Shown piece by piece: positions 1 to 64,000 of a stretch of DNA of 64,000 nt (positions are counted from its first letter, which is position 1; the number at the start of each line of letters is the position of its first letter). The stretch lies in contig NZ_JABBND010000012.1 of NCBI RefSeq assembly GCF_012933465.1, positions 62,001 to 126,000 of the forward strand. Direction: 5' to 3'. This DNA is from Actinomycetospora sp. TBRC 11914. GTDB lineage: Bacteria; Actinomycetota; Actinomycetes; Mycobacteriales; Pseudonocardiaceae. Below the pieces are notes generated by a model. The model made no database searches and was not told the DNA's origin. It saw only the letters and a list, made by a program, of their open reading frames with translations. A program made the position numbers and the translations under genes.

Positions 1-955
1 CGTTGTAGTGCTCGCCGCTGACCCCGGTGCGCGAGCCGGACAGGACCAGTTCGCCCCAGCCCTCGGCGGGGAGCTTGGCGTCCGTGTCGCGGAGGTGCTG
101 GGCCTCGCCCGGGCGCAAACCGGCGTAGTAGAGGCAGGCGAAGAACGCCCGGAGCCGCCAGCCGCGGTCCCGTTCGGTGCGGCGGTGCCCGGAAACGTAG
201 GTGACGGCGGCGAGAAGCTGACGCGCTTGGTCAGGATTGACGACCACACGCGGGTCGACGCCCTCGCTGGCCTTGCTGGTCATCACGCGCCGGCCGGTGA
301 CGGGATTGCTGACGAGAACTCCCCTGTCGACGGCGTAGCCGGCCAGGCGGTGCAGCACGGCGCGGCGCTTGTCCCAGGTGGACGACGTGACCGGGCGCCC
401 GTTGGCGGCGGTCCCGAGGTCGTGGAGCAGGCCTGCTATCGCGAGTGGGTCGGTGAGGTCGGAGACTGGGCGGGAAGCCCGCCGCAGCCACGACGCCACG
501 GCCCGATCCTCGGCGGTGAGCGGGTCGTCGCGTCGCGGCGGCGGCAGGAGATGGGTGCTGGTAAGCCGCTGTAGTTCGGTCTCGTCGGGGGCCTGGTCAG
601 AGTCGGTGACGAACTTGGGCACCGCGGCGGCGAGGTTCACCACCGCGGCGCGGCGGGTGTTCGGCGGGGCCGTGGGCCACAGGTGGTCGACGTAGGAGAC
701 GGCCAGCTCGAGGAACGTCTGCACCCCGCGCTTGCGGACGAGGCTCAGCGGCAGGCCGGACGCGACCTCGAACCGTTCCCCGGCCCGGGCTGCCTTGACC
801 AGCTCCGCGCGGAAGGACTCGGCGAGCGCCTTGGTCGTGTACGACTCGGAGTGCTCTCGCCCCGCGGTCTTCCATCGGACGCTCCACGGGCGGCGCCGGC
901 CCTCGGACTTGCGCAGCTTCCAGAACTGGACCTGATAGGTGGTCGCGTCGCTCAT
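1..955 (-). CDS. int: Tyrosine recombinase / site-specific integrase, 3' end cut by window edge
   Basis: Catalyses site-specific integration and excision of the AICE. The ATG at 955 overlaps the stop of the upstream excisionase gene (ATGA), and 318 residues are visible before the left edge. The N-terminal part reads like an AP2-like/SAM-like core-binding region, and the box YYAGLRPGEA near residue 281 carries the first catalytic arginine of phage-type tyrosine recombinases. The HxxR box and nucleophilic tyrosine must lie to the left of the window. It is the last gene of the minus-strand operon, and attP or att is expected just beyond it. The family call is firm; completeness cannot be judged. 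Confidence 0.9.
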   Translation of the reverse strand, partial: MSDATTYQVQFWKLRKSEGRRRPWSVRWKTAGREHSESYTTKALAESFRAELVKAARAGERFEVASGLPLSLVRKRGVQTFLELAVSYVDHLWPTAPPNTRRAAVVNLAAAVPKFVTDSDQAPDETELQRLTSTHLLPPPRRDDPLTAEDRAVASWLRRASRPVSDLTDPLAIAGLLHDLGTAANGRPVTSSTWDKRRAVLHRLAGYAVDRGVLVSNPVTGRRVMTSKASEGVDPRVVVNPDQARQLLAAVTYVSGHRRTERDRGWRLRAFFACLYYAGLRPGEAQHLRDTDAKLPAEGWGELVLSGSRTGVSGEHYN

Positions 956-1161
956 GCGGCGTCTCGCAGGGCGTCGAGCCAGTCGAGGAGGTCACCGCGG
1001 CGGACGCGGAGGTGGCCGTTCGGGAGCCGGAAGCACGGCGGCGCGACTCGGCGCTCCCGCCACTCGTAGAACGTGTCTCGCGAGAGCCCGCCGAGCTCGT
1101 CGAGGACCTGGCGGACGGTGAGGAGCTCGTCGCGGTTGACCTTGGCCGGGATCGTCGCCAT
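952..1161 (-). CDS. xis: Excisionase / helix-turn-helix DNA-binding protein
   Basis: A 69-residue MerR/Xis-like winged-helix protein (TVRQVLDELGG, then DTFYEWRERR, then a basic wing around RLPNGHLRVRR). Small proteins of this type placed directly before an AICE integrase act as recombination directionality factors. Its stop overlaps the integrase ATG by ATGA, which implies coupled translation. The ATG at 1161 follows the stop of the preceding gene by a few bases. Confidence 0.85.
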   Translation of the reverse strand: MATIPAKVNRDELLTVRQVLDELGGLSRDTFYEWRERRVAPPCFRLPNGHLRVRRGDLLDWLDALRDAA

Positions 1162-1164
1162 GGC

Positions 1165-1512
1165 TCAGTCCTCCGGGTGGTGCCGGCCGAGGTGGCCGAG
1201 TTGGTTGTGGGCGGCGGTGAGGTGGGCGGCCATCTCGGCGGCGTGGTGCCGGGTGTCGTCGAGATGGCCGTAGGCGCGGCATAAGGCCTGCTCGGAAGGG
1301 CTGTCGCGGTCGTCGAAGTACTCGACAGCGTCGGCCCGGCGGAGCGATCTGATGAGGAAGTCGAGGAGTTGGGGGAGGCGGTGGGCGAGGTCGTCGAGGT
1401 GGCCGACGACGTCGTAGGCCTCGGTGGCGGTGATCGGGCCGCGCACGGTGGCGTGGTTGGCGGCCCGGAGCTGGTCGGCGGTGGCGGCGACGGCGGCCGC
1501 GAGCCGGCTCAT
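1165..1512 (-). CDS. Small helical AICE protein, paralogue of the protein at 3500-3913
   Basis: 115 residues, predicted all-helical, with no recognised catalytic motif. The ATG overlaps the stop of the TraB-like gene (ATGA). Its pattern (LRAANHATVRG...EAYDVVGHL...RLPQLLDFL, then a second helix-rich half with AAHNQLGHL) matches the protein encoded at 3500-3913 (LRRANLAAGHG...EVYDALGTV...RLPPIVLFT...SHAALSHI), so the two are probably diverged duplicates within one operon. Its role is unknown; a part in conjugation or element maintenance is inferred only from context. Confidence 0.75.
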   Translation of the reverse strand: MSRLAAAVAATADQLRAANHATVRGPITATEAYDVVGHLDDLAHRLPQLLDFLIRSLRRADAVEYFDDRDSPSEQALCRAYGHLDDTRHHAAEMAAHLTAAHNQLGHLGRHHPED

Positions 1513-2723
1513 GCCGCGGTCCAGTCGGCCCAGGTCTCGCCGGTCGGCCGGCGGCCGTCGCGGGCGATGCGGTCGCAGAACTCGCCGTAGCCACCGAGGT
1601 AGGGCGCCCGGAGGCGGACGCAGTCCCTGCCGGGTCCGGACAGGTAGGCGATGCCGGGGGCGGCGTTGGCGTGCTGTGGGCCGAGGTGGCGGGCGTCGTC
1701 GCCGTGGAGCATGACGAGGCTGTCGGCGGGGACCCGGAACGACAGGCGTAGCGCGAACTGGTCGCGGGCGTAGCCGCCGCCGACGGCGTTGGCCTCGAAC
1801 CGCTGCGCCAGCATCAGGACTCTGAACGCGGCCTTGCGTCCCTCGGAGACCAGCCGTAGCACCGTCGAGGTAATCCGCTCGGCGAGCTTCTTGTCCTTGG
1901 CCTGGGCGGCGCGCAAGAGCCCGGGGAACTCCTCGAGCACGGCGAGAACAGTCGGCGTCGTGATGGTCGGGGTGATGGAGTCCTGACGCGGGGGCATGGT
2001 GTCGAGGCGGTGGTCCATCTCGGCGACCAGGCGGTCGAGCATCGCGGCGTGCTCGACCAGGTCTTTCGTGCCGACCGCCTGGTACTCCCGGTGGGCGGTG
2101 CCGGTGAAGGCGCGGCCGAGGACGAGGCCGGTGATGTCCGAGCCGGTGATCAGCACGTCGGGGGCGGCGGCGAGCTGGGCGAGCAGCCCGTAGGTGAACA
2201 CGGACTTGCCGGAGCCGTTCTGGCCTTGCACCGCGAGGTGGGCAGCGTCCGTGAGCCGGTGGGTGAGCGCTGAGCCGTCCTCTGCGCGCCCGAGCAGCAG
2301 CCGACCGGCTCCGTGGGCGAGCGGGCATGCTGGGAGCGGGACGCGGGCGGTGAGCGGGTCGGAGCGCAGCAGCACGATCCGCACCCATCGGCCGGCGAGG
2401 GGTTCGACGCGCAGGCCGTGGGCGCCGAGGGTGTGGGCGAGCCGGGTGGCGTGTTCTCGGAGGTCTTCGGGTTCCTGGCCGGGAAGTAGCTCGGTGGAGA
2501 ACGTGAGGTCGGTCCCGGCGCGGAGTCCCCCGAAGCGTGGGGTCCGCACGGTTGTGCCGCTGGCGATCTGGATGAAGTGGCAGAGCCCGACCCCCGTGCA
2601 GGCCTCCCGCCACATCGCACGCAGGTCGTCCTCGAGGAACCGGCGAGCTTCGGCACGGCGCTGCTCGGCGACCCGTTCGCGGAGTCGGTCGACGACGGTG
2701 AACCGCCAATCCTTTGTGCTCAT
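1509..2723 (-). CDS. traB: FtsK/SpoIIIE-type DNA translocase (TraB-like conjugation ATPase)
   Basis: 404 residues from the ATG at 2723; a longer in-frame start at 2810 would run into the upstream WhiB gene. The P-loop GQNGSGKS is at residues 167-174 and a Walker B-like strand (VLAVLEEF, Glu-Glu instead of the usual Asp-Glu) is near 259-266. AICEs move double-stranded DNA between mycelial cells with one FtsK-like hexamer, and this is the only such protein in the visible part of the element. It is shorter than TraSA or TraB of Streptomyces, and no N-terminal membrane segments are visible. The start overlaps the WhiB stop by one base (TGATG). Confidence 0.87.
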   Translation of the reverse strand: MSTKDWRFTVVDRLRERVAEQRRAEARRFLEDDLRAMWREACTGVGLCHFIQIASGTTVRTPRFGGLRAGTDLTFSTELLPGQEPEDLREHATRLAHTLGAHGLRVEPLAGRWVRIVLLRSDPLTARVPLPACPLAHGAGRLLLGRAEDGSALTHRLTDAAHLAVQGQNGSGKSVFTYGLLAQLAAAPDVLITGSDITGLVLGRAFTGTAHREYQAVGTKDLVEHAAMLDRLVAEMDHRLDTMPPRQDSITPTITTPTVLAVLEEFPGLLRAAQAKDKKLAERITSTVLRLVSEGRKAAFRVLMLAQRFEANAVGGGYARDQFALRLSFRVPADSLVMLHGDDARHLGPQHANAAPGIAYLSGPGRDCVRLRAPYLGGYGEFCDRIARDGRRPTGETWADWTAA

Positions 2724-3085
2724 CAGGCGGCCTCCCGGCGCTCCGAGCAGCGGGAACACAGCTCGCCGTCCACCGCGGGCATCGGGGACAGCAGTGCGCA
2801 GGCCGGGCACATCGGTTCGTCGTCGGCGACCGGGTCAGGGACGCCGGCCAGGCGGGCGCGGCGGATGGCGCGCCGGTCGGTGGGCGTGGTGGCGGCCCAC
2901 AGGCCGTGGTCCTGGCCGGTGTCGAGGGCCCAACGCAGGCACTCGGAGGCGACCCGGCAGGCCTGGCAAATCGGCGCCACGGCCGTCTTGTACCGGGTGA
3001 CGATCACGGAGGTGTCGTCGTCGCTGGGTGGGAAGAACAGCTCCGGGTCGGCGTCGCAGCACGCGGCTCGGCTCTGCCAGCTCAT
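2723..3085 (-). CDS. WhiB-like [4Fe-4S] regulator with C-terminal Cys4 knuckle
   Basis: 120 residues. The Wbl signature is present: Cys9 or Cys10, then Cys40, Cys43 and Cys49, followed by the GLW turn (61-63) and a basic stretch RRAIRRAR. Wbl proteins hold an oxygen/NO-sensitive iron-sulfur cluster and usually act with the primary sigma factor. Unusually, the tail adds CPAC (93-96) and CSRC (110-113), which look like a zinc knuckle. The ATG at 3085 overlaps the stop of the upstream gene (ATGA). Wbl genes on plasmids, phages and AICEs are known; the targets of this one are unknown. Confidence 0.85.
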   Translation of the reverse strand: MSWQSRAACCDADPELFFPPSDDDTSVIVTRYKTAVAPICQACRVASECLRWALDTGQDHGLWAATTPTDRRAIRRARLAGVPDPVADDEPMCPACALLSPMPAVDGELCSRCSERREAA

Positions 3086-3486
3086 GACGCCGCCGCCTCG
3101 GACGAGGCCTGGCCGCCTCGGGCCCGGCCGGTGGCGGCGGTGGAGCGGACCTCGGAGCAGCGGTACCAAACTTGGGCGCCGGTGACGTTGCCGTCGCGGT
3201 CCTTCTTGTCCATCACCCCGATCTCGAAGTCGATCAGGTGGACCGGGGTGGCGGGGGCGAGCTCGGCGCCGGGCTGCTGTTCGGCGGCGAGGCCGACCTT
3301 GATGATCTCGTTGGTGGCCCGGCCGAACTGGCGGAAGCGGGCGACGAGCTGGGCCTCCCACTTGGGGAGGCCGTCCTTGGTGGTCTCCTGCCGGAACGAG
3401 TCCCCGAAGGCGGTCTTGGGCTCGCAGGACAGGAACAGCAGCGACTCGAACGTCGCGGACTGGTCGACCTTGTAGTTCTGGATCAC
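3082..3486 (-). CDS. Conserved AICE protein of unknown function
   Basis: 134 residues from a GTG start at 3486, with a good ribosome-binding site (caggag) seven bases upstream. It begins VIQNYKVDQSATFESLL and contains the phrase VHLIDFEIGVMDKKDRDGNV, consistent with a small beta-rich fold. No membrane segment or known motif is seen. It lies between a small helical protein and the WhiB gene in the transfer operon, so a role in conjugation is an inference from position. Confidence 0.7.
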   Translation of the reverse strand: MIQNYKVDQSATFESLLFLSCEPKTAFGDSFRQETTKDGLPKWEAQLVARFRQFGRATNEIIKVGLAAEQQPGAELAPATPVHLIDFEIGVMDKKDRDGNVTGAQVWYRCSEVRSTAATGRARGGQASSEAAAS

Positions 3487-3499
3487 GGTGTTCTCCTGC

Positions 3500-3913
3500 T
3501 CAGGTGTGGGCGGGTCGGCGGTGGATGTGGGAGAGCGCGGCGTGGCTGCGCCCGAGGGAGCGGGCGGCGCCGATGAGCGCGGTGTGGGCGAGGGTGAGCA
3601 CGGCGACGAACTCGAGGAGTCGTTCGCCGGGGTCGCGGCCGCTGTCGTCGCGCAGGCCGGTGGTGCCGCGGGCGAGGGCGCAGCGTTGGGTGAACAGCAC
3701 GATCGGCGGGAGCCGGTCGACGAGCGTGGTGACGGTGCCGAGGGCGTCGTAGACCTCGACGACGTCGACCAGGCCGTGACCGGCGGCGAGGTTCGCGCGC
3801 CGCAGAGCTTCGGCGCCCTCATGCAGCGCGGCCGCGAGGGGTTCGGCGGGCCGGCTGGGTGGGTGGTGCTCGCCGGGGTCGATGGCCGGCGGGCGATCCG
3901 GTTGCGGGTCCAT
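3500..3913 (-). CDS. Small helical AICE protein, first gene of the transfer operon
   Basis: 137 residues from the ATG at 3913, chosen over 3931 because gaggagg lies seven bases upstream. Helical, with no known domain, and resembles the protein at 1165-1512 across most of its length. It is the first gene of the minus-strand transfer/integration operon, directly downstream of the divergent operator region at 3940-4010. Confidence 0.7.
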   Translation of the reverse strand: MDPQPDRPPAIDPGEHHPPSRPAEPLAAALHEGAEALRRANLAAGHGLVDVVEVYDALGTVTTLVDRLPPIVLFTQRCALARGTTGLRDDSGRDPGERLLEFVAVLTLAHTALIGAARSLGRSHAALSHIHRRPAHT

Positions 3914-3939
3914 CAAGTACCTCCTCGACACACGACGTC

Positions 3940-4010
3940 GGACGTCCTACGTCCTATGTGTTGAGGGGAGCATAGGCGATGCCGTCAGGCAAGTAGGACG
4001 TAGGACGTCC
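3940..4010. promoter_or_regulatory. Divergent operator: perfect 17-bp inverted repeat of heptamers
   Basis: Bases 3940-3956 (ggacgtcctacgtccta) are the exact reverse complement of 3994-4010. Each arm contains tandem heptamers (acgtcct, acgtcct; preceded at 3935-3941 by acgtcgg). The arms lie between the transfer operon (minus) and the GntR gene (plus), about 80 bp before the GntR start. The arrangement suits an autoregulating repressor that shuts both promoters, as KorSA does in pSAM2; binding by the adjacent GntR protein is inferred. Confidence 0.65.
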
Positions 4011-4075
4011 TGTCACTAAGCTGGGGCAGTACTCGGAACCGCTGAGCAACACCGAGCAACAGCAGGAGGCAGCCA

Positions 4076-4873
4076 GTGGCGTTGGAAGCCACGAAGTCGC
4101 AGTACCGGCAAGTCGCCGACCTGTTGCGTGCCGCGATCGAGCGCGAGGACTACGCGCCGGGCTCGCTGCTGCCCTCAGAGTCCGAGCTCGCCGCCGAGTG
4201 GGGCGTCTCCCGCGTGACCATCAACCGCGCCGTCCAGCTGCTCCGAGGCGAGGGCATGGTCCGAGTGCTGCGCGGCCGGGGCACCACCGTCCGCGCGATC
4301 CCGCCGATCCGGCGGAACTCCACCCTGCGCTACACCCGCAGCTCCCGCGAGGAAGGGAACAGCCGCGGGGCCTTCGACTTCGAGCTGAAGCGACTCGGGC
4401 TCAAGCCGGCCACCAAGCTCGCCCAGCTCGGGCAGGTCCCCGCGCCCGACGTCGCCCGCGAGGTCCTCGGCCTGGCGGCGGGAGAGACGGTGCTGATCCG
4501 CAAGCGCGAGATGTTCGCCTCCGACGAGCCGGTGCTCCTCGCGACCTCCTACTTCCCCTGGGACCTCGCCGAGCAGGCCGGAGTCACCGAGACCGACACC
4601 GGACCCGGCGGCACCTACTCACGCCTCGCCGAGATCGGCAAAGGCCCGCTCCGGTTCAGCGAAGACCTCCGGGTGCGCACCCCCACCGCGGCCGAGGAGC
4701 GCTTCTTCGCCCTCGCCGAGACCCAGCAGGTCTACGAGATCGTCCACATCTCCTACCTCGCCGACGGCACCGCCATCGAGTACCGCGAGGACGTGCTCCC
4801 GACCCACCAGTGGGTCATGCACTACGAGTGGAACGCCGAGAACGACACCACAGGCCAGGAGCCCAGCTCATGA
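4076..4873 (+). CDS. GntR/HutC-family repressor with UTRA domain (KorSA-like)
   Basis: 265 residues from a GTG start with aggagg seven bases upstream. N-terminal winged helix-turn-helix (YRQVADLLRAAIERED, LLPSESELAAEWGVSRVTI, VRVLRGRGTTV; residues 8-72) and a C-terminal UTRA ligand fold (about 110-255). In pSAM2-type AICEs the GntR protein KorSA represses element replication and transfer. It starts the plus-strand operon and faces the putative operator array. Its stop overlaps the ATG of the PP2C gene (ATGA). Confidence 0.88.
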   Translation: MALEATKSQYRQVADLLRAAIEREDYAPGSLLPSESELAAEWGVSRVTINRAVQLLRGEGMVRVLRGRGTTVRAIPPIRRNSTLRYTRSSREEGNSRGAFDFELKRLGLKPATKLAQLGQVPAPDVAREVLGLAAGETVLIRKREMFASDEPVLLATSYFPWDLAEQAGVTETDTGPGGTYSRLAEIGKGPLRFSEDLRVRTPTAAEERFFALAETQQVYEIVHISYLADGTAIEYREDVLPTHQWVMHYEWNAENDTTGQEPSS

Positions 4874-5673
4874 GCCCGCTGCTCAAGGTCGTCGCCGCCG
4901 AGCGACCCGGCAACGGCACCACCAGCGAGGACCGCATCCGCGTCGGCCGCAACGCCGTGGTCGTCCTCGACGGCGCCAGCGGCTCCGATACCCGCGTCAG
5001 CGTCAACGACTACGTCGACCACCTCGCCGGGGCCCTCGTCGAGGTCCTCGACGCCGAGCCCGACATGCCGCTCCCGCACGCCCTCGCCGACGCCATACGC
5101 TCCACCGTCGGCGCCCTGCGGGTCATGCCCGGCGAATCCCCGTCCTCGACAGTCAGCATCGCCCGACGGCGTGGCGACGAGGTCGACCTCCTGGTCCTCG
5201 GCGACAGCCCCATCTACATCGGCCCGGACAGCCAGCTCCTCACCGACGACCGGCTCGCCCAGCTCGACCTTCCGAGCCGCACCAAGGCCAACCAGCGTCT
5301 CCGCGAAGGTGCCGGCTACGACGACGTCCACCGCGACCTCATCCGCGCCGTCCGCGCCGAGCAACTGCCGTGGCTCAACGAACCCGGCGGCTACTGGATC
5401 GCCGAAGCCCGCCCCGAAGCCGCCCACCACGCCGTCACCCGCACCGTGTCGGCCACCGTGCCCTGGCTGGTGATGCTCACTGACGGCGTCGACAAACCGC
5501 TACGGCACCTCGACATCTCGCCGGCCGTCGGGCTGAACTGCAGCGCCACCGGTCTTATCGACTTCCTCGAACAGCTCCACGGATGGGAAGGCGAACGCGA
5601 CCCCGACGCCCACGCCCTTCCACGCTTCAAGCGCCATGACGACAAGACCATGGCTGTGGTGACCTTGTCATGA
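4870..5673 (+). CDS. PP2C-like serine/threonine phosphatase domain protein
   Basis: 267 residues. PP2C-type landmarks occur in order: SEDR near 20, the metal-binding DGAS near 37, SSTVSIARR, LGDS, TDGVDKP and a final DDKTMAVVTL. This suggests a soluble PPM/PP2C phosphatase. It is coupled by ATGA overlaps to the GntR gene upstream and the Nudix gene downstream, so the three probably form a regulatory unit of the element. The substrate is unknown. Confidence 0.75.
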   Translation: MSPLLKVVAAERPGNGTTSEDRIRVGRNAVVVLDGASGSDTRVSVNDYVDHLAGALVEVLDAEPDMPLPHALADAIRSTVGALRVMPGESPSSTVSIARRRGDEVDLLVLGDSPIYIGPDSQLLTDDRLAQLDLPSRTKANQRLREGAGYDDVHRDLIRAVRAEQLPWLNEPGGYWIAEARPEAAHHAVTRTVSATVPWLVMLTDGVDKPLRHLDISPAVGLNCSATGLIDFLEQLHGWEGERDPDAHALPRFKRHDDKTMAVVTLS

Positions 5674-6110
5674 CTGACACCCCGCTTCACTCCGTATCCG
5701 TCGCTGGGGTGGCCTTCGACGACGAAGGGCGAGTCCTCCTCATCAAGCGCCGCGATAACGGCCAATGGCAGGCACCCGGCGGTGTCCTCGAGCTAGACGA
5801 GACTTTTGAGCAGGGCGTCATTCGAGAAGTCCTCGAAGAAACCGGTGTTCGCGTTGAAGTGTGCACCCTCACGGGGGTGTACAAGAATCTGAAGCTCGGA
5901 GTAGTAGCTCTTGTGTACAGATGTCGACCCCTCGACGGAGACGCCGCCGTCTCGACGGAGAGTGAACAAGTCGCCTGGGTCGACCTGGACCAAGCACTCA
6001 AGCTTATGGCGCCTGCGTTCGCCGTCCGCATCTTAGACGCCACGGCACGGAACGGACAAACACCCACTCGTGCGCACGACGGCACGAATCTAGTCTTAAC
6101 GACTGAATGA
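5670..6110 (+). CDS. Nudix hydrolase, possible Pif-like transfer-immunity factor
   Basis: 146 residues with a complete Nudix box at about 37-59 (GGVLELDETF, then REVLEETGV), the Mg-binding helix that hydrolyses nucleoside diphosphate-linked substrates. The ATG overlaps the PP2C stop (ATGA). In pSAM2 the Nudix protein Pif blocks redundant transfer between element-bearing cells, so an immunity role is a reasonable inference here. Base composition becomes more A/T-rich through this gene, marking the start of the cargo region. Confidence 0.82.
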   Translation: MTDTPLHSVSVAGVAFDDEGRVLLIKRRDNGQWQAPGGVLELDETFEQGVIREVLEETGVRVEVCTLTGVYKNLKLGVVALVYRCRPLDGDAAVSTESEQVAWVDLDQALKLMAPAFAVRILDATARNGQTPTRAHDGTNLVLTTE

Positions 6111-6168
6111 CATGGCAGCGGGCGTTGTGACGCGCAACCTCGACCCGTCATTCGCCTGGCACCGTAGA

Positions 6169-7023
6169 TCAGAACACCACACTCGCGAACTGTTGACCAA
6201 AATCGGTAATATCGAACAGTCCTCTTGCGATCTGGATCGTCTGCCCATCTGTACAATCACTCCGAGCGGCAGCCATTTCTGGTCGGTCTTCTACCCAGTC
6301 GTAAGCGCCCGGTCGGGTAAGGAACGCTGAGTAATCTGTGGTCGCAATCCCGAGGCGAGCCCAGTTATCGATCCAAACCCTTGCGCGAGGCTCATCGATC
6401 GGAGCGCCGGTGTCTAGATCGCCGAAAGCCATGACATGGTTCCTCACCACGTTAAAACCTTCCGTACCAGCGTCATGGCGGTCCAACCGTGCGATTGGGT
6501 GGCGGACGCCCGCGGCGAAGACGGTCTTCAGGAGCGACGCTTCCTCTGGTTGTAGTTCTCGTATGATCTGTGCGAACGCAGGGTGGGCGAGACCCGACGT
6601 CGTGGCGGTCGACGCTCTAGCGAGAAGTTGAAGGTACATCTCTTTTAGAGTGGGCTCATCTAAACTGAAGCCGAGACCTTGAAGAGCGGGCGCCGCGAGA
6701 GTGGGAGCGGGACTTATCAAGTCGTCTTCGGCGACCCCAGCGAGCTTCTCTTCTATGTCTTGCGCGAACTCGCCATTCTCTTCGAAGTATTCTCGCGACA
6801 CTCCGACGAGGCGCGCAATAGGCCTTAGGACTTGTAGAATCATCTTCTGACGTACGGCCGCCCGCTGACCGCGCAGCTCGGCCGCTTTCCGCAGGCCTGG
6901 CGTCTCCTTCGCAAGCTCAGCGAGCGACACCTTGATGGTCGGCTCCTCGCCAAGTACCTCGGAGGCCGCAGCTCCGAGGCCCTTCGCTGCTGCCGCGCCA
7001 ATCGCAGACTCAGGTCCAACCAT
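6169..7023 (-). CDS. Abi-alpha (DUF4393) abortive-infection-like protein
   Basis: 284 residues. The order of features (alpha-helical N-terminus, then LRPIARLVGVSREYFEEN, MYLQLLARASTAT, AHPAFAQIIRELQPEEASLL, and a variable sensor-like tail) matches DUF4393/Abi-alpha proteins linked to phage abortive infection. No membrane segment is obvious. It is convergent with the Nudix gene and about 120 bp downstream of the AIPR gene on the same strand, with its own possible promoter in the gap. Codon use is markedly richer in A/T third positions than flanking genes, which argues for separate acquisition. Confidence 0.72.
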   Translation of the reverse strand: MVGPESAIGAAAAKGLGAAASEVLGEEPTIKVSLAELAKETPGLRKAAELRGQRAAVRQKMILQVLRPIARLVGVSREYFEENGEFAQDIEEKLAGVAEDDLISPAPTLAAPALQGLGFSLDEPTLKEMYLQLLARASTATTSGLAHPAFAQIIRELQPEEASLLKTVFAAGVRHPIARLDRHDAGTEGFNVVRNHVMAFGDLDTGAPIDEPRARVWIDNWARLGIATTDYSAFLTRPGAYDWVEDRPEMAAARSDCTDGQTIQIARGLFDITDFGQQFASVVF

Positions 7024-7143
7024 GGGGATTCTGCCTACTCTTTTCGCCTTACGGATGCCTTCAACCGCGAACCCCAGTTAGTGTGCGAACGGGGTCGATT
7101 TAGCTGCAGCCACCTGATCATAAAGGCTCGTCATCAACCGCGA

Positions 7144-8889
7144 CTACGATCCAGCACTATTTTCGGTCTTGCGTAGAAGTTGCAGGACAGCCCTGGCGAG
7201 CTCGCCACACTTCGTAGCGTTCTTGAACAGACTTGCTGGATAACCTGGAAAGTAGTTCTCCACAAAGTCTGATACGTGGCCGAATGTATCTGCGGTAATT
7301 GCGGGAACTCGAGAAAGTTCCGAGTCCCATGGGAGAGTCGGGTCGTCGACCTTCTCAAGGGCTATCTGACGGAACACAATGTGGAGAATGAAGCGATTGC
7401 CATGAACAGCTACCAATCGCGGACGGCCATCGAGGGCGGTACTTAGCTCTCCGAGCAGCTCCTGAACAATTCGAAGGACTTGGACGCATCTCCACACTCT
7501 CAGGTAACTAGTTCCAGGATTGAAGAGGGTCTTGTACGGAGGGCGCCCGATATCTTCCCATAGGCCACTCAACTCGCGCTTGGCTAGCACAGCGAGCGAG
7601 GTGTTTTCGGCCGCACAGGCTAATGCAATCGATGCTTCGACGACGCTGCAGCCCGACGCAGGTAAAGGCTCCTCCTCGCCGTTGCGAAACACGTAATCGA
7701 GCCCGTCGATTGCAAACTCATCACGAATACGCGACTGCTCCCTATCAAGAGAGAGGAAGTCGCGGCCACCGATGCGGTTTTGGGTGTTCGTGGCGCGAGT
7801 CACTTGCGATGCGAAGGTCGGCTCCCGCTCTTCCAGAGAGATGAACCGAACCATGACCCGTGCCTTCTCAACATCCACACCTTGATCGACAGCCTTGGCC
7901 ATCGTCCCGACAGTCTGGGCTCCGTTCACCACGCTCACGCCGATGAAGGCGAAGTTGCCGACTCTACGGTCGGCTCCCCCCGCGGGCGCCTTATCTACCT
8001 TCTGGCATAGGACTGTGATTCCGTTATTGAAGTACCAGAAGAGCTCGGGGTGATCTCCAAGCGTAGCCGCCAAGGAGGAATTCACTTCAGAGTCAGGAAG
8101 TACAACCCTGACGTTCTGTGTAAGCAATGCCTGACCATGAGCCTTGTGCCACTCTGCGACGTCTTTGGCCTTGACTTGGCCGTAGTACGCCTTTGGGGAG
8201 CCCTCCATCTGGCCCCAGTCTAGAAGCTCGACCGTCAGGTCGATCCGATCTGGCTTCTGCTCATCGATCAGAAGTTGAATAATCCTAGACTGATTGAAGT
8301 ATCGAAATGAACCCGTCTCCGTCGTGTCGTTCATTTCTGCGAGGTAGTTGGTAATAATGTCGCTGACATCAGCTGCGAGGTCAGACGTCCCAGTGTGCGC
8401 GAAAACAATATCTATCTGAGCGGTCGTATTGAGAAGTACGGTTTCGAGTTCTTTTCGTTTGGCCTGCATCTTCGAGTTAAATCGATCCCATTTGAACTGG
8501 ACGAGATCGTTAAGTCCTTCGCGGAGCTTGATCATCTCGTCCAGCCCGGCGGAACCTTTTCCTTGCGCCGACCACTTGGACTGCACTACAACGAGACGCT
8601 TCTCGTCGAGATCGATTCCTACAGCATCAATTCCGTTATCTTTGGTTCCGTCTACAACTGAATTTGCGGCCTCCGTCGAGCTACATGCAGTCATCTTCAG
8701 AACTATGAAGGCAGCGAGTGCTCGTGACTTCCGCGTGAGTTCGACTTGTGCGTCGGAGTGAGCCTCCAGGTCGCTCACGTCGATGAGCGGCCCGACGGTG
8801 TCCGAAAGCCTTCGTTCGATCTGCGTGACTTGAAGCAGTCCCAAGGCGGGTCGCATCCCCCTCGTTGCGGTGTCCGTGAGTTCGATCAC
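7144..8889 (-). CDS. AIPR-family abortive infection phage-resistance protein
   Basis: 581 residues from a GTG at 8889 whose GTGA overlaps the stop of the replication gene; an ATG 11 codons later is the alternative. The N-terminal part contains VVDGTKDNGIDAVGID followed by VVVQSKWS, a restriction-endonuclease-like segment, and the middle holds FWYFNNGITVLC and VVNGAQTVGTM, diagnostic of AIPR (PF10592) proteins. AIPR proteins occur in phage-resistance islands. The gene is A/T-rich relative to the rest of the element and, if the GTG is used, is translated with rep, so expression may follow element replication. Confidence 0.85.
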   Translation of the reverse strand: MIELTDTATRGMRPALGLLQVTQIERRLSDTVGPLIDVSDLEAHSDAQVELTRKSRALAAFIVLKMTACSSTEAANSVVDGTKDNGIDAVGIDLDEKRLVVVQSKWSAQGKGSAGLDEMIKLREGLNDLVQFKWDRFNSKMQAKRKELETVLLNTTAQIDIVFAHTGTSDLAADVSDIITNYLAEMNDTTETGSFRYFNQSRIIQLLIDEQKPDRIDLTVELLDWGQMEGSPKAYYGQVKAKDVAEWHKAHGQALLTQNVRVVLPDSEVNSSLAATLGDHPELFWYFNNGITVLCQKVDKAPAGGADRRVGNFAFIGVSVVNGAQTVGTMAKAVDQGVDVEKARVMVRFISLEEREPTFASQVTRATNTQNRIGGRDFLSLDREQSRIRDEFAIDGLDYVFRNGEEEPLPASGCSVVEASIALACAAENTSLAVLAKRELSGLWEDIGRPPYKTLFNPGTSYLRVWRCVQVLRIVQELLGELSTALDGRPRLVAVHGNRFILHIVFRQIALEKVDDPTLPWDSELSRVPAITADTFGHVSDFVENYFPGYPASLFKNATKCGELARAVLQLLRKTENSAGS

Positions 8890-10394
8890 GGTAAAGGCAC
8901 TTCGGGCGGCGCGCCAGGTGTAGACGGAAAAGTGCCCGGGGGTCCCTCGAGTGGAGCAGTGGGAGTGACGCCCAGCGCCAACCGAAGCACAAAGTTCGGT
9001 CCATCGTTGACGGCTACCCAGCCGCGATTGGCGTTGGTCATGAGGCGCACGCGGGCGCGGCTGCGTCGGTAGCGGACGCGGCCGGTGGCCTGGTTGACGC
9101 GTAGTTTCCAGGTGCGTTGGGTGCGTCGTTGGGCTTTGGCCCAGCGCCGCGCGATGCGGCCGGCGCGGATGCCGTCCTCGGGGCTGACGCGGACGGTGCG
9201 CACGGCGCGGTGGAGGTTCCAGACACCCCAGAAGCGGCCGGGGCCGGTGCCGGGCTCGGACCACTGGGGTGGGACGTCGTGCTGGTACTCCTTGGCGGCC
9301 ATGAGCCCGTGCTTGCTGAAGTAGGCCGCCACACGCCGCGGGTCGGTGGCTCGCAGGCCTTCGGCGTAGTCCAACGCGGTCCCGGCGCGGTGGTGGCGGC
9401 GGCGCTGCTCGGGGTCGGGGTGGGCGACGATCTCGGCCCACGAGCGGGACAGCCACACCGCGAACGTCTCCCCGGTGGTGCGAGCGGTGCCATGCGGCGG
9501 GGTGGCAAGCATGTGCACGTGCGGGGCGCCCCGGCGTTGGAACTCCAGCTTCCACACGCAGCGCCACTGTTCACCCCAGGCGCGGGCGTAGCGTTTCCGC
9601 AGCGCCTTCATGTGCCGCTTCAGTACGGCGCCGGTGGGAACGACTGTTAGCCAGTCGCCGGGGTAGGTAAGGGTGACCATCGCCGGGAGCCGTCCCGATG
9701 CGTAGAGCGGGGTGTAGTCCAACTCGCAGAGCCGGCGAACCATGTTCGCCCGGGACTTGCGCGACCACGACGTGATCGCAGTTCGAGGTGTCGGCGGCTC
9801 GGGCCATCCCCCGGTGGCGACGAACGCGGCCACCGAGGCGTCCACATCCTTCACCCGAGCAGCGCGGGCCCGCTCCTCGGTGCGCTCGGGGCGGGCCCAG
9901 TCCCGGCAGGCGACGGCGAAGATGCCGGGTCCGACGGTCAGCTCCCACCGCGGCCCCTCCGCGAGCTTCCCAGGCTCCTCGTGGACCGCGGGCAGCAGCG
10001 CGGCGGCCGCGTCGACCAGCTCGGGGGAGGGGAACGCCGGGGTCCACAACCCAGCGGCGGTGTCCGGAACCTCGGGTCCGGCCGGGGTCTCGTCGAGGTC
10101 AGTGGTGGTGTCGGTGGGCTGGCGGCCCGATATGGCACATAGAACAAGCCCAGGCCGGCCGCCCCCGGCGGCCGGCGGTGCGGCCGGGTCGGACGTGGCC
10201 CCGGCCTCGCCGGCGCTCCTGCCTCCGGCCCGCGCCGGCGGGCCGGCCACGCCTCCCCCGGCCGCCACAGCGGACGCACCGGTGACAGCGGGGCTGGGGG
10301 AGTAAGAGCGCCACGGGTCCGGCAACCACGACCACGACGACCGTGATGAGGACCTGGGCGTGCTCGAGGTGGACGAGCTCGGGAAGTGCGACAT
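8886..10394 (-). CDS. rep: Rolling-circle-type replication initiator (RepSA-like), start uncertain
   Basis: The last 400 or so residues are clearly a Rep domain: NMVRRLCELDYTPL, PAMVTLTYPGDW, KRHMKALRKRYARAWG, then the HUH metal motif RRGAPHVHML (encoded near 9515-9535) and a downstream AAYFSKHG stretch typical of the tyrosine helix region. AICEs replicate through such initiators. The N-terminus is unclear: the frame is open to an ATG at 10457, and the ATG at 10394 has a weak gagagg upstream, but the first 100 residues are low-complexity and overlap a better-looking membrane ORF in another frame. The 3' end overlaps the AIPR start (GTGA). Confidence 0.85.
   Translation of the reverse strand: MSHFPSSSTSSTPRSSSRSSWSWLPDPWRSYSPSPAVTGASAVAAGGGVAGPPARAGGRSAGEAGATSDPAAPPAAGGGRPGLVLCAISGRQPTDTTTDLDETPAGPEVPDTAAGLWTPAFPSPELVDAAAALLPAVHEEPGKLAEGPRWELTVGPGIFAVACRDWARPERTEERARAARVKDVDASVAAFVATGGWPEPPTPRTAITSWSRKSRANMVRRLCELDYTPLYASGRLPAMVTLTYPGDWLTVVPTGAVLKRHMKALRKRYARAWGEQWRCVWKLEFQRRGAPHVHMLATPPHGTARTTGETFAVWLSRSWAEIVAHPDPEQRRRHHRAGTALDYAEGLRATDPRRVAAYFSKHGLMAAKEYQHDVPPQWSEPGTGPGRFWGVWNLHRAVRTVRVSPEDGIRAGRIARRWAKAQRRTQRTWKLRVNQATGRVRYRRSRARVRLMTNANRGWVAVNDGPNFVLRLALGVTPTAPLEGPPGTFPSTPGAPPEVPLP
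10099..10394 (-). pseudogene. Small Spd-like membrane protein, apparently frameshifted near its 5' end
   Basis: In the frame ending at 10099 the translation gives ELVHLEHAQVLITVVVVV, then AGPVALLLPQP and a CxxC pair (RCHRCVRC): one strong membrane helix followed by a basic tail, like small spread proteins beside AICE rep genes. There is no in-frame ATG or GTG ahead of the helix. The ATG at 10394 (MSHFP) would join it perfectly if one G were added near 10380, so either a one-base deletion inactivated the gene or the base is an assembly error. It overlaps the putative rep N-terminus. Confidence 0.4.
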
Positions 10395-10524
10395 GGCGGG
10401 GCCTCTCGGAGAGGCCGTCTCGCGGGTAGCTCGTGACCGGATGCGGACGCGCGGCATCGCCGCAGGACCCGGCGGGGTCTGTGGTGGGCGCGTCAGAAGG
10501 GCCGTCGTCTCGCGGCCCTGGCGG

Positions 10525-10836
10525 TCAGAGCAGCGAGACGGCGGTGAACGGGATCAGTGAGTAGGAGGACGGCCTTCGGCGACCAGGCGCTCCGCCCTGG
10601 ACCAGGGCACCGACCTCGGGAGAGGGGGCCCAGCGGGCACGCGGGTCGGGAGTGCGGTGGTGGTCGGGACGGGGTCTCGCCCTCGCCGGCGCTTCAGGGG
10701 TCTGACGGCCCGCTCGCACCGCCGCAAGGGCCACGCTGAGCAGGAAGGTCGCGAGGGCCGACGAGGTGGCCCTTGCCCCGGCACGATCGACCCGTCCGAG
10801 GCGACCCCGCGCCGCCGAGGGAGAGACCCCGAGCAC
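10525..10836 (-). CDS. Possible small membrane protein of the element
   Basis: An open frame of 103 residues from a GTG at 10836. It contains one plausible membrane segment (SALATFLLSVALAAVRAG) followed by a Pro/Arg-rich tail ending SSYSLIPFTAVSLL. It is co-directional with the spread-like ORF and rep, which suits a small transfer or replication accessory gene. There is no convincing ribosome-binding site, and other frames are also open here, so it is tentative. Confidence 0.35.
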   Translation of the reverse strand: MLGVSPSAARGRLGRVDRAGARATSSALATFLLSVALAAVRAGRQTPEAPARARPRPDHHRTPDPRARWAPSPEVGALVQGGAPGRRRPSSYSLIPFTAVSLL

Positions 10837-11016
10837 GGACCGCGCGGGAAGAACGTGGACGGCGGGAGTCAGACCTTGTCCCGGAGAGCCAGAGGGACGA
10901 GGAGGCCTTGATGCGCCCGTTGGAGTGAAAGCATTCCTACGGAGCAGCAGCCCGGTAACGCATGGTGTCTGCCTTGCGAGACCGGCGTGAAAGTCCACGC
11001 CGAGAAGGGCACCGTC

Positions 11017-11847
11017 ATGACGCAGAACATCAATCCGCCGCAGCAGTACGGGCAGGGTTCCGCGGACGACAGCCGTGGGTGGCAGCCGAACCCAGGCGGA
11101 GCCGGTCCGCAGAGCGGTGGCTTCCAGCAGCCCTATCCGGCCGGACCGTCCGCCTACCCGGGTGGATACCAGCAGCTTCCGCCCCAGCAGGCGCCGTACG
11201 GTTACGTCCCGCCGGCGGGGGGCTACTTCCCGCCGCCCGCCCAACCCACCAACGGGATGGCCACGGCCGGCTTCGTCGTCGCACTCGTGGGCGCGGTGCT
11301 CTCCTTCATCCCGGTCGTCGGCACGGTGTCGTGGCTGCTCGCACCGGTCGGGCTCGTGCTCTCGATCCTCGGGCTGGTGAAGTCGAAGACCGCGCAGACC
11401 GGCCGGGGCAAGTCCATCGCCGGGATCGTGCTCGCCGCCGTCGCGCTGATCATGTGCTTCATCTACACCGTCGCCTTCGTCGGCGCGGTCTCCCACACCC
11501 CGGCCACCGTGCAGCAGCAGGGCACCACCGTGCAGCAGCAGAGCGCGGTCGTGCACAACGTGACCTACCAGGTCAGCACGACCAACGGATCGAACGTCGT
11601 CGTGAGCTACAGCCAGTCCCAGAACGGCAACTACGGCTCGGGCAGCGTCACCGACGTGCCCTCGCCGTGGAGCGTCAACACCCAGGTCAGCGGTTTCACC
11701 GGGCCCTCGGTCTCCGCCTCCATGGCGACGGACATCAACAACATGAACAAGTCCGACACCGTCAGCTGCACGATCATCGAGGACGGCGTGCAGGTCTCTC
11801 AGAACTCCGCGACCGGCCCGAACGCCTCGGTGACCTGCTCCAAGTGA
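11017..11847 (+). CDS. DUF4190 membrane protein with MmpS-like C-terminal domain (paralogue 1)
   Basis: 276 residues from the ATG at 11017 (gagaaggg upstream), preferred to an upstream in-frame start. A Gln/Pro/Gly/Tyr-rich cytoplasmic head (1-80) is followed by DUF4190-type membrane segments (GMATAGFVVALVGAVLSFIP and GIVLAAVALIMCFIYTVAFV). A secreted beta-sandwich-like tail ends in CTIIEDGV and VTCSK, which resembles MmpS proteins with a disulfide. It is clearly homologous to the gene at 15161. The function is unknown; a cell-envelope role is likely from topology. Confidence 0.78.
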   Translation: MTQNINPPQQYGQGSADDSRGWQPNPGGAGPQSGGFQQPYPAGPSAYPGGYQQLPPQQAPYGYVPPAGGYFPPPAQPTNGMATAGFVVALVGAVLSFIPVVGTVSWLLAPVGLVLSILGLVKSKTAQTGRGKSIAGIVLAAVALIMCFIYTVAFVGAVSHTPATVQQQGTTVQQQSAVVHNVTYQVSTTNGSNVVVSYSQSQNGNYGSGSVTDVPSPWSVNTQVSGFTGPSVSASMATDINNMNKSDTVSCTIIEDGVQVSQNSATGPNASVTCSK

Positions 11848-12085
11848 CCGTCTCGCCAAGCACCTGAGGTAGGCCTGAGCCCCGAGCGTCCGTGAGGCTC
11901 GGTGACCTCCGGTGCGCGGAACGCGGAACCACCACGGAACAGATCGGCGCGCGCACCCGTCGTCGGGACCTGTTTCCGCTGCTCGGAGCGCTACAGACCA
12001 TGATCGTTCGAGGTCCTGCGCAAGGACCTCCGCGCCCGCGAGAACGCGCCCGCATAGGACCTCCGGCCCGCCGTCGCCCGTCCCC

Positions 12086-13306
12086 TCACGTCGACAGGGC
12101 GCCGGCCCGGGCGAGGAGGTGGCGACGCTCCGGGCCGCTCGCGGTCCGCCGCGCGGCGAGCAGGTACTGCTCGCGGGCGGCCTCGAGGTCCCCGGCGCGC
12201 TCGAGCAGGTGGGCGCGGACAGCGGGCAGCCGGTGCTGCTCGGCGAGGGGGCCGTCGTCGAGCTCCTCGAGCAGGCGCAGCCCCGCCGCGGGACCGGCGG
12301 TCATCGCGACCGCGACGGCGCGGTTCAAGGTCACGACCGGATTCGGCGCGACGTGGTCGAGGACGGCGTACAGCGTCGCGATCTGCGGCCAGTCGGTGCT
12401 CTCGGTGTCGGGGGCCTCGTCGTGCAGCGCCGCGATCGCCGCCTGCAGCTGGTAGGGCCCCAGCGGAGGCCGGGCCCACGCCGCCTCCGCGAGCGCGACG
12501 CCCTCGGCGATCAGACCGTGGTTCCATCGGGCGCGGTTCTGCTCGGCGAGCGGGATCAGGTCGCCGCCCGCTGTGGTGCGGGCCGGGCGACGCGCGTCGG
12601 TCAACAGCATCAGGGCCAGCAGGCCCGTGACCTCGCCGTCGTCGGGCAGCAGCCCGTGCAGCATCCGGGTCAGCCGCAGCGCCTCGGCCGCCAGGTCCGG
12701 GCGCACGAGGTGGTCCCCCGACGTCGCGGTGTATCCCTCGTTGAAGATCAGGTAGAGCACGTGGAGGACCACCGCGAGGCGCGCGGACCGCTCCGGCTCC
12801 GGCGGGAGCTCGAAGCGGGCGCCCGCGGCACGGATCTGCTGCTTCGCGCGGCTGATCCGGGGGCCCATCGTCGCCTCGGGCACCAGGAACGCGGCCGCGA
12901 TCTCCGCGGTGGTCAGGCCACCGACCGCCCGCAACGTCAGGGCCACCTGCGAGGCCGGGGTCACCGCCGGGTGACAGCACAGGAACAGCAGCGTCAGGCT
13001 GTCGTCGACGCCCGAGGCCTGCTCCGGTGCCGGCGCCCGCACCGCCATCCCGGCCAGGGCCGCCGCGGTCTCCTCCCGCCGGCGGCGGGCCGTCTCGCTG
13101 CGCACCTCGTCGACCACCCGGCGGGACGCGACGGTGGTCAGCCAGGCCCGCGGGTTGTCCGGCACACCGTCGGAGGCCCACTGCTCGGACGCCGCGAGCA
13201 GGGCCTCCTGCACCGCGTCCTCGCAGGCGTCGAACTGCCCGTGGCGGCGGACGAGCGCGCCGAGGACCTGGGGCGCGAGCGCGCGCACCAGGTCCTCGAC
13301 CCGCAT
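12086..13306 (-). CDS. ECF42-type RNA polymerase sigma factor with DUF6596 extension
   Basis: 406 residues. Sigma-70 region 2 (ALVRRHGQFDACEDAVQEAL, WLTTVASRRVVDEVRSE) and region 4 (GLTTAEIAAAFLVPEATM) lead into a long helical C-terminus (LYLIFNEGYTATSG, then TPR-like repeats) typical of DUF6596 sigma factors. ECF42 sigmas lack a classical anti-sigma factor and neighbour DGPF/YCII proteins, as here. The start ATG is preceded by ggaggag. The conserved C-terminal extension is thought to be needed for activity in this group. Confidence 0.9.
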   Translation of the reverse strand: MRVEDLVRALAPQVLGALVRRHGQFDACEDAVQEALLAASEQWASDGVPDNPRAWLTTVASRRVVDEVRSETARRRREETAAALAGMAVRAPAPEQASGVDDSLTLLFLCCHPAVTPASQVALTLRAVGGLTTAEIAAAFLVPEATMGPRISRAKQQIRAAGARFELPPEPERSARLAVVLHVLYLIFNEGYTATSGDHLVRPDLAAEALRLTRMLHGLLPDDGEVTGLLALMLLTDARRPARTTAGGDLIPLAEQNRARWNHGLIAEGVALAEAAWARPPLGPYQLQAAIAALHDEAPDTESTDWPQIATLYAVLDHVAPNPVVTLNRAVAVAMTAGPAAGLRLLEELDDGPLAEQHRLPAVRAHLLERAGDLEAAREQYLLAARRTASGPERRHLLARAGALST

Positions 13307-13340
13307 CGTCGTGCCTCCTCCTCCGGTGTCCGGTCGCCGG

Positions 13341-13709
13341 CTACATCTCCAGGCCGGCCTCGAACATGATCGGCCGCACCTCGACCCCGAGCTGGTCGAT
13401 GCTCGCGTCCGGGATCTGCCCGGCCAGCTCCAGTGCCCGGTCGCGGTCGGCGACGTCGACGAGGTAGTAGCCGCCGAGGAACTCCTTGGCCTCGAGGTAC
13501 GGCCCGTCGGTGACCACCGGCACGCCGTTGCGGACCCGCACGACGGCGCTCTGCGACGGGTCGGCGAGGGCCTGCGTGACGACGAGCTCACCGGAGGACT
13601 GGGTGGCCGCGATGAACGCCGCATGGCCGTCCATCAGCTTCTGCTGCTCGTCCGGGCCGAGCGCCTCGAGAACCGCGGGGTTGTTGTGCAGTACCAGCAG
13701 GAACTTCAC
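13341..13709 (-). CDS. YCII/DGPF-domain protein, ECF42 partner
   Basis: 122 residues from a GTG with aaggag upstream. It has the YCII-related ferredoxin-like fold with the TDGPYLEAKEFLGGYYLVDV box that defines DGPF proteins. Genes of this family sit beside ECF42 sigma genes and are usual members of their regulon; it lies 34 bp upstream of the sigma gene on the same strand. The catalytic role is unknown. Confidence 0.88.
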   Translation of the reverse strand: MKFLLVLHNNPAVLEALGPDEQQKLMDGHAAFIAATQSSGELVVTQALADPSQSAVVRVRNGVPVVTDGPYLEAKEFLGGYYLVDVADRDRALELAGQIPDASIDQLGVEVRPIMFEAGLEM

Positions 13710-13953
13710 GGGGGTCTCCTTCGGGTCGACGGCCCTGCGGTGGGCCGGTGTCGAGGAGTCGGAGCCGACCCGGCCGTCTTGACGTCGGGCGGGAGACACC
13801 CGCCCCCGGATCGGCCCCGGTCTCCCGGTGACCACGCTCGCGAGAGCACACCAGGAGGACGTCGGCATGACCAGCCGTGGACCGGCGGCCCACCACGGCG
13901 CGCTCCGGGGGCCTAGTGTTGAAGCGGCAAGCGATGCCGAGGGAAGGTTCGCC

Positions 13954-14496
13954 ATGAAGCTCCGGACCAAGGGCCGCCACATCCCTGCCCGCCTCGCGAC
14001 CGGGGCGTTCATCCTCAACTCCGGGATCGAGAAGTCCCGGGGCGACCAGCAGACCGCCGAGGCCCTCCACGGGATGGCCAGCGGCACCTACCCGTTCCTG
14101 GGGAAGCTGCAGGCCACGCAGTTCCTCAAGGCGCTGTCGACCACCGAGATCGTGCTCGGTGCCGCGCTGCTGGTGCCGTTCGTGCCCACGGTGGTGGCCG
14201 GCGCGGGGCTCGCGGCATTCTCGGGCGGGCTCCTCGGCCTGTACCTCCGGACGCCCGGCCTGCGCCAGGACGGCAGCCTCCGTCCCTCCCCGCAGGGCGT
14301 GCCGGTCGCCAAGGACGTGTGGATGCTCGGCATCGCGGCCGGCTTCCTCGTCGACGAGATCGTCTCCGGGAAGGACCAGCCGGCCACGCGGACGGTCGTG
14401 ATCTACGACGGTTCCGAGGACGAGCCCGACGTGGCCGACCTCGCCGACGACGCTGCCCGGAACCGGTTCGTGATCGTGAGCGGCCCCGAGGCCTGA
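13954..14496 (+). CDS. DoxX-like membrane protein
   Basis: 180 residues, ATG at 13954 with gggaagg upstream. About four hydrophobic stretches (ARLATGAFILNSGIEK; TEIVLGAALLVPFVPTVVAG; GLAAFSGGLLGLYLR; VWMLGIAAGFLVDEI) match the DoxX/DUF4267-like four-helix arrangement. The C-terminal 40 residues are acidic. Divergent from the YCII gene; regulation by the ECF sigma factor is possible but not shown. Confidence 0.65.
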   Translation: MKLRTKGRHIPARLATGAFILNSGIEKSRGDQQTAEALHGMASGTYPFLGKLQATQFLKALSTTEIVLGAALLVPFVPTVVAGAGLAAFSGGLLGLYLRTPGLRQDGSLRPSPQGVPVAKDVWMLGIAAGFLVDEIVSGKDQPATRTVVIYDGSEDEPDVADLADDAARNRFVIVSGPEA

Positions 14497-14559
14497 GGGG
14501 CGACCGGGCTCGCCGTCGACGCCCGGGGCGGTCTTGACACCCCGGGAAGGCTCGGACAC

Positions 14560-14991
14560 GTGAGCGCGGACGAGGCAGCCGGTCCCCGGGTGATCCCCTA
14601 CGCCGGGGACACGATCCGGGTCCTCGGCGAGAGCGAGGGCATCGCGTTCTGCGAGCTGACGGTGCCGCCGCACTTCGCCGGGCCGCCCCCGCACATCCAC
14701 CACGGGTTCGACGAGGCGCTGTACGTGCTCAGCGGGGCCCTCACGATGGTCAAGGACCGCGCGGACCCCGAGCCGGTGCCGGTCGGCGGGCTCATCCTCG
14801 CTCCCCGCGGCGTCCGGCACACCTTCGCCAACCCGCACGACGAGCCGGCGCGCGTCGTCGGGGTCTGGAGCCCCGCGAGCGCGCTGGAGTTCATGGCCGA
14901 GATCGGTGCGGCGCTGCCCGCCTCCGGACCGCCCGACCCGGAACGCCTCGCCGCGATCTACCGCCGCCACGACGGCGAGATCGTGCCCTGA
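14560..14991 (+). CDS. Single-domain cupin protein
   Basis: 143 residues from GTG. Cupin motif 1 is PPPHIHHGFDEALYVLSG (two His and a Glu) and motif 2 is PRGVRHTFANP, so the metal site looks intact. The family includes dioxygenases, isomerases and binding proteins, so no reaction can be assigned. A ttgaca hexamer at 14534-14539 lies close to the start and may be part of its promoter. Confidence 0.8.
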   Translation: MSADEAAGPRVIPYAGDTIRVLGESEGIAFCELTVPPHFAGPPPHIHHGFDEALYVLSGALTMVKDRADPEPVPVGGLILAPRGVRHTFANPHDEPARVVGVWSPASALEFMAEIGAALPASGPPDPERLAAIYRRHDGEIVP

Positions 14992-15160
14992 CGGGACCGG
15001 ACACCGAGCGGGCGCAGGTGGACGACGGCCCGCCTTCCCGAGCCCCTCCGTGTCGCTCGGAAGGGTGACAGCGGGGTGCCCCCCGGCGCGGCGCGTAACG
15101 ACGGCGAGCCCTCCCGCGAGATCGGGATGACATCAGTACGAGATCGGGGGCTCACGGGAA

Positions 15161-16036
15161 ATGACGCAGCACATCGATCAGCCGCGGCACCGTCGGATCG
15201 AGACCGACGAGTACCGGGACTTCTCCGGGAACGGTTTCGGTCGGCCGATGACGAATGGTCAGGGAACGCCGCCCGCCGGGCTCGGGCGTCCCCAGCACCA
15301 CGGCGTCCCGCAGTTCGCGCCGACCTTCCAGAATTTCGGCGCCCCGCAGCAGCACCAGTCCCCGCAGTACGGCATCCCGCAGCAGTTCGCGCCGACCTGG
15401 TCGCAGTACCCCGTCGCGCCGCAGCAGCCGCACATCCCCGCGCAGCGCTCGCACCCGACGCCGCCGCAGTCGAACGGGCTCGCGACCGCCGGCCTCGTCG
15501 TCGCGATCATCGGCGCGGTCTTCTCCTTCATCCCGCTCGTCGGGACGGTGGCCTGGGTGCTCGCGCCCATCGGGCTGGTGCTCTCGGTGGTCGGGCTGGT
15601 CAAGTCGCGGAGCGCCCGGAGCGGCCGCGGCAAGTCGGTCGCCGGCATCATGCTCAGCGTGATCGCGCTGATCATGTGTGTCCTCTGGACCACCGCCTTC
15701 GTCGCGAGCGCCGGCAACGTCTCGGCGCAGGCAGCGACCGTGCACCAGGTGACCTACAAGGTCACCACCAGCAAGGGCTCGAAGATCACGGCCACCTACA
15801 GCCAGTCGCGGAACGACCAGATCGCCCAGGCGACGGTGTCCGGCGAGGCGTCGCCGTGGAGCGCGGACGCCCAGGTCTCGGGGCTCATCGGGCCGACCGT
15901 GACCGCGTCGATCAGCCCCGACCTCACGCACGTGAACAAGAAGGACACGATCTCCTGCACGATCATCGAGGACGGCGTCCAGGTGGCCCAGAACTCGGCC
16001 ACCGGCACCGACGCGATGGTCACCTGCACCAAGTAG
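15161..16036 (+). CDS. DUF4190 membrane protein with MmpS-like C-terminal domain (paralogue 2)
   Basis: 291 residues, ATG at 15161. Same architecture as the protein at 11017: a Gln/Pro-rich head, membrane segments beginning GLATAGLVVAIIGAVFSFIP and continuing through GIMLSVIALIMCVLWTTAFV, and a secreted tail with CTIIEDGV and VTCTK. The two align through the membrane and C-terminal parts, and differ in the low-complexity head. A duplication flanking the ECF42 cluster is inferred. Confidence 0.78.
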   Translation: MTQHIDQPRHRRIETDEYRDFSGNGFGRPMTNGQGTPPAGLGRPQHHGVPQFAPTFQNFGAPQQHQSPQYGIPQQFAPTWSQYPVAPQQPHIPAQRSHPTPPQSNGLATAGLVVAIIGAVFSFIPLVGTVAWVLAPIGLVLSVVGLVKSRSARSGRGKSVAGIMLSVIALIMCVLWTTAFVASAGNVSAQAATVHQVTYKVTTSKGSKITATYSQSRNDQIAQATVSGEASPWSADAQVSGLIGPTVTASISPDLTHVNKKDTISCTIIEDGVQVAQNSATGTDAMVTCTK

Positions 16037-16048
16037 CGATCCCGCGGG

Positions 16049-16087
16049 ACGACACCCCGGCAGCCCCCGTGGCCGCCGGGGTGTCGT
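16049..16087 (+). terminator. Hairpin after the second DUF4190/MmpS-like gene
   Basis: Arms 16049-16061 and 16075-16087 are a perfect 13-bp G+C-rich inverted repeat twelve bases after the stop codon. There is no U-tract, as is common for actinobacterial terminators. Confidence 0.6.
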
Positions 16088-16278
16088 CGTCTCGCGGACA
16101 CCCGGTGCGTCAGGACGGCTTTCGTGGACAGTCCGCCTCCGGATTTCCCACGAATGGCCCAACGGTGCGCGGGTGTCGCGAACACCACCTCCGTGGGTAC
16201 GCGGGGGACACGTCCGCCGGCGGCCGGCGCATGGAGGCGCCGGCCACACCGGAGAGTCCCCGAGCGATCGAGGAAACG

Positions 16279-16818
16279 ATGGTCCGCAAGTACACCGATG
16301 TGCAGGCGACCCGAGACATCCAGCGAGCCGAGGAGCTCGTCGCCCGTCAATGGGGCCTGCAACCCTGCGGCGACCACCGGGCCCTGCGGGGCCACGCCGA
16401 GGCGTCCGGCCTGTCGCTGCACGCCGCCGCGCTCGCCGTCCTCTCGAGCGATCCGGTCGTCCCGCGGGCGGCCATTCCCCACCAGCCGGCGGCGCGCGAC
16501 CGGGAGGCGCCCGTCGCCGACCAGCCCGGGCAGCAGCTCGACCCCGTCGGGACGGAACGGCTGTGCGTCGCCGCCCGCTCGGTGCGCGCGCGGCTCCCCG
16601 GCCTGGGTGCCGTCGACGAGGCGGACCGTGGGCGCTTGATCGAGCACACCGAGGCGCTCGCCGACCTCGACCGGCTCTCCGCGATGTCGCCCTCGGAGGT
16701 CGCGACGCACGCGTGGGTGGTGCGGGACGCGCTCACGGCCATCGGCAGCGACGACGCGCTCGGCATCGCGGTGTGGTTCGACGACGTCCTCGGGGCGGAT
16801 GCGCTCGTCCGGGCTTGA
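16279..16818 (+). CDS. ANTAR-like domain protein of unknown function
   Basis: 179 residues from the ATG at 16279 (gagga upstream); an ATG at 16231 is an alternative. The N-terminal segment DIQRAEELVARQWGL followed by RGHAEASGLSLHAAALAVL has the spacing of an ANTAR RNA-binding helix bundle, although the usual central residues are degenerate. The remainder is helical with no catalytic motif. RNA-level regulation is possible only if the ANTAR reading is right. Confidence 0.5.
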   Translation: MVRKYTDVQATRDIQRAEELVARQWGLQPCGDHRALRGHAEASGLSLHAAALAVLSSDPVVPRAAIPHQPAARDREAPVADQPGQQLDPVGTERLCVAARSVRARLPGLGAVDEADRGRLIEHTEALADLDRLSAMSPSEVATHAWVVRDALTAIGSDDALGIAVWFDDVLGADALVRA

Positions 16819-16846
16819 CCCTGGACCCGGCTCCGGGTTCTAGCGT
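16815..16846 (+). promoter_or_regulatory. MerR-type promoter/operator with 20-bp spacer
   Basis: TTGACC (16815-16820) and TAGCGT (16841-16846) are separated by 20 bp, the overlong spacing that MerR regulators correct. The spacer holds a dyad, ggacccgg (16823-16830) and ccgggttc (16833-16840). The expected start of transcription coincides with the ATG at 16853, suggesting a leaderless message. Autoregulation is inferred. Confidence 0.65.
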
Positions 16847-16852
16847 TCCGCC

Positions 16853-17299
16853 ATGACCGAGGCGGGCCCGCTCACCATCTCCGACCTCGCCGCGTGCACC
16901 GGGCTGCGGCCGGACACCGTGCGCTACTACGAGCGCGTCGGGCTGATGCCGACGCCGGCCCGCACGAGCGGCGACCACCGCCGGTACGGCGCGCCGGCCG
17001 TCGACCGGCTCCGGTTCATCCGGGGCGCGCAGCGACTCGGGCTCCGCCTGGACGACATCCGGAGCCTGCTCGCCGTGCGCGACACCGGGGAGTGCCCGTG
17101 TGGCCCCGCCGAGCCGCTGCTGCGGACCCGGATCGCCGAGATCGACGCCGAGATCGACCGCCTGCGCCTGCTGCGCGCCGACCTCGTCGCCATGGCCGAC
17201 CAGCTCCCGAGCGCCACCTGCCCGGGCCCCGTGCCCGGCACCTGGTGCCCGCCCGGCCACCACGCGACCGAGGGGAGGTGTGACGCATGCTCGACCTGA
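16853..17299 (+). CDS. MerR-family heavy-metal-responsive regulator
   Basis: 148 residues. Winged helix (TISDLAACTGLRPDTVRYYE, MPTPARTSGDHRRY), then the dimerisation helix and metal-binding candidates CPCG near 83-86 and a Cys-rich tail (TCPG, TWCPPGHH, CDACST). The cysteine pattern fits a thiophilic or borderline metal (Zn, Cd, Pb, Hg or Cu class); the specific ion cannot be read out. The 3' end overlaps a cysteine-rich micro-ORF, its probable co-expressed effector. Confidence 0.85.
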   Translation: MTEAGPLTISDLAACTGLRPDTVRYYERVGLMPTPARTSGDHRRYGAPAVDRLRFIRGAQRLGLRLDDIRSLLAVRDTGECPCGPAEPLLRTRIAEIDAEIDRLRLLRADLVAMADQLPSATCPGPVPGTWCPPGHHATEGRCDACST

Positions 17300-17358
17300 G
17301 GGCCTGTCCCTGCTGCGACGACCCGCACTGCGACTGCAGCACGTGCGGCTGCTGCTAG
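17287..17358 (+). CDS. 23-residue cysteine-rich metallothionein-like micro-ORF
   Basis: ATG at 17287 and TAG at 17356-17358 encode 23 residues with eight cysteines (7, 9, 10, 15, 17, 20, 22, 23) and one histidine (14), arranged as CPCC, CDC and CGCC. A strong ribosome-binding site (gaggggagg) ends about nine bases upstream, inside the MerR gene, and the ORF overlaps the MerR end by 13 bases, so translation is probably coupled. The composition resembles a minimal metallothionein that sequesters the metal sensed by the regulator. No larger homologue is recognised; expression is unproven. Confidence 0.6.
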   Translation: MLDLRACPCCDDPHCDCSTCGCC

Positions 17359-17693
17359 ACCGTCGACCCGGGCCCGCCGTCGACGAGGGAGGGCGGCGGG
17401 CACGGGTGCCTGCGGGGGGTGACCCGCTGGAGGCGACCACCTGACCCTCGCGCGCCACGTCCCGCACGTCGGTCCGGCCACCGCCTCGGGATAACTATCC
17501 GCACAGCGACGAGAGTGGACGCTTGACGAAACGTGGTCCGGCGCGGGACGGTCTTGCGCGGAGCGCGTGTGCCCCCTGCACGCGCACCGGGCCGGCCGAC
17601 GCCCCCTGGCTGGTCGCGGCGGCTTCGGCGGCCTCTACTCCCCCTTGAGACCGTCGAAGCCGCCGATCCCCGTGGGTGGCGGAGCGGTGGACG
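17359..17693. other. Intergenic stretch, no gene recognised
   Basis: 335 bases between the cysteine-rich micro-ORF and the next gene. There is a cttgacg element near 17523, but no convincing ORF with a start site, no RNA gene and no strong palindrome. Confidence 0.5.
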
Positions 17694-18089
17694 ATGAACC
17701 AGCTCGCCCTGCTGTACCGCCGGGACGAGGAGTGTCTCGGCCGCGACCGGACACTGCTGCGTCAGGTCTACGAGGAGCTGGCGGCGCTGCGGCCGACCTG
17801 GCTCACGTGCGAGTCCTTCGAGCTCGACGACGACCGGTGCCTGTCGGTGTTCCTCTTCGACGGCGACCTGGGACGATCCCAGGAGGAGCTGCTGGATCTC
17901 CGGTCCTACTGCTCGTCGCTCCCGGAGCGCTGCCACGGCGAGCCGCGGGTCGCGCTCATGGGCCGGGCCGACGTCGACCGCATGGCGGTCACCCGTGTCG
18001 CCTTCTGGAACCCGTACCGGGGGACGTGGGCGCTGCCGGACGACGCCGTCGAGGTCGGCCCGATCCCGGGACCCCGGGCGGCGGGCTAA
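17694..18089 (+). CDS. Hypothetical protein
   Basis: 131 residues from the ATG at 17694; a GTG at 17676 is also possible. Soluble, acidic, mixed alpha/beta (QLALLYRRDEECLGRDR, CESFELDDDRCLSVFLFDGD). Three cysteines are scattered without a metal pattern. Codon use is typical of the genome, so it is likely a real gene, but no family is recognised. Confidence 0.6.
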   Translation: MNQLALLYRRDEECLGRDRTLLRQVYEELAALRPTWLTCESFELDDDRCLSVFLFDGDLGRSQEELLDLRSYCSSLPERCHGEPRVALMGRADVDRMAVTRVAFWNPYRGTWALPDDAVEVGPIPGPRAAG

Positions 18090-18173
18090 CGGACCGGACG
18101 CAGAACGAATTCGGCACGAGTGATCGGCGAACGGTCTCGCGGGGAGCCGCGCGAGCACGTACAACGGGTCGGG

Positions 18174-18464
18174 ATGTCGATCGAAGACGCCAGTACCACG
18201 CCCACCAGCCGTGCCGTCGAGGCATTGCTGCAGCTCAACCAGCACGGAACTGACCTCTGCCCGCCCGGCTCCGACCCCCGCGCCTGGGCCGGCACCGTGC
18301 TCTACGACCTCGCCCGCATCGCCGAGCTCCTCGGCGGCGCGGTGGAGGAGATATCCGGGAAACGAAACGACACCGTCACCGCCGACGCCCAGGCGCTGGC
18401 GACGGTGATCGCGGCCCACCGCAACATCGAGGTCGGGGTGGACGTCGACCGGCCCGCTCCCTGA
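18174..18464 (+). CDS. Small hypothetical protein
   Basis: 96 residues from the ATG at 18174, helical (TSRAVEALLQLNQ, WAGTVLYDLARIAELLGGA, ADAQALATVIAAHRNIEV). No known domain. It lies 84 bp after the previous stop and 17 bp before the 2H phosphoesterase gene, so the small genes here may form one transcript. Confidence 0.55.
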   Translation: MSIEDASTTPTSRAVEALLQLNQHGTDLCPPGSDPRAWAGTVLYDLARIAELLGGAVEEISGKRNDTVTADAQALATVIAAHRNIEVGVDVDRPAP

Positions 18465-18481
18465 CCGGTCAGCATGTCGGG

Positions 18482-19015
18482 GTGGACGAGCCGACCGAGA
18501 CCGCGGTGCTCGCGCTGGTGCCCGAGGCGGAGCCCGTCGTCGGCGAGCACCGGCGCCGGCTCGACCCGACGACGGCGGCCGGCGTCCCGGCCCACGTCAC
18601 GGTCCTCTACCCGTTCCTGCCCCCGGCAGAGGTCACGACGGCGACCGTGGCCGCGCTGCGGGCGGCGGTCGCGCCGGTGGCGCCGTTCCGGTGCGTGTTC
18701 GCGACGACCGCGTGGTTCGGCGAGGACCTGCTCTGGCTCGCGCCCTCGGCGGTGGGCGCCCTCGAGGACCTCACCACCCGGGTCTGCCGGGCGTTCCCCG
18801 ACCAGGTGCCCTACGGCGGCGAGCACGAGCCGCACCCGCACCTCACCGTCGGGTACGGGAGCCACGCGTCGCTCGAGGAGCTGCGAGCTGCCGAGGCAGC
18901 GCTGCAGGAGGGGCTCCCGGTGGTGACGCGGGTCGACCGGCTGCACCTGCTGGCCGGGGCGCGCACCGCGGACTCGTGGCGGGTGGTGGCCGAGCTCCCG
19001 CTGTGCGGCGCCTAG
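18482..19015 (+). CDS. 2H phosphoesterase / 2'-5' RNA ligase family protein
   Basis: 177 residues from GTG at 18482. Two catalytic HxT motifs are present, AHVTVLYPF (His38) and PHLTVGYG (His120), spaced as in the 2'-5' RNA ligase-like 2H superfamily. These soluble enzymes open cyclic phosphodiesters on RNA or nucleotides; the natural substrate is unknown. Confidence 0.82.
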   Translation: MDEPTETAVLALVPEAEPVVGEHRRRLDPTTAAGVPAHVTVLYPFLPPAEVTTATVAALRAAVAPVAPFRCVFATTAWFGEDLLWLAPSAVGALEDLTTRVCRAFPDQVPYGGEHEPHPHLTVGYGSHASLEELRAAEAALQEGLPVVTRVDRLHLLAGARTADSWRVVAELPLCGA

Positions 19016-19026
19016 CGTCGGGGGCG

Positions 19027-19839
19027 ATGGACCTCGACCTCGTCGCCGACTGCGGCAGCTGCTCCGGGCTGTGCTGCGTCGCGCCGGCCTTCGCGCGCTC
19101 GGCGGACTTCGCGCTGGACAAGCCCGCGGAGACGCCGTGCCCGAACCTGCGGGTCTCGGTCCCCGGCCGGTCCGACGCGCCGTGCTCCATCCACGCCACG
19201 CTCTCCGAGCGCGGGTTCCCCGGCTGCGTGGCGTTCGACTGTTTCGGCGCCGGCCAGCGGGTGAGCGCCGACTGGCGCGACGGACCCGCGGCGGCGCGGG
19301 AGGCGTTCGACGCGTTCGCCGTCCTGCGCCCGCTGCACGAGGTGCTCTGGTACCTCACCGAGCCGTGCGACGACGCGCCCGCCGAGCTGCGCGACGAGGT
19401 GGCCCGCGCGGCGTCGCGGGTGGCGGCCCTGGCGGACGGGCCGCTCGGGGAGGTGGACGTCGCGGCGGTGCGCGCGGAGGTCGGGGAGCTGCTCGGGCGG
19501 GTCAGTGAGGCGGTGCGGTCGTCGGGGCGGGGGTCGTCGGCGCCGGGGCACGCGCGGGCGGATCTCGTCGGGCGGGACCTGCGGGGCGGACGGGCCTCGG
19601 GGAGCTCGCTGACCGGGACGACGCTGCGGGGAGCGCTGCTCATGGGCGCGGACCTGCGCGGGGTCGACCTCGGCCGCGCCGACCTGCTCGGCGCCGACCT
19701 GCGCGGGGCGGACCTGCGGGGTGCGTCGCTGGACCGGACGCTGTTCCTCACGGCGCCGCAGGTGGCTTCGGCGCGGGGGGACGCGGCGACGACGGTGCCC
19801 GGGCGGGTGCCGCGGCCGTCGTCGTGGGGGCCTGCCTGA
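19027..19839 (+). CDS. Pentapeptide-repeat protein with Cys-rich N-terminal domain
   Basis: 270 residues from the ATG at 19027. The N-terminal half has a CxxCxxxCC cluster (CGSCSGLCC) and further cysteines that could bind zinc or a cluster. The C-terminal part (about 178-240) consists of A(D/N)LxG-type pentapeptide repeats (DLVGRDLRGGRASGSSLTG, ALLMGADLRGVDLGRADL), forming a right-handed beta helix. Such repeats can mimic DNA. Function here is unknown. Confidence 0.75.
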   Translation: MDLDLVADCGSCSGLCCVAPAFARSADFALDKPAETPCPNLRVSVPGRSDAPCSIHATLSERGFPGCVAFDCFGAGQRVSADWRDGPAAAREAFDAFAVLRPLHEVLWYLTEPCDDAPAELRDEVARAASRVAALADGPLGEVDVAAVRAEVGELLGRVSEAVRSSGRGSSAPGHARADLVGRDLRGGRASGSSLTGTTLRGALLMGADLRGVDLGRADLLGADLRGADLRGASLDRTLFLTAPQVASARGDAATTVPGRVPRPSSWGPA

Positions 19840-19855
19840 GTGCCAGGCCCCGTGC

Positions 19856-19903
19856 CAGCGAAGCGGCTTTGCTTGCATCCAATGACAGGAAAGCCCCGTC
19901 GTC
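19856..19903 (+). repeat. Left 48-bp inverted repeat of a stop-associated pair
   Basis: Matches the reverse complement of 20284-20331 at 43 of 48 positions. Together with the preceding TGAGTG at the stop of the pentapeptide-repeat gene it forms an element that recurs, in the same orientation relative to the gene end, after the convergent protease gene. The left copy carries a 12-base extra segment near its start. Confidence 0.8.
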
Positions 19904-19931
19904 GTCGGGGGGTCCGGTTAGCGTGCGCGAC

Positions 19932-20285
19932 ATGGCGGACACGGGGGACGACGACGGCCTGGGTCTCGACGAGGTGCTCGCGGCACTGCGCCACGACCTG
20001 CTGGCGGCGCAGCGCGACAGCGGGGGTGAGAACACCGGGCTGGCGGTGCGCGAGGTGAAGATCGAGCTCTCGGTCGAGGTGAGCCGCCGGGTCGACGCCA
20101 AGGGCGAGGCCTCGGCGAAGTGGTTCGTGCTGTCCGGGTCGGTGTCGGGGGAGGGCAGCCGGGAGCGGAAGAGCACCAACACGATCACGCTGACGCTCGG
20201 CCCGATCGCCGGCGCGGTGGCGGGCTCGGACGTGTCGCCCGGCGTCATCCCGCGGGCAGTGGCGGAGAACCACGAGAGCGGCTGA
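19932..20285 (+). CDS. Trypco2-like (trypsin-co-occurring domain 2) protein
   Basis: 117 residues from the ATG at 19932. The pattern LDEVLAALRHDLLAAQRDSG, GLAVREVKIELSVEVSR, KWFVLSGSVSGEG and TNTITLTLGPIAG matches the small beta-rich trypco2 domain found beside trypsin-like and other peptidases in actinobacterial conflict and signalling systems. A C39-like cysteine protease gene is convergent just downstream. The gene is enclosed by 48-bp inverted repeats, with the right repeat beginning inside its last codons. Confidence 0.6.
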   Translation: MADTGDDDGLGLDEVLAALRHDLLAAQRDSGGENTGLAVREVKIELSVEVSRRVDAKGEASAKWFVLSGSVSGEGSRERKSTNTITLTLGPIAGAVAGSDVSPGVIPRAVAENHESG

Positions 20286-20331
20286 CGACGGGGCTTTTCT
20301 GCCACTGGATGCAAGCAACGACGCTTCGCTG
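20284..20331 (-). repeat. Right 48-bp inverted repeat of the stop-associated pair
   Basis: Reverse complement of 19856-19903 with five mismatches. Read on the minus strand it follows the stop codon of the protease gene (TGAGTGGCAGCG). If transcribed as one RNA the two copies would pair across the trypco2-like gene. Confidence 0.8.
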
Positions 20332-20335
20332 CCAC

Positions 20336-21787
20336 TCACGCCCGGCCGCGCCGCCCCGTCCGGTAGTGGCCCGGCTCGGCGAGGCGGATCTCGCGGCGCT
20401 CGCCGTGGTCGGGGCCGACGCGGTGCGCGAGCCGGCCGCCGTGCAGCGCGACGAGCCCGGACAACAGCGGCTCGTGGTGGGTCGAGGCGGTGGAGTCGAG
20501 GAGCGCCTCGCCGATCACGTCGGGACGGCCCGCGGCCCGCGCCGCCCGGTCGACGGCCTCCACGACCCACACGTACTCGGGCATCGGCGTGAGCCGGTAG
20601 AGCCGGGCGAGCTCGGGGTCGACGCGGTCGGTCAGCCGCTCGAGCCACTCGTCGGCCCGCGTCACGTACGTCCGCCACGTCAGCCCGTCGACGGCGGCCG
20701 CCCGGGCGATCGGCTCGTCGGGGTCGGCCTGGCCGAGGTACCCGCGGAACCAGTGCTCGCCGGCGGCCTCCGCGCGCTCGGCGGTCACGTAGACCTCGGG
20801 CAGCAGCGGCAGGATCGCGGCCTGCCAGGGACGGTGGGCCTCGTCGAGCTCGTCGAACGGGTCGGCCACCTCGAGGTAGGGGCCGCGGGCGTCGTCGTGG
20901 CGCCACAGCCGGACGCCCGCCCCCGATTCCGGCGACACCCGCCGGTACCCGACGACGACCCACGCATGCGCCCGGGAGATCACGATCGGCGGCGCCTGGC
21001 TGTTGACGTAGCGGCAGAGGATGCCGCCCAGCGTCAGCATCCCGGCCTCGTCGTTCTCGGCGCGGCTCTGCGGGAGGTGCACGAGGCCGGGGGAGAGGCC
21101 GAGGCTCGTCGCGCCCGACATCATCTGCTGGACCGACAGGCCCTCGCTCGGGACCTGGCGCCCGACGATGACCCCGCCGAGCGCCGCGTCGTGCACCGCC
21201 GCGGTGAGCTGCCGCGGGATGCCGTGCGCGAGGTGGGCGTGGCGCAGCACCATCCACAGCGTCGCGTGGGCGCAGCGCAGGTACTCCGCGTCCTGGGAGA
21301 GGAACGGCATCGCCCGCACCCGCAGCGGCGTCCCGAACAGCGACACCCGCTCGGTGGCCTCGCAGCGCACCCCGCCGTCGAGGCCCGGCGGCGGCGTGAT
21401 CATGGTGCGGCCCACCGGGGTGGCCGGCAGCGGGCGCATCACGGCGTAGCCGCGGTACGCCGCCGGGTCGAGGCGCGTGAGGTCCGCCGGGTCGACGTCG
21501 TCGGTGAACAGGTGCCAGCGGTGGGTCACCGAGGGGTGCCGCCGGAAGAGTCGGCCGTGGAACGCGGCGTGCTCGCTGCGCCAGTCCGGGTCGAGGTGGC
21601 GCTGCTCGACGACCAGCGAGCGCACACCATGCTCCCGCGCCAGGGCGACCACGCGCTCGAGCGGCGCCGAGGGCGACCCGCCGGAGTAGAAGTCGACGAG
21701 CTGCTCCCAGGCGCCGTCGACGGTGACGTCGTAGACCGCGGCCGCCGCGTCGTCCGGGGACCAGTCGAGGAACGGCCAGTCGTTCAC
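20336..21787 (-). CDS. C39-like papain-fold cysteine protease
   Basis: 483 residues. The catalytic set is visible: Gln165 and Cys172 in FLSQDAEYLRCAHATLW, His274 in SRAHAWVVVGY and Asp309 in EVADPFDE, as in peptidase C39-like proteins. There is no signal peptide or obvious membrane segment, so it appears cytoplasmic. The long N-terminal (1-155) and C-terminal (315-483) regions are not recognised. It is convergent with the trypco2-like gene and its 3' end is part of the stop-associated repeat. Confidence 0.7.
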   Translation of the reverse strand: MNDWPFLDWSPDDAAAAVYDVTVDGAWEQLVDFYSGGSPSAPLERVVALAREHGVRSLVVEQRHLDPDWRSEHAAFHGRLFRRHPSVTHRWHLFTDDVDPADLTRLDPAAYRGYAVMRPLPATPVGRTMITPPPGLDGGVRCEATERVSLFGTPLRVRAMPFLSQDAEYLRCAHATLWMVLRHAHLAHGIPRQLTAAVHDAALGGVIVGRQVPSEGLSVQQMMSGATSLGLSPGLVHLPQSRAENDEAGMLTLGGILCRYVNSQAPPIVISRAHAWVVVGYRRVSPESGAGVRLWRHDDARGPYLEVADPFDELDEAHRPWQAAILPLLPEVYVTAERAEAAGEHWFRGYLGQADPDEPIARAAAVDGLTWRTYVTRADEWLERLTDRVDPELARLYRLTPMPEYVWVVEAVDRAARAAGRPDVIGEALLDSTASTHHEPLLSGLVALHGGRLAHRVGPDHGERREIRLAEPGHYRTGRRGRA

Positions 21788-21819
21788 CCGCGCAGCAGTA
21801 CCACGGGCCCCCGACGAGA

Positions 21820-21996
21820 TCAGCGCAGCCGGATGCCGTCGCTCTCGTACTCGGCACGCCGCTCGGCGTCACGCACCCGGTCCAGCGCGGCGCGGAACGC
21901 CCGCCGCTGTTCGGGCCGGTGCAGCCCGAGCCGCTCGGCGAGGTCGCCCGCGGGTTCGCCCGGCTCCACGACGGTCCGCTTCCCGGCGATGGCCAT
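21820..21996 (-). CDS. 58-residue hypothetical protein
   Basis: A short helical protein (GDLAERLGLHRPEQRRAFRA, RVRDAERRAEYESDG) from an ATG at 21996 with agggaggc upstream. It has high charge and no known domain. It lies between the transporter and protease genes on the same strand. Confidence 0.6.
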   Translation of the reverse strand: MAIAGKRTVVEPGEPAGDLAERLGLHRPEQRRAFRAALDRVRDAERRAEYESDGIRLR

Positions 21997-22028
21997 CGCT
22001 GCCTCCCTGGGCTCGACGGCACCTGAGT

Positions 22029-22865
22029 CTACGCCGCGACGGGCACCCGCGGCGCCTCCTCGACGACGGCGGGCGCCGGTCGCCGCCCGCGCGCGAGGAC
22101 GACACAGGCCGTGGCCGCGAGCGCGAGGGCGGCCGGGGCGACGACCCCGAACCAGGCCGAGACGGTGTCGCCGAGCAGCGGCGCGAGCAACGACGGCGGC
22201 ACCACCTCGGCGACCACGACGACCGCGGTCGTCGTCGTCACCGTCGTGTGGCGCAGCGCGAGCGTCCACCACAGGCAGCCCAGCAGGCCGGTGGCCGCCG
22301 CGACCAGGGCGGGCACGGAGGTGAGCGCCGCCAGCGGGCGGGAGAGGTCGACGAGCTTGACCGCGGTCGAGCACGCGGCGAACCCGAGCCCGGAGCACAC
22401 CGCGAGCACCGTGCCGCGTCGTCCGATCGCCGCGCCGAGCCCGACCAGGCCGATCACCGCGGCGGCGACCGCGAGCCCGATCTCGAGCGCGACCGTGTCG
22501 GTGGCCGTGCCCGACTGGCCCGACACCGTCGCGAGGCCGACCAGCGAGACCGACAGCACGCCGACCGCGACGAGGCCCCGCACGCCGAGGCGGGTGCCGA
22601 ACCAGGCCCGGGCGGTCAGCGCGGTGACCGCGAGGCTGGCGCTCACGGCGCACTGCGCGACCGCCATCGACACCGACTGCAGGGCCGCCACGTGGCACAG
22701 CGCGCCGGCGCCCTCGGCCAGCGTCCCGGCGACGAACCAGCGGTGGCGCAGCAGGGACGTCCACGGCAGCCGGGACCCGTCGTCGAGCGCGCGCACCGCC
22801 GCGGCCTGCGCGACCGAGCCGACGCCGAAGAGCACCGCCGCCAACGCCACCCACGTCAGGCCCAC
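22029..22865 (-). CDS. DMT/EamA-like ten-helix transporter
   Basis: 278 residues, almost entirely hydrophobic with about nine or ten membrane segments (WVALAAVLFGVGSVAQAAAV at the start; LALAATACVVLARGRR at the end). The pattern suits the drug/metabolite transporter superfamily. Substrate and direction are unknown. It is divergent from the MerR-PP2C gene. Confidence 0.7.
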   Translation of the reverse strand: MGLTWVALAAVLFGVGSVAQAAAVRALDDGSRLPWTSLLRHRWFVAGTLAEGAGALCHVAALQSVSMAVAQCAVSASLAVTALTARAWFGTRLGVRGLVAVGVLSVSLVGLATVSGQSGTATDTVALEIGLAVAAAVIGLVGLGAAIGRRGTVLAVCSGLGFAACSTAVKLVDLSRPLAALTSVPALVAAATGLLGCLWWTLALRHTTVTTTTAVVVVAEVVPPSLLAPLLGDTVSAWFGVVAPAALALAATACVVLARGRRPAPAVVEEAPRVPVAA

Positions 22866-22956
22866 GTCGTGCCCCTCCTCGCCTCGGTGGTCGGGAACCT
22901 CCCCGAGGATCGGGCCCGTTCCTGGGTGCGGGCTGGGACCGCCGTGGGCGGGACGC

Positions 22957-22987
22957 TTGACCTTGCCCTCGGGACAGGCCGCAGCGT
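22957..22987 (+). promoter_or_regulatory. MerR-type promoter/operator with 19-bp spacer
   Basis: TTGACC (22957-22962) and CAGCGT (22982-22987) are separated by 19 bp containing the imperfect dyad ccttgccc/gggacagg. It lies about 30 bp before the start of the MerR-PP2C fusion, which therefore probably regulates itself. Confidence 0.5.
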
Positions 22988-23015
22988 CGTCGTCACCGGA
23001 ACGGGGAGGGACGTC

Positions 23016-24053
23016 GTGGACACACGGATGGCGATCGGGGAGTTCGCGGTCGCGTCGGGGCTGACGCCCAAGGCACTACGGCTCTACGACGACCTCGGGC
23101 TGCTGCCGCCGGCAGGCGTCGACCCGGCGACGGGCTACCGCACCTACGCGGCGTCGCAGCTGGAGCGGGCGCGGCTGGTGGCGGCGCTGCGGAGGGTCGG
23201 GGTGCCGCTGGCGCGCATCGGCGTGATCGGCGACCTCCCGCCCGCCGCGGCGGCCGCCGACCTCGCGGCGTGGTGGCGGCAGGTCGAGGCCGACACGGCC
23301 GACCGCCGGGTGCTGGTCGCCGACCTCCTCGCCCGGTGGCGGGACCGACCGATCGAGGAGGAGCCGATGACGGCGAGGGTGACGGTGAGCGGGGCGGACG
23401 GCGCCGAGCGCGGTGTCCGCGAGGAGCAGCAGGACGCGGTGGTCGTGGCGGGCGGGCGCGCGGCGGTGGCCGACGGGTTCGGTCCCGACGGTGCTGCGGC
23501 GAGCCGGGCGGTGACGGCACGGGTGGCCGCGGCGGACGACGGGTCCGCGCTCGAGGGCGTGCGCGCCGCCCTAGCGGGGGCGGCGGCCGTCGTCGGGACA
23601 CCGGGGGCGAGCGGGACGACCGCGACGGCGCTGTGCTGCGACGGGGAACGGGTCGGGGTGGCCCACCTCGGGGACTCGCGGGCGTACCTGCTGCGCCAGG
23701 GGGTGCTGACCCTGCTCACCCACGACCACACGTGGGTGCGCTCGCTGGTCGACGAGGGCCGCCTGACCCCGGAGGAGGCCGCGGAGCACCCGGACCGGGC
23801 GCGGCTGGTGCGCGCGCTCGGGGACGGCGACCCGGACGTGCACCTGCGCCGCGCGGTGGCCGGCGACCGCTACCTGCTGTGCACCGACGGGGTCAGCGCG
23901 GTGCTCGACGAGGCCGTGCTCGCCGGGGCACTCGCCGGCGGCGCACCGGCGGAGGCCGTGGCGGGCCTGCTCGCGGCGGTGCGGTCGGCGGGCGCGCCGG
24001 ACAACGCCGCGTGCGCGGTGCTCGATCTCGTGGCCTCGGAACCCGCTGCCTGA
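23016..24053 (+). CDS. MerR DNA-binding domain fused to PP2C phosphatase
   Basis: 345 residues from GTG at 23016 (ggggaggg upstream). Residues 5-75 form a MerR winged helix (MAIGEFAVASGLTPKALRLY, TGYRTYAASQLERARLV), 76-110 a coiled coil, and 117-345 a PPM/PP2C phosphatase with its acidic motifs (VREEQQDAVVV, VADGFGPDGAA, HLGDSRAYLL, LLCTDGVSAVL, APDNAACAVL). Putting a MerR helix and an apparently active phosphatase in one chain is unusual and suggests a one-component switch. A MerR-type promoter precedes it. Confidence 0.88.
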   Translation: MDTRMAIGEFAVASGLTPKALRLYDDLGLLPPAGVDPATGYRTYAASQLERARLVAALRRVGVPLARIGVIGDLPPAAAAADLAAWWRQVEADTADRRVLVADLLARWRDRPIEEEPMTARVTVSGADGAERGVREEQQDAVVVAGGRAAVADGFGPDGAAASRAVTARVAAADDGSALEGVRAALAGAAAVVGTPGASGTTATALCCDGERVGVAHLGDSRAYLLRQGVLTLLTHDHTWVRSLVDEGRLTPEEAAEHPDRARLVRALGDGDPDVHLRRAVAGDRYLLCTDGVSAVLDEAVLAGALAGGAPAEAVAGLLAAVRSAGAPDNAACAVLDLVASEPAA

Positions 24054-24055
24054 GA

Positions 24056-24107
24056 GCACGAACGGCCGGTTCGGGACCCTCCCGGGTCCCGAACCGGCCG
24101 TTCGTGC
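24056..24107. terminator. Perfect 23-bp hairpin between convergent genes
   Basis: Arms 24056-24078 and 24085-24107 are exact reverse complements around a 6-base loop (ctcccg). The hairpin starts three bases after the MerR-PP2C stop and ends about 18 bp from the OsmC stop on the other strand, as expected of a bidirectional terminator. Confidence 0.8.
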
Positions 24108-24124
24108 GAGCTACGCCGGTGCGC

Positions 24125-24562
24125 TCAGGAGTCGAGCGCCGCGTCCAGCGTGATCGTGGTCCCGGCGAGGGCCTTGGAGACCGGGCAGGTCTGCTCGGCG
24201 GTCTTCGCGAGCTCCTGGAACTTCGCGTCGTCGACACCGTCGACCGCGGCCCGCAGCGTGATCGCGATGCCGCTGATCTCGAAGCCGCCGCCCTTGGCCG
24301 GCGAGAGGGTCACCTCGGCGGACACGTCGATCGACCGCGCGGTGAGGTTCTCGCCGCCGAGCACCCCGGAGAGGTTCATCGCCAGGCACGAGGAGTGCGC
24401 CGCGGCGATGAGCTCCTCGGGGCTGGTCTGGCCCTCCGGGTCGCCGGCACGGGTCGGGAACGAGACGTTGAACTGTCCGGCGTTGGACGAGTCCAGGGTC
24501 ACGTGACCCGTCCCGTCCTGCAGCCCGCCTTCCCAGTGGGTGGTCGCGTCGCGGCTCGGCAT
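24125..24562 (-). CDS. OsmC/Ohr-family peroxiredoxin
   Basis: 145 residues from the ATG at 24562 with aggaggc upstream. The redox-active cysteines are Cys59 (AAAHSSCLAMNLS) and Cys126 (AEQTCPVSKAL), and the fold order is that of OsmC. These enzymes reduce organic hydroperoxides with thiol or lipoyl partners. Confidence 0.9.
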   Translation of the reverse strand: MPSRDATTHWEGGLQDGTGHVTLDSSNAGQFNVSFPTRAGDPEGQTSPEELIAAAHSSCLAMNLSGVLGGENLTARSIDVSAEVTLSPAKGGGFEISGIAITLRAAVDGVDDAKFQELAKTAEQTCPVSKALAGTTITLDAALDS

Positions 24563-24664
24563 CGTCGCCTCCTGGTCGGTTGGAGTGGGTGGCTCGGCCG
24601 TGCACAACCGAACCTCACGTCCGGCGGATTCCCCGACGCCCGGGTAACCGTCCGGTCGGGCAGG

Positions 24665-24943
24665 TCAGGGGCGGGCGCGCTTGCGGCCGGTGACCTTGTT
24701 GTAGATGACCAGCAGGATGATCGCGACGATGATCGACCCGATCCAGCTGACCGGGCTGAACGACGCACCGCTCTTGAAGCCGCCCGTGAAGGCAGCCACG
24801 ATCACGCCGCCGACCACCGAGCCGAGGATGCCGAGGCCGATCGTCGCGAGGATGCCGATGTCGTCCTTGCCGGGGACGAGGGCGCGGGCGATGAAGCCGA
24901 CGATGAGACCGAAGACGATCCACCCGAGGATGGTCCAGATCAT
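24665..24943 (-). CDS. GlsB/YeaQ/YmgE family small membrane protein
   Basis: 92 residues with three membrane helices and the family's [14 protein letters not shown] and GILGSVVGG glycine motifs. Called transglycosylase-associated in databases; it is a stress-related inner-membrane protein with no proven enzymatic activity. Confidence 0.88.
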
Positions 24944-25167
24944 GGCGGGGTCCTTTCAGGACTGGGACTGCGGGATCGCTGCAGGGCGTCAGTCGCCCAG
25001 GCGAGTGTGTCGCCAAACCTGACTTGTGCGACACCTCCGGCGGATCCTCGCCCGGTCGTCCCGCCGTCACCGGCGCTTCGCCGCACGCTCACCGGGTCGG
25101 GGCTACGCTCGGCGCCCGGCGGCGCCGTGCCGTCGACACCCGCAAGGCCCGGAACGAGGTGTGCGCG

Positions 25168-25488
25168 ATGGGCGGACTGAGCCCGGTGCACTGGGCGATC
25201 GTGATCGTCGTGGTGCTGTTGCTGTTCGGTTCCCGCAAGCTGCCCGACATGGCCCGGGGGCTGGGGCAGTCGATGCGCATCCTCAAGGCCGAGACACGCG
25301 GGCTGCAGGAGGACGACAAGTCCCACTCGGCCACCACCACGTCGGGTGGGTCCGGATCGTCCCCGGCACCGGATTCGTCACCCTCGTCGGCGGCTTCGGC
25401 CCCGACGACCCCCGAACGGTCGAACGGGACCGCTCACCCGGCCGCTGGCGCTGAGCGGCCGCCGGGCGCGGAGCGCGACGCCTCGTGA
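25168..25488 (+). CDS. tatA: Sec-independent protein translocase TatA
   Basis: 106 residues from the ATG at 25168. One N-terminal membrane helix ([20 protein letters not shown]) with the FG hinge and following amphipathic helix ([14 protein letters not shown]), then a Ser/Pro-rich tail. It forms the pore of the Tat system exporting folded proteins such as the Tat-type lipoprotein at 45113. Confidence 0.93.
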
Positions 25489-25524
25489 TCTGACGGTCGC
25501 GGGGCGTTGATAACGTCCGCCTCG

Positions 25525-26799
25525 GTGACCGACATCGCGAGACCGACAGAGGCCACGGGGGAACCGTTCCCCCGGGTCGCTCCTGTCCTCGTGCCGGACG
25601 CGGCGACGGAGCGGGCGCTCCCCGTGGCGCCCCCGACGACGGTCCGCACCGCCAGCGGCTCCCGGAAACTCTCCTGGGACGTGCTGCGCGTCGGCTTCGT
25701 GCTGCTGGTGATCCTCTACCACTCGACGTTCATCGGGCCGCTCGTCTACCACGACATCCTCCCGAAGAACCTCGTGTTCCCCCACCAGGTCGGCGCGAGC
25801 CTGCTCCTGGTGCTCTCCGCCTACTTCGTCGCCGCCACGGTCCGCCGGGGCGGCGCGCGCCGGGGCGGGACCGCCCGCTGGTGGTGGGGCAAGATCGCCC
25901 GCCTGCTGCCGGCGTTCTTCGTCGCGACGATCAACGCCTGGCTCTTCCTGCGCTACCTCGCCCCCGACGGCTGGTACTACCCGGGCAAGCGCGACCTCGT
26001 CGCCAACCTGCTGATGCTCTGGCACTGGGACGCGAGCTGGGGCTTCGTCGACGGGTCCTACTGGACGATCCCGGTGCAGCTCCTGGCGTTCTGCCTCGCT
26101 GCCGTGATGTGGCGCAGCCCGCTGGGTCGCGGCGTCGGGCTGCGGGTGGTCATCTGGGCGGCGCTGCTCGTCCCGGCCCTGCAGTGGCACCACCTGGCCA
26201 CGCGGGCGCCGGGCTCGTACTACGCGATGGTCGTCGACGGGGCGGGCATCTTCCGCTGGCACCTGTTCGTGGCGGGCGTGGCGGTGTGGATGTGGTCCAC
26301 GGGCCGGCTGCGCCGCTGGCACTTCGTCGCGATCGAGGTCGTCGCGCTGGCCGAGCACGCGCTGCAGACCTCGATCGTCGACCCCACCACCGGGTGGAGC
26401 ACCGACTGGACCGCCGTGGCGCTCATCGCCCTCGGGGTCCTCGCCATGACCGCCGCCGCGGCCGGCCCCGACTGGGACCGGTGGATCCCGCCCGTCGGGC
26501 GGCGAGCGATCACCTGGCTCGCCGGCATCTCCTACGGGGTGTTCCTCACCCACCAGACCGTCGGCTACGTCGTCATGCGACGCGCGCAGCAGCTCGGGGT
26601 CGGCCCGACCCTGCAGACCGTCCTCATGGTCCTCACCGGCGTGCTGGCCGGGTGGCTGCTCACCCGCGTCGTCGAACGGCCCGGGCACCGGTGGCTGATG
26701 CGCTGGTGGGACCGGGTCCCGGCGCGCTACGGCCGGGTCGCCGTCGAGGCGGCGGTCCCGGTGGCCACGCCGGACCGGTCCCAGGCGACGAGGTCGTAG
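25525..26799 (+). CDS. Acyltransferase 3 family membrane protein
   Basis: 424 residues from a GTG at 25525 (a TTG at 25507 is alternative). The N-terminal helix with LYHSTF and about ten membrane segments fit acyltransferase-3 proteins, which acylate sugars, lipids or antibiotics at the membrane. The last 73 bp overlap the 3' end of the convergent sucrase/ferredoxin-like gene. Confidence 0.75.
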   Translation: MTDIARPTEATGEPFPRVAPVLVPDAATERALPVAPPTTVRTASGSRKLSWDVLRVGFVLLVILYHSTFIGPLVYHDILPKNLVFPHQVGASLLLVLSAYFVAATVRRGGARRGGTARWWWGKIARLLPAFFVATINAWLFLRYLAPDGWYYPGKRDLVANLLMLWHWDASWGFVDGSYWTIPVQLLAFCLAAVMWRSPLGRGVGLRVVIWAALLVPALQWHHLATRAPGSYYAMVVDGAGIFRWHLFVAGVAVWMWSTGRLRRWHFVAIEVVALAEHALQTSIVDPTTGWSTDWTAVALIALGVLAMTAAAAGPDWDRWIPPVGRRAITWLAGISYGVFLTHQTVGYVVMRRAQQLGVGPTLQTVLMVLTGVLAGWLLTRVVERPGHRWLMRWWDRVPARYGRVAVEAAVPVATPDRSQATRS

Positions 26800-27707
26800 G
26801 TCCGCATCGAGGCGGCGCGGCCCGCGCCGCAGGTCAGGGGCGTCGGCGAGACGATCCACCGCTCGCGGACGACGACCTCGACCTCGCCGTCACCGTCCGG
26901 CGCGACCAGCCGCACCGTCCAGCGCTGCGGGTCCTCCGGGTCCTGCCGGGCGCCGGCCGGGGCCAGCGCCGCCACCCGGTGCTCGTCGAGCGCGAGCCGG
27001 ACGTGGTGCTGCGCGGCCTGCACCGCCGGTGCCAGCCCGGCCCGGCCGCGGACCAGCCGCGGGTCGACGTCACCGCGGTCGTACCGCTCGGCGACCTCGA
27101 CGGCCTCGGTGGCCGGCACCCGACCCAGGACGAGCCCGTGGGGGAGCAGCACGACGTTGGCCGCGAAGCGGTCGCCGCCGGTGTGGGTGGTCTCCCACGT
27201 CCGCTCGGGGTGGGTGGCGGCGAGGACCGCCGCGACCGGGCGGCCGCGCATCGCGCAGCACGCGTCGTGCCGGCCGTGGGCGCAGACGAGGTAGACCGGC
27301 TCGTCGGACGGCTCGGTGGAGTGCTCGAGGTCGGCCAGGGCGGCCGGCAGGGCCTCGGGCGCGTCGACCCGGCCCCACCGGACCGACTCGTGGCCCGGCC
27401 GGCAGTCGACGACCGCGAAGCGGCCGCCCGCCTCGGTCGGCGCGCCGCGTGCCGCGGTGCGCCGGATGAGCTGGAAGCGCGCGTCGTGCGTGCGGCAGAA
27501 GGCGTCGAGCGCGTCCACGACGTCGTCGGCGAAGCCCGCCCCGGTGAGGGCCTGGGGGCCCCAGGGCCCGGGGTGCTCGACGAGCAGCCACCGACGCGCC
27601 GGCGGGGCGGACGCGAAGAGCGGGTCCTCGCGCTCGCGGGCGGCGTCGGAACAGCGGAACGGGGTGGTCGGCTGGCCGTTCTGGGTCAGGGCGTCCGAGG
27701 CCGTCAC
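26727..27707 (-). CDS. Sucrase/ferredoxin-like family protein
   Basis: 326 residues from GTG at 27707, which overlaps the JmjC gene stop (GTGA). It has a thioredoxin-fold ferredoxin-like C-terminal half: VYLVCAHGRHDACC (Cys142, Cys150, Cys151) and HTGGDRFAANVVLLPHG, the usual signature. Members are thought to bind a [2Fe-2S] cluster. It is translated with the 2-oxoglutarate oxygenase-like protein, so an electron-donor role is a testable inference. Its 3' end overlaps the acyltransferase. Confidence 0.8.
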   Translation of the reverse strand: MTASDALTQNGQPTTPFRCSDAAREREDPLFASAPPARRWLLVEHPGPWGPQALTGAGFADDVVDALDAFCRTHDARFQLIRRTAARGAPTEAGGRFAVVDCRPGHESVRWGRVDAPEALPAALADLEHSTEPSDEPVYLVCAHGRHDACCAMRGRPVAAVLAATHPERTWETTHTGGDRFAANVVLLPHGLVLGRVPATEAVEVAERYDRGDVDPRLVRGRAGLAPAVQAAQHHVRLALDEHRVAALAPAGARQDPEDPQRWTVRLVAPDGDGEVEVVVRERWIVSPTPLTCGAGRAASMRTYDLVAWDRSGVATGTAASTATRP

Positions 27708-29071
27708 GTGTCCGTCGTACCCGCACGATCGTCCGGAACGCCACCCTCGGCGGCCCCGGAGGGACCGACCGAGTCCGGCGTCACGAGCACGCCCTCGACG
27801 AGCAGGCGCCGGGCGACGACGACGGCGTCGCCGGGCTCGTCCTCGGCGACGTCGCCGAGGCGCACCACGGGCCCGGCGAGCAGCGTCGCGAGCGGGGTCG
27901 CGGCGGCCGCGGGGAGGTCCAGGGTGCGGTCGGGCAGTTCGAGGCGCAGCGGGGCGTCGGTGTCGGCGGCGGCGGGCGGCACCACGCGGTGACGGAGCCC
28001 GTGCCGCAGGCGCACCCGCGACTCGGCGTCCAGGGCGTGGGCCGCCGCGGCCTGGCGCAGCGGGAGCAGCGACTCCGGCCGGTTGCCGGCCCAGACGCGG
28101 CCGCGGAGCCGCCGGGAGGCGCGCCGGGCGCGGTCGTCGTCCCGGGAGCGGTCGGCGAAGTACTCGGCCGCCCGCCGGGCGACGGTCTCCAGGTGCGGGG
28201 CGAGCGCGGCCGGGTCGGAGACGTCGACGCCGAGCGGGAGGGAGGCGCGCAGCTCGGGGTCGTCGGCCAGGCCCGCGAGGAGGGTCTCGAGCAGGGCGTG
28301 GCGGGTGACGACGTGGACGCCGACGGTCAGGTGCGCCGACACCTCACCCTGAGCGGTGGCCGAGTGCAGGAAGCCGCGGGGCAGGTAGAGCGCGTCGCCG
28401 GGGTGGAGTACCTCGTCGAGCAGGGGCTCCTCGGCGGCGCGGGCGCGGACGGCGCCGGCGCGGTCGTCCCAGGGCTGGTTGCGCAGCGGATCGGGGTGCA
28501 CGGGTGCGTGCACGTGCCAGCGCTTGGTGCCCGCGATCTGGAGGACGAAGACGTCGTGCACGTCGTAGTGCGCGGCGAAGCCCGTCGACGAGGCCGGGGT
28601 GACGTAGGCGTTGACCTGCACCGGGTGGCCGAGATCGGCGTTGAGCCCGGCCGCGAGCTCCGCGACCGGCGCCCAGGTGCGGTGCACGCCCTGCAGCACG
28701 ACGGTGTGGCCGTCGGCGAAGAGCGCGGCGACGCGGTCGTCGCGCAGCTGGTCGGAGATCTCGGCCCCGACCCCGCCGTCGCCGGTGAACGACGACGAGT
28801 CGAGCACCTTGCCCTGCTTGGCGATCCGCAGGAACGGGGTGCGCAGCCCGCGGTGGGCGAGCAGCTCGTCGACCGCGCCGAGGGAGAAGAGGTCGCCGAA
28901 CCCGGCCCCGCCGTCGCTGCCGTCGGCGTCCCCGCGGTCCTTGGCGAGGTCGTCGCGGCGGGAGAGCACGGCCTGGCGGCCCCAGGCCTCGCGCGCGAAG
29001 GCGTCGAGGTCGCCCGCGACGGCGCGGCGGAGGTACGGGCGGTCCCCGGAGGTGCTGCTGGGGTTGCTCAT
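27704..29071 (-). CDS. JmjC/cupin-4 (ROXA-like) 2-oxoglutarate oxygenase
   Basis: 455 residues. The JmjC iron site is His168-x-Asp170 in AHYDVHDVFVLQ and His236 in LPRGFLHSA, with LQIAGTKRWHVH and HPGDALYLPRG around it. The C-terminus (about 300-440) is the winged-helix-like part of bacterial ribosomal oxygenases such as YcfD. Those enzymes hydroxylate protein side chains. Upstream on the same strand is a Gly/Ala/Asp-repeat protein and downstream, coupled by GTGA, a ferredoxin-like protein; the repeat protein is a candidate substrate. Confidence 0.85.
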   Translation of the reverse strand: MSNPSSTSGDRPYLRRAVAGDLDAFAREAWGRQAVLSRRDDLAKDRGDADGSDGGAGFGDLFSLGAVDELLAHRGLRTPFLRIAKQGKVLDSSSFTGDGGVGAEISDQLRDDRVAALFADGHTVVLQGVHRTWAPVAELAAGLNADLGHPVQVNAYVTPASSTGFAAHYDVHDVFVLQIAGTKRWHVHAPVHPDPLRNQPWDDRAGAVRARAAEEPLLDEVLHPGDALYLPRGFLHSATAQGEVSAHLTVGVHVVTRHALLETLLAGLADDPELRASLPLGVDVSDPAALAPHLETVARRAAEYFADRSRDDDRARRASRRLRGRVWAGNRPESLLPLRQAAAAHALDAESRVRLRHGLRHRVVPPAAADTDAPLRLELPDRTLDLPAAAATPLATLLAGPVVRLGDVAEDEPGDAVVVARRLLVEGVLVTPDSVGPSGAAEGGVPDDRAGTTDT

Positions 29072-29121
29072 GGCGGTGCTCCCCACGGGCGGTCGGAGGG
29101 TCGGGTCGACGGTGTGGCGTT

Positions 29122-29170
29122 CCGGACGTCGGGTGTCAGCGGTGCGACACCGCTGACACCCGATGTCCGG
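29122..29170 (-). terminator. 23-bp hairpin between repeat-protein and JmjC genes
   Basis: Arms 29122-29144 and 29148-29170 pair at 22 of 23 positions around a cga loop. It lies after the repeat-protein stop and before the oxygenase start on the same strand, so it may attenuate the transcript and make more of the repeat protein than of the enzyme. Confidence 0.7.
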
Positions 29171-29183
29171 GGGTCCACACGGC

Positions 29184-29660
29184 TCAGGCGCCGCCGTCGG
29201 CCCCGCCGTCGCCGCCGCCACCGCGGACGCCGCCGTCGGCCGGTCCGTGCCCGGCGCGGCCGTCCGCACCGCCGTCGGCGCCACCGTCCGCACCACCATC
29301 GGCGCCACCGTCAGCACCGCCGTCAGCGCCACCATCGGCGCCGCCACCGGCGGCGCCGCCGTCCGCGGGGCCGTGCCCGGCGCCGCCGTCGGCCCCGCCG
29401 TCGCCGCCGCCACCGCGGGCGCCGCCGTCGGCCGGTCCGTGCCCGGCGCGGCCGTCCGCACCGCCGTCGGCGCCACCATCGGCACCGCCGTCGGCGCCCC
29501 CGTCGGCCCCGCCGTCAGCGCCGCCACCGGCGGCGCCGCCGTCCGCGGGGCCGTGCCCGGCGCGGCCGTCCGCGCCGCCGTCCGCACCGCCGTCGGCACC
29601 CCCGTCGGCACCGCCGTCGGCGGGCCCGTGGCCGGAGGTGGTGATGTCGTCGTCGTTCAT
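29184..29660 (-). CDS. Gly/Ala/Asp tandem-repeat protein, possible modified-peptide precursor
   Basis: 158 residues. A ten-residue head ([10 protein letters not shown]) is followed by a chain built almost only of Gly, Ala and Asp: (ADGG)n runs punctuated by five HGPADGG blocks with His at 11, 36, 74, 96 and 138. Residues 68-94 and 132-158 are near-identical, showing segmental duplication. There is no signal peptide, membrane segment or cysteine. It is the first gene before the JmjC oxygenase and the ferredoxin-like protein. Substrate of the oxygenase, structural protein or metal binder are all possible. Confidence 0.7.
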
Positions 29661-29837
29661 CGCTGCTCCTCGTGGTGGGTCGGAGTCCGGTCACTGCCCG
29701 GGTGGTGGGCAGTATGGCCCGGCTCACCCGGTGTGCCGCGTGACGCGGCCCGGTCTACCCGGGGCCGTCGCATCTCACTCGCCGAGTCGCTCCGCCAGGG
29801 TCCCGAGGCCCGGCCCGACCTGGCAGGGTTCCCCGCC

Positions 29838-30593
29838 ATGACGGTTGGGACGCTGGTGCTGCTGCGGCACGGGCAGAGCGAGTGGAACGAGAAGAACCTC
29901 TTCACCGGATGGGTCGACGTGCCCCTGTCCGCGGCCGGCGAGCAGGAGGCGCGCCGCGGCGGCGAGCTCCTCGCCGACGCCGGGCTGCTCCCGGACGTCC
30001 TGCACACCTCGCTGCTGCGCCGTGCGATCGCCACCGCGAACCTGGCGCTCGACACCTGCGACCGGCACTGGATCCCGGTCCGCCGCGACTGGCGGCTCAA
30101 CGAGCGGCACTACGGCGCGCTCCAGGGCAAGGACAAGAAGCAGACGATGGAGACCTACGGCGAGGAGCAGTTCCAGATCTGGCGCCGCTCCTACGACACC
30201 CCGCCGCCGCCCATCGACCCCGACGACGAGTACGCCCAGACCGGCGACCCCCGCTACGCCGATCTCGGCGACGCCCTCCCGCGCACCGAGTGCCTCAAGG
30301 ACGTGCTCGAGCGCCTGCTGCCCTACTGGACCGAGGCCGTCGTCCCGGACCTGAAGGCCGGCCGGACGGTGCTCGTCGCCGCGCACGGCAACTCGCTGCG
30401 GGCCGTCGTCAAGCATCTCGACGGCGTCGACGACGAGACCATCGCCGGCCTGAACATCCCCACCGGCATCCCGCTGCGCTACGACCTCACCGAGTCCGGG
30501 GACGACCTCACCCCGACCAACCCGGGCGGCACCTACCTCGACCCGGACGCGGCGCAGGACGCCATCGCGGCGGTGGCGAACCAGGGTCGGTGA
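29838..30593 (+). CDS. gpmA: 2,3-bisphosphoglycerate-dependent phosphoglycerate mutase
   Basis: 251 residues, full length. The catalytic [10 protein letters not shown] (His11), [12 protein letters not shown] and [13 protein letters not shown] motifs are intact, so it interconverts 3- and 2-phosphoglycerate in glycolysis. Upstream of senX3-regX3, as gpm1 is in mycobacteria. Confidence 0.96.
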
Positions 30594-30612
30594 GCCCGCG
30601 GGGGCCGTCGTC

Positions 30613-30630
30613 GGTGAACACCACTTGAAC
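30613..30630 (-). promoter_or_regulatory. PHO-box-like direct repeat upstream of senX3
   Basis: On the minus strand it reads gttcaagtggtgttcacc: two GTTCA units exactly 11 bp apart, the spacing bound by PhoB/PhoP/RegX3-type regulators. It is about 100 bp before senX3, consistent with autoregulation during phosphate starvation. Confidence 0.5.
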
Positions 30631-30725
30631 GGGTCCCCAACACTCACCCGTCGGAGGGTCGGACTGCTCACCAACAGCGGTCCGACGCGGGTGGAATCCC
30701 CGGTGACGCCCCTACCATCGCGGTC

Positions 30726-32072
30726 GTGGCCGTCCCGGCGTACGTGACCGTCCTGGCCGCCGTCCTCGCGGCGGTCGTGGGCCTCGTCGTCGGCGCCGCC
30801 GGGGTGCACTGGAAGGCGCGCACCAAGCGCGCCGAGGTCGTCGCCGCGGGCCCGACCGTCGCGGAGCTGCTCGCCCGCATCGTCCGCCGCTCGCACACCG
30901 GGCTCGCCGTCATCAACCGCTTCGGCGACGTCGTGCTGTCGAACGACCGCGCGGAGGTCCTCGGCGCGGTCGTCGACGCCCGGCCCGAGGGCCGGGTGGC
31001 CGAGGCCGCCGCGCGGGTGTCGGAGACCGGCGGCGCGGCCGAGATCGACCTGTCGCCGCCCACCTCGTCGCGCCGGAGCCCGCAGTCGGTGATCGCCCGG
31101 CTGGGGCCGCTGGGTGACGGCTTCGTCGTGGTGGAGGCGTCCGACACCTCCGCCGCGGTGCGGCTCGAGGCGGTGCGCCGCGACTTCGTCGCGAACGTCG
31201 GCCACGAGCTCAAGACCCCGGTGGGGGCGATGGCGGTCCTCGCCGAGGCCGTCCTCGACGCCGACGACCCCGAGGAGGTGACCCGCTTCGCCAGCAAGAT
31301 CCTCCACGAGTCCCGCCGGCTGGGGGCGCTCGTCACCGAGCTCATCGAGCTGTCCCGCCTGCAGGGCGCCGACCCGCTGCCCGAGCTCGACCCGGTCGCC
31401 GTCGACGACGTCGTCTCCGAGGCCGTGGAGCGGGCCCGGGTCTCCGCCGAGACCGCCGGCACCGACCTCACCCTCGACGCCCCGAGCGGCCTCGAGGTCG
31501 CCGGCAGCTCGACGCTGCTGGTCACCGCGCTCGCGAACCTGCTGGAGAACGCGGTCGCCTACTCGCCGACCGGCTCCCCGGTGTCGGTGCGCCGACGCCG
31601 GGTCCGGGGACCCGACGGCCGGCACCGGATCGAGATCTCCGTGACCGACCGCGGCATCGGCATCGCGCCGGAGCACCAGGAACGGGTCTTCGAGCGGTTC
31701 TTCCGCGTCGACCCCGCCCGCTCCCGCGCCACCGGCGGCACCGGGCTCGGGCTGGCCATCGTCAAGCACGTCGCCGCCAACCACGGCGGGGAGGTGCGGG
31801 TCTGGAGCGAGCCCGGCGTCGGCTCGACCTTCACGCTCCGGCTGCCCGTGCCCACCGGGACCCCCGACGACGGCGAGGCGCACGACCCGGCGCCGGGCGC
31901 CCCGGGCGTGCCCGAGCCCGACGAGGCCCGCGTCCCCCACCGCCCCGCCGAGCGGCACCGCCGCCCCGACCGTCCCCAGCCGGCCCGGTCGCAGGGCACG
32001 GACCGGCCCGCTGCGTCGCCGCCCCCGCGCACCCCCACGTCCGTGAGCGTCGGACCCGACGAACCGAGGTGA
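30726..32072 (+). CDS. senX3: Phosphate-sensing histidine kinase SenX3
   Basis: 448 residues from GTG. Two N-terminal membrane-associated helices (1-27), a PAS-like region (50-140), the H-box NVGHELKTP with His160, and a HATPase domain with NLLENAVAYSP, DRGIGIAPE and GGTGLGLAIVK. The last 60 residues are a Pro/Arg-rich tail. It phosphorylates RegX3 under phosphate limitation. Its stop overlaps the RegX3 start region. Confidence 0.95.
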   Translation: MAVPAYVTVLAAVLAAVVGLVVGAAGVHWKARTKRAEVVAAGPTVAELLARIVRRSHTGLAVINRFGDVVLSNDRAEVLGAVVDARPEGRVAEAAARVSETGGAAEIDLSPPTSSRRSPQSVIARLGPLGDGFVVVEASDTSAAVRLEAVRRDFVANVGHELKTPVGAMAVLAEAVLDADDPEEVTRFASKILHESRRLGALVTELIELSRLQGADPLPELDPVAVDDVVSEAVERARVSAETAGTDLTLDAPSGLEVAGSSTLLVTALANLLENAVAYSPTGSPVSVRRRRVRGPDGRHRIEISVTDRGIGIAPEHQERVFERFFRVDPARSRATGGTGLGLAIVKHVAANHGGEVRVWSEPGVGSTFTLRLPVPTGTPDDGEAHDPAPGAPGVPEPDEARVPHRPAERHRRPDRPQPARSQGTDRPAASPPPRTPTSVSVGPDEPR

Positions 32073-32074
32073 CC

Positions 32075-32797
32075 ATGACCCGCGTGCTGATCGTGGAGGA
32101 CGAGGAGTCCTTCGCCGACCCGCTCGCCTACCTGCTGCGCAAGGAGGGCTTCGAGGCGAGCGTCGCCGGGACCGGCGCGGCCGCCCTCGAGGACTTCGAG
32201 CGGCACGGGGCCGACATCGTGCTGCTCGACCTCATGCTGCCCGGGATGAGCGGCACCGACGTGTGCAAGGCGCTGCGCCAGCGCTCCTCGGTGCCGGTGA
32301 TCATGGTGACGGCGCGCGACGCGGAGATCGACAAGGTGGTCGGGCTCGAGCTGGGCGCCGACGACTACGTCACCAAGCCCTACTCGGCCCGCGAGCTCAT
32401 CGCGCGGGTCCGGGCGGTGCTGCGCCGCGGCCAGGAGAGCGACGGCGGCGAGCCGGCCGGGGCCGCCACCGGCGACCGCCAGGTGCTCGAGGCCGGCCCG
32501 GTCCGCATGGACGTCGGCCGGCACGTGGTCACCGTCGACGGCACCAACGGCACCGATCCCGTCGAGGTCGCGCTCCCGCTCAAGGAGTTCGACCTGCTCG
32601 AGTACCTGATGCGCAACGTCGGGCGGGTCCTCACCCGGGCACAGCTCATCGACCGGGTCTGGGGGGCCGACTACGTCGGCGACACCAAGACCCTCGACGT
32701 CCACATCAAGCGGCTGCGCGCGAAGCTCGAGCCGGAGCCGTCCCAGCCCCGCCACCTGCTGACGGTGCGCGGCCTGGGCTACAAGCTGGACGCCTGA
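32075..32797 (+). CDS. regX3: OmpR/PhoB-family response regulator RegX3
   Basis: 240 residues from the ATG at 32075 (gagg upstream); a GTG two codons earlier overlaps the senX3 stop. Receiver domain with phospho-acceptor Asp52 (LLDLMLPG) and Lys101 (VTKPYSARE); C-terminal winged helix ends TVRGLGYKLDA. It activates the phosphate regulon. Confidence 0.96.
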   Translation: MTRVLIVEDEESFADPLAYLLRKEGFEASVAGTGAAALEDFERHGADIVLLDLMLPGMSGTDVCKALRQRSSVPVIMVTARDAEIDKVVGLELGADDYVTKPYSARELIARVRAVLRRGQESDGGEPAGAATGDRQVLEAGPVRMDVGRHVVTVDGTNGTDPVEVALPLKEFDLLEYLMRNVGRVLTRAQLIDRVWGADYVGDTKTLDVHIKRLRAKLEPEPSQPRHLLTVRGLGYKLDA

Positions 32798-32832
32798 TCG
32801 AGTGACCCAGGGCAACGTCTAGGCTGGTCACC

Positions 32833-33852
32833 GTGCGACTCGGCGTCCTGGACGTGGGTTCGAACACCGTGCACCTGCTGGTGGTCGACGCCCACCGCGG
32901 TGCCCACCCCACCCCCCAGTCCTCCACCAAGACCTCGTTGCGGCTCGCGGAGCACGTCAGCGACGGGCTGCTGGCGCGCAAGGGCGCCGACGCGCTGGTC
33001 TCCGCGGTCGCCGAGGCGCGCCGCGAGGCCCGGGCGCTCGGCTGCGACGACCTGCTGGCCTTCGCCACGTCCGCGGTCCGCGACGCCACCAACTCCGACA
33101 AGGTCCTCGCGCGGGTCCGCGACGAGACCGGGGTCGACCTCCAGGTCCTGACCGGGCCCGACGAGGCCGCGCTCACCTTCCTCGCCGTCCGCCGCTGGTT
33201 CGGGTGGTCGGCCGGCCGGCTGCTCTCGCTCGACATCGGCGGGGGCTCGCTGGAGATGGCGGTCGGGCGCGACGAGGCCCCCGACGTCGCGCTCTCGCTG
33301 CCCCTGGGCGCCGGCCGGCTGACCCGCGACTGGTTCGCCGTCGACCCGCCCGAGCGCAAGGAGACCCGTGCGCTGGCGGAGTACGTGCACGACACCGTCG
33401 CGCCGGCCGCGGCCGCGCTGCTCGACGGCGGGCCGCCCGACCGCGCCGTCGTCACGTCGAAGACCTTCCGGTCGCTGGCCCGGCTCACCGGCGCGGCGCC
33501 GCGCAGCGCCGGCCCCCGCGTGGAGCGCCGCCTGACGCTGCCCGGCCTGCGCCAGGTGGTCGCGTTCATCAGCCGGATGAGCTCGGCCGACCTCGCCGAG
33601 CTCGAGGGCGTCAGCGCCTCGCGGGCCCACCAGCTGGTGGCCGGCGCGGTCGTCGCGCGGGCCACGATGGAGGCCCTCGACCTCGAGGAGGTGGAGGTCT
33701 GCCCGTGGGCGCTGCGTGAGGGCGTCATCCTCGGCCGGCTCGACCAGGTGCCGCTCGAGGACGGTCCGTTCGCCGCTGACGGGACGTACACCACCGTCCG
33801 TCCCACCGTGACTGGACGACCGGCCTCCGCCACGGCACGGTGGACCGGATGA
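32833..33852 (+). CDS. ppx: Exopolyphosphatase/guanosine pentaphosphatase (Ppx/GppA)
   Basis: 339 residues from GTG. The ASKHA-fold motifs DVGSNTVHLLV (N-terminal), FATSAVRDATN and LSLDIGGGSLEM are intact. It degrades polyphosphate or pppGpp and is linked to the phosphate response by position downstream of regX3. Its stop overlaps the next start (ATGA). Confidence 0.93.
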   Translation: MRLGVLDVGSNTVHLLVVDAHRGAHPTPQSSTKTSLRLAEHVSDGLLARKGADALVSAVAEARREARALGCDDLLAFATSAVRDATNSDKVLARVRDETGVDLQVLTGPDEAALTFLAVRRWFGWSAGRLLSLDIGGGSLEMAVGRDEAPDVALSLPLGAGRLTRDWFAVDPPERKETRALAEYVHDTVAPAAAALLDGGPPDRAVVTSKTFRSLARLTGAAPRSAGPRVERRLTLPGLRQVVAFISRMSSADLAELEGVSASRAHQLVAGAVVARATMEALDLEEVEVCPWALREGVILGRLDQVPLEDGPFAADGTYTTVRPTVTGRPASATARWTG

Positions 33853-35222
33853 CGACGGACGGCCCGCCCCGCCGGGGCTCGCAGCGCAGCGTGGCGGAGC
33901 TGCTCGCCGCCTACGGTGGCGAGTCGCGCGCGCCGTCGCGTCCCGAGCCCGCCCCGGAGCCCGCGCCGGACCCCTACGCGTCCGCTCCCTCCTACGGGTC
34001 GTACGGCTCCTACGACGACCCCTACGACCGTCGGGAGCCCGACCGCGGCCGCGACGCGTACGGCGACCCGCAGGGTCCCGCCCGCACCGGGTCCTACGAC
34101 CGGTACGGCGCCGACCGCCACGACGTCGACCCGTACGGCTCGGGCTCCTACGGCCGCTACGAGGCCGAGCCCTACGGCCGCTACGACGCCCGCGACGGGT
34201 ACGACCCCCGCGACGGCTACGGGTACGGCGGCTACGGCTCCCGGGACGGCTACGGCTCCGGCGGCTACGGCTCCTACGGGTACGACGACGGGTACCGCTC
34301 GGAGCCGCCGCCGTCCTACGGCTCGTACGGGTCCTCGCCCGCCGGCTGGTCGAGCGGGTACGCGGACCTCGACCGCTCGTACCGCGGGCGCGAGGAGCCC
34401 GCCGACCCGTACGCCGGGTACGCCGCGCCCGCGCCGCCCGAGCCCTACGGCTACGCCTCCCCTCCGGCCGGCTACGCACCGGTGCCGCCGCCGGGGGTGC
34501 CGCGCCCGGCAGGGCCGCCGCCCGGGTCGGGCCCGCAGCCGGCGAGCGCGCCCCCGCCCGCCGCGCCGACCGCGCCCTCGTGGTCGCAGCCCGCGCCGGT
34601 CACCGGGGCGTCGCCGGTGCCCGCGCCGCCCCCGCCGTCGGCCGCCCCGACCCAGGTGACGCCCGCCGCGTCGGCGTCGGCCCCGACGCAGGCCACGCCC
34701 GCCGCGTCGGCGCCGACGCAGGCGACCCCGGCCGCCGTCCCCACCCAGGCGACCCCGACCCAGGCCGCTCCGACCCAGGCCGCCCCGCGTCCCGACGACG
34801 GCGGCCCGCCCACGGCGGCGTCCTCGCTGGCGCGTCCGGAGCCGGCCGGCCCGCGGACCACCCGCGCCGACGTCCCGGCCGGGCTCGGCTCCGACGCCGA
34901 CCTGGACGACGACTACGACGACGAGTACGACGACGACGAGGACGACGTCGCCGACCGCCCGACCGCGAAGGAGTGGGTGGTCATCGCCGGCCAGCTCGTG
35001 GTCGGCGCGCTGCTCGGGGCGGTGCTGTGGATCGGGTTCTCCTACCTGTGGCAGTCGCTGCCGGTGGTGGCGCTCGTGCTCGCGGCGGCCGCGACGGGCG
35101 GGCTGGTGTTCGGGGTCCGCGCGATGCGGCGTTCGGACGACCTCCAGACGATGGTGCTCGCCATCGTGGTCGGGCTCGTCGTGACCGTGTCCCCGGCGGC
35201 GTTCGTCCTGCTCGCCCGATGA
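33849..35222 (+). CDS. Tyr/Gly/Pro-rich protein with two C-terminal membrane helices
   Basis: 457 residues. A long disordered head with repeated SYG/YGSYG and later AAPTQ/TQATP units (residues 30-340) leads to an acidic stretch and two membrane helices (VVIAGQLVVGALLGAVLWIGF and MVLAIVVGLVVTVSPAAFVLL). Equivalent in position to the mycobacterial Rv0497 membrane protein. Function unknown; the low-complexity head is prone to variation. Confidence 0.75.
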   Translation: MTTDGPPRRGSQRSVAELLAAYGGESRAPSRPEPAPEPAPDPYASAPSYGSYGSYDDPYDRREPDRGRDAYGDPQGPARTGSYDRYGADRHDVDPYGSGSYGRYEAEPYGRYDARDGYDPRDGYGYGGYGSRDGYGSGGYGSYGYDDGYRSEPPPSYGSYGSSPAGWSSGYADLDRSYRGREEPADPYAGYAAPAPPEPYGYASPPAGYAPVPPPGVPRPAGPPPGSGPQPASAPPPAAPTAPSWSQPAPVTGASPVPAPPPPSAAPTQVTPAASASAPTQATPAASAPTQATPAAVPTQATPTQAAPTQAAPRPDDGGPPTAASSLARPEPAGPRTTRADVPAGLGSDADLDDDYDDEYDDDEDDVADRPTAKEWVVIAGQLVVGALLGAVLWIGFSYLWQSLPVVALVLAAAATGGLVFGVRAMRRSDDLQTMVLAIVVGLVVTVSPAAFVLLAR

Positions 35223-35226
35223 TCGC

Positions 35227-36048
35227 GTGATCGCCCCGGAGCCCGGCGCCGGGCCGCCGGTGGCCCTCTCGACCGCCTCGGTCTACCCGGAGCCCATGGC
35301 GGCGGCGTTCGACGCCGCGGCGGAGCTCGGCTACGACGGCGTCGAGCTGATGGTGTGGAACGAGCCGGAGTCCCAGCAGCTGCGCACCGTCGCCCGGCAC
35401 GTCGAGCGCACCGGGATGCCGGTCCTCGCCGTCCACGCGCCGTGCCTCGCGATCACCCAGCGGGTGTGGGGCGCGGATCCCGCCGAGCGGTTGCGCCGCA
35501 GCGTCGTCCTCTCGGCCGGCCTCGGCTCCCCGACGGTGGTGCTGCACCCGCCGTTCCGCTGGCAGCGCCGCTACGCCGCCGGGCTGGCCCGCCAGGTCGA
35601 CGAGCTCGAGCGGGCGCACGGCGTGCGGGTCGCGATGGAGAACATGTTCCCGCTGCGCCGCGGCCGCGTCCGGGTCTCCAGCTACACGCCCGGGCACGAC
35701 CCGACGGTCCCCGGCGCCCGCAACTACACCCTGGACCTGTCCCACACCGCGGTCGCCGGCGACGACGCGTTCGCGCTCCTCGAGCGCATGGGCGAGAACC
35801 TCGTGCACCTCCACCTCGCCGACGGCACCGGCCTCCCGACCGACGAGCACCTCGTGCCCGGCCGGGGCACCCAGCCGTGCGCGGACGTCCTGCGCCGGCT
35901 CGCGTCGACCGGGTTCGGCGGCACCGTCGTCGTCGAGGTCTCCACCCGTCGGGTGCGGAGCCGCAACGAGCGGCTCGACGCCCTGGCCGAGTCGTTGCTG
36001 TTCGCCCGCCTCCACCTCGGCACCCGGCTCCCGCGTTCCCGGGCGTAG
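35227..36048 (+). CDS. Sugar phosphate isomerase/epimerase family TIM-barrel protein
   Basis: 273 residues from GTG. AP endonuclease 2/xylose isomerase-like barrel with YDGVELMVW, VLAVHAPCLAIT, VRVAMENMFP, YTLDLSHTAVAG and LVHLHLADGTG, which supply the metal ligands. Positional equivalent of Rv0498. Substrate unknown. Confidence 0.85.
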   Translation: MIAPEPGAGPPVALSTASVYPEPMAAAFDAAAELGYDGVELMVWNEPESQQLRTVARHVERTGMPVLAVHAPCLAITQRVWGADPAERLRRSVVLSAGLGSPTVVLHPPFRWQRRYAAGLARQVDELERAHGVRVAMENMFPLRRGRVRVSSYTPGHDPTVPGARNYTLDLSHTAVAGDDAFALLERMGENLVHLHLADGTGLPTDEHLVPGRGTQPCADVLRRLASTGFGGTVVVEVSTRRVRSRNERLDALAESLLFARLHLGTRLPRSRA

Positions 36049-36248
36049 CGCCTCGTCGAGGGGCACAGGGGGCAGGTCCGCGGGCGGGCGGTCCTGCCCA
36101 GCGTGCTCGTGATCATGAGAGGCCCGGTCGGCCCGACGCCGAGGGGCACTGGGTGCACGTTCGCAGGCGGCTGCGGATGCGCGGAGTGCCTCTGATCAAC
36201 GAGCCCCGCGGCGGCGGACACCGATCCGACGGCCCTTAGGGTCGCGAC

Positions 36249-37070
36249 ATGACCACGGTCGCGGTGCTCGGAGGCGGACGGATCGGCGAGGCCCTTCTCG
36301 GCGGCCTGGTGGCGGCGGGACACGATCCGGCCGACCTGCTCGTCGTCGAGCGCGACGCCGCGCGGGCCGACGACGTCGCCGCCCGCCTGGGCCTCGAGGT
36401 GTTCGGGGCCGCCGAGGCGGCCCGGCGCGCGGACGTGCTCGTCGTCGCCGTGAAGCCCCAGGACGTGGCCGGGATGCTCGGCGAGGTCGCCGACGTGCTG
36501 GCGGACCCGCGCCCCGTCGTCGTCTCCCTCGCCGCCGGCATCCCGACCGCCGCGCTCGAGCGATGGCTCCCCGCGGGCACGGCCGTGGTGCGGGTCATGC
36601 CGAACACCCCGATGCTGGTCGGGCGCGCCATGTGCGTGCTCTCGCCCGGCAGCCACGCCGACGAGACCGCGCTGGCCACGGCGGAGACGCTGTTGGGGGC
36701 GGTCGGGCAGACGGCGCGGGTGCCCGAGTCGCAGCAGGACGCCGCGACGGCGCTGTCCGGGTCCGGTCCGGCCTACGTGTTCCTCGTCGCCGAGGCGATG
36801 ATCGAGGCGGGGGTCGCGCTGGGGCTCCCGCGCCCGGTGGCGACGCAGCTGGTCTCGGCCACCGTCGACGGCGCCGGCGGGCTGCTGACCGACGACACCG
36901 CCGGCCCGGCCCACCCGGCCCTGCTGCGCGAGGCGGTCACCTCGCCCGGCGGCACCACCGCGGCCGCGCTGCGGGTCCTCGAGGCCCACGGGCTGCGCGC
37001 CGCGTTCGCGGACGCCGTCGAGGCGTGCCGGGACACCTCGCGGGCGCTGGGCTCGACGTACGGCGGCTGA
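36249..37070 (+). CDS. proC: Pyrroline-5-carboxylate reductase
   Basis: 273 residues. N-terminal Rossmann motif VLGGGRIGEALLGGL, central VVSLAAGIPTAAL and VRVMPNTPMLVG, and the C-terminal substrate region TALSGSGPAYVFL with SPGGTTAAALRVLE. It reduces pyrroline-5-carboxylate to proline with NAD(P)H. The context matches mycobacterial proC. Confidence 0.96.
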   Translation: MTTVAVLGGGRIGEALLGGLVAAGHDPADLLVVERDAARADDVAARLGLEVFGAAEAARRADVLVVAVKPQDVAGMLGEVADVLADPRPVVVSLAAGIPTAALERWLPAGTAVVRVMPNTPMLVGRAMCVLSPGSHADETALATAETLLGAVGQTARVPESQQDAATALSGSGPAYVFLVAEAMIEAGVALGLPRPVATQLVSATVDGAGGLLTDDTAGPAHPALLREAVTSPGGTTAAALRVLEAHGLRAAFADAVEACRDTSRALGSTYGG

Positions 37071-37268
37071 CGACCGTTCGTCGTGATCTCGGAGTGCGCT
37101 GGGCGTTCGGCGTGTGCGCTTGACGCGCCGGAGGCCACGGCCACCGCACCACCACGTCGAGCGATTCATCCGTCACATCCGTCTCGCTACTCTCCGATCA
37201 GCACGTGCGTGTCGAACCGCCGGAGGGGAAGACCGGCGGCACGACGGGTGCTCGGAAGGCGGTCGACC

Positions 37269-37493
37269 ATGCCGCAGAACGCCGCCGCTGGGCGGAGGGA
37301 AGACGGCGACCTGTCACGGGTGCAGTTCCTGACCGTGGCCGAGGTCGCCGCGACGATGCGCGTCTCGAAGATGACCGTGTACCGGCTGGTGCACAACGGA
37401 GAGCTCCCGGCCGTCCGTGTGGGCCGCAGCTTCCGGGTGCCCGAGGAAGCGGTGCACGAGTACCTGCGGGGCTCGTACATCGACGCCGGCTGA
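37269..37493 (+). CDS. BldC/excisionase-family helix-turn-helix protein (Rv0500A-like)
   Basis: 74 residues, ATG at 37269. MerR-like helix-turn-helix [21 protein letters not shown] followed by [18 protein letters not shown]. Always found between proC and the bS22 gene in this lineage. A DNA-binding protein of unknown regulon, distinct from the true BldC orthologue at 62561. Confidence 0.88.
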
Positions 37494-37647
37494 GGCCGGC
37501 GTCGCACCACCGGTGCCCGGGCGGCGCGTCGGCCCCGCCCGGGCCACCGGTACGGTGGAGGCCTGCTGCCCGGGCTGCCCGGGTCTCCTGGCAGACCACG
37601 GTCTGCCGGTCTGGTCTCCACGAGGACGTCGCGGAAAGGGAACCCGT

Positions 37648-37749
37648 ATGGGCTCGGTCATCAAGAAGCGCCGCAAGCGGATGTCGAAGAAGAAGCACCG
37701 TAAGCTTCTGCGCAAGACCCGCGTGCAGCGTCGCAAGCTCGGCAAGTGA
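37648..37749 (+). CDS. Small basic ribosomal protein bS22 (AURKAIP1/COX24 family)
   Basis: 33 residues, about half Lys or Arg ([16 protein letters not shown]). Matches the tiny actinobacterial protein next to galE2 that binds the 30S/70S ribosome (bS22, Rv0500B). The ATG has ggaaaggg upstream. Confidence 0.93.
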
Positions 37750-37849
37750 CCGGTCCCGGCCGGGTCTGATCGCCAGGCCCGGGCCGGACCCGGTCGTCCC
37801 GCGGGTCCCGCCGACACGTCCGCACGCCCCGTAGGTCCCCGGGAGAGCC

Positions 37850-38971
37850 ATGGCCCCGTCCGTCGTCCTCGTCACCGGAGTCGCCGGCCAGCTCGGCGGC
37901 GAGCTCGCGGCACGACTGGCGGCGGACACGTCCATCGACCGCGTGCTCGGGGTGGACACGACGCCGCCCCCGCGCGACCTGCGGCGGCGGATGGGCCGCG
38001 CGGAGTTCGTCCGGGTGGACATCCGGAACCCGCTCATCGGCAAGGTCATCAGCACCGCGAAGGTCGACACCGTCGTCCACGCGTCGCTGTCCGGCCACCC
38101 GTCGGCCTCCGGCGGGCGCTCGATGATGATGGAGATGAACGTCATCGGGACGATGCAGCTCCTCGCGGCGTGCCAGAAGTCGGACACCGTGGGGCGGCTC
38201 GTCGTCCGCTCGACCACGAGCGTGTACGGCGCGAGCCCGCGGGACCCGGCGACGTTCACCGAGACCACCGAGCCGAAGGCGCTGCCGCCGGGCGGGTACG
38301 CGAAGGACGCCGTCGAGATCGAGGGCTACGTCCGTAGCTTCTCCCGGCGCCGTCCGGACATCCCGGTGACGACGCTGCGGTTCGTCAACTTCATCGGTCC
38401 CCGGGCCGACACCGCGTTCGCGCACTACTTCTCGCTGCCCGTGGTGCCGGTGGTGCTCGGGTACGACGCGCGGGTGCAGCTGCTGCACACCGAGGACGCC
38501 CTCGCCGTCCTCGAGCGGGCGACGATGCACGACCTGCCCGGCGTGTTCAACGTCGGCGCGGACGGCGTGCTCATGCTGTCGCAGGCGGTGCGGCGGGCCG
38601 GCCGGGTCGCGCTGCCGATCCCGGAGCCGCTGGTGCCGTGGGTCGGCCGCATCACGCGGCGGGCCCGGCTCGTCGACTTCTCGCCCGAGCAGATGCGCCT
38701 GCTCAACTACGGCCGCGTCGTCGACACCACGAAGCTCAAGACCGAGTTCGGCTTCGAGCCCCGGTGGACGACGGTGCAGGCCTTCGACGACTTCGTCGCC
38801 GGCCGCGCGCTGCGCCCGGTGATCGACACCGACCGCTACCTCGGCGCCGCCGAGTCGCTCGCGCTGTCGGCGCTGCACGCGCTGCCCGGCCGGGGCGCGC
38901 CGGCGCCCGAGCGGCCGGAGCCGCCCCAGATCGAGGGCCCGACCCCGCCCGCACTCACCCCGGTGCGCTGA
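37850..38971 (+). CDS. NAD-dependent epimerase/dehydratase (GalE2-like)
   Basis: 373 residues. Extended SDR Rossmann motif VTGVAGQLGGELAARL, the catalytic Ser-Tyr-Lys region (VVRSTTSVYGASP, GGYAKDAVEIE) and a long C-terminus. Corresponds to mycobacterial Rv0501; the substrate is not established from sequence. Confidence 0.87.
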   Translation: MAPSVVLVTGVAGQLGGELAARLAADTSIDRVLGVDTTPPPRDLRRRMGRAEFVRVDIRNPLIGKVISTAKVDTVVHASLSGHPSASGGRSMMMEMNVIGTMQLLAACQKSDTVGRLVVRSTTSVYGASPRDPATFTETTEPKALPPGGYAKDAVEIEGYVRSFSRRRPDIPVTTLRFVNFIGPRADTAFAHYFSLPVVPVVLGYDARVQLLHTEDALAVLERATMHDLPGVFNVGADGVLMLSQAVRRAGRVALPIPEPLVPWVGRITRRARLVDFSPEQMRLLNYGRVVDTTKLKTEFGFEPRWTTVQAFDDFVAGRALRPVIDTDRYLGAAESLALSALHALPGRGAPAPERPEPPQIEGPTPPALTPVR

Positions 38972-39006
38972 GGGTGGCCGACCGGATCAGCAGGAGGAAC
39001 GAGGAC

Positions 39007-40050
39007 ATGGGCGAGGCCGAGGTCATCCCGCTGCGCGGAGCGGGAGGACGACCACGCCCCCGGCCGACGCCACGCCGCCGTAGCGTCACCGGCCCGCCGC
39101 CCGGCGTGGCCGACCACGGGACGGTGACGGACGGAGCGGACGGCGGGATGGTGGACGCGGGGCAGGGCGCGGGTGCGCCGTCGTCGGAGCTGGTGCCGGC
39201 GGGGCCCTCGGAGCTGGAGTCCGCCGTCGGCGAGGTCGCCGACTTCCTGCGCCGCCGCCTCGGTGGGCGCTACCCGGTCGACGAGTTCGGGTTCGACCCC
39301 GACCTCAACGAGCACGTCATCCTCCCCGTCCTGCGCCCGCTCTACGAGCGCTGGTTCCGGGTGGAGACGATCGGCGTGGAGAACGTCCCCGCCGAGGGCG
39401 GCGCGCTGCTGGTCGCGAACCACTCCGGGACGCTCCCGCTGGACGCGCTCATGACCGTCGTCGCCACGCACGACGACCTGCCGACCCCGCGCAACCTGCG
39501 GATGCTCGCGGCCGACCTCGTCTTCGGCATGCCGGGCTTCGGAGCGGTCGCCCGCAAGGCGGGGCACACGCTGGCCTGCAACCCGGACGCCGAGAAGCTC
39601 CTGGGCGCCGGCGAGCTCGTCGGCGTCTGGCCCGAGGGCTTCAAGGGGATCGGCAAGGCCTACGCCGACCGGTACAAGCTGCAGCGCTTCGGCCGGGGCG
39701 GGTTCGTCTCGGCGGCGCTGCGCACCGGCGTGCCGATCATCCCGTGCTCGATCGTCGGTGCCGAGGAGATCTACCCGAAGATCGGTGACCTGGGCCCGAT
39801 CGCGCGGCTGCTCGGGGTGCCCTACTTCCCGATCACCCCGACGTGGCCGTTGCTCGGGCCGCTCGGCCTCGTGCCGCTGCCGTCGAAGTGGTACATCGAG
39901 TTCGGCGAGCCGATTCGCACCGACGAGTTCGAGCCCGGCTCCGCGGACGACCCGATGCTCGTCTTCAACCTCACCGACCAGGTGCGGGAGAACATCCAGC
40001 AGACGCTCTACCGGCTGCTCTCGGGCCGCCGGAACGCGTTCCTGGGGTAG
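39007..40050 (+). CDS. Lysophospholipid acyltransferase family protein
   Basis: 347 residues from the ATG at 39007 (aggaggaa upstream). PlsC-type motifs: NHSGTLPLD near 141-149, then GVWPEGFKGIGK. The 80-residue head is Pro/Arg-rich and disordered. Corresponds to Rv0502. It acylates a glycerolipid or related acceptor at the inner face of the membrane. Confidence 0.86.
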   Translation: MGEAEVIPLRGAGGRPRPRPTPRRRSVTGPPPGVADHGTVTDGADGGMVDAGQGAGAPSSELVPAGPSELESAVGEVADFLRRRLGGRYPVDEFGFDPDLNEHVILPVLRPLYERWFRVETIGVENVPAEGGALLVANHSGTLPLDALMTVVATHDDLPTPRNLRMLAADLVFGMPGFGAVARKAGHTLACNPDAEKLLGAGELVGVWPEGFKGIGKAYADRYKLQRFGRGGFVSAALRTGVPIIPCSIVGAEEIYPKIGDLGPIARLLGVPYFPITPTWPLLGPLGLVPLPSKWYIEFGEPIRTDEFEPGSADDPMLVFNLTDQVRENIQQTLYRLLSGRRNAFLG

Positions 40051-40060
40051 GGGCGAGCCC

Positions 40061-40106
40061 CATGTGAACAGATGTGGTCGCCCGGACGACCACACGCGTT
40101 CACATG
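40061..40106. terminator. Hairpin between convergent acyltransferase and HAD genes
   Basis: Arms 40061-40080 and 40087-40106 pair at 17 of 20 positions around a cccgga loop. It overlaps the stop codon of the HAD gene on the minus strand and follows the acyltransferase stop by about ten bases. Confidence 0.7.
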
Positions 40107-41077
40107 CGGCGCCGTGAGTAGGCGGCCCCGGCCGCGACGGCCCCGGCGACCGCTCCGGCCCCGAGCACCGAGGGCACGCCGATGCGGGCGACCTTGCGCC
40201 CGGAGCGGAAGTCCCGGATCTCCCACCCGTTCTTGCGGGCGAGCCCGCGCAGGTCGGCGTCGGGGTTCACCGCCACCGCGGTGCCGACCACCGAGAGCAT
40301 CGGGGCGTCGTTGATCGAGTCCGAGTACGCCGAGCAGCGCCGCAGGTCCAGGCCCTCGCGGGCGGCGAGAGCGCGGACCGCGTGGGCCTTGGCCGGGCCG
40401 TGCAGCAGCTCGCCGACCAGCCGGCCGGTGTAGACCCCGTCGTGGTGCTCCGCGACCGTGCCGAGCGCCCCGGTCAGCCCCAGGCGGCGGGCGATGATGG
40501 CGGCGAGCTCCAGCGGCGTCGCGGTGACCAGCCAGACCCGCTGCCCGGCGTCGAGGTGCATCTGGGCCAGCGCCCGGGTGCCCTCCCAGATCCGGTCGGC
40601 CATGAGCTCGTCGTAGATCTCCTCGCCGAGCTCGACCAGCTCGGAGACCTCCCGGCCCGCGACGAACGACAGCGCGGCCTCCCGGTGGGCCCGGATGTCC
40701 TCCGGGGTGCCCTCGCCGCCGAGGCGGAACTTCACCTGCTGCCACACGAAGCCGCGCAGGTCGGCCCCGGAGAAGAACTTCCGGGCGGCGAGGCCGCGGG
40801 CGAAGTGGAAGATCGACGCGCCCATCATCATCGTGTTGTCGACGTCGAAGAACGCGGCGGCGGTGAGGTCGGGCGGCACGCTGGGGAGGACGGGGCCGGC
40901 GGTCTCGGCGGCCGCGGCCGCCGCGGCCCCCGCGTCCCGGGCGGCGGACCCGCCGGCCGTACCGGCGTCGGCGCCGTCCGGATCAGGGCCGTCCGGATCA
41001 GGGCCGTCCGCGGACGAGCCGTTCAGCACCGTCCCGGTCGCCGGGGCGTCGGTGCGCCGGTCGCGCCGTCCAACCAC
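40100..41077 (-). CDS. serB1: HAD-IB family phosphatase (SerB1-like)
   Basis: 325 residues from GTG. DxDxT nucleophile motif [25 protein letters not shown], and [10 protein letters not shown] motif 4. A Gly/Ala/Asp-rich N-terminal tail (1-70) and a C-terminal hydrophobic segment ([14 protein letters not shown]). Positional match to Rv0505c (serB1). Activity on phosphoserine is assumed from the family but not specific to it. Confidence 0.85.
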
Positions 41078-41190
41078 CGCCCGACTCCTCCTCGCCTCCC
41101 GCGGGGCACCGGCCCGGCCGGGCGCGGTCCTGTGCGGACCACCTTAGTGGTGCGGACCGACCTCGTCGGGCCGCACCGTGACCGAGCGGA

Positions 41191-42564
41191 TCAGTTGCCG
41201 AGCGAGAGCCCGGGGAGCCCGGGGAGCAGCGGCGGCAGCTGCACCTTCGGCAGCCCCGGGACGGGCACCGGCACGTTGATCGGCGGCGCCGTCGTCGTGG
41301 GCGAGAGCGGCAGCGGCAGCAGCGGCTTGTCGTTCCCGTCCCCGCTCGACTTGCTCGTCGTCGACTCGTCCGTCGTGGTGGTCGTCGTCTCCGAGGACGA
41401 GGTGGCGCGGCGGGTCGCAGGCGTTGAGGTCTTCGTCGCCGACGTCGAGGTCTGCGGCAGGGCGAGGCTCGGCGCCCTGTCCTGGTTCGCCGCGGCGGAG
41501 CAGGCCGCGGACGGGAGCGGGCCGAGGTCGTCGGAGTCCGAGCCACCGCACGGGGTGCTGGTGGACTTCTCGAACGCCGCGGCGCGCTCGCGCAGCTGGG
41601 AGATCAGGCGCTGGGAGGACGCGGCCTGCTGCTTGCCCCCGTCGGGCAGCGACGCGGAGAACCCGTTCAGCGTCTGCGCCTGCTGGGTGGCCCACTGCGA
41701 GAGGAGGCCGGGCGGCGGGCCGGCCGGCTTGTTGACCAGCGGGAGCAGCATCCGGGCACCGGTGCGGGCCTGGTCGTCGAAGGCGCGGAGGTTGTCGGCC
41801 ACCAGCGCGGCGTCGGCGTCGTCGGCGCCCGCGGCGGTCGGCTGCGACCCGGCCGCGGTGGTGCTGTCGCGCTGGATCAGCTCCTGGATCTCGTCGAGGC
41901 GCAGCGCGGCGACGTCGAGGTGCTTGCGGGCCTTCGCCTCCTGGCCGGAGGTCAGCCCGATCTCGGTGGACTCCGAGGCGCGCTTGAGGCCGTAGAGCAT
42001 GTCGCCGGGCAGCGCGCCGCGCGAGAGCAGCACGGTGAGGGCACCCAGGGCGAGGACGGCGGCCATACCGGCCACCGTGGTCGAGAGCAGGCGGCGGGCG
42101 GTGGTGCCGCGGCGCGCCGAGCGTCCCGGCCCGGCGGACGGGGTCCGCGTGGTGGTCCCCGGGCGGCGGTCGCCCGGCCGGGCGTCGCCGCGGCGGTCGG
42201 CACGACGACGACCGTGGCCGGCGGCGCCGGCCTCCACCCGCTCGGTGCGCCGGGTCACGGGGACCTGCGGCGGCGCTTCCTCGGCGAGGGCCGCCATGAG
42301 GGAGGCGCGCATGCGCCGGGAGGCCTCGGGATCGGGTCCGGAGCCGGCGCGGCCCGCCTCGCCGGCCCGGGTGAGCAGGTCCGCGATCCGCAGGTCCGCG
42401 TCCAGCTCCCGGTCACCGGTCCGGTCATGATCGCCCAGTGGCGCCCCGGATGCGCCGGGGTGCGCGCGACGACCGGCTGCGCGCCCGCGCATCCGCTCGT
42501 CCCAGGCAGCGGCGAACCGCTCGTCTGCCCCGTCGCGACCGCTCGACATGTCGTCCGTCCTCAT
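41191..42564 (-). CDS. DUF5667 membrane anti-sigma factor (RsbN-like)
   Basis: 457 residues from the ATG at 42564; the ATG at 42549 has the better ribosome-binding site. A cytoplasmic head (1-145), a single membrane helix (LLSTTVAGMAAVLALGALTVLL) and an extracytoplasmic DUF5667 domain (GDMLYGLKRASESTEIGLTSG) with a Thr/Ser- and Pro/Leu-rich tail. In Streptomyces the same pairing is BldN with its anti-sigma RsbN. It lies just downstream of the sigma gene and has its own candidate ECF promoter. Confidence 0.85.
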   Translation of the reverse strand: MRTDDMSSGRDGADERFAAAWDERMRGRAAGRRAHPGASGAPLGDHDRTGDRELDADLRIADLLTRAGEAGRAGSGPDPEASRRMRASLMAALAEEAPPQVPVTRRTERVEAGAAGHGRRRADRRGDARPGDRRPGTTTRTPSAGPGRSARRGTTARRLLSTTVAGMAAVLALGALTVLLSRGALPGDMLYGLKRASESTEIGLTSGQEAKARKHLDVAALRLDEIQELIQRDSTTAAGSQPTAAGADDADAALVADNLRAFDDQARTGARMLLPLVNKPAGPPPGLLSQWATQQAQTLNGFSASLPDGGKQQAASSQRLISQLRERAAAFEKSTSTPCGGSDSDDLGPLPSAACSAAANQDRAPSLALPQTSTSATKTSTPATRRATSSSETTTTTTDESTTSKSSGDGNDKPLLPLPLSPTTTAPPINVPVPVPGLPKVQLPPLLPGLPGLSLGN

Positions 42565-42608
42565 CGTGCGCTCGTGCCGTCCGGCACGAACCGTGCTCGT
42601 CGTACGTC

Positions 42609-42636
42609 GAAACGACCGGAGGGGCGCCCGGTTACG
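42609..42636 (-). promoter_or_regulatory. Candidate ECF-type (sigma-BldN) promoter of the anti-sigma gene
   Basis: On the minus strand cgtaac (42636-42631) and cgtttc (42614-42609) are separated by 16 bp, a -35/-10 arrangement of ECF sigma factors. It is about 45-60 bp before the anti-sigma start, which would give the sigma factor a negative feedback loop as known for BldN and rsbN. Confidence 0.45.
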
Positions 42637-42673
42637 AGATACACGCCGACGGGTGGAACTACATCGTTGTCAC

Positions 42674-43741
42674 TCACCGCAAACCCTCGGGCAGCAGTTG
42701 AGCGAGTCGTCGTACCGCACGGTGTTGCAGCGCCTTCACCGCGCCCTCGTTGCGCCCCATGATGTGCGCAGTCTCGGACACGGAGAGTCCCTGGAGGAAC
42801 CGAAGAGTGATGCACTCCTGCTGGTCCTCGCCGAGCTTGGCCACGCACCGCAGCAGCTCCTCGTGCGTCGCCCCCGCGATGACCTCGCTCTCCGGGCCGG
42901 GCCGGTGCGAGTCCGGCGCGACGTCGGTGATCTCCGGGGTGGCCTGCTCGAGGCGGTAGCGGCTCGACTTGACGTGGTCGAGCACCAGGTTGCGGGCGAT
43001 CGTCACGAACCAGGCGCCGATGTCGCGACCCTGGTAGCTGACCGAGGAGATGCGCCGGAACGCCCGGACGAAGGTCTCCTGGGTCAGGTCCTCGGCCACC
43101 CCGCGGTCGCCGAGCCGGTAGAAGACGAACCGGAAGACCACGTCGTGGTAGCGGTCGAAGAGCCGGCCGAACGCGTCGACGTCGCCCTCCTGCGTGGCCC
43201 GCACCAGGGCCCAGCCGTCCGCGACCTGCTCGTCGGCCTCGTCCAGGCCGGTGTCCTCGAGCTCGGTGTCGTCGAGCTCGGCGTCGTCACCCCGGTCGTC
43301 CTCGCCGCGCTCCTCGGGCTCGGGGGGTCGGGGCGCCTCGATGGGGGTCGTCGGCGGGTGGGCCGGCCCGGGCACGGCCACGGGGCCGGTCGGTACTGCC
43401 GGGTGCGGCGGGCCGGGGGCACCGGCCGGGGGAGGAGGCGGTGCCGGAGGAGGGGGACCGGGCGGCGGCCCGGGAGGTGGCCCGGGCGGACCCGCCGGCC
43501 GCGGGGGGGCGGGCGGCGCGGGGCGCCGTCCCTCGACGCGGGGCAGGTCGGGGTGCGAGGGGTGCTCGACGGGGCGGGGCGCGGGCGCCGAGGGCCCGGC
43601 GGGCCAGCTCGCGTCGGGGCCGCGCTGCTCCGGGTAGGGCTGCTCCGGGTAGGGCTGCTCCGGGTAGGGCTGCTCCCGGTACGGCTTCTCGGGGTACGCC
43701 TGCCCGAACGACGGCTCGGGGTGCGGCGGCGTCTCCGTCAT
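42674..43741 (-). CDS. bldN: ECF sigma factor, sigma-BldN-like, with long Pro-rich pro-region
   Basis: 355 residues from the ATG at 43741. The C-terminal 190 residues are a full ECF sigma: region 2 (GRLFDRYHDVVFRFVFYRLG, AEDLTQETFVRAFR) and region 4 (CITLRFLQGLSVSETAHIMG). The first 160 residues are Pro/Glu/Gly-rich, beginning with tandem QPYPE units, comparable to the pro-sequence removed from BldN. Neighbours (RsbN-like protein, glutaredoxin, rex, hemA) match bldN of Streptomyces. Confidence 0.85.
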   Translation of the reverse strand: MTETPPHPEPSFGQAYPEKPYREQPYPEQPYPEQPYPEQRGPDASWPAGPSAPAPRPVEHPSHPDLPRVEGRRPAPPAPPRPAGPPGPPPGPPPGPPPPAPPPPPAGAPGPPHPAVPTGPVAVPGPAHPPTTPIEAPRPPEPEERGEDDRGDDAELDDTELEDTGLDEADEQVADGWALVRATQEGDVDAFGRLFDRYHDVVFRFVFYRLGDRGVAEDLTQETFVRAFRRISSVSYQGRDIGAWFVTIARNLVLDHVKSSRYRLEQATPEITDVAPDSHRPGPESEVIAGATHEELLRCVAKLGEDQQECITLRFLQGLSVSETAHIMGRNEGAVKALQHRAVRRLAQLLPEGLR

Positions 43742-43809
43742 GGACGCGGACCGACCCGACCGGTCGCGCCGCCCACGCCCCGGTTCCGGCATCCCGCCGG
43801 CTCCGACCG

Positions 43810-44118
43810 TCATCGCGCCCCGTCGGCCGCGGCGGGGTCGACCGCCGTCGGCGCGGAAGGGGCGCCGTGCAGCGGCGCGCGCGAGTCCCGGGTCGGGGCG
43901 GGTGCGCCCGGGACGACCGCCGCGGGGGCGGGTCCCGGCGTCACGCCGGCGCCGACGACAGCGGACAAGGCGTTCTCCCTCGCTGGACGACCACTCGCTC
44001 CGGACACGCGCGGACCCGTCCTCGAGCGGTCGGGGAGCACGCTGGGGACGGAGCATACGTGCGGCCCCGAGGCCCTCGTCACCGGAGCGCCACCCACCGC
44101 CACCAGGCTCGTTGACAT
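43810..44118 (-). CDS. Possible small Ala/Pro-rich ORF upstream of sigma-BldN
   Basis: 102 residues, low-complexity, no domain. It has GC-rich third positions, and its stop overlaps an alternative ATG of the sigma gene at 43813 (ATGA). Could be chance. Together with 44119-44223 it fills the 482-bp gap between the divergent sigma and glutaredoxin genes, in which nothing else is seen. Confidence 0.25.
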   Translation of the reverse strand: MSTSLVAVGGAPVTRASGPHVCSVPSVLPDRSRTGPRVSGASGRPARENALSAVVGAGVTPGPAPAAVVPGAPAPTRDSRAPLHGAPSAPTAVDPAAADGAR

Positions 44119-44223
44119 GCACTTGACCTGCGGTGAGAGGTCCCGACCACGCCGTCGGCGGTCGGCGGGGGGTCTGCGAGACTCCCAGGGGCCGACCCAC
44201 GGCGAGAGAGGACGGGTCCCCGC

Positions 44224-44493
44224 GTGGCCGAAGTGCTCGACGAGACAGGACGCCCGGTCCGGGTGACGGTGCTCGTCCGCGCGCAGTGCCGGACGTGCGA
44301 CCGCATGGAGGACGTCGTCCGGGCCGTCTGCGCCGAGCTCGGCGTGGGGTGGGAGCGTGTGGACATCGCCGACGCCGACGCCGAGCTGCGCGGCGAGTTC
44401 GGTGACATCGTCCCGGTGACGCTCGTCGACGGCGAGGAGCACGCGTCCTGGTCGGTCGACCCCGGCGCCCTGCGGACGGCGCTCTCGTCGTGA
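44224..44493 (+). CDS. Glutaredoxin-like small thiol protein
   Basis: 89 residues from GTG. Active-site CRTC at 22-25 (LVRAQCRTCDRM), cis-Pro in IVPVTLVDG. Equivalent to Rv0508. It is the first gene of a run that includes the two ferritin-like proteins, coupled by GTGA. Confidence 0.85.
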   Translation: MAEVLDETGRPVRVTVLVRAQCRTCDRMEDVVRAVCAELGVGWERVDIADADAELRGEFGDIVPVTLVDGEEHASWSVDPGALRTALSS

Positions 44494-45116
44494 GGCTCTC
44501 CCGGTCCTCCCTCGCGGCGGCCGCGGCGGTCCCCCGCCAGGCCGGCGGCGGGGACGTGCCCGCCCTGCGGACGGCGACGTCGCTCGTCGTGCTCGCGCAG
44601 TCGACCTACCGCTCGCTGTCGGCGCTCCCGGTGGGCGGCGGCGAGCGCGCCGTCCCCGTCGTCCGCGACCTCGTCGCCGCCGCCGTGACCCAGCTGGGCG
44701 ACGCCCGCGACGCGCTGTCCTCGGCGACCACCGGCGCCGGCGGCCGCGCCCAGACCGACCCCGACCCGGCCTACGGCTCCGTGGTGGCCCAGGCGCTCCC
44801 GACGGTGCGCACGCCGGCCGACGTCGTCGGGCTCGCGCTGACCCTCGAGGACGTGCTCGCCCAGACCCTCGTCGCCGACGCCGCGGGCCTGTCCACCCCG
44901 GCCCTGCGGGCCACCGCCCTGCGCCTCGGCCAGGCCGCGGCCGGGCGGAAGGCGAGCCTGCTCGTCGTGAACTCGCTGCTCTCCTCGGGGCGACCCGACC
45001 TCGTCGTCGCGCCTCCGGACCTCACCACCCTGCCCGCCGCGGTCGGCACCGTCGGGTTCCCCGACACGCGCTTCCCGACGGCGAAGGCCTCACCTCCCGA
45101 GGAGGGCTCCGGGTGA
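44490..45116 (+). CDS. Helical ferritin-like hypothetical protein
   Basis: 208 residues from GTG overlapping the previous stop. Ala-rich helices (SLVVLAQSTYRSLSALPV, LTLEDVLAQTLVADAA) resemble a four-helix bundle; the ligand residues of true ferritins are not evident. Paired with the lipoprotein that follows. Confidence 0.55.
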   Translation: MRLSRSSLAAAAAVPRQAGGGDVPALRTATSLVVLAQSTYRSLSALPVGGGERAVPVVRDLVAAAVTQLGDARDALSSATTGAGGRAQTDPDPAYGSVVAQALPTVRTPADVVGLALTLEDVLAQTLVADAAGLSTPALRATALRLGQAAAGRKASLLVVNSLLSSGRPDLVVAPPDLTTLPAAVGTVGFPDTRFPTAKASPPEEGSG

Positions 45117-45778
45117 CCACCACGAGCCGCCCCTCCCGTCGCCGGGTCCTGGGCTGGGGCGCCGCCGGGCTCCTCGGCGCGGGCGCGCTGGCCGCCTGCT
45201 CGGACAGCCCGCCCGCCCCGCCGTCCGGGGCCCCCGCGGCCGCGCCGCCCACCACGTCGACCACTCCGCGTCCCGCCTACGTCGGCGACCAGCGCGGGGT
45301 CGCGCTGTGCGCCGCGCTGTCCGGCCTCGCGGCCAGCCTCTACGCCGGCGCGGTGCTCGCCGCGAACGAGGGCCGCGTGGGGCAGGTGCCCGCCGTCGTG
45401 ACGTCCTTCCTGTCCGGGGCCGGGGCGCAGCACACCGAGCACGCCGCGGCGTGGAACGCGCTGCTCACCGCGGCCGGGCGGCCGGCGGTCACCGGGACGC
45501 CGCTCACGGTGGAGACCGAGCGGCGCGCGACGCTCGGGCGCGCAACGGCCCCGACCGACCTGCTGTCCTTCGCGGTCGACGTCGAGGCCTCCGTCGGGGC
45601 CACCGTGCTCGCCCGGGCGGGGGAGTTCACCGACGCCGGTGCCGCCGCGCTGGCCGCGACCGTCGCCCCGGTGGCCGCGATGCACGGCGCCACGGTGGCC
45701 TTCCTCCTGGGCCGCCCCACGGGCATCGCGCCGAGCCCTGCGGGCGCGGCCCTCGGGCCCGATGCACTGATTGCGTAG
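45113..45778 (+). CDS. Tat-exported lipoprotein with ferritin-like domain
   Basis: 221 residues. A twin-arginine signal (SRRRVLGWGAAGLLG) ends in lipobox LAAC with the modified Cys at residue 29. The mature part is helical (YAGAVLAANEGRVGQV, GAGAQHTEHAAAWN) as in ferritin-like DUF4439 proteins. Overlaps the previous gene (GTGA). Confidence 0.72.
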   Translation: MTTTSRPSRRRVLGWGAAGLLGAGALAACSDSPPAPPSGAPAAAPPTTSTTPRPAYVGDQRGVALCAALSGLAASLYAGAVLAANEGRVGQVPAVVTSFLSGAGAQHTEHAAAWNALLTAAGRPAVTGTPLTVETERRATLGRATAPTDLLSFAVDVEASVGATVLARAGEFTDAGAAALAATVAPVAAMHGATVAFLLGRPTGIAPSPAGAALGPDALIA

Positions 45779-45871
45779 GCACCTGACGTGCCGGGTCACC
45801 CGGCGGGCTGGCAGACTGTTTCGGTCGCGGCCAGGTGCCGACGGGTCGGCGCAGGGCGGTGAGCAGCGGCT

Positions 45872-45889
45872 TTGTGCGTGTGTTCACGA
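45872..45889 (+). promoter_or_regulatory. Candidate Rex operator
   Basis: ttgtgcgtgtgttcacga fits the Rex-operator pattern TTGTGnnnnnnTTCACAA at all but one of the fixed positions. It lies about 155 bp upstream of the rex-hemA operon, consistent with NADH/NAD+ control of heme synthesis and self-regulation. Confidence 0.6.
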
Positions 45890-46042
45890 GCGGTACCCTC
45901 GGGGGACGGCAATCCGGGGACAGCTCACGCAGGACGGGGCCCGTCGGTCGTGGCCGTGCCGACCATGCGTCCACCCCCGACGGGGCGTGACGACGTTCGA
46001 CGGCAGTGGGATCGACGACAGCGGCACGAGGAGGCTCCCGGC

Positions 46043-46819
46043 GTGACGGTGGACGGGGGTGGACCGCGCCCCGTGACGGGCAGTGCCGACGCTGCCGACA
46101 CCGTCGACCCTGCCGACGCCGCCGACCCCACGGTCCCCGCCGCGAATCCCCGCCGCCCCGCGCGCGTCCCCGAGGCCACCGTCGCCCGGCTGGCGGTCTA
46201 CCTGCGCGTGCTCACGGAGATGCTCGAGCAGGGCGTCCGGACGGTGTCCAGCGAGGTGCTCGCGGCCGCGGCCGGGGTGAACGCCGCCAAGCTGCGCAAG
46301 GACCTCTCCCACATCGGCTCCTCCGGCGTCCGCGGCGTCGGGTACGACGTGCCGCGCCTCTCCGCCCAGGTCGAGTCCGTGCTCGGGCTCACCCGCGCGC
46401 ACGCGGTGGCGCTCGTCGGGGTGGGCAACCTCGGGCACGCGCTCGCCGGCTACGGCGGGTTCGCCCAGCGGGGCTTCGGCGTGACCGCCCTGTTCGACGT
46501 CGACCCCGCGCTGGTCGGGACGACGATCGACGGGGTGGAGGTCCTCGACGTGGCCGAGATCCCACGCGTGTGCCGCGAGCGCGGGGTGACCATCGGGGTG
46601 GTGGCGACGCCCGCGGGCGCGGCGCAGCAGGTCTGCGACGCGCTGGTCGGCGCCGGCGTGCAGAGCATCCTCAACTTCGCCCCGACCGTGCTGTCGGTCC
46701 CGGGAGGCGTCGAGGTGCGCAAGGTCGACCTGGCGGTGGAGATGCAGATCCTCGCGTTCCACGTCTCCCGCCGGCACGACAGGGTCGCGAACGAAGCGAC
46801 GGGGAAGGTGTTCCGATGA
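46043..46819 (+). CDS. rex: Redox-sensing transcriptional repressor Rex
   Basis: 258 residues from GTG at 46043 (gaggagg upstream). N-terminal winged helix ([37 protein letters not shown]) and C-terminal Rossmann NAD(H) domain ([35 protein letters not shown]). It senses NADH/NAD+. Its stop overlaps hemA (ATGA), so the operon is rex-hemA-hemC-hemD-hemB. Confidence 0.96.
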
Positions 46820-48243
46820 GTCTGCTGCTCGTGGGTGTGTCGCACCGCACGGCGCCGGTGTCGGTGCTCGAGCGGGTCGCGATCTCCGGCGAGGACACGG
46901 CGAAGGTCCTCGACGAGCTGATCACGGGGGAGTACGTCTCCGAGGCCGTGGTGCTCTCGACGTGCAACCGCGTGGAGATCTACGCGGTCGTCGAGACGTT
47001 CCACGGCGGCCTCACCGAGGTCTCCGGGGTGCTGGCCCGCCACGCCCAGGCCGACGTCTCCGACCTCACCGACCACCTCTACGTCCACTACGCCGGCTCC
47101 GCGGTGGAGCACCTCTTCTCCGTGTCGGCCGGCCTGGACTCCATGGTGGTCGGCGAGGCCCAGATCCTGGGACAGCTGCGGAGCGCCTACTCGACGGCGC
47201 GGGAGCTCGGCACCGTCGGGACCGTGCTGCACGAGGTCGCGCAGCAGGCCCTGCGGGTCGGCAAGCGCGCCCAGGCCGAGACCGGGATCGACGCGGCGGG
47301 CGCCTCCGTCGTCACCGAGGCCCTCGACGACGCCGAGGCCGCCCTGGGCGACCTCGTGGGGCGCCGGGCCCTCGTCGTCGGCGCGGGCTCGATGGGCGGG
47401 CTCGCGGCCGCCGCGCTGCGCCGCCGCGGCATCGGCGAGGTCGCCGTCGCCAACCGGACCCCCGAGCGCGCCGCCCGCCTCGCCGAGATCACCGCCGCCG
47501 AGGGCACGCCGGCGCGCGTCGTCGGGCTCGACGCGCTGGCCCCCGAGGCCGCCGCCGCCGACGTCGTCGTGGTGTGCACCGGCGCCGTCGGGACGGTCGT
47601 CGACCTCGACACCGTGCGCGCCGGGCTGGCCGCCCGCTCCGCGCCCCGGCCGCTGGTCGTCTGCGACCTCGGCCTGCCGCGGGACGTCGACCCCGAGGTC
47701 GGCGCCCTGCCCGGCGTGGTGCTGGTCGACCTGGCCACCCTCGGGGACCGGCTGCGCCGCGACGACGCCGGGCAGGCCGTGGAGGCCACCCGCGCGCTGG
47801 TCGCCGAGGAGGTCCGCGTCTACCTCGCCGCGCAGCGCTCGGCGGAGGTCACCCCGACCGTCACCGCGCTGCGCCGCCGCGCCGCCGAGGTGGTCGACGC
47901 CGAACTGCTGCGCCTCGACGGCCGGCTGCCGGGGCTGGAGTCCGACGTGCGCGGCGAGGTCGCGAAGACCGTGCGCCGCGTCGTCGACAAGCTCCTGCAC
48001 ACCCCGACCGTGCAGGTGAAGCGGCTCGCCCAGTCGCCGGGCGGCGACACCTACGCCGAGGCGTTGCGCGAGCTGTTCGAGCTCGACCCGCAGGCACCGG
48101 CCGCTGTGACCTCCGGTCCGAGCGGCTCCGGGATCACGGCCGACACGGTGACCACCGCGGAGTCCGCCCGGCTCGAGGCCGGCGAGGTCGACCAGGCGCT
48201 CGCGGCCAACCCTGCCCTGGGTGGGCCCGGGGGCGCCCGATGA
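46816..48243 (+). CDS. hemA: Glutamyl-tRNA reductase
   Basis: 475 residues. Active-site Cys50 in [10 protein letters not shown], then [20 protein letters not shown]-binding [15 protein letters not shown], and a C-terminal dimerisation domain. It converts glutamyl-tRNA to glutamate-1-semialdehyde, the first committed step of C5 heme synthesis. Coupled to rex and hemC by overlaps. Confidence 0.97.
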
Positions 48244-49193
48244 CGGCGCCGACCGCGCTCGGCACCGTCCGCATCGGCACGCGGGCGAGCCTGCTCGCGA
48301 AGACCCAGACGCAGCTGGTGGCCGACGCGCTCACCGCGCGGGGCGTCGACGTCGAGATCGTCGAGATCTCGACGCTGGGCGACCGGTCGCAGGCCACGAA
48401 CACCCCGATCGCGCAGACCGGCGTCGGGGTGTTCACCTCCGCGCTGCGCGAGGCGCTGCTGGAGGACCGCATCGACGTCGCGGTCCACTCCTACAAGGAC
48501 CTCCCGACGGCGGGCCTGCCCGGCATCGTGCTCGCCGCGGTGCCCGAGCGGGCCGACCCCCGCGACGTGCTCGTGGCGCGCGACGGGATGGTCCTCGGCG
48601 AGCTGCCGCCCGGCGCCGTCCTCGGCACCGGCTCGCCCCGGCGGACCGCGCAGCTGCACGCGCTCGGGCTGGGCCTGCAGGTCGTCGGGATCCGCGGCAA
48701 CGTCGAGACCCGGATCCGCAAGGTCACCGACGGCGAGGTCGACGGCGTGGTCCTCGCGCGGGCCGGGCTCGCGCGGATCGGCCGGGCCGGCGAGGCCACC
48801 GAGGTCCTCGACCCGCTGCAGATGCTGCCCGCCCCGGCGCAGGGCGCGCTCGCCGTCGAGTGCCGCGTGGCCGACGCCGAGCTCGAGACCTTCCTGCGGT
48901 CGACGCTGCACGACGAGTCGACGTGGGCCGCCGTGACGGCCGAACGGGCGGTGCTGGCGGACCTCGGGTCACCGTGCAACGCAGCCATCGGTGCCCTGGC
49001 CGATGTGGTCGAGGATCTGGATGACGACGGGCACGTCGTCGAGAGACTCTCGTTGCGGGCGTTCGCGACGACGGCCGAGGGCGCGCTGGTGCGCGCCTCG
49101 GCCACCGGAGAGACGAAGGATGCCGAGCAGCTCGGGCGCGCACTCGCCCAGGAGCTGCTCGCCGACGGCGCGGACCCGAACGCCACCGGCTGA
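48240..49193 (+). CDS. hemC: Hydroxymethylbilane synthase (porphobilinogen deaminase)
   Basis: 317 residues. [14 protein letters not shown] start, [17 protein letters not shown] and the cofactor-binding Cys246 in [12 protein letters not shown] are all intact. It joins four porphobilinogens. The ATG overlaps the hemA stop (ATGA). Confidence 0.97.
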
Positions 49194-49236
49194 CCGCGAC
49201 CGTCGACGAAGAGAACACGATGGGACGAGACAGGAC

Positions 49237-50874
49237 ATGACCGCACCCCCCTCCACCACCGCCGGCCGGGTCGCCTTCGTCGGCAGCGGCCCCGGCGACC
49301 CCGGGCTGCTGACCGTGCGCGCCCGCGAGGCGCTGGCGTCCGCGACCTACGTCGTGGCGGACCCGGGCGTGCCGGCCGACGTGATCGCGCTGCTCTCCGA
49401 CGGGCCCCGCCCGGTGACCGTGCGCCACCCCGGCGGCGACGCCGAGGTCTCCCCGCTGTCCGACACCGACCCCGCCGCGCCCGGCTCGCTCGCCGACGGC
49501 GCCCAGGTGGCCGAGGCGCTCCCCGAGGACCCGGCGACGCTCGCCGAGCACCTCGTGGCGCAGGCCCGCGACGGCGAGTCCGTGGTGCGGCTCGTGGTGG
49601 GCGACCCGCTCACCCGCGGTCCGGTGATCACCGAGGTCCGCGCGGTCGCCGCCGCGGCGGTGCCGTTCGACGTCGTGCCCGGGATGCCGGCGAGCACCGC
49701 CGTCCCCGCGTACGCGGGCGTGGCGCTCGGCTCGGCCTGGACCGCCGCCGACGTCCGCGGCGGGCTCGACTGGACCACCCTCGCCGTCGCACCCGGGCCG
49801 CTCGTGCTCACCGCGACCGCCGCCGACCTCGCGTCGACGTCGGCGTCGCTGGTGGAGAACGGCTGGAAGCCCGAGACCGCGGCGCTGGTGACCTCGCAGG
49901 GCACCGAGTCGAAGCAGAAGACCGTGACGTCGTCGGTGGAGAAGCTGGCGACCGACGGCGCCGACCTCGAGGGCCCGCTGACCGTCACCGTCGGCGACGC
50001 CGCGGGCGACCGCGCCGCGCTGTCGTGGTGGGAGTCGCGCGCGCTCTACGGCTGGCGGGTCCTGGTGCCCCGCACGAAGGACCAGGCCGGCGCGATGAGC
50101 GACCGGCTGCGCGTGCACGGCGCGGTCCCGGAGGAGGTCCCGACGATCGCCGTCGAGCCGCCCCGCTCGCCCGCGCAGATGGAGCGCGCGGTCAAGGGCC
50201 TCGTCGACGGGCGCTACCAGTGGGTGGTGTTCACCTCCCAGAACGCCGTGCGCGCGGTGTGGGAGAAGTTCCAGGAGTTCGGCCTGGACGCCCGCGCGTT
50301 CTCCGGCGTGAAGATCGCCTGCGTCGGGGAGGCCACCGCGTCGGCGATCCGCGCGTTCGGCGTGCACCCCGAGCTGGTGCCGGCCGAGCAGACCGAGCAG
50401 TCCTCCGAGGGCCTGCTCGACATCTTCCCGCCGCACGACGACGTGCTCGACCCGGTCGACCGGGTCCTGCTCCCGCGCGCCGACATCGCGACCGAGACCC
50501 TCGCCGAGGGCCTGCAGTCGCGCGGCTGGGAGATCGACGACGTCACCGCGTACCGCACGGTGCGCGCCGCGCCGCCACCCGCGCCGACCCGCGAGGCGAT
50601 CAAGACCGGGGGCTTCGACGCGGTGTGCTTCACCTCGTCGTCCACGGTCCGCAACCTCGTCGGGATCGCCGGCAAGCCGCACGCCCGCACCATCGTGGCG
50701 TGCATCGGGCCGAAGACCGCCGAGACCGCGGTGGAGTTCGGTCTGCGCGTGGACGTCAAGCCCGACGTCGCCGAGGTCCCGGCCCTGGTCGAGGCCCTGG
50801 CCGCGCACGCGAACAAGCTGCGCGCCGAGGGCGCGCTGCCCCCGCCCCGCAAGACCAAGGCGCGCAAGCGCTAG
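49237..50874 (+). CDS. hemD: Uroporphyrinogen-III synthase with fused degenerate SUMT domain
   Basis: 545 residues. Residues 1-260 have the SAM-methyltransferase fold (FVGSGPGDPGLLTVRAREAL, VVGDPL), but the segment after VVGDPL lacks the usual FGRGGEE motif, so methylation is doubtful. Residues 265-545 are uroporphyrinogen-III synthase (WRVLVPRTKDQAGAMSDRL, VVFTSQNAVRAV, VCFTSSSTVRNL, IACIGPKTAETA). Fusion is typical of actinobacterial HemD. Confidence 0.93.
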   Translation: MTAPPSTTAGRVAFVGSGPGDPGLLTVRAREALASATYVVADPGVPADVIALLSDGPRPVTVRHPGGDAEVSPLSDTDPAAPGSLADGAQVAEALPEDPATLAEHLVAQARDGESVVRLVVGDPLTRGPVITEVRAVAAAAVPFDVVPGMPASTAVPAYAGVALGSAWTAADVRGGLDWTTLAVAPGPLVLTATAADLASTSASLVENGWKPETAALVTSQGTESKQKTVTSSVEKLATDGADLEGPLTVTVGDAAGDRAALSWWESRALYGWRVLVPRTKDQAGAMSDRLRVHGAVPEEVPTIAVEPPRSPAQMERAVKGLVDGRYQWVVFTSQNAVRAVWEKFQEFGLDARAFSGVKIACVGEATASAIRAFGVHPELVPAEQTEQSSEGLLDIFPPHDDVLDPVDRVLLPRADIATETLAEGLQSRGWEIDDVTAYRTVRAAPPPAPTREAIKTGGFDAVCFTSSSTVRNLVGIAGKPHARTIVACIGPKTAETAVEFGLRVDVKPDVAEVPALVEALAAHANKLRAEGALPPPRKTKARKR

Positions 50875-50936
50875 GTGCGCTCCGCGCTCGTGAGCAGAAA
50901 GTGTCGCTATACCGACACTTTCTGCTCACGGGGCCG
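50873..50936 (+). repeat. Stop-codon-abutting hairpin repeat, copy 1 (after hemD)
   Basis: Begins in the hemD TAG with aggtgcgctccgcgctcg, then arms 50890-50906 and 50913-50929, a perfect 17-bp stem closed by ctatac. The reverse complement of 63361-63421 shares the flanks, the GTGAGCA stem end and a CTAT-type loop. Confidence 0.75.
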
Positions 50937-50959
50937 GAGGCCACCTCGGGAGGAAACCC

Positions 50960-51934
50960 ATGTTCCCCACGGACCGCCCCCGCCGGCTGCGCACCACCCC
51001 CGCGCTGCGCCGGCTGGTCGCCGAGACCGACGTCCGGCCGCGCCACCTGGTGCTGCCGGTGTTCGTCGCCGAGGGGCTCGACGCCCCGAAGCCGATCTCG
51101 TCGATGCCCGGCGTCGTGCAGCACACCCGCGAGACGCTCCGCAAGGCGGCCGCCGAGGCCGCCGGGGCGGGGCTCGGCGGGATCATGCTGTTCGGCGTCC
51201 CGGCGCACCACGACGCGACCGGCTCGGGCGCCCTCGACCCCGACGGCATCCTCAACGTCGGGCTCCGCGAGGTCCGCGAGGAGGTCGGCGACGCGCTGCC
51301 GGTCATGGCCGACACGTGCCTCGACGAGTTCACCGACCACGGCCACTGCGGCGTGCTCGCCGCCGACGGCTCGGTCGACAACGACGCCACCCTCGAGGTC
51401 TACGCCGACATGGCCGTCGCCCAGGCCGAGGCCGGCGCCCACGTCGTCGCGCCGAGCGGGATGATGGACGGGCAGGTCGGGCGCATCCGCGAGGCGCTCG
51501 ACGCGTCCGGGCACGCCGACACCGCGATCCTCGCCTACTCCGCGAAGTACGCGAGCGCGTTCTACGGCCCGTTCCGTGAGGCCGTCGACTCCCAGCTCAC
51601 AGGTGACCGCCGCACCTACCAGCAGGACCCGGCCAACGCCCGCGAGGCGCTGCGCGAGACCACATTGGATCTCGCCGAGGGCGCGGACATGGTGATGGTG
51701 AAGCCCGCGATGGGCTACCTCGACGTGCTCCGCTCGGTCGCCGAGGTCTCGGAGGTCCCGGTCGCCGCGTACCAGGTCTCCGGGGAGTACGCGATGATCT
51801 CCGCCGCCGCCGAGCGGGGCTGGATCGACCGCGAGCGCACCATCCTCGAGACGATCACCGGTATCCGGCGGGCGGGCGCGGACATCGTGCTCACCTACTG
51901 GGCCAGCGAGCTCGCCGGCCGGCTCGACCGATGA
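50960..51934 (+). CDS. hemB: Delta-aminolevulinic acid dehydratase (porphobilinogen synthase)
   Basis: 324 residues from the ATG at 50960 (gggagga upstream). Schiff-base lysines lie in YSAKYAS and [10 protein letters not shown]. The metal-site region [14 protein letters not shown] has Cys120 and Cys130 but Asp122 instead of the middle zinc Cys, so its metal dependence may differ. It condenses two aminolevulinates. Separated from hemD by a hairpin repeat. Confidence 0.96.
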
Positions 51935-51965
51935 CCATCCCGGCGTCCGGCTCGTTGGACCCCGC

Positions 51966-52382
51966 ATGAGCGAGCCCGTGCGTGAGGTGACCCCGCCCCG
52001 CGAGGAGCCCGGCCGGCCCCGCGTGGTCACGGCGGCGGTCGTGCTCTGGGCGGTGCTCGGCGTGCTGCTGGTCCTCACCGGCCTGCTGTTCGCGGTCGCG
52101 ACGGCGATCGGCATCACCGACCCGGGCACCGGCGCGGGCTCGCTGGTCCTGACGGCGATCGTGCTGGTCGTCGTGGGGATCGCCACGCTGGTGGCGACGC
52201 GGGCGCTGCGCGCCGGCTCCGGACCGGCGCGGGCCGCGCTGACCGCGATCGGGGTGGTGCTCGCCGTCGCCGGGCTCGTGCAGCTGACCTTCCTCGGCGT
52301 CGGCGGCGTCTACTTCGTCGCGTTCGCCGCGGGCGCGCTGCTGCTGCACCTGCCCGCGGCCCGGTCGTTCTTCTCGTCGTGA
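51966..52382 (+). CDS. Four-helix membrane protein of unknown function
   Basis: 138 residues with about four membrane helices (VVTAAVVLWAVLGVLLVLTG, SLVLTAIVLVVVGIATLVA, IGVVLAVAGLVQLTFLGVGG). No known domain. It begins a three-gene run (overlaps at 52379 and 52879) after hemB, where small membrane proteins also occur in mycobacteria. Confidence 0.7.
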   Translation: MSEPVREVTPPREEPGRPRVVTAAVVLWAVLGVLLVLTGLLFAVATAIGITDPGTGAGSLVLTAIVLVVVGIATLVATRALRAGSGPARAALTAIGVVLAVAGLVQLTFLGVGGVYFVAFAAGALLLHLPAARSFFSS

Positions 52383-52882
52383 CGGGTCCCGACGGCGCCG
52401 GGGTGCGGTTCGCCGAGACGGGTGCGCCCTGGTGGCCCGTGCTGATCGGCCCGGTGATCGCCGTCGGCGGGCTGCTGCTCGACCGGTTGGCGCCCGGCGG
52501 GGCGACGCCCTGGGCCTGGGTCGTGATCGGGCTGGTGCTGTTCCTGCCGATCGCGCTCGTCGTCCGGGCCCGGCGGCGGCTGCTCGCGGTGCGGGTGACC
52601 CGCGAGGAGCTGGTGCAGGGCGACGAGTCCGTGCCGATCGCGCGGATCGCCGGTGCGCGCCCGGCCGACGGCAGCGGCCGCTACGGCATCCGCCCCTTCG
52701 GTGACCACCCGACGGTGCCGCGCCACCTCGGCGTCGTCGTCGTGACCCTCGACGACGGGACCCGGCGCGCGGCCTGGGCGCGCGACGCCGAGGGGCTGCA
52801 CGCCGCACTGGAGCGGGTGCTCGCGGAGCGGGCGCCGGCCCCGTCGTCCGGGTCGTCCCCGTCGCCCATGGAGGGCGCGTGA
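52379..52882 (+). CDS. DUF3093-like membrane protein
   Basis: 167 residues; GTGA overlap with the previous gene. Two membrane helices (WPVLIGPVIAVGGLLLDRL, WVVIGLVLFLPIALVVRAR) followed by a soluble beta-rich part (EELVQGDESVPIARIAGARP) typical of DUF3093. Function unknown. Confidence 0.75.
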   Translation: MTGPDGAGVRFAETGAPWWPVLIGPVIAVGGLLLDRLAPGGATPWAWVVIGLVLFLPIALVVRARRRLLAVRVTREELVQGDESVPIARIAGARPADGSGRYGIRPFGDHPTVPRHLGVVVVTLDDGTRRAAWARDAEGLHAALERVLAERAPAPSSGSSPSPMEGA

Positions 52883-53136
52883 ACCGCCGGGCGGTGGTGA
52901 CGGCCGCCGTCGCCGTGGTGCTGTTCGTCGCCGGGCTGCTCTGCCTGGTGCACGGGGTGGACACGACGCCCTCGACGGGCGGGCTGCTGGTGTCGCCGGT
53001 GCCGCTGACGCGGGTGCTCGGCGCGTGGGTGGCGGTCGGGGTGGTGCTGGTGACCGCGGCCCTGGTGTGCGGGATCGACGCGGTCGCGCGGTGGCGGGCC
53101 GGCCTCGCGGAGCGCACGGCCCGCCCGGGCGCGTAG
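52879..53136 (+). CDS. Two-helix membrane protein
   Basis: 85 residues from GTG, overlapping the previous stop (GTGA). Two hydrophobic stretches (VVTAAVAVVLFVAGLLCLVH; LGAWVAVGVVLVTAALVCG). No family recognised. Confidence 0.65.
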   Translation: MNRRAVVTAAVAVVLFVAGLLCLVHGVDTTPSTGGLLVSPVPLTRVLGAWVAVGVVLVTAALVCGIDAVARWRAGLAERTARPGA

Positions 53137-53158
53137 ACGCGCTGGTCGGTCCGGGCGG

Positions 53159-53206
53159 CACGAACGACTCGTTCGTGGCGTCTATGTGCACGAACGAGTC
53201 GTTCGT
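53159..53206. terminator. Hairpin of two self-palindromic arms after the membrane-protein run
   Basis: Arms 53160-53177 and 53189-53206 are an 18-bp inverted repeat, and each arm is itself nearly palindromic (acgaacgactcgttcgt). It lies between convergent genes. The sequence gcacgaacg also begins the hairpin at 24056. Confidence 0.65.
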
Positions 53207-53216
53207 CCCGCGACGG

Positions 53217-53780
53217 TCAGAGCCACTCGCGGACGCCGCCGTGGCCGGAGCATGTCCCCGACTTGTGCTTCGAGTGGCTGTCGGTGCCGTCCTTGCAGAT
53301 GGCCGTGGCCCCGGAGCTGTTGCCGTCCGGACGCTCGACCTGCTGGCCGTCGGAGTTCGTGTAGGTGCCGCCGTACACGTCGCCCGACGAACCCGAGGAT
53401 GAGGAGCCCGAGGACGACGAGCCCGAGGACGATCCGTCGGCGCCGTAGGCCGAGGAGCTCGACGAGTCGTACGTCGACGACCCGTAGGTCGAGGATCCGT
53501 ACGTGGAGGAGCCCGAGGTCGACGAGCCGTAGGTCGAGGACCCGTAGGTCGACGTGCCGGCCGTCGAGGACCCGTAGGTGGACGACCCGTAGGTGGACGA
53601 CCCGTACGTCGAGGAGTCGTAGCTCGACGTCGTCGGGGTCGCCGTCGCCGGGCTGCACGCCGCCGTGCCGGCGAGGAGGGCGAGGCCCGCCACACCACAG
53701 GCGACCCGCCCCCACCGGGACCGTCGACCCGCCGTCCTCCCTCCGTCCCGTCCGTGCGCCCGCTCCACGTCGTGCCCCAT
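53217..53780 (-). CDS. Lipoprotein with SSTYG tandem repeats and DUF3761-like end
   Basis: 187 residues from the ATG at 53780 (gaggggga upstream). Signal and lipobox LLAGTAAC, followed by about ten SSTYG/SSTYD-type units, then Ser/Gly runs. The C-terminal 30 residues (GATAICKDGT, GTCSGHGGVREWL) carry the DUF3761 cysteine/histidine pattern. The repeat DNA is likely to vary between strains. Confidence 0.75.
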   Translation of the reverse strand: MGHDVERAHGRDGGRTAGRRSRWGRVACGVAGLALLAGTAACSPATATPTTSSYDSSTYGSSTYGSSTYGSSTAGTSTYGSSTYGSSTSGSSTYGSSTYGSSTYDSSSSSAYGADGSSSGSSSSGSSSSGSSGDVYGGTYTNSDGQQVERPDGNSSGATAICKDGTDSHSKHKSGTCSGHGGVREWL

Positions 53781-53984
53781 GATCGCTCCCCCTCGGTCGT
53801 CGCTGACGGAGAAGGAAGCGCTCGGTGACCGAGATCTGTTACGAGGATCACTCTCTCGGCCGAACGGACTCATCTCGTAGCCCGTCCGGCACCTCCTTCG
53901 GTACGGATCGGACCTGCCACCTGACCGGGGAGCGGCCACCCCGGCGGACGCCCGTCACACCGCCGCGCCTGGGACACTGGCCCG

Positions 53985-55319
53985 GTGAGCAGCGCTCCCA
54001 CGACGGCAGCCGGGCCGGTCACCCGCTCGGCTGAGCTCTTCTCGCGCGCCGAGGCGGTCGTCCCCGGGGGCGTCAACTCCCCGGTCCGCGCGTTCCGGTC
54101 GGTCGGCGGGACCCCCCGCTTCATGTCCTCCGCGCAGGGGCCCTGGCTCACCGACGCCGACGGCAACCGCTACGTCGACCTCGTCAGCTCGTGGGGCCCA
54201 ATGATCCTCGGGCACGCCCACCCCGCCGTCGTCGACGCGGTCCGCGAGGCCGCCGGGCACGGCCTGAGCTTCGGCACCCCGACCGAGGGCGAGATCGCGC
54301 TCGCCGAGGAGATCGTGCGGCGGGTCGAGCCCGTCGAGCAGGTGCGGCTGGTCAACTCGGGCACCGAGGCGACGATGAGCGCGATCCGCCTGGCGCGCGG
54401 CTACACCGGCCGCAGCGTCGTCGTGAAGTTCGCCGGCTGCTACCACGGCCACGTCGACGCGCTGCTCGCCGAGGCCGGGTCCGGGGTCGCGACGTTCGGG
54501 CTGCCGAGCACGCCCGGCGTCACCGGCGCCCAGGCGACGGACACGATCGTGCTGCCCTACAACGACCTCGACGCCGTCGCCGCCGCCTTCGCCGAGCGCG
54601 GCCCGGACATCGCGTGCGTGATCACCGAGGCGGCCGCCGGCAACATGGGCGCCGTCGCCCCCGACGACGGGTTCAACGCCGGGCTCAAGCGCCTGTGCGC
54701 CGCCCACGGCGCGCTCCTGGTCATCGACGAGGTCATGACCGGGTTCCGTGTCTCGGCCGCGGGCTGGTACGGGCTCGAGGGCGTGGCCGGCGACCTCTAC
54801 TGCTTCGGCAAGGTGATGTCCGGCGGGCTGCCCGCGGCGGCGTTCGGCGGCAGCGCCGAGATCATGTCCCACCTCGCCCCGGCCGGACCCGTCTACCAGG
54901 CGGGCACGCTCGCCGGGAACCCCGTCGCCGTCGCCGCGGGCCTGACGACGCTGCAGCACGCCACGCCGGAGGTCTACGGGGCGCTCGACGACGCCGCCGA
55001 CCAGCTGCACCGCCTGATCACGGACGCGCTGGGCGGCGCCGGGGTCGAGCACGCGATGCAGCGCGCCGGCTCGCTCATCTCGATCCGGTTCGCCGCCGAG
55101 CCGGGCCGCGACTACGACGACATGAAGGCCGCGCAGACCTGGCGCTTCCCGCCCTTCTTCCACGCCCTGCTCGACCGCGGCGTCTACTTCCCACCCAGCG
55201 TCTTCGAGTCCTGCTTCATCTCCGCGGCCCTCGACGACGAGGCGTTCAGCGTCATCGCCGACGCGCTGCCGCACGCCGCGCGGGCCGCGGCCGCCGCGAG
55301 CGCGCCGGAGGAGCAGTGA
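53985..55319 (+). CDS. hemL: Glutamate-1-semialdehyde 2,1-aminomutase
   Basis: 444 residues from GTG. PLP-fold class III motifs [37 protein letters not shown], and the PLP lysine in [16 protein letters not shown]. It makes 5-aminolevulinate for the same pathway as hemACDB upstream. The stop overlaps the next start (GTGA). Confidence 0.97.
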
Positions 55320-55960
55320 CGGGCCCCGGTCCCGTGCGGACCGCGGTGCACCTCGTGCGCCACGGCGAGGTCCACAACCCGGAGCACATCCTCTACGGGC
55401 GCCTGCCCGGCTACGGGCTCTCCGAGACCGGGCGGGCGCAGGCGCTGCGCGTGGCCGAGCACCTCTCGTCGTCCGACGCCACCGCGCTGTTCGTCTCGCC
55501 GATGCAGCGGGCGCAGGAGACCGCGCAGCCGATCGCGGAGAAGCTCGGCCTGGAGCCGGTGACCGACGACCGGCTCATCGAGGCGGCCAACGCGTTCGAG
55601 GGCCAGCACGTCGGCGTCGGCGACGGGGCCCTGCGCAAGCCCGAGTTCTGGCCGCTGCTGCGCAACCCGTTCCGGCCGTCCTGGGGCGAGCCGTACCTCG
55701 AGATCGCCCACCGCATGCTCGGGGTGGCCCACCGCGCGCGGGCGGCCGCGGCCGGTCACGAGGCGGTGTGCGTGTCCCACCAGCTGCCCATCTGGACGCT
55801 GCGGCGGTTCCTCGCCGGCGACCGGCTCTGGCACAACCCGGCGCACCGGCAGTGCGCGCTCGGGTCGGTGACGACGCTGCTGTTCGACGACGAGTCCCTG
55901 GTCGACATCGCCTACACCGAGCCGTCGGGCACCTCGGACCCGTCGGCCACCGGCGCCTGA
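55316..55960 (+). CDS. Histidine phosphatase family protein (Rv0525-like)
   Basis: 214 residues. Phosphohistidine motif [13 protein letters not shown] and second His in CVSHQLPIW. Equivalent to mycobacterial Rv0525. Substrate unknown. Overlaps hemL (GTGA) and the thioredoxin-like gene (TGATG). Confidence 0.88.
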
Positions 55961-56547
55961 TGCGACGACTGCTCGCCGCGCTCGCCGTCGTGGGCCTGAC
56001 CCTGCTGGCGGGGTGCTCGAGCGGCTCCTCCGACGACGGCGGGTTCCAGTTCGTCGCGCCGAACGGCCAGACCCAGATCACCTACCCGGAGGCGCAGCGG
56101 CGGCCGCTCGCGCCGATCGTCGGGGACTCCCTGCTCGCCCCCGGACAGCAGGTCTCGAGCGCCCAGGACAAGGGCCAGGTCGTCGTCGTCAACATCTGGG
56201 GGTCGTGGTGCGGGCCGTGCCGCGGCGAGTCGCCGGGCCTCGAGCAGGTGGCCCAGGCGTCGGCGGCCCGCGGGGTGCGCTTCCTCGGGGTGGACGTGCG
56301 CGACGACCGCGACGCCGCGTCCGACTTCGTCCGCAGCCGCGGGGTGACCTACCCGTCGATCTTCGACCCGCCCGGCCGGTCGCTGCTCGTGCTCTCCGGC
56401 TACCCGCGCAACGCGGTGCCGTCGACGATCGTGCTGGACCGCCAGCACCGGGTCGCGGCGGTCTTCCTCACCGCCGTGCTCGCGAGCGACCTGCAGCCCG
56501 TGGTGGACCGGGTCGCGGCCGAGCCGGCGCCGCCGCCGTCGGGCTGA
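55960..56547 (+). CDS. TlpA-type thioredoxin lipoprotein
   Basis: 195 residues. Lipobox LLAGC (Cys19) anchors it outside the cell; WGSWCGPCRGE holds the redox Cys84-Cys87. It probably keeps apocytochrome c haem-binding cysteines reduced together with CcdA and ResB/ResC downstream. Rv0526-like. Confidence 0.92.
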   Translation: MRRLLAALAVVGLTLLAGCSSGSSDDGGFQFVAPNGQTQITYPEAQRRPLAPIVGDSLLAPGQQVSSAQDKGQVVVVNIWGSWCGPCRGESPGLEQVAQASAARGVRFLGVDVRDDRDAASDFVRSRGVTYPSIFDPPGRSLLVLSGYPRNAVPSTIVLDRQHRVAAVFLTAVLASDLQPVVDRVAAEPAPPPSG

Positions 56548-56562
56548 CCCCGCCGCCGTTCA

Positions 56563-56677
56563 GCGCGAGGGGAACCCTCGGCCGTCTAGAGCGACCGGAT
56601 GTTCCCCTCGCGAACCGGGTGGCCGGGCGCGAGGGGAGAGTCCGGTCGCTCTAGTCGCACGAGGGTTCCCCTCGCGC
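56563..56677. repeat. 115-base nested palindrome upstream of ccdA
   Basis: Three nested pairs: 56563-56580 with 56660-56677 (18 bp), 56586-56599 with 56641-56654 (14 bp), and 56604-56612 with 56628-56636 (9 bp), all exact. It sits between the thioredoxin gene and ccdA on the same strand; it could be a terminator, attenuator or mobile repeat. Confidence 0.75.
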
Positions 56678-56794
56678 CGACGTTCGGGGGTGACCTACGA
56701 CATCTCGTAGGACGAACGACCCCGCCCTCACGCGGCGTGGACGCAGGCGCCCTACCCTGGGGCGCGAGATGAACGCACGGCCTCGCGGGTCCGC

Positions 56795-57658
56795 ATGGAC
56801 CTGACCCAGACGGTGACCTCGGGTCCCGTCCTGCTCGCGCTCGGGCTCTCGCTCGTCGCGGGCCTGGTGAGCTTCGCGTCGCCGTGCGTCGTCCCCCTCG
56901 TGCCGGGCTACCTCGCCTACCTGGCGGGGCTGGTCGGCGCGACCGCGCCCGCCGTCACCGTCGAGGAGGCCGCCGCCCAGCGGGCCGAGCGCCGAGCCGT
57001 CGGCGCCGGGACCGGCACCGGCACCGGCACCGCCCTCGCCACCGACGCCCCGCCCCGCCGGGCGTCGCGCAGCCGGCTGCGGCTCGCCGGGGCCGCCGCG
57101 CTCTTCGTCCTCGGGTTCACCGTCGTCTTCGTGCTGGGCCTCGGCGCCATCGTGTGGGCCGCGGACGCGCTGGTCGCGAACGAGGCGGTGCTGCAGCGCC
57201 TCGGCGGCGTCGTCACGGTCGCGATGGGGCTGGTGTTCCTCGGCCTCGTGCCCGCCCTGCAGCGCGACACCCGCCCGCACTGGGTGCCGCGCATGGGCCT
57301 CGCCGGGGCGCCCCTGCTCGGCGCGACCTTCGGCCTCGGCTGGACCCCGTGCCTCGGGCCCACCCTCACCGGCGTCATCGCGCTGGCCTCGGGGACCGGC
57401 GCGGGCTCCGGGGCGCTGCGCGGCGGGGTGCTCGTCCTCGCCTACTGCGCGGGCCTCGGCGTGCCGTTCGTGCTCATCGCGCTCGGGGCCGGCCGCGCGG
57501 TGCGGGCCCAGGCGTGGCTGCGCGCCCACGTCCGGGGCATCCAGATCGCCGGCGGGGTGCTGCTCGTGCTCGTCGGCCTGGCCCTGGCCACCGGGCTGTG
57601 GGGCGAGATCGTGGCCCTGCTCCGCGAGCCCGTCGCCGGCTACTCGACCCCGCTGTGA
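56795..57658 (+). CDS. ccdA: Cytochrome c biogenesis protein CcdA
   Basis: 287 residues with about six membrane helices and the paired redox cysteines in FASPCVVPLVPGYLAYL and LGWTPCLGPTL. A hydrophilic insert (57-90) separates helices 1 and 2. It carries electrons across the membrane to the external thioredoxin. Rv0527-like; starts 136 bp before resB region in one operon. Confidence 0.94.
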   Translation: MDLTQTVTSGPVLLALGLSLVAGLVSFASPCVVPLVPGYLAYLAGLVGATAPAVTVEEAAAQRAERRAVGAGTGTGTGTALATDAPPRRASRSRLRLAGAAALFVLGFTVVFVLGLGAIVWAADALVANEAVLQRLGGVVTVAMGLVFLGLVPALQRDTRPHWVPRMGLAGAPLLGATFGLGWTPCLGPTLTGVIALASGTGAGSGALRGGVLVLAYCAGLGVPFVLIALGAGRAVRAQAWLRAHVRGIQIAGGVLLVLVGLALATGLWGEIVALLREPVAGYSTPL

Positions 57659-57662
57659 CCCC

Positions 57663-59354
57663 ATGACCCAGACGCTGCGGACACCGCCCGACGAGGCCCC
57701 CGAGCCGCCCGCCCCGCGACGGTGGGGCCGCGACCTGCTCGCACTCGCGCGCAACACCTGGCGCGGCCTGACGAGCATGCGCACGGCGCTCATCCTGCTG
57801 TTCCTGCTCGCGCTCGCCGCCCTGCCCGGGGCGTTCATCCCGCAGCGCGGGCCGAGTCCGCAGGCGGTGCAGGACTACTTCGCGGCGCACCCGACGCTCG
57901 CCCCGCTGCTCGACAAGATCGGGATCTTCGACCTCTTCGCGACGCCGTGGTTCTCGGCGGTCTACCTGCTGCTGTTCATCTCGCTGGTCGGCTGCCTCGT
58001 CCCGCGGACCTGGGAGCAGATCCGCGGGCTGCGGGCCCGCACCGTCGCCGTCCCCCGCAACCTGTCCCGGTTGCCCCACCACGCCGCCGGCACCGACGAC
58101 CGCGACCCCGACGAGGTCCTCTCCGCCGCCCGGAGACGCCTGCGCGGCTGGAAGGTCGACGTCCGCGAGGAGCCCGGCGGGGTCCGCACGATCTCGGCCG
58201 AGAAGGGCGCGCTACGGGAGGTCGGCAACGTCGTCTTCCACATGAGCCTGCTCGCCCTGCTCGTCGGGATCGCCGTCGGCAAGCTCTTCGGCTACGAGGG
58301 CGACGTCATCGTCATGGCCGACGGCTCGGAGTTCTGCAACTCCGGGATCCTCGCCTACGACACCTTCCGTCCCGGCCTGCGCGTCGACGGCACGAACCTC
58401 GACCCGTTCTGCCTGGACGTCGACCGCTTCGACGCGCAGTACCGACCCGACGGGGCGCCCCAGTCCTTCGAGGCCTCCGTCCGCTACTCCGACGCGCAGC
58501 AGATCCGGACCGGCGCCGCGCCCACCCCCGCGACGATCCAGGTCAACGACCCGCTGCGCTTCGACGGCGAGCGCGTGTACCTGCTCGACCACGGCTACGC
58601 GCCGCAGTTCACGGTGACCTTCCCCGACGGCGAGCAGCGCACCCAGGCCATCCAGTGGGAGCCCGTCGACCCGTCGACGTTCCTCTCCCAGGGCGCCACC
58701 AAGTTCGACCGGCCGAGCGTCACCACCGACGCCGAGCGCCGCCGGACGCAGCTCGCGATCACCGGGCTGTTCGCGCCGACGTCCAGCGGTGGGGGCGTGG
58801 TCACCTCGACCTACCCGGCGCTGACCAACCCGGAGGTGGCCGCCGACGTCTACCGCGGCGACCTCGGGCTGGACTCGGGCAAGGGCCAGTCGATCTTCGG
58901 GATCGACCAGTCGATGGTCGACCAGGGCCGGCTGGTCCGCGTGGCCCGCCAGAACCTGACGCCGGGGCAGACGATCACCCTCGACGACGGCACCCGGGTG
59001 CGCTTCGACGACGTCAAGCAGTGGGTGCGGCTCCAGGTCTCCCACGACCCCGCCCAGGACGCGGTGCTCGTCGCGGCCATCGCGCTCCTCGTGGGGATCA
59101 CGCTCTCCCTGACGATCAAGCGGCGCCGGTTCTGGGTGCGGGTGACGCCGGGGCCGCGGTCGCCGTCTACGACAGACGGTCGTACGGTGTCGGGCGGGGA
59201 GGGGTCGAGCGTGGAGCTCGGCGGCCTCGCCCGGACCGACCAGGCCGGGTACGGCGAGGAGTTCGACCGGCTGCGGACCGACCTGCTGGGTGCCGGCAGG
59301 CGCCAGACCCCGACCCGGCAGGACGCCCCGGGCGACCACGGAGGTACCGGATGA
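57663..59354 (+). CDS. resB: Cytochrome c biogenesis protein ResB
   Basis: 563 residues. N-terminal membrane helices (MRTALILLFLLALAALPGAF, WFSAVYLLLFISLVGCLVP), a large external domain, and a last helix (VLVAAIALLVGITLSLTI). Forms the haem handling complex with ResC. The stop overlaps resC (ATGA). Confidence 0.95.
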   Translation: MTQTLRTPPDEAPEPPAPRRWGRDLLALARNTWRGLTSMRTALILLFLLALAALPGAFIPQRGPSPQAVQDYFAAHPTLAPLLDKIGIFDLFATPWFSAVYLLLFISLVGCLVPRTWEQIRGLRARTVAVPRNLSRLPHHAAGTDDRDPDEVLSAARRRLRGWKVDVREEPGGVRTISAEKGALREVGNVVFHMSLLALLVGIAVGKLFGYEGDVIVMADGSEFCNSGILAYDTFRPGLRVDGTNLDPFCLDVDRFDAQYRPDGAPQSFEASVRYSDAQQIRTGAAPTPATIQVNDPLRFDGERVYLLDHGYAPQFTVTFPDGEQRTQAIQWEPVDPSTFLSQGATKFDRPSVTTDAERRRTQLAITGLFAPTSSGGGVVTSTYPALTNPEVAADVYRGDLGLDSGKGQSIFGIDQSMVDQGRLVRVARQNLTPGQTITLDDGTRVRFDDVKQWVRLQVSHDPAQDAVLVAAIALLVGITLSLTIKRRRFWVRVTPGPRSPSTTDGRTVSGGEGSSVELGGLARTDQAGYGEEFDRLRTDLLGAGRRQTPTRQDAPGDHGGTG

Positions 59355-60370
59355 ACGTCGACGCCCCGCTGGGCGACTTCGGCGACGTGCTGTTCTACTC
59401 GGCGCTCGCGGTCTACGTCCTCGCGATGCTGCTGCACGCCGTCGAGCACGGCCTGCTCCGCCGCGCCGAGCCGGCGACGGCGGCCGTGCCGGCCGCGGTG
59501 CCGGCCGGGGTCGCCGCGGGCGCGGACGACTCCGGCGCCACCGCCGTCGTCCCCGACGACCCGGCGCTCGCCGACGAGCCGGCCGGTCCCGCCGGTCCCG
59601 TCGGCCGCCCCCCGCGCCCGGCGTCCGAGCGCTTCGGCCGCATGGGCGTCTCGCTGACGGTGCTCGGCGCGGCGTTGCACCTGTCGATGCTGGTGGTGCG
59701 CGGGTTCGCGGCCGACCGCCCGCCGTGGGGCAACATGTACGAGTTCGTCGCCGCGGTGACGCTGGTCGGCGTCCTGGCGTGGCTCGTCGTGCTGTTCCGC
59801 CGCCCGGAGCTGCGCCGCCTCGGCGTCTTCGTGCTGCTGCCGGTGATCGTGCTGATGATGCTCGGCGGCACGGTGCTCTACACGCAGACCGCGCCCGTGG
59901 TGCCCGCGCTGCACTCGTACTGGCTGGCCATCCACGTGACGGCGGCGGTGATCTCGTCCGGCATCCTGCTGTTCGCCGGGGTCGCGAGCGTGCTCTACCT
60001 GCTGCGCAGCGTCCACGACGCGAACGGCCGGATGGCGTGGACGGCCAAGCTGCCCGAGGCGACCGTGCTCGACCGCGTGGCGTACCGCGCGACGGCCGTG
60101 GCCTTCCCGATCTGGACCTTCGCCGTCATCGCGGGCGCCATCTGGGCCGAGGCCGCGTGGGGCCGCTACTGGGGCTGGGACCCCAAGGAGACGACGGCGT
60201 TCATCGCCTGGGTGATCTACGCCGGCTACCTGCACGCCCGCTCGACCGCGGGGTGGCGGGGCCGGAAGGCGGCGGCGGTCAACGTCGTCGGCTTCCTGGT
60301 GATGGTGTTCAACCTGTTCTTCGTGAACCTCGTCGTCACCGGCCTGCACTCCTACGCCGGCGTCGGCTGA
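59351..60370 (+). CDS. resC: Cytochrome c biogenesis protein ResC/CcsA
   Basis: 339 residues, about eight membrane helices. WGNMYEFV near 126 and the tryptophan-rich haem-binding motif WGRYWGWDPKETTAFIAW near 270-287 are intact. A Pro/Ala-rich insert follows the first helix (38-95). It transfers haem to apocytochrome with ResB. Confidence 0.96.
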   Translation: MNVDAPLGDFGDVLFYSALAVYVLAMLLHAVEHGLLRRAEPATAAVPAAVPAGVAAGADDSGATAVVPDDPALADEPAGPAGPVGRPPRPASERFGRMGVSLTVLGAALHLSMLVVRGFAADRPPWGNMYEFVAAVTLVGVLAWLVVLFRRPELRRLGVFVLLPVIVLMMLGGTVLYTQTAPVVPALHSYWLAIHVTAAVISSGILLFAGVASVLYLLRSVHDANGRMAWTAKLPEATVLDRVAYRATAVAFPIWTFAVIAGAIWAEAAWGRYWGWDPKETTAFIAWVIYAGYLHARSTAGWRGRKAAAVNVVGFLVMVFNLFFVNLVVTGLHSYAGVG

Positions 60371-60543
60371 GTCCCCGGGCCGCCTCCTCCCCGCGGCTGA
60401 TCGACCCGGGTGCCAGGCGTCCCGACGGAGATCCGGAGCCGATCCCCGCGTTCGTCTCGTCCTGATCGTCCCGGCCGGTTACGGTCGGGCGGCCGGAGCT
60501 GCGCCGCCGATCCGGCGCCGGTGACGAGGGAGGGGCACCGACG

Positions 60544-61899
60544 ATGGCTGGCCGCGAGGACGAGCCGGGCGAGCGCGTGACGACGGACGGCGCCGCCCCC
60601 ACGACGGGGCGTCCGGCGGGGGAGGGTGCGGCGGCCCCGGGCACGACGACGCCGGACGCCGCTCCTCCGACGACGAGTGCCACGACGTCGGGTCCCCGGA
60701 CCGAGGAGGACCTGGCGGCCGAGACGACCCACCAGGTCGACACCGCCGGCGCCGCCCGCGGGGACGTCCGCCGGCCCGCCGCCGAGCCGGGACGGGACGC
60801 GCCCGGGGCGCCGTCGTCGCGACCCGCGCCGGGCAGCGACGGCGCGACGGAGACCGGCAGCGGGGAAGCAGGTCCGGAGGGCGCCGCGGGTCCCTCGCCG
60901 ACGCCGGGTCCGTCCACCGAGGTCGCCACGGTCGGGGCGCCGACGGGTCCGCCCGCGCTGTCCGACCTGTCGTCCGCCCAGCTGCTCCGCCCGGCCCGGC
61001 CCGTCCCTCGCACCGGGTGGCGCCGGGCGGTCTACGTCGCGAGCGGTGGCGTGGTGAACCCGGGGGAGAGCGAGGCGGACGCCGCGCGGCGGGCGCTCGT
61101 CGCGCGGGTCAACCAGCCGCTGCAGGGCTGCTACAAGATCGCGATGCTGAGCCTCAAGGGCGGCGTCGGGAAGACGACCACGACGGCGGCCCTGGGAGCG
61201 ACGTTCGCGTCGCTGCGCGGCGACCGCGTGGTGGCCGTCGACGCGAACCCCGACCGCGGGACGCTCGCCGAGAAGGTGCCGGTCGAGACGACGGCGACCG
61301 TGCGCCACCTGCTGCGCGACGCCGCCCTCGTCCGGCGCTACTCCGACGTGCGGGCCTACACCTCGCAGGGACCGTCACGGCTCGAGGTCCTCGCCAGCGA
61401 GCAGGACCCGGCGGTGTCCGAGGCGTTCAGCGAGCTCGACTACCGGCGCGCGGTCGACCTCCTCGAGCACTTCTACAACATCGTGCTCACCGACTGCGGG
61501 ACCGGCCTGATGCACTCGGCGATGCGGGGCGTCCTCGACGTGGCCGACTCGCTGGTCGTGGTCTCCTCGTCCTCGATCGACGGGGCCCGCAGCGCGTCGG
61601 CCACCCTCGACTGGCTGGACGCGCACGGCTACGGCGACCTCGTGACCCGGTCCACCGCCGTCATCAACTACGTGCGGCGCTCCTCGGGCGGGGTCGACCT
61701 GGACCGGGTCGCCGAGCACTTCGCGGCGCGGTGCCGCACCGTCGCGCGGCTGCCGTTCGACCCGCACCTCGACGAGGGCGCGGAGATCGAGCTGGAGAAG
61801 CTCGCCCCCCGCACCCGCACGGCGATGCTGGAGCTCGCGGCCGTCGTCGCCGACGACTTCCCCCGCGTCGGTTCCCGCGTCCGCATCGGCCCCCGCTGA
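60544..61899 (+). CDS. ParA/MinD-like ATPase (Rv0530-like)
   Basis: 451 residues. A 150-residue disordered Ala/Gly/Pro head and then deviant Walker A KGGVGKTTTTAALG near 204, LTDCGTGLMHS (Walker B-like) and VVVSSSSIDGARSAS. Likely dimeric P-loop ATPase related to septation or secretion-linked MinD proteins. Function in this locus is unknown. Confidence 0.83.
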   Translation: MAGREDEPGERVTTDGAAPTTGRPAGEGAAAPGTTTPDAAPPTTSATTSGPRTEEDLAAETTHQVDTAGAARGDVRRPAAEPGRDAPGAPSSRPAPGSDGATETGSGEAGPEGAAGPSPTPGPSTEVATVGAPTGPPALSDLSSAQLLRPARPVPRTGWRRAVYVASGGVVNPGESEADAARRALVARVNQPLQGCYKIAMLSLKGGVGKTTTTAALGATFASLRGDRVVAVDANPDRGTLAEKVPVETTATVRHLLRDAALVRRYSDVRAYTSQGPSRLEVLASEQDPAVSEAFSELDYRRAVDLLEHFYNIVLTDCGTGLMHSAMRGVLDVADSLVVVSSSSIDGARSASATLDWLDAHGYGDLVTRSTAVINYVRRSSGGVDLDRVAEHFAARCRTVARLPFDPHLDEGAEIELEKLAPRTRTAMLELAAVVADDFPRVGSRVRIGPR

Positions 61900-61924
61900 C
61901 GGGGGCGCACGCACCGCGCTGCGA

Positions 61925-62047
61925 GCAATGGCGCATTCCTCGCGTCGCACGGGAGAAACGTGCCATTGCCGGCACGGTCTGCCCGGACCCGCGGAGTGAA
62001 CGGCGCCGTTCTGTCGTCCGACGCGAGGAATGTGCCATTGCTGGCAC
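61925..62047. repeat. Inverted and direct repeats after the ParA-like gene
   Basis: 61925-61947 pairs with 62019-62041 at 22 of 23 positions, and gtgccattgc(c/t)ggcac occurs as direct copies at 61960-61975 and 62032-62047. It is the only content of the gap between the convergent ParA-like gene and the small membrane-protein gene. Confidence 0.7.
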
Positions 62048-62093
62048 GAGCCGGTCCGGCCGGCGGGCGATCCGGTCGAGGTGCGGAGCGTGG

Positions 62094-62357
62094 TCAGGCG
62101 CCGGACGACGGGTCCTGCCCGTCGGTGCGGCCGCGCTTGACCTGCTCGTCGAGGCTGCGGAGGAACTCTGGGTCGTCGTCCGGGGCGATCGGACGGGTGC
62201 CGCGGCCACGCCCGGCACCCGGTGCGCGGGTGGGGCCGGTGGGGGCCTCGTCCTCGGACGTGCCCGAGCCGGTGGCGAGCGCCTGAGCGGTGACGGCCTT
62301 CCAGAGCAGCACTCCGACCGCCACCAGCACCATCACCGCGACGACGAACAGGACCAC
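62094..62357 (-). CDS. Small single-pass membrane protein
   Basis: 87 residues from the GTG at 62357 (ggaggag eight bases upstream). One helix (VVLFVVAVMVLVAVGVLLW) then an acidic/basic tail (DDDPEFLRSLDEQVKRG). No family recognised. Confidence 0.65.
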   Translation of the reverse strand: MVLFVVAVMVLVAVGVLLWKAVTAQALATGSGTSEDEAPTGPTRAPGAGRGRGTRPIAPDDDPEFLRSLDEQVKRGRTDGQDPSSGA

Positions 62358-62560
62358 GACTCGCACCTCCTCCGGGACGCCCACGGGGGCGGCCGATCGC
62401 TCGCGCGCCACCAACGCTACCTGTCGTCCGACGTGTCCGGGGAACGATCGGTCGAGGTCCGCCGGGTGGACGGTTCGCGACGGTGAGCGGAGTCACCGGA
62501 CGCACGAGGACCCGGCCGCGACGGTGGTCGCGACCGGGTCCCGTGGCGTCGTGCGCGTGC

Positions 62561-62764
62561 TCAGCCGTGCGCCTCGCTGGTGAGCCCGTCGAGGAGGGTG
62601 CGGACCTCCGACTCGCGGAACCGGCGGTGTCCGCCCGGCGTGCGGATGGACCCGATGCGTCCGGCCGCGGCCCAGCGCGTCACGGTCTTCGGGTCGACCC
62701 GGAACATCGCGGCGACCTCGCCGGGGGTCATGAGACGCTCGGTCGCCTCGGGTGCGACAGACAT
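62561..62764 (-). CDS. bldC: BldC developmental regulator
   Basis: 67 residues. MTPGEVAAMFRVDPKTVTRW, then GSIRTPGGHRRFRESEVRTL, which matches the MerR-like BldC family almost throughout. BldC binds DNA cooperatively and represses development in Streptomyces. Convergent with nothing; preceded by the DUF4229 gene on the other strand. Confidence 0.93.
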   Translation of the reverse strand: MSVAPEATERLMTPGEVAAMFRVDPKTVTRWAAAGRIGSIRTPGGHRRFRESEVRTLLDGLTSEAHG

Positions 62765-62977
62765 GCGGCACCTCCTCGGGCCGGTGTGGCCCGACTTCCC
62801 AGGGTTCTGTCGCCCCCGGCCGGCTGGCCGTCGGGCGGAGCAGACGATCTGGTGCGAATCGTGACACCGGACCCCTCACGTACTCGAACGCTAGTGCGGA
62901 GGTAAAAGGTTCACAAAGGCAGGAAACGGACGATCGGGTCGCGCCCGCGCGACGGGGGCGGCGCCTAGGCTGGGGAC

Positions 62978-63349
62978 GTGGAACCCGCTGGATCGTCGTC
63001 GGGCGGCTCCCCGTCACCCGACACCGCGTCGAGTCCCGGTACGCCCGGGGCGTCCCCGGCCGCGTCGGGGAGCTCGTCGGGCCTCGCCCTCGCGATCGTG
63101 CTCTACGTCGCCGCTCGGGTGGTGCTCGTCGCCGTGGTCACCGGCGTCCTCGTGCTGGTCGGCCTGCCGCTGCTGCTGGCGCTGATCGTCGCGCTGATCG
63201 TGGCCCTGCCGCTCTCGCTGCTGCTCTTCCGCCCGCTGCGCGCCCGCCTCAACCGCGAGCTCGCCGCCGCCGGCGCCGGGCGCCGCGCGCAGAAGGAACG
63301 CCTGCGGGCCGAGCTCCGCGGGGACCCCCCACCGCCGTCGTCGGAGTAG
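62978..63349 (+). CDS. DUF4229 membrane protein
   Basis: 123 residues from GTG. A Ser/Pro-rich head, two membrane helices (LALAIVLYVAARVVLVAVV, LLALIVALIVALPLSLLLF) and a basic C-terminus (RARLNRELAAAGAGRRAQKE) as in DUF4229. Equivalent to Rv0531 by position. Function unknown. Confidence 0.82.
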   Translation: MEPAGSSSGGSPSPDTASSPGTPGASPAASGSSSGLALAIVLYVAARVVLVAVVTGVLVLVGLPLLLALIVALIVALPLSLLLFRPLRARLNRELAAAGAGRRAQKERLRAELRGDPPPPSSE

Positions 63350-63360
63350 GTGGCCTGCGG

Positions 63361-63421
63361 CCTCGTGAGCACTTTCGGTCGCTATGACGACCGAAAGTGC
63401 TCACGTGCGCGGAGCGCACCT
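63361..63421 (-). repeat. Stop-codon-abutting hairpin repeat, copy 2 (after menA)
   Basis: On the minus strand it begins in the menA TAA, followed by ggtgcgctccgcgc. Arms 63365-63381 and 63388-63404 form a perfect 17-bp stem with loop ctatga. The stem core differs from the copy at 50873-50936 but still pairs, and the flanks are conserved. Confidence 0.75.
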
Positions 63422-64000
63422 TAGGTCACGATCGCCAGGCCGATCGCCGTCCCGATCGCCCACACGAGCAGGGCCAGCCCGGTGTCGCGCAGCACCGGGA
63501 TCAGCGCCGGCCCGCGCGCGCCGCCGAGCACCCGGCGCAGCGCCGGGGCGATCAGCACCAGGGCGACCAGCCCGAGCAGTGCCCACGGCGCCCGCAGGCT
63601 CAGCACGAGGCTCATGCCCAGCGGGATGACGACGAGCGCGGCGTAGAGCACCCGGGTGTCGCGCTCCCCGAGCATGACCGCGAGGGTCCGCTTGCCGGAG
63701 ACGGTGTCCGAGGGCACGTCGCGCAGGTTGTTCGCCACCAGCACGGCGCACGACAGCAGCCCCACCCCGACCGAGGCACCGATCCCGAGCCCGCTCGCCC
63801 GCCCGGCCTGGGTGTACTCGGTACCGAGCACCGCGACCGGCCCGAAGAACAGGAACACCGCGATCTCGCCGAGCCCGCGGTACCCGTAGGGGCTCGAGCC
63901 CCCGGTGTAGAACCACGCGCCCGCCAGGCACACCGCCCCGACCACCAGCAGCCACCAGGCGCCGCTGACCGCGAGCAGCACGATCCCGGCGAGCGCCCCG
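63421..64000 (-). CDS. menA: 1,4-dihydroxy-2-naphthoate polyprenyltransferase, 5' end cut by window edge
   Basis: The last 193 residues are visible: several membrane helices with the second Asp-rich region in VLVANNLRDVPSDTVSGKRTLAV (UbiA family; NNLRDxxxD) and GEIAVFLFFGPVAVLGTEY. It attaches the prenyl chain of menaquinone. The first Asp-rich motif is beyond the window. Rv0534c-like position. Confidence 0.93.
   Translation of the reverse strand, partial: GALAGIVLLAVSGAWWLLVVGAVCLAGAWFYTGGSSPYGYRGLGEIAVFLFFGPVAVLGTEYTQAGRASGLGIGASVGVGLLSCAVLVANNLRDVPSDTVSGKRTLAVMLGERDTRVLYAALVVIPLGMSLVLSLRAPWALLGLVALVLIAPALRRVLGGARGPALIPVLRDTGLALLVWAIGTAIGLAIVT

Follow-up and report, generated by a model that had tools for sequence, protein, structure and literature searches.

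A gene for an Asp-rich repeat peptide and a gene for a JmjC oxygenase are kept side by side in Actinomycetospora sp. TBRC 11914 and in related loci, and this conserved pairing points to ribosomal peptides of a family not described so far, in which the aspartates are probably oxidised. In the window, i.e. the whole stretch of 64,000 nucleotides that was analysed, the repeat ORF, the gene of a JmjC_2 oxygenase and that of a sucrase/ferredoxin-like (Suc_Fer) protein form an operon on the minus strand, the GTG start of the Suc_Fer gene overlapping the TGA stop of the JmjC gene. The features are as follows:

29184..29660, minus strand: Asp-repeat precursor-like peptide gene, 158 aa, kept 5' of the JmjC gene; no Pfam/NCBIfam family
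29631..29660, minus strand: leader-like head of the repeat peptide, with the family head motif
29122..29170, no strand given: hairpin between the repeat gene and the JmjC gene, with 22 pairs, a single mismatch and a loop of 3 nt; folding z -5.3
27704..29071, minus strand: JmjC_2 (PF08007) Fe(II)/2OG oxygenase, 455 aa, NO66-related; PF08007 E 2e-27
28364..28570, minus strand: iron-ligand coding stretch of the JmjC gene (His168, 28568-28570; Asp170, 28562-28564; His236, 28364-28366)
26727..27707, minus strand: Suc_Fer-like protein, PF06999, 326 aa; PF06999 E 6.5e-16; CX8C and His175

An earlier note on this DNA had described three ORFs on one strand, and their common strand, the 158 residues of the repeat protein, its HGPADGG blocks and the GTG/TGA overlap were all confirmed.

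A conserved repeat gene next to the oxygenase gene

The repeat protein contains 73 Gly, 34 Ala, 29 Asp and 5 His in its 158 residues. Its head is followed by five HGPADGG blocks (at residues 11, 36, 74, 96 and 138), and DGGA units are numerous. We considered the possibility that this ORF arose by chance or as the shadow of another reading frame, and rejected it because of the conservation of the ORF, its codon-position bias and the results in control windows; it is a genuine gene and is conserved. It was present at all 15 Actinomycetospora loci, other than the window, for which upstream DNA was available, a sixteenth locus (L002) being left out of this count as its upstream DNA is cut off. Among 16 genes of the genus, the last 21 codons differed 183, 306 and 721 times at codon positions 1, 2 and 3, with much of the differences at positions 1 and 2 coming from two rows (L019 and L027) in another repeat register.

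With a loose test, a repeat ORF was found 5' of the JmjC gene in 74/74 named loci having at least 300 nt of upstream DNA, as compared with 0/73 when the search was moved 1200 nt further upstream and 0/74 on the opposite strand. An objective Asp-repeat test, applied to distinct loci with the same minimum of upstream DNA, detected such a peptide in 102/107 loci with a close JmjC protein (at least 400 bits), and a looser DGGA test did so in 106/107. The objective test was also positive in 43/49 loci with a JmjC protein at 190–400 bits, these oxygenases being preceded by other Asp-repeat peptides, of the DGDA and DADG types. The corresponding controls gave, for the close and the 190–400-bit loci, 0/107 and 1/49 on the opposite strand of the same window, 0/106 and 0/42 at 1200 nt upstream, and 5/106 and 0/48 about 1500 nt downstream; other ORFs were positive in 54 of 7165 cases. 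Below 190 bits, the Asp-repeat test was positive in just 2/18 loci. L150 (JmjC at 448 bits) is without a DGGA repeat, and L119, L120, L123, L127, L128 and L129 were negative in the Asp-repeat test. Twenty distant loci, chosen with Suc_Fer matches in view, have short upstream peptides, 19 of which end in DNDGND or DNDGNDG. The earlier note had staked its proposal on the retention of the repeat ORF beside the oxygenase in relatives, and this held for the same-genus, the named and the close loci.

The peptides share a head. The strict motif [LIVM]-x-[DE]-[DE]-[DE]-[IM]-x-[TS] was found in 108 of 150 peptides (mean of 0.05 after shuffling) and a looser version in 131 (mean of 27); in the window peptide (MNDDDITT), the head begins one residue later than the family motif. 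Distant members carry different Asp repeats after a similar head, so that the cores comprise at least two kinds of repeat; a third kind is short, and its leader differs. Furthermore, the type of peptide follows the enzyme clade: type-A peptides occupy one side of a single branch (support 98), and three peptide labels required 5 changes on the enzyme tree, versus a mean of 47.2 after shuffling, the tree being derived from a quick search; several of its branches were long, and of its 105 inner branches 32 stayed open.

The window repeat protein had no match in Pfam or NCBIfam, and other peptides of the family (seven compared with NCBIfam, three with Pfam) gave only sub-threshold matches, to Ala_zip_lipo (17 bits for a cut-off of 43), daptide_123 (15.8 for 25) and Fibrinogen_BP (13.4 for 50). 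The strings 'DGGADGG' and 'GPADGG' did not occur in the searched literature, and no description of the operon was found there among the matches listed. Carriage by viruses was rejected, since none of five pattern matches in viral contigs was a relative.

The 112 nt that separate the peptide and JmjC genes fold with an energy of -65.9 kcal/mol (z -5.3), a stability reached by 0/200 shuffled sequences; a terminator-like site that has a T run was not found. The hairpin of 23 bp to which the earlier note had ascribed a possible bias of output towards the repeat protein is therefore present, but a general regulatory function is not supported, since the distance from the stop codon of the peptide to where the JmjC profile begins is at most 75 nt in 133 of 148 loci, which leaves little room for a conserved element; it reaches at least 100 nt in only 4, the window included. 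A scan of 127 upstream regions for metal or redox regulator boxes disclosed no excess over shuffled sequences, and no known metal-regulator box stood out.

The oxygenase and its Suc_Fer-like neighbour

At E 0.001, the genome has a single PF08007 match, namely the JmjC protein of the operon. Its active site is intact: the HxD...H triad of the JmjC_2 family is present in the JmjC domain, and His168, Asp170 and His236 are invariant in 33/33 aligned sequences. N154, Y156 and K183, which we take to be candidates for the 2OG site, are equally invariant in this alignment. The nearest solved relative is NO66 (RIOX1; E 1.5e-33), which, like MINA53 (RIOX2), is a PF08007 JmjC_2 protein with the same triad. 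The window family, as a profile, could be aligned to NO66 from position 12 to position 399 of 400, a nearly full-length match that reaches the C-terminal part of NO66, a winged helix according to the available text of PMC6006756. YcfD of E. coli, an enzyme of the ROXA type named in the earlier note, is much further away (E 2e-9).

The Suc_Fer gene adjoins the type-A JmjC gene in 73 of 78 named loci and is missing in 5. It also adjoins JmjC genes in three peptide classes, one of them that of the 20 distant loci picked with Suc_Fer matches in view, and two-gene units made of peptide and JmjC without Suc_Fer exist; the partner is common but dispensable. The protein shares CX8C (Cys142 and Cys151, in 147/147 sequences) with the thioredoxin-like [2Fe-2S] ferredoxins Aim32 and Apd1, which are presumably members of PF06999. 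His175 is likewise present in 147/147 sequences, but position 179 carries D in 124 of them and C in 23, so that HX3D or HX3C replaces the HX3H of the Aim32 cluster motif, CX8C/HX3H (available text of PMC8482512). Five cysteines are invariant, Cys19, Cys150 and Cys293 being additional to the CX8C pair. The Suc_Fer-like protein is probably a [2Fe-2S] thioredoxin-like ferredoxin. Support for a role as electron supplier, as formerly proposed, is weak, given its absence in 5/78 loci; besides, 2OG oxygenases are not known to depend on a ferredoxin in general. An obligate electron donor is disfavoured by this absence and by the units devoid of Suc_Fer.

A putative peptide-modifying system and its alternatives

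We consider it rather probable that the operon is a RiPP-like system, in which the NO66-related JmjC protein modifies the adjoining peptide, probably at the Asp residues of the repeat. The repeat protein would be the precursor: its short acidic head (typically L-x-D-D-D-I/M-x-T) would serve in recognition, and its core would be the tandem repeat rich in Asp. The enzyme would bind the head, perhaps through a C-terminal winged helix of the RRE type, and hydroxylate the core many times, the beta carbon of Asp in the DGGA units being the likeliest site. The Suc_Fer-like protein might often assist, possibly by maintaining the iron of the oxygenase in its ferrous state or by serving as a redox switch. 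The resulting peptide would be soluble and rich in hydroxy-aspartates, which would suit it to the binding of metal ions. A more specific version, in which Actinomycetota use ribosomal poly-hydroxyaspartate as an intracellular multivalent Fe/Ca buffer, made by a dedicated JmjC enzyme with a [2Fe-2S] Suc_Fer redox partner, appears doubtful.

The earlier note left the choice between His and Asp as the substrate residue. All of 131 motif-bearing cores contain Asp, whereas His is absent from 41 (9/90 close and 32/41 distant ones), and the residue preceding G[PLTVM][AT]D in type-A peptides is Glu in 173 cases, His in 93 and another residue in 6. Sequence comparison therefore favours Asp over His, and His is disfavoured as a general target. 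Against Asp, the solved relatives act on His (NO66, MINA) or Arg (YcfD); NO66 and MINA53 are known to act on RPL8 at His216 and on RPL27a at His39 (available text of PMC6006756). Unlike these two enzymes, the window family has a dedicated adjoining peptide gene, and its cores are often without His.

Two features of RiPP clusters were found, a small precursor gene adjoining that of a modifying enzyme and a conserved leader with a variable core. Genes for leader removal or export that are kept in most loci were not, among the matches listed. In the first 40 clusters listed for 80 type-A loci (up to 5 kb on each side, ORFs of at least 70 aa), the only neighbours kept in most loci were JmjC (80) and Suc_Fer (74), other large clusters being judged by eye to be overlapping frames; a RiPP-type maturation or export is unsupported because no protease, transporter or immunity gene is kept in most of these loci. 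Unlinked proteases do occur in RiPPs.

Known systems resemble parts of the proposal. BipG and PbsQ, of biphenomycin-type RiPPs, are JmjC/cupin-like 2OG/Fe(II) hydroxylases acting on ribosomal precursors (PMC12707348, PMC12257519). By their description, they differ from the window system in that they belong to multi-enzyme clusters, where their hydroxylation of Orn is a tailoring step, and the available texts describe neither a repeat precursor nor a Suc_Fer partner. PesHI and SmaO hydroxylate Asp of ribosomal peptides, giving hydroxy-Asp RiPPs (PMC13060819, PMC13097080); in the available main texts, the word JmjC is absent and no Asp tandem repeat is described. Bregman et al. 2025 report bacterial homologs of RRE-JmjC fusions in RiPP-like contexts, and the available text gives no peptide family, sequence or organism for these PF08007 proteins (PMC12710340).

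Could the JmjC enzyme oxidise the Asp-Gly stretch in a different way, by desaturation, crosslinking, cleavage of the backbone or the conversion of Asp into aminomalonate, perhaps in two steps with Suc_Fer as second catalyst? The five invariant cysteines of Suc_Fer exceed the needs of a CX8C/HX3H cluster, its presence next to JmjC in three peptide classes (the distant loci of one class being selected as above) fits such a function, and SmaO and SmaX convert Asp to hydroxy-Asp and then to aminomalonate in a RiPP (available text of PMC13097080). Yet Suc_Fer is missing in 5/78 named loci and hydroxylation is the usual outcome with NO66-like enzymes, which makes this reading unlikely.

It is still less probable that the enzyme belongs, as do NO66 and YcfD, to the ribosomal oxygenases, the repeat peptide being an inhibitor, a decoy or an unrelated neighbour. 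Most solved sequence relatives are indeed ribosomal oxygenases, but a fixed ribosomal substrate would not explain that the peptide type changes with the enzyme clade and that adjacency is kept while, among the matches listed and with the status of real gene judged by eye, other neighbours recur in a minority of loci at most. Gene context thus argues against a ribosomal protein as substrate. We give similarly little credence to an unmodified acidic metal-binding or spacer polypeptide accompanied by an oxygenase whose substrate is a small molecule or the Suc_Fer protein. Even without modification, Asp/Gly repeats could bind Ca or Fe, and the lack of a RiPP protease or exporter in most loci, among the matches listed, would agree with this; the core, however, varies, whereas the head shows the conservation to be expected of a site recognised by an enzyme, and two-gene units without Suc_Fer exist.

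If the proposed modification of the peptide by the JmjC enzyme is correct, the natural variety of cores, some of them without His, offers a ready-made test of the modified residue, and the two-gene unit is small enough for a single E. coli experiment. The family would then represent a class of ribosomal peptides that is widespread and has a JmjC protein as its principal enzyme, not as one that merely tailors late; NO66-like enzymes, known from the hydroxylation of ribosomes, would gain a place in peptide biosynthesis.

The repeat gene and its neighbours

The operon comprises three genes on the minus strand, with a histidine-phosphatase superfamily gene upstream:

29660..29184, minus strand: Gly/Ala/Asp repeat ORF, 158 aa, first gene
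29071..27704, minus strand: JmjC_2 (PF08007) oxygenase, 455 aa, second gene
27707..26727, minus strand: Suc_Fer-like (PF06999) protein, 326 aa, third gene
29838..30593, plus strand: histidine-phosphatase superfamily gene (PF00300)

The GTG of the Suc_Fer-like gene overlaps the stop of the JmjC gene. The PF00300 gene was taken for a phosphoglycerate mutase; a histidine kinase gene is also found upstream, on the plus strand, and a convergent acyltransferase gene downstream. Elsewhere in the window, an ORF at 53217-53939 (minus strand) has a lipoprotein-like start followed by a run of STYGS-type tandem units, and another at 33840-35222 (plus strand) combines long repeats, some Gly/Tyr-rich and some of Ala/Pro/Thr/Gln, with a run of acidic residues and a hydrophobic C-terminal region.

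The JmjC protein is the single match in its genome, and the closest named relatives, among the matches listed, are from Actinomycetospora. The JmjC gene was present in 17 of the 18 genomes of this genus. The repeat ORF preceded it in 16/16 loci, window included (the 17th, L002, is cut off and lies outside the 16), and the heads, i.e. the short, acidic, leader-like N-terminal stretches, were of the type [MV]-[ND]-DDD-[IM]-T. Over the last 21 codons of these 16 repeat genes, codon positions 1, 2 and 3 differed 183, 306 and 721 times, two rows in another register (L019, L027) raising the counts at positions 1 and 2.

A scan of named genomes, seeded with JmjC, confirmed at least 455 relatives, the best 80 of which were used, as picked by JmjC and not by repeat. 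They included Kribbella, Pseudonocardia, Saccharopolyspora, Amycolatopsis, Actinokineospora, Blastococcus, Geodermatophilus, Cellulomonas, Cryobacterium, Agreia and Rhodococcus. The earlier note had proposed that repeat protein and oxygenase belong together, and the adjacency of their genes was confirmed: a DGGA-type repeat ORF on the JmjC strand, ending at most 600 nt from the JmjC start, was found in all 74 of these 80 loci that have 300 nt or more of upstream sequence. The loose DGGA test was negative 1200 nt further upstream (0/73) and on the opposite strand (0/74). One record, L093, is titled Bacillus sp. AZ43 (marked unverified); this label is doubtful, and the operon looks actinobacterial, similar to Blastococcus-type loci.

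Of 396 genomes sampled from the phylum, 59 had matches to a JmjC profile built from 33 proteins. We added 20 stretches around weaker family matches, then 40 more (33 places from the phylum profile search and 7 from an earlier family scan), reaching 207 loci, with distinct JmjC genes in 183. An objective test was applied to loci with 300 nt or more of upstream sequence. It looked for an ORF of 30 aa or longer whose tail is rich in Asp and low in Arg and Pro and whose end lies -260 to +60 nt from the inferred JmjC profile start. It was passed by 102/107 loci with a JmjC profile score of at least 400 bits, 41/44 at 250-400 bits, 2/5 at 190-250 bits and 2/18 below 190 bits, and by 54 of 7165 other ORFs. 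Counted per locus, equal 320-nt intervals gave 0/107 (at least 400 bits) and 1/49 (190-400 bits) on the opposite strand, 0/106 and 0/42 when shifted 1200 nt upstream, and 5/106 and 0/48 when shifted about 1500 nt downstream. A looser test found the repeat in four of the five misses at 400 bits or more, hence in 106/107; L150 showed no repeat even then.

The earlier note had also suggested that a hairpin between repeat and JmjC genes biases output toward the repeat protein. This hairpin is stable in the window, but most loci leave little room for one: the distance from peptide stop to JmjC profile start was at most 75 nt in 133/148 loci, hence about 50 nt between genes if the JmjC start is placed as in the window, and reached 100 nt in only four (L001, L019, L027, L050).

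Head, core and peptide classes

The strict head motif, [LIVM]-x-[DE]-[DE]-[DE]-[IM]-x-[TS], occurred in 108/150 peptides versus a mean of 0.05 after shuffling; a looser pattern found 131/150, yet also 27/150 shuffled ones. Alignment of the 131 heads gave L (65%)-x-D (95%)-[DE] (93%)-D (95%)-[IM] (96%)-x-[TS] (93%), percentages which, L excepted, are partly dictated by the search pattern. In the cores behind them, which are Asp-rich tandem repeats, Gly made up 34%, Ala 20% and Asp 19% of residues; a few ORFs whose start was misplaced (e.g. L046, L050) brought in foreign residues.

His and Asp of the repeat had both been put forward as the modified residue. Asp was present in 131/131 cores (3 to 37 each, median 17), but His was missing from 41/131, 32 of these coming from the 41 loci that score 190-400 bits. 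In the DGGA-type peptides (type A), the residue ahead of G[PLTVM][AT]D was Glu in 173 cases, His in 93 and a different one in 6; the HGPADGG of the window is therefore the local form of a mainly EGPADGG block. The distant class (190-400 bits) carries other repeats behind a similar head, such as DADSDATDADADSTDS (L122) and DGDASDASDGDASDA (L174). Upstream of a distant JmjC gene, L127 and L128 have VIADNDPSDPVL-type repeat peptides, and no Suc_Fer was found there. Odd repeats precede JmjC in L176 (TEDDENLDAPGEHSQDTGDE, two copies) and L167 (units GGTYGPRDA / ADGTDQGV).

Twenty further loci (L208-L227; JmjC 144-171 bits) were selected from family-scan places with known Suc_Fer matches in view, and in 20/20 a short peptide stands ahead of the JmjC and Suc_Fer pair. 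It ends in DNDGND or DNDGNDG in 19/20 (e.g. MAQEQANTPPASGLLIGVEPLTTAVDRGKANGAVTDNDGND) and in DENDNND in L226. Its leader is unlike the acidic head, and these peptides likely form a separate RiPP-like family. On a Streptomyces sp. Mg1 plasmid (L229:4721-6946), a short hypothetical peptide, a JmjC 'cupin' gene and an aldo/keto reductase stand in a row. The filter gave no peptide candidate at the S. clavuligerus plasmid locus (L228), where a small hypothetical gene is annotated.

The oxygenase and its Suc_Fer-like partner

Residues invariant in the 33-protein JmjC alignment include H168, D170, H236, N154, Y156 and K183, the last three presumably serving in 2OG binding. The best solved relatives were NO66 (E 1.5e-33) and MINA53 (2.5e-25); YcfD was farther (2e-9). 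A quickly built tree covered 108 of the 183 enzymes (every third of 113 top-class and all 70 others). A branch supported at 98 set type A apart from the rest, and 32/105 inner branches were open. The three peptide labels, assigned by inspection for up to four loci, required 5 changes versus a shuffled mean of 47.2, a comparison that reveals clustering only, which near relatives make easy.

A Suc_Fer-like gene, on the JmjC strand wherever present, was found in 73 of the 78 named loci (best 80 of at least 455) whose sequence extends 900 nt or more downstream. Among all distinct loci that have 300 nt or more of upstream sequence, it was found in 98/107 (at least 400 bits) and 36/44 (250-400 bits). 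Inspection by eye of the largest downstream ORFs in the five named loci without it (L032, L037, L045, L075, L089) revealed no common replacement. Suc_Fer relatives also occur apart from such operons: 128/200 family genomes had a Suc_Fer match at E 1e-20 and 93/200 a JmjC match at E 0.001. Cys19, Cys142, Cys150, Cys151 and His175 were invariant in 147 aligned sequences, Cys293 in the 143/143 reaching that position, and position 179 was Asp (124) or Cys (23). The passage describing Aim32 gives its cluster motif as CX8C plus HX3H (PMC8482512). The Suc_Fer-like protein likely holds a predicted [2Fe-2S] cluster with one altered ligand.

Proposed reaction

JmjC or cupin-like hydroxylases acting on Orn in RiPP clusters appear in passages of two reports (PMC12707348, PMC12257519), and the relevant passage of Bregman et al. 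places bacterial PF08007 proteins in RiPP-like contexts and describes no peptide (PMC12710340). JmjC-type hydroxylases in RiPP clusters are already known, and an earlier account of this operon may exist elsewhere.

In the simplest account, the repeat peptide would be the substrate of the JmjC enzyme and the head its handle. Because Asp is the reactive residue that the core classes share, hydroxylation would fall on Asp among small residues (A-D-G, D-A-D). One source (PMC9994133) gives C-3 as the position at which NO66 and MINA53 hydroxylate His. Attack on the equivalent position of Asp would yield 3-hydroxyaspartate. No regulator boxes in support of a chelator role were found upstream; from hydroxyaspartate chemistry, our guess is that the product acts as a chelator.
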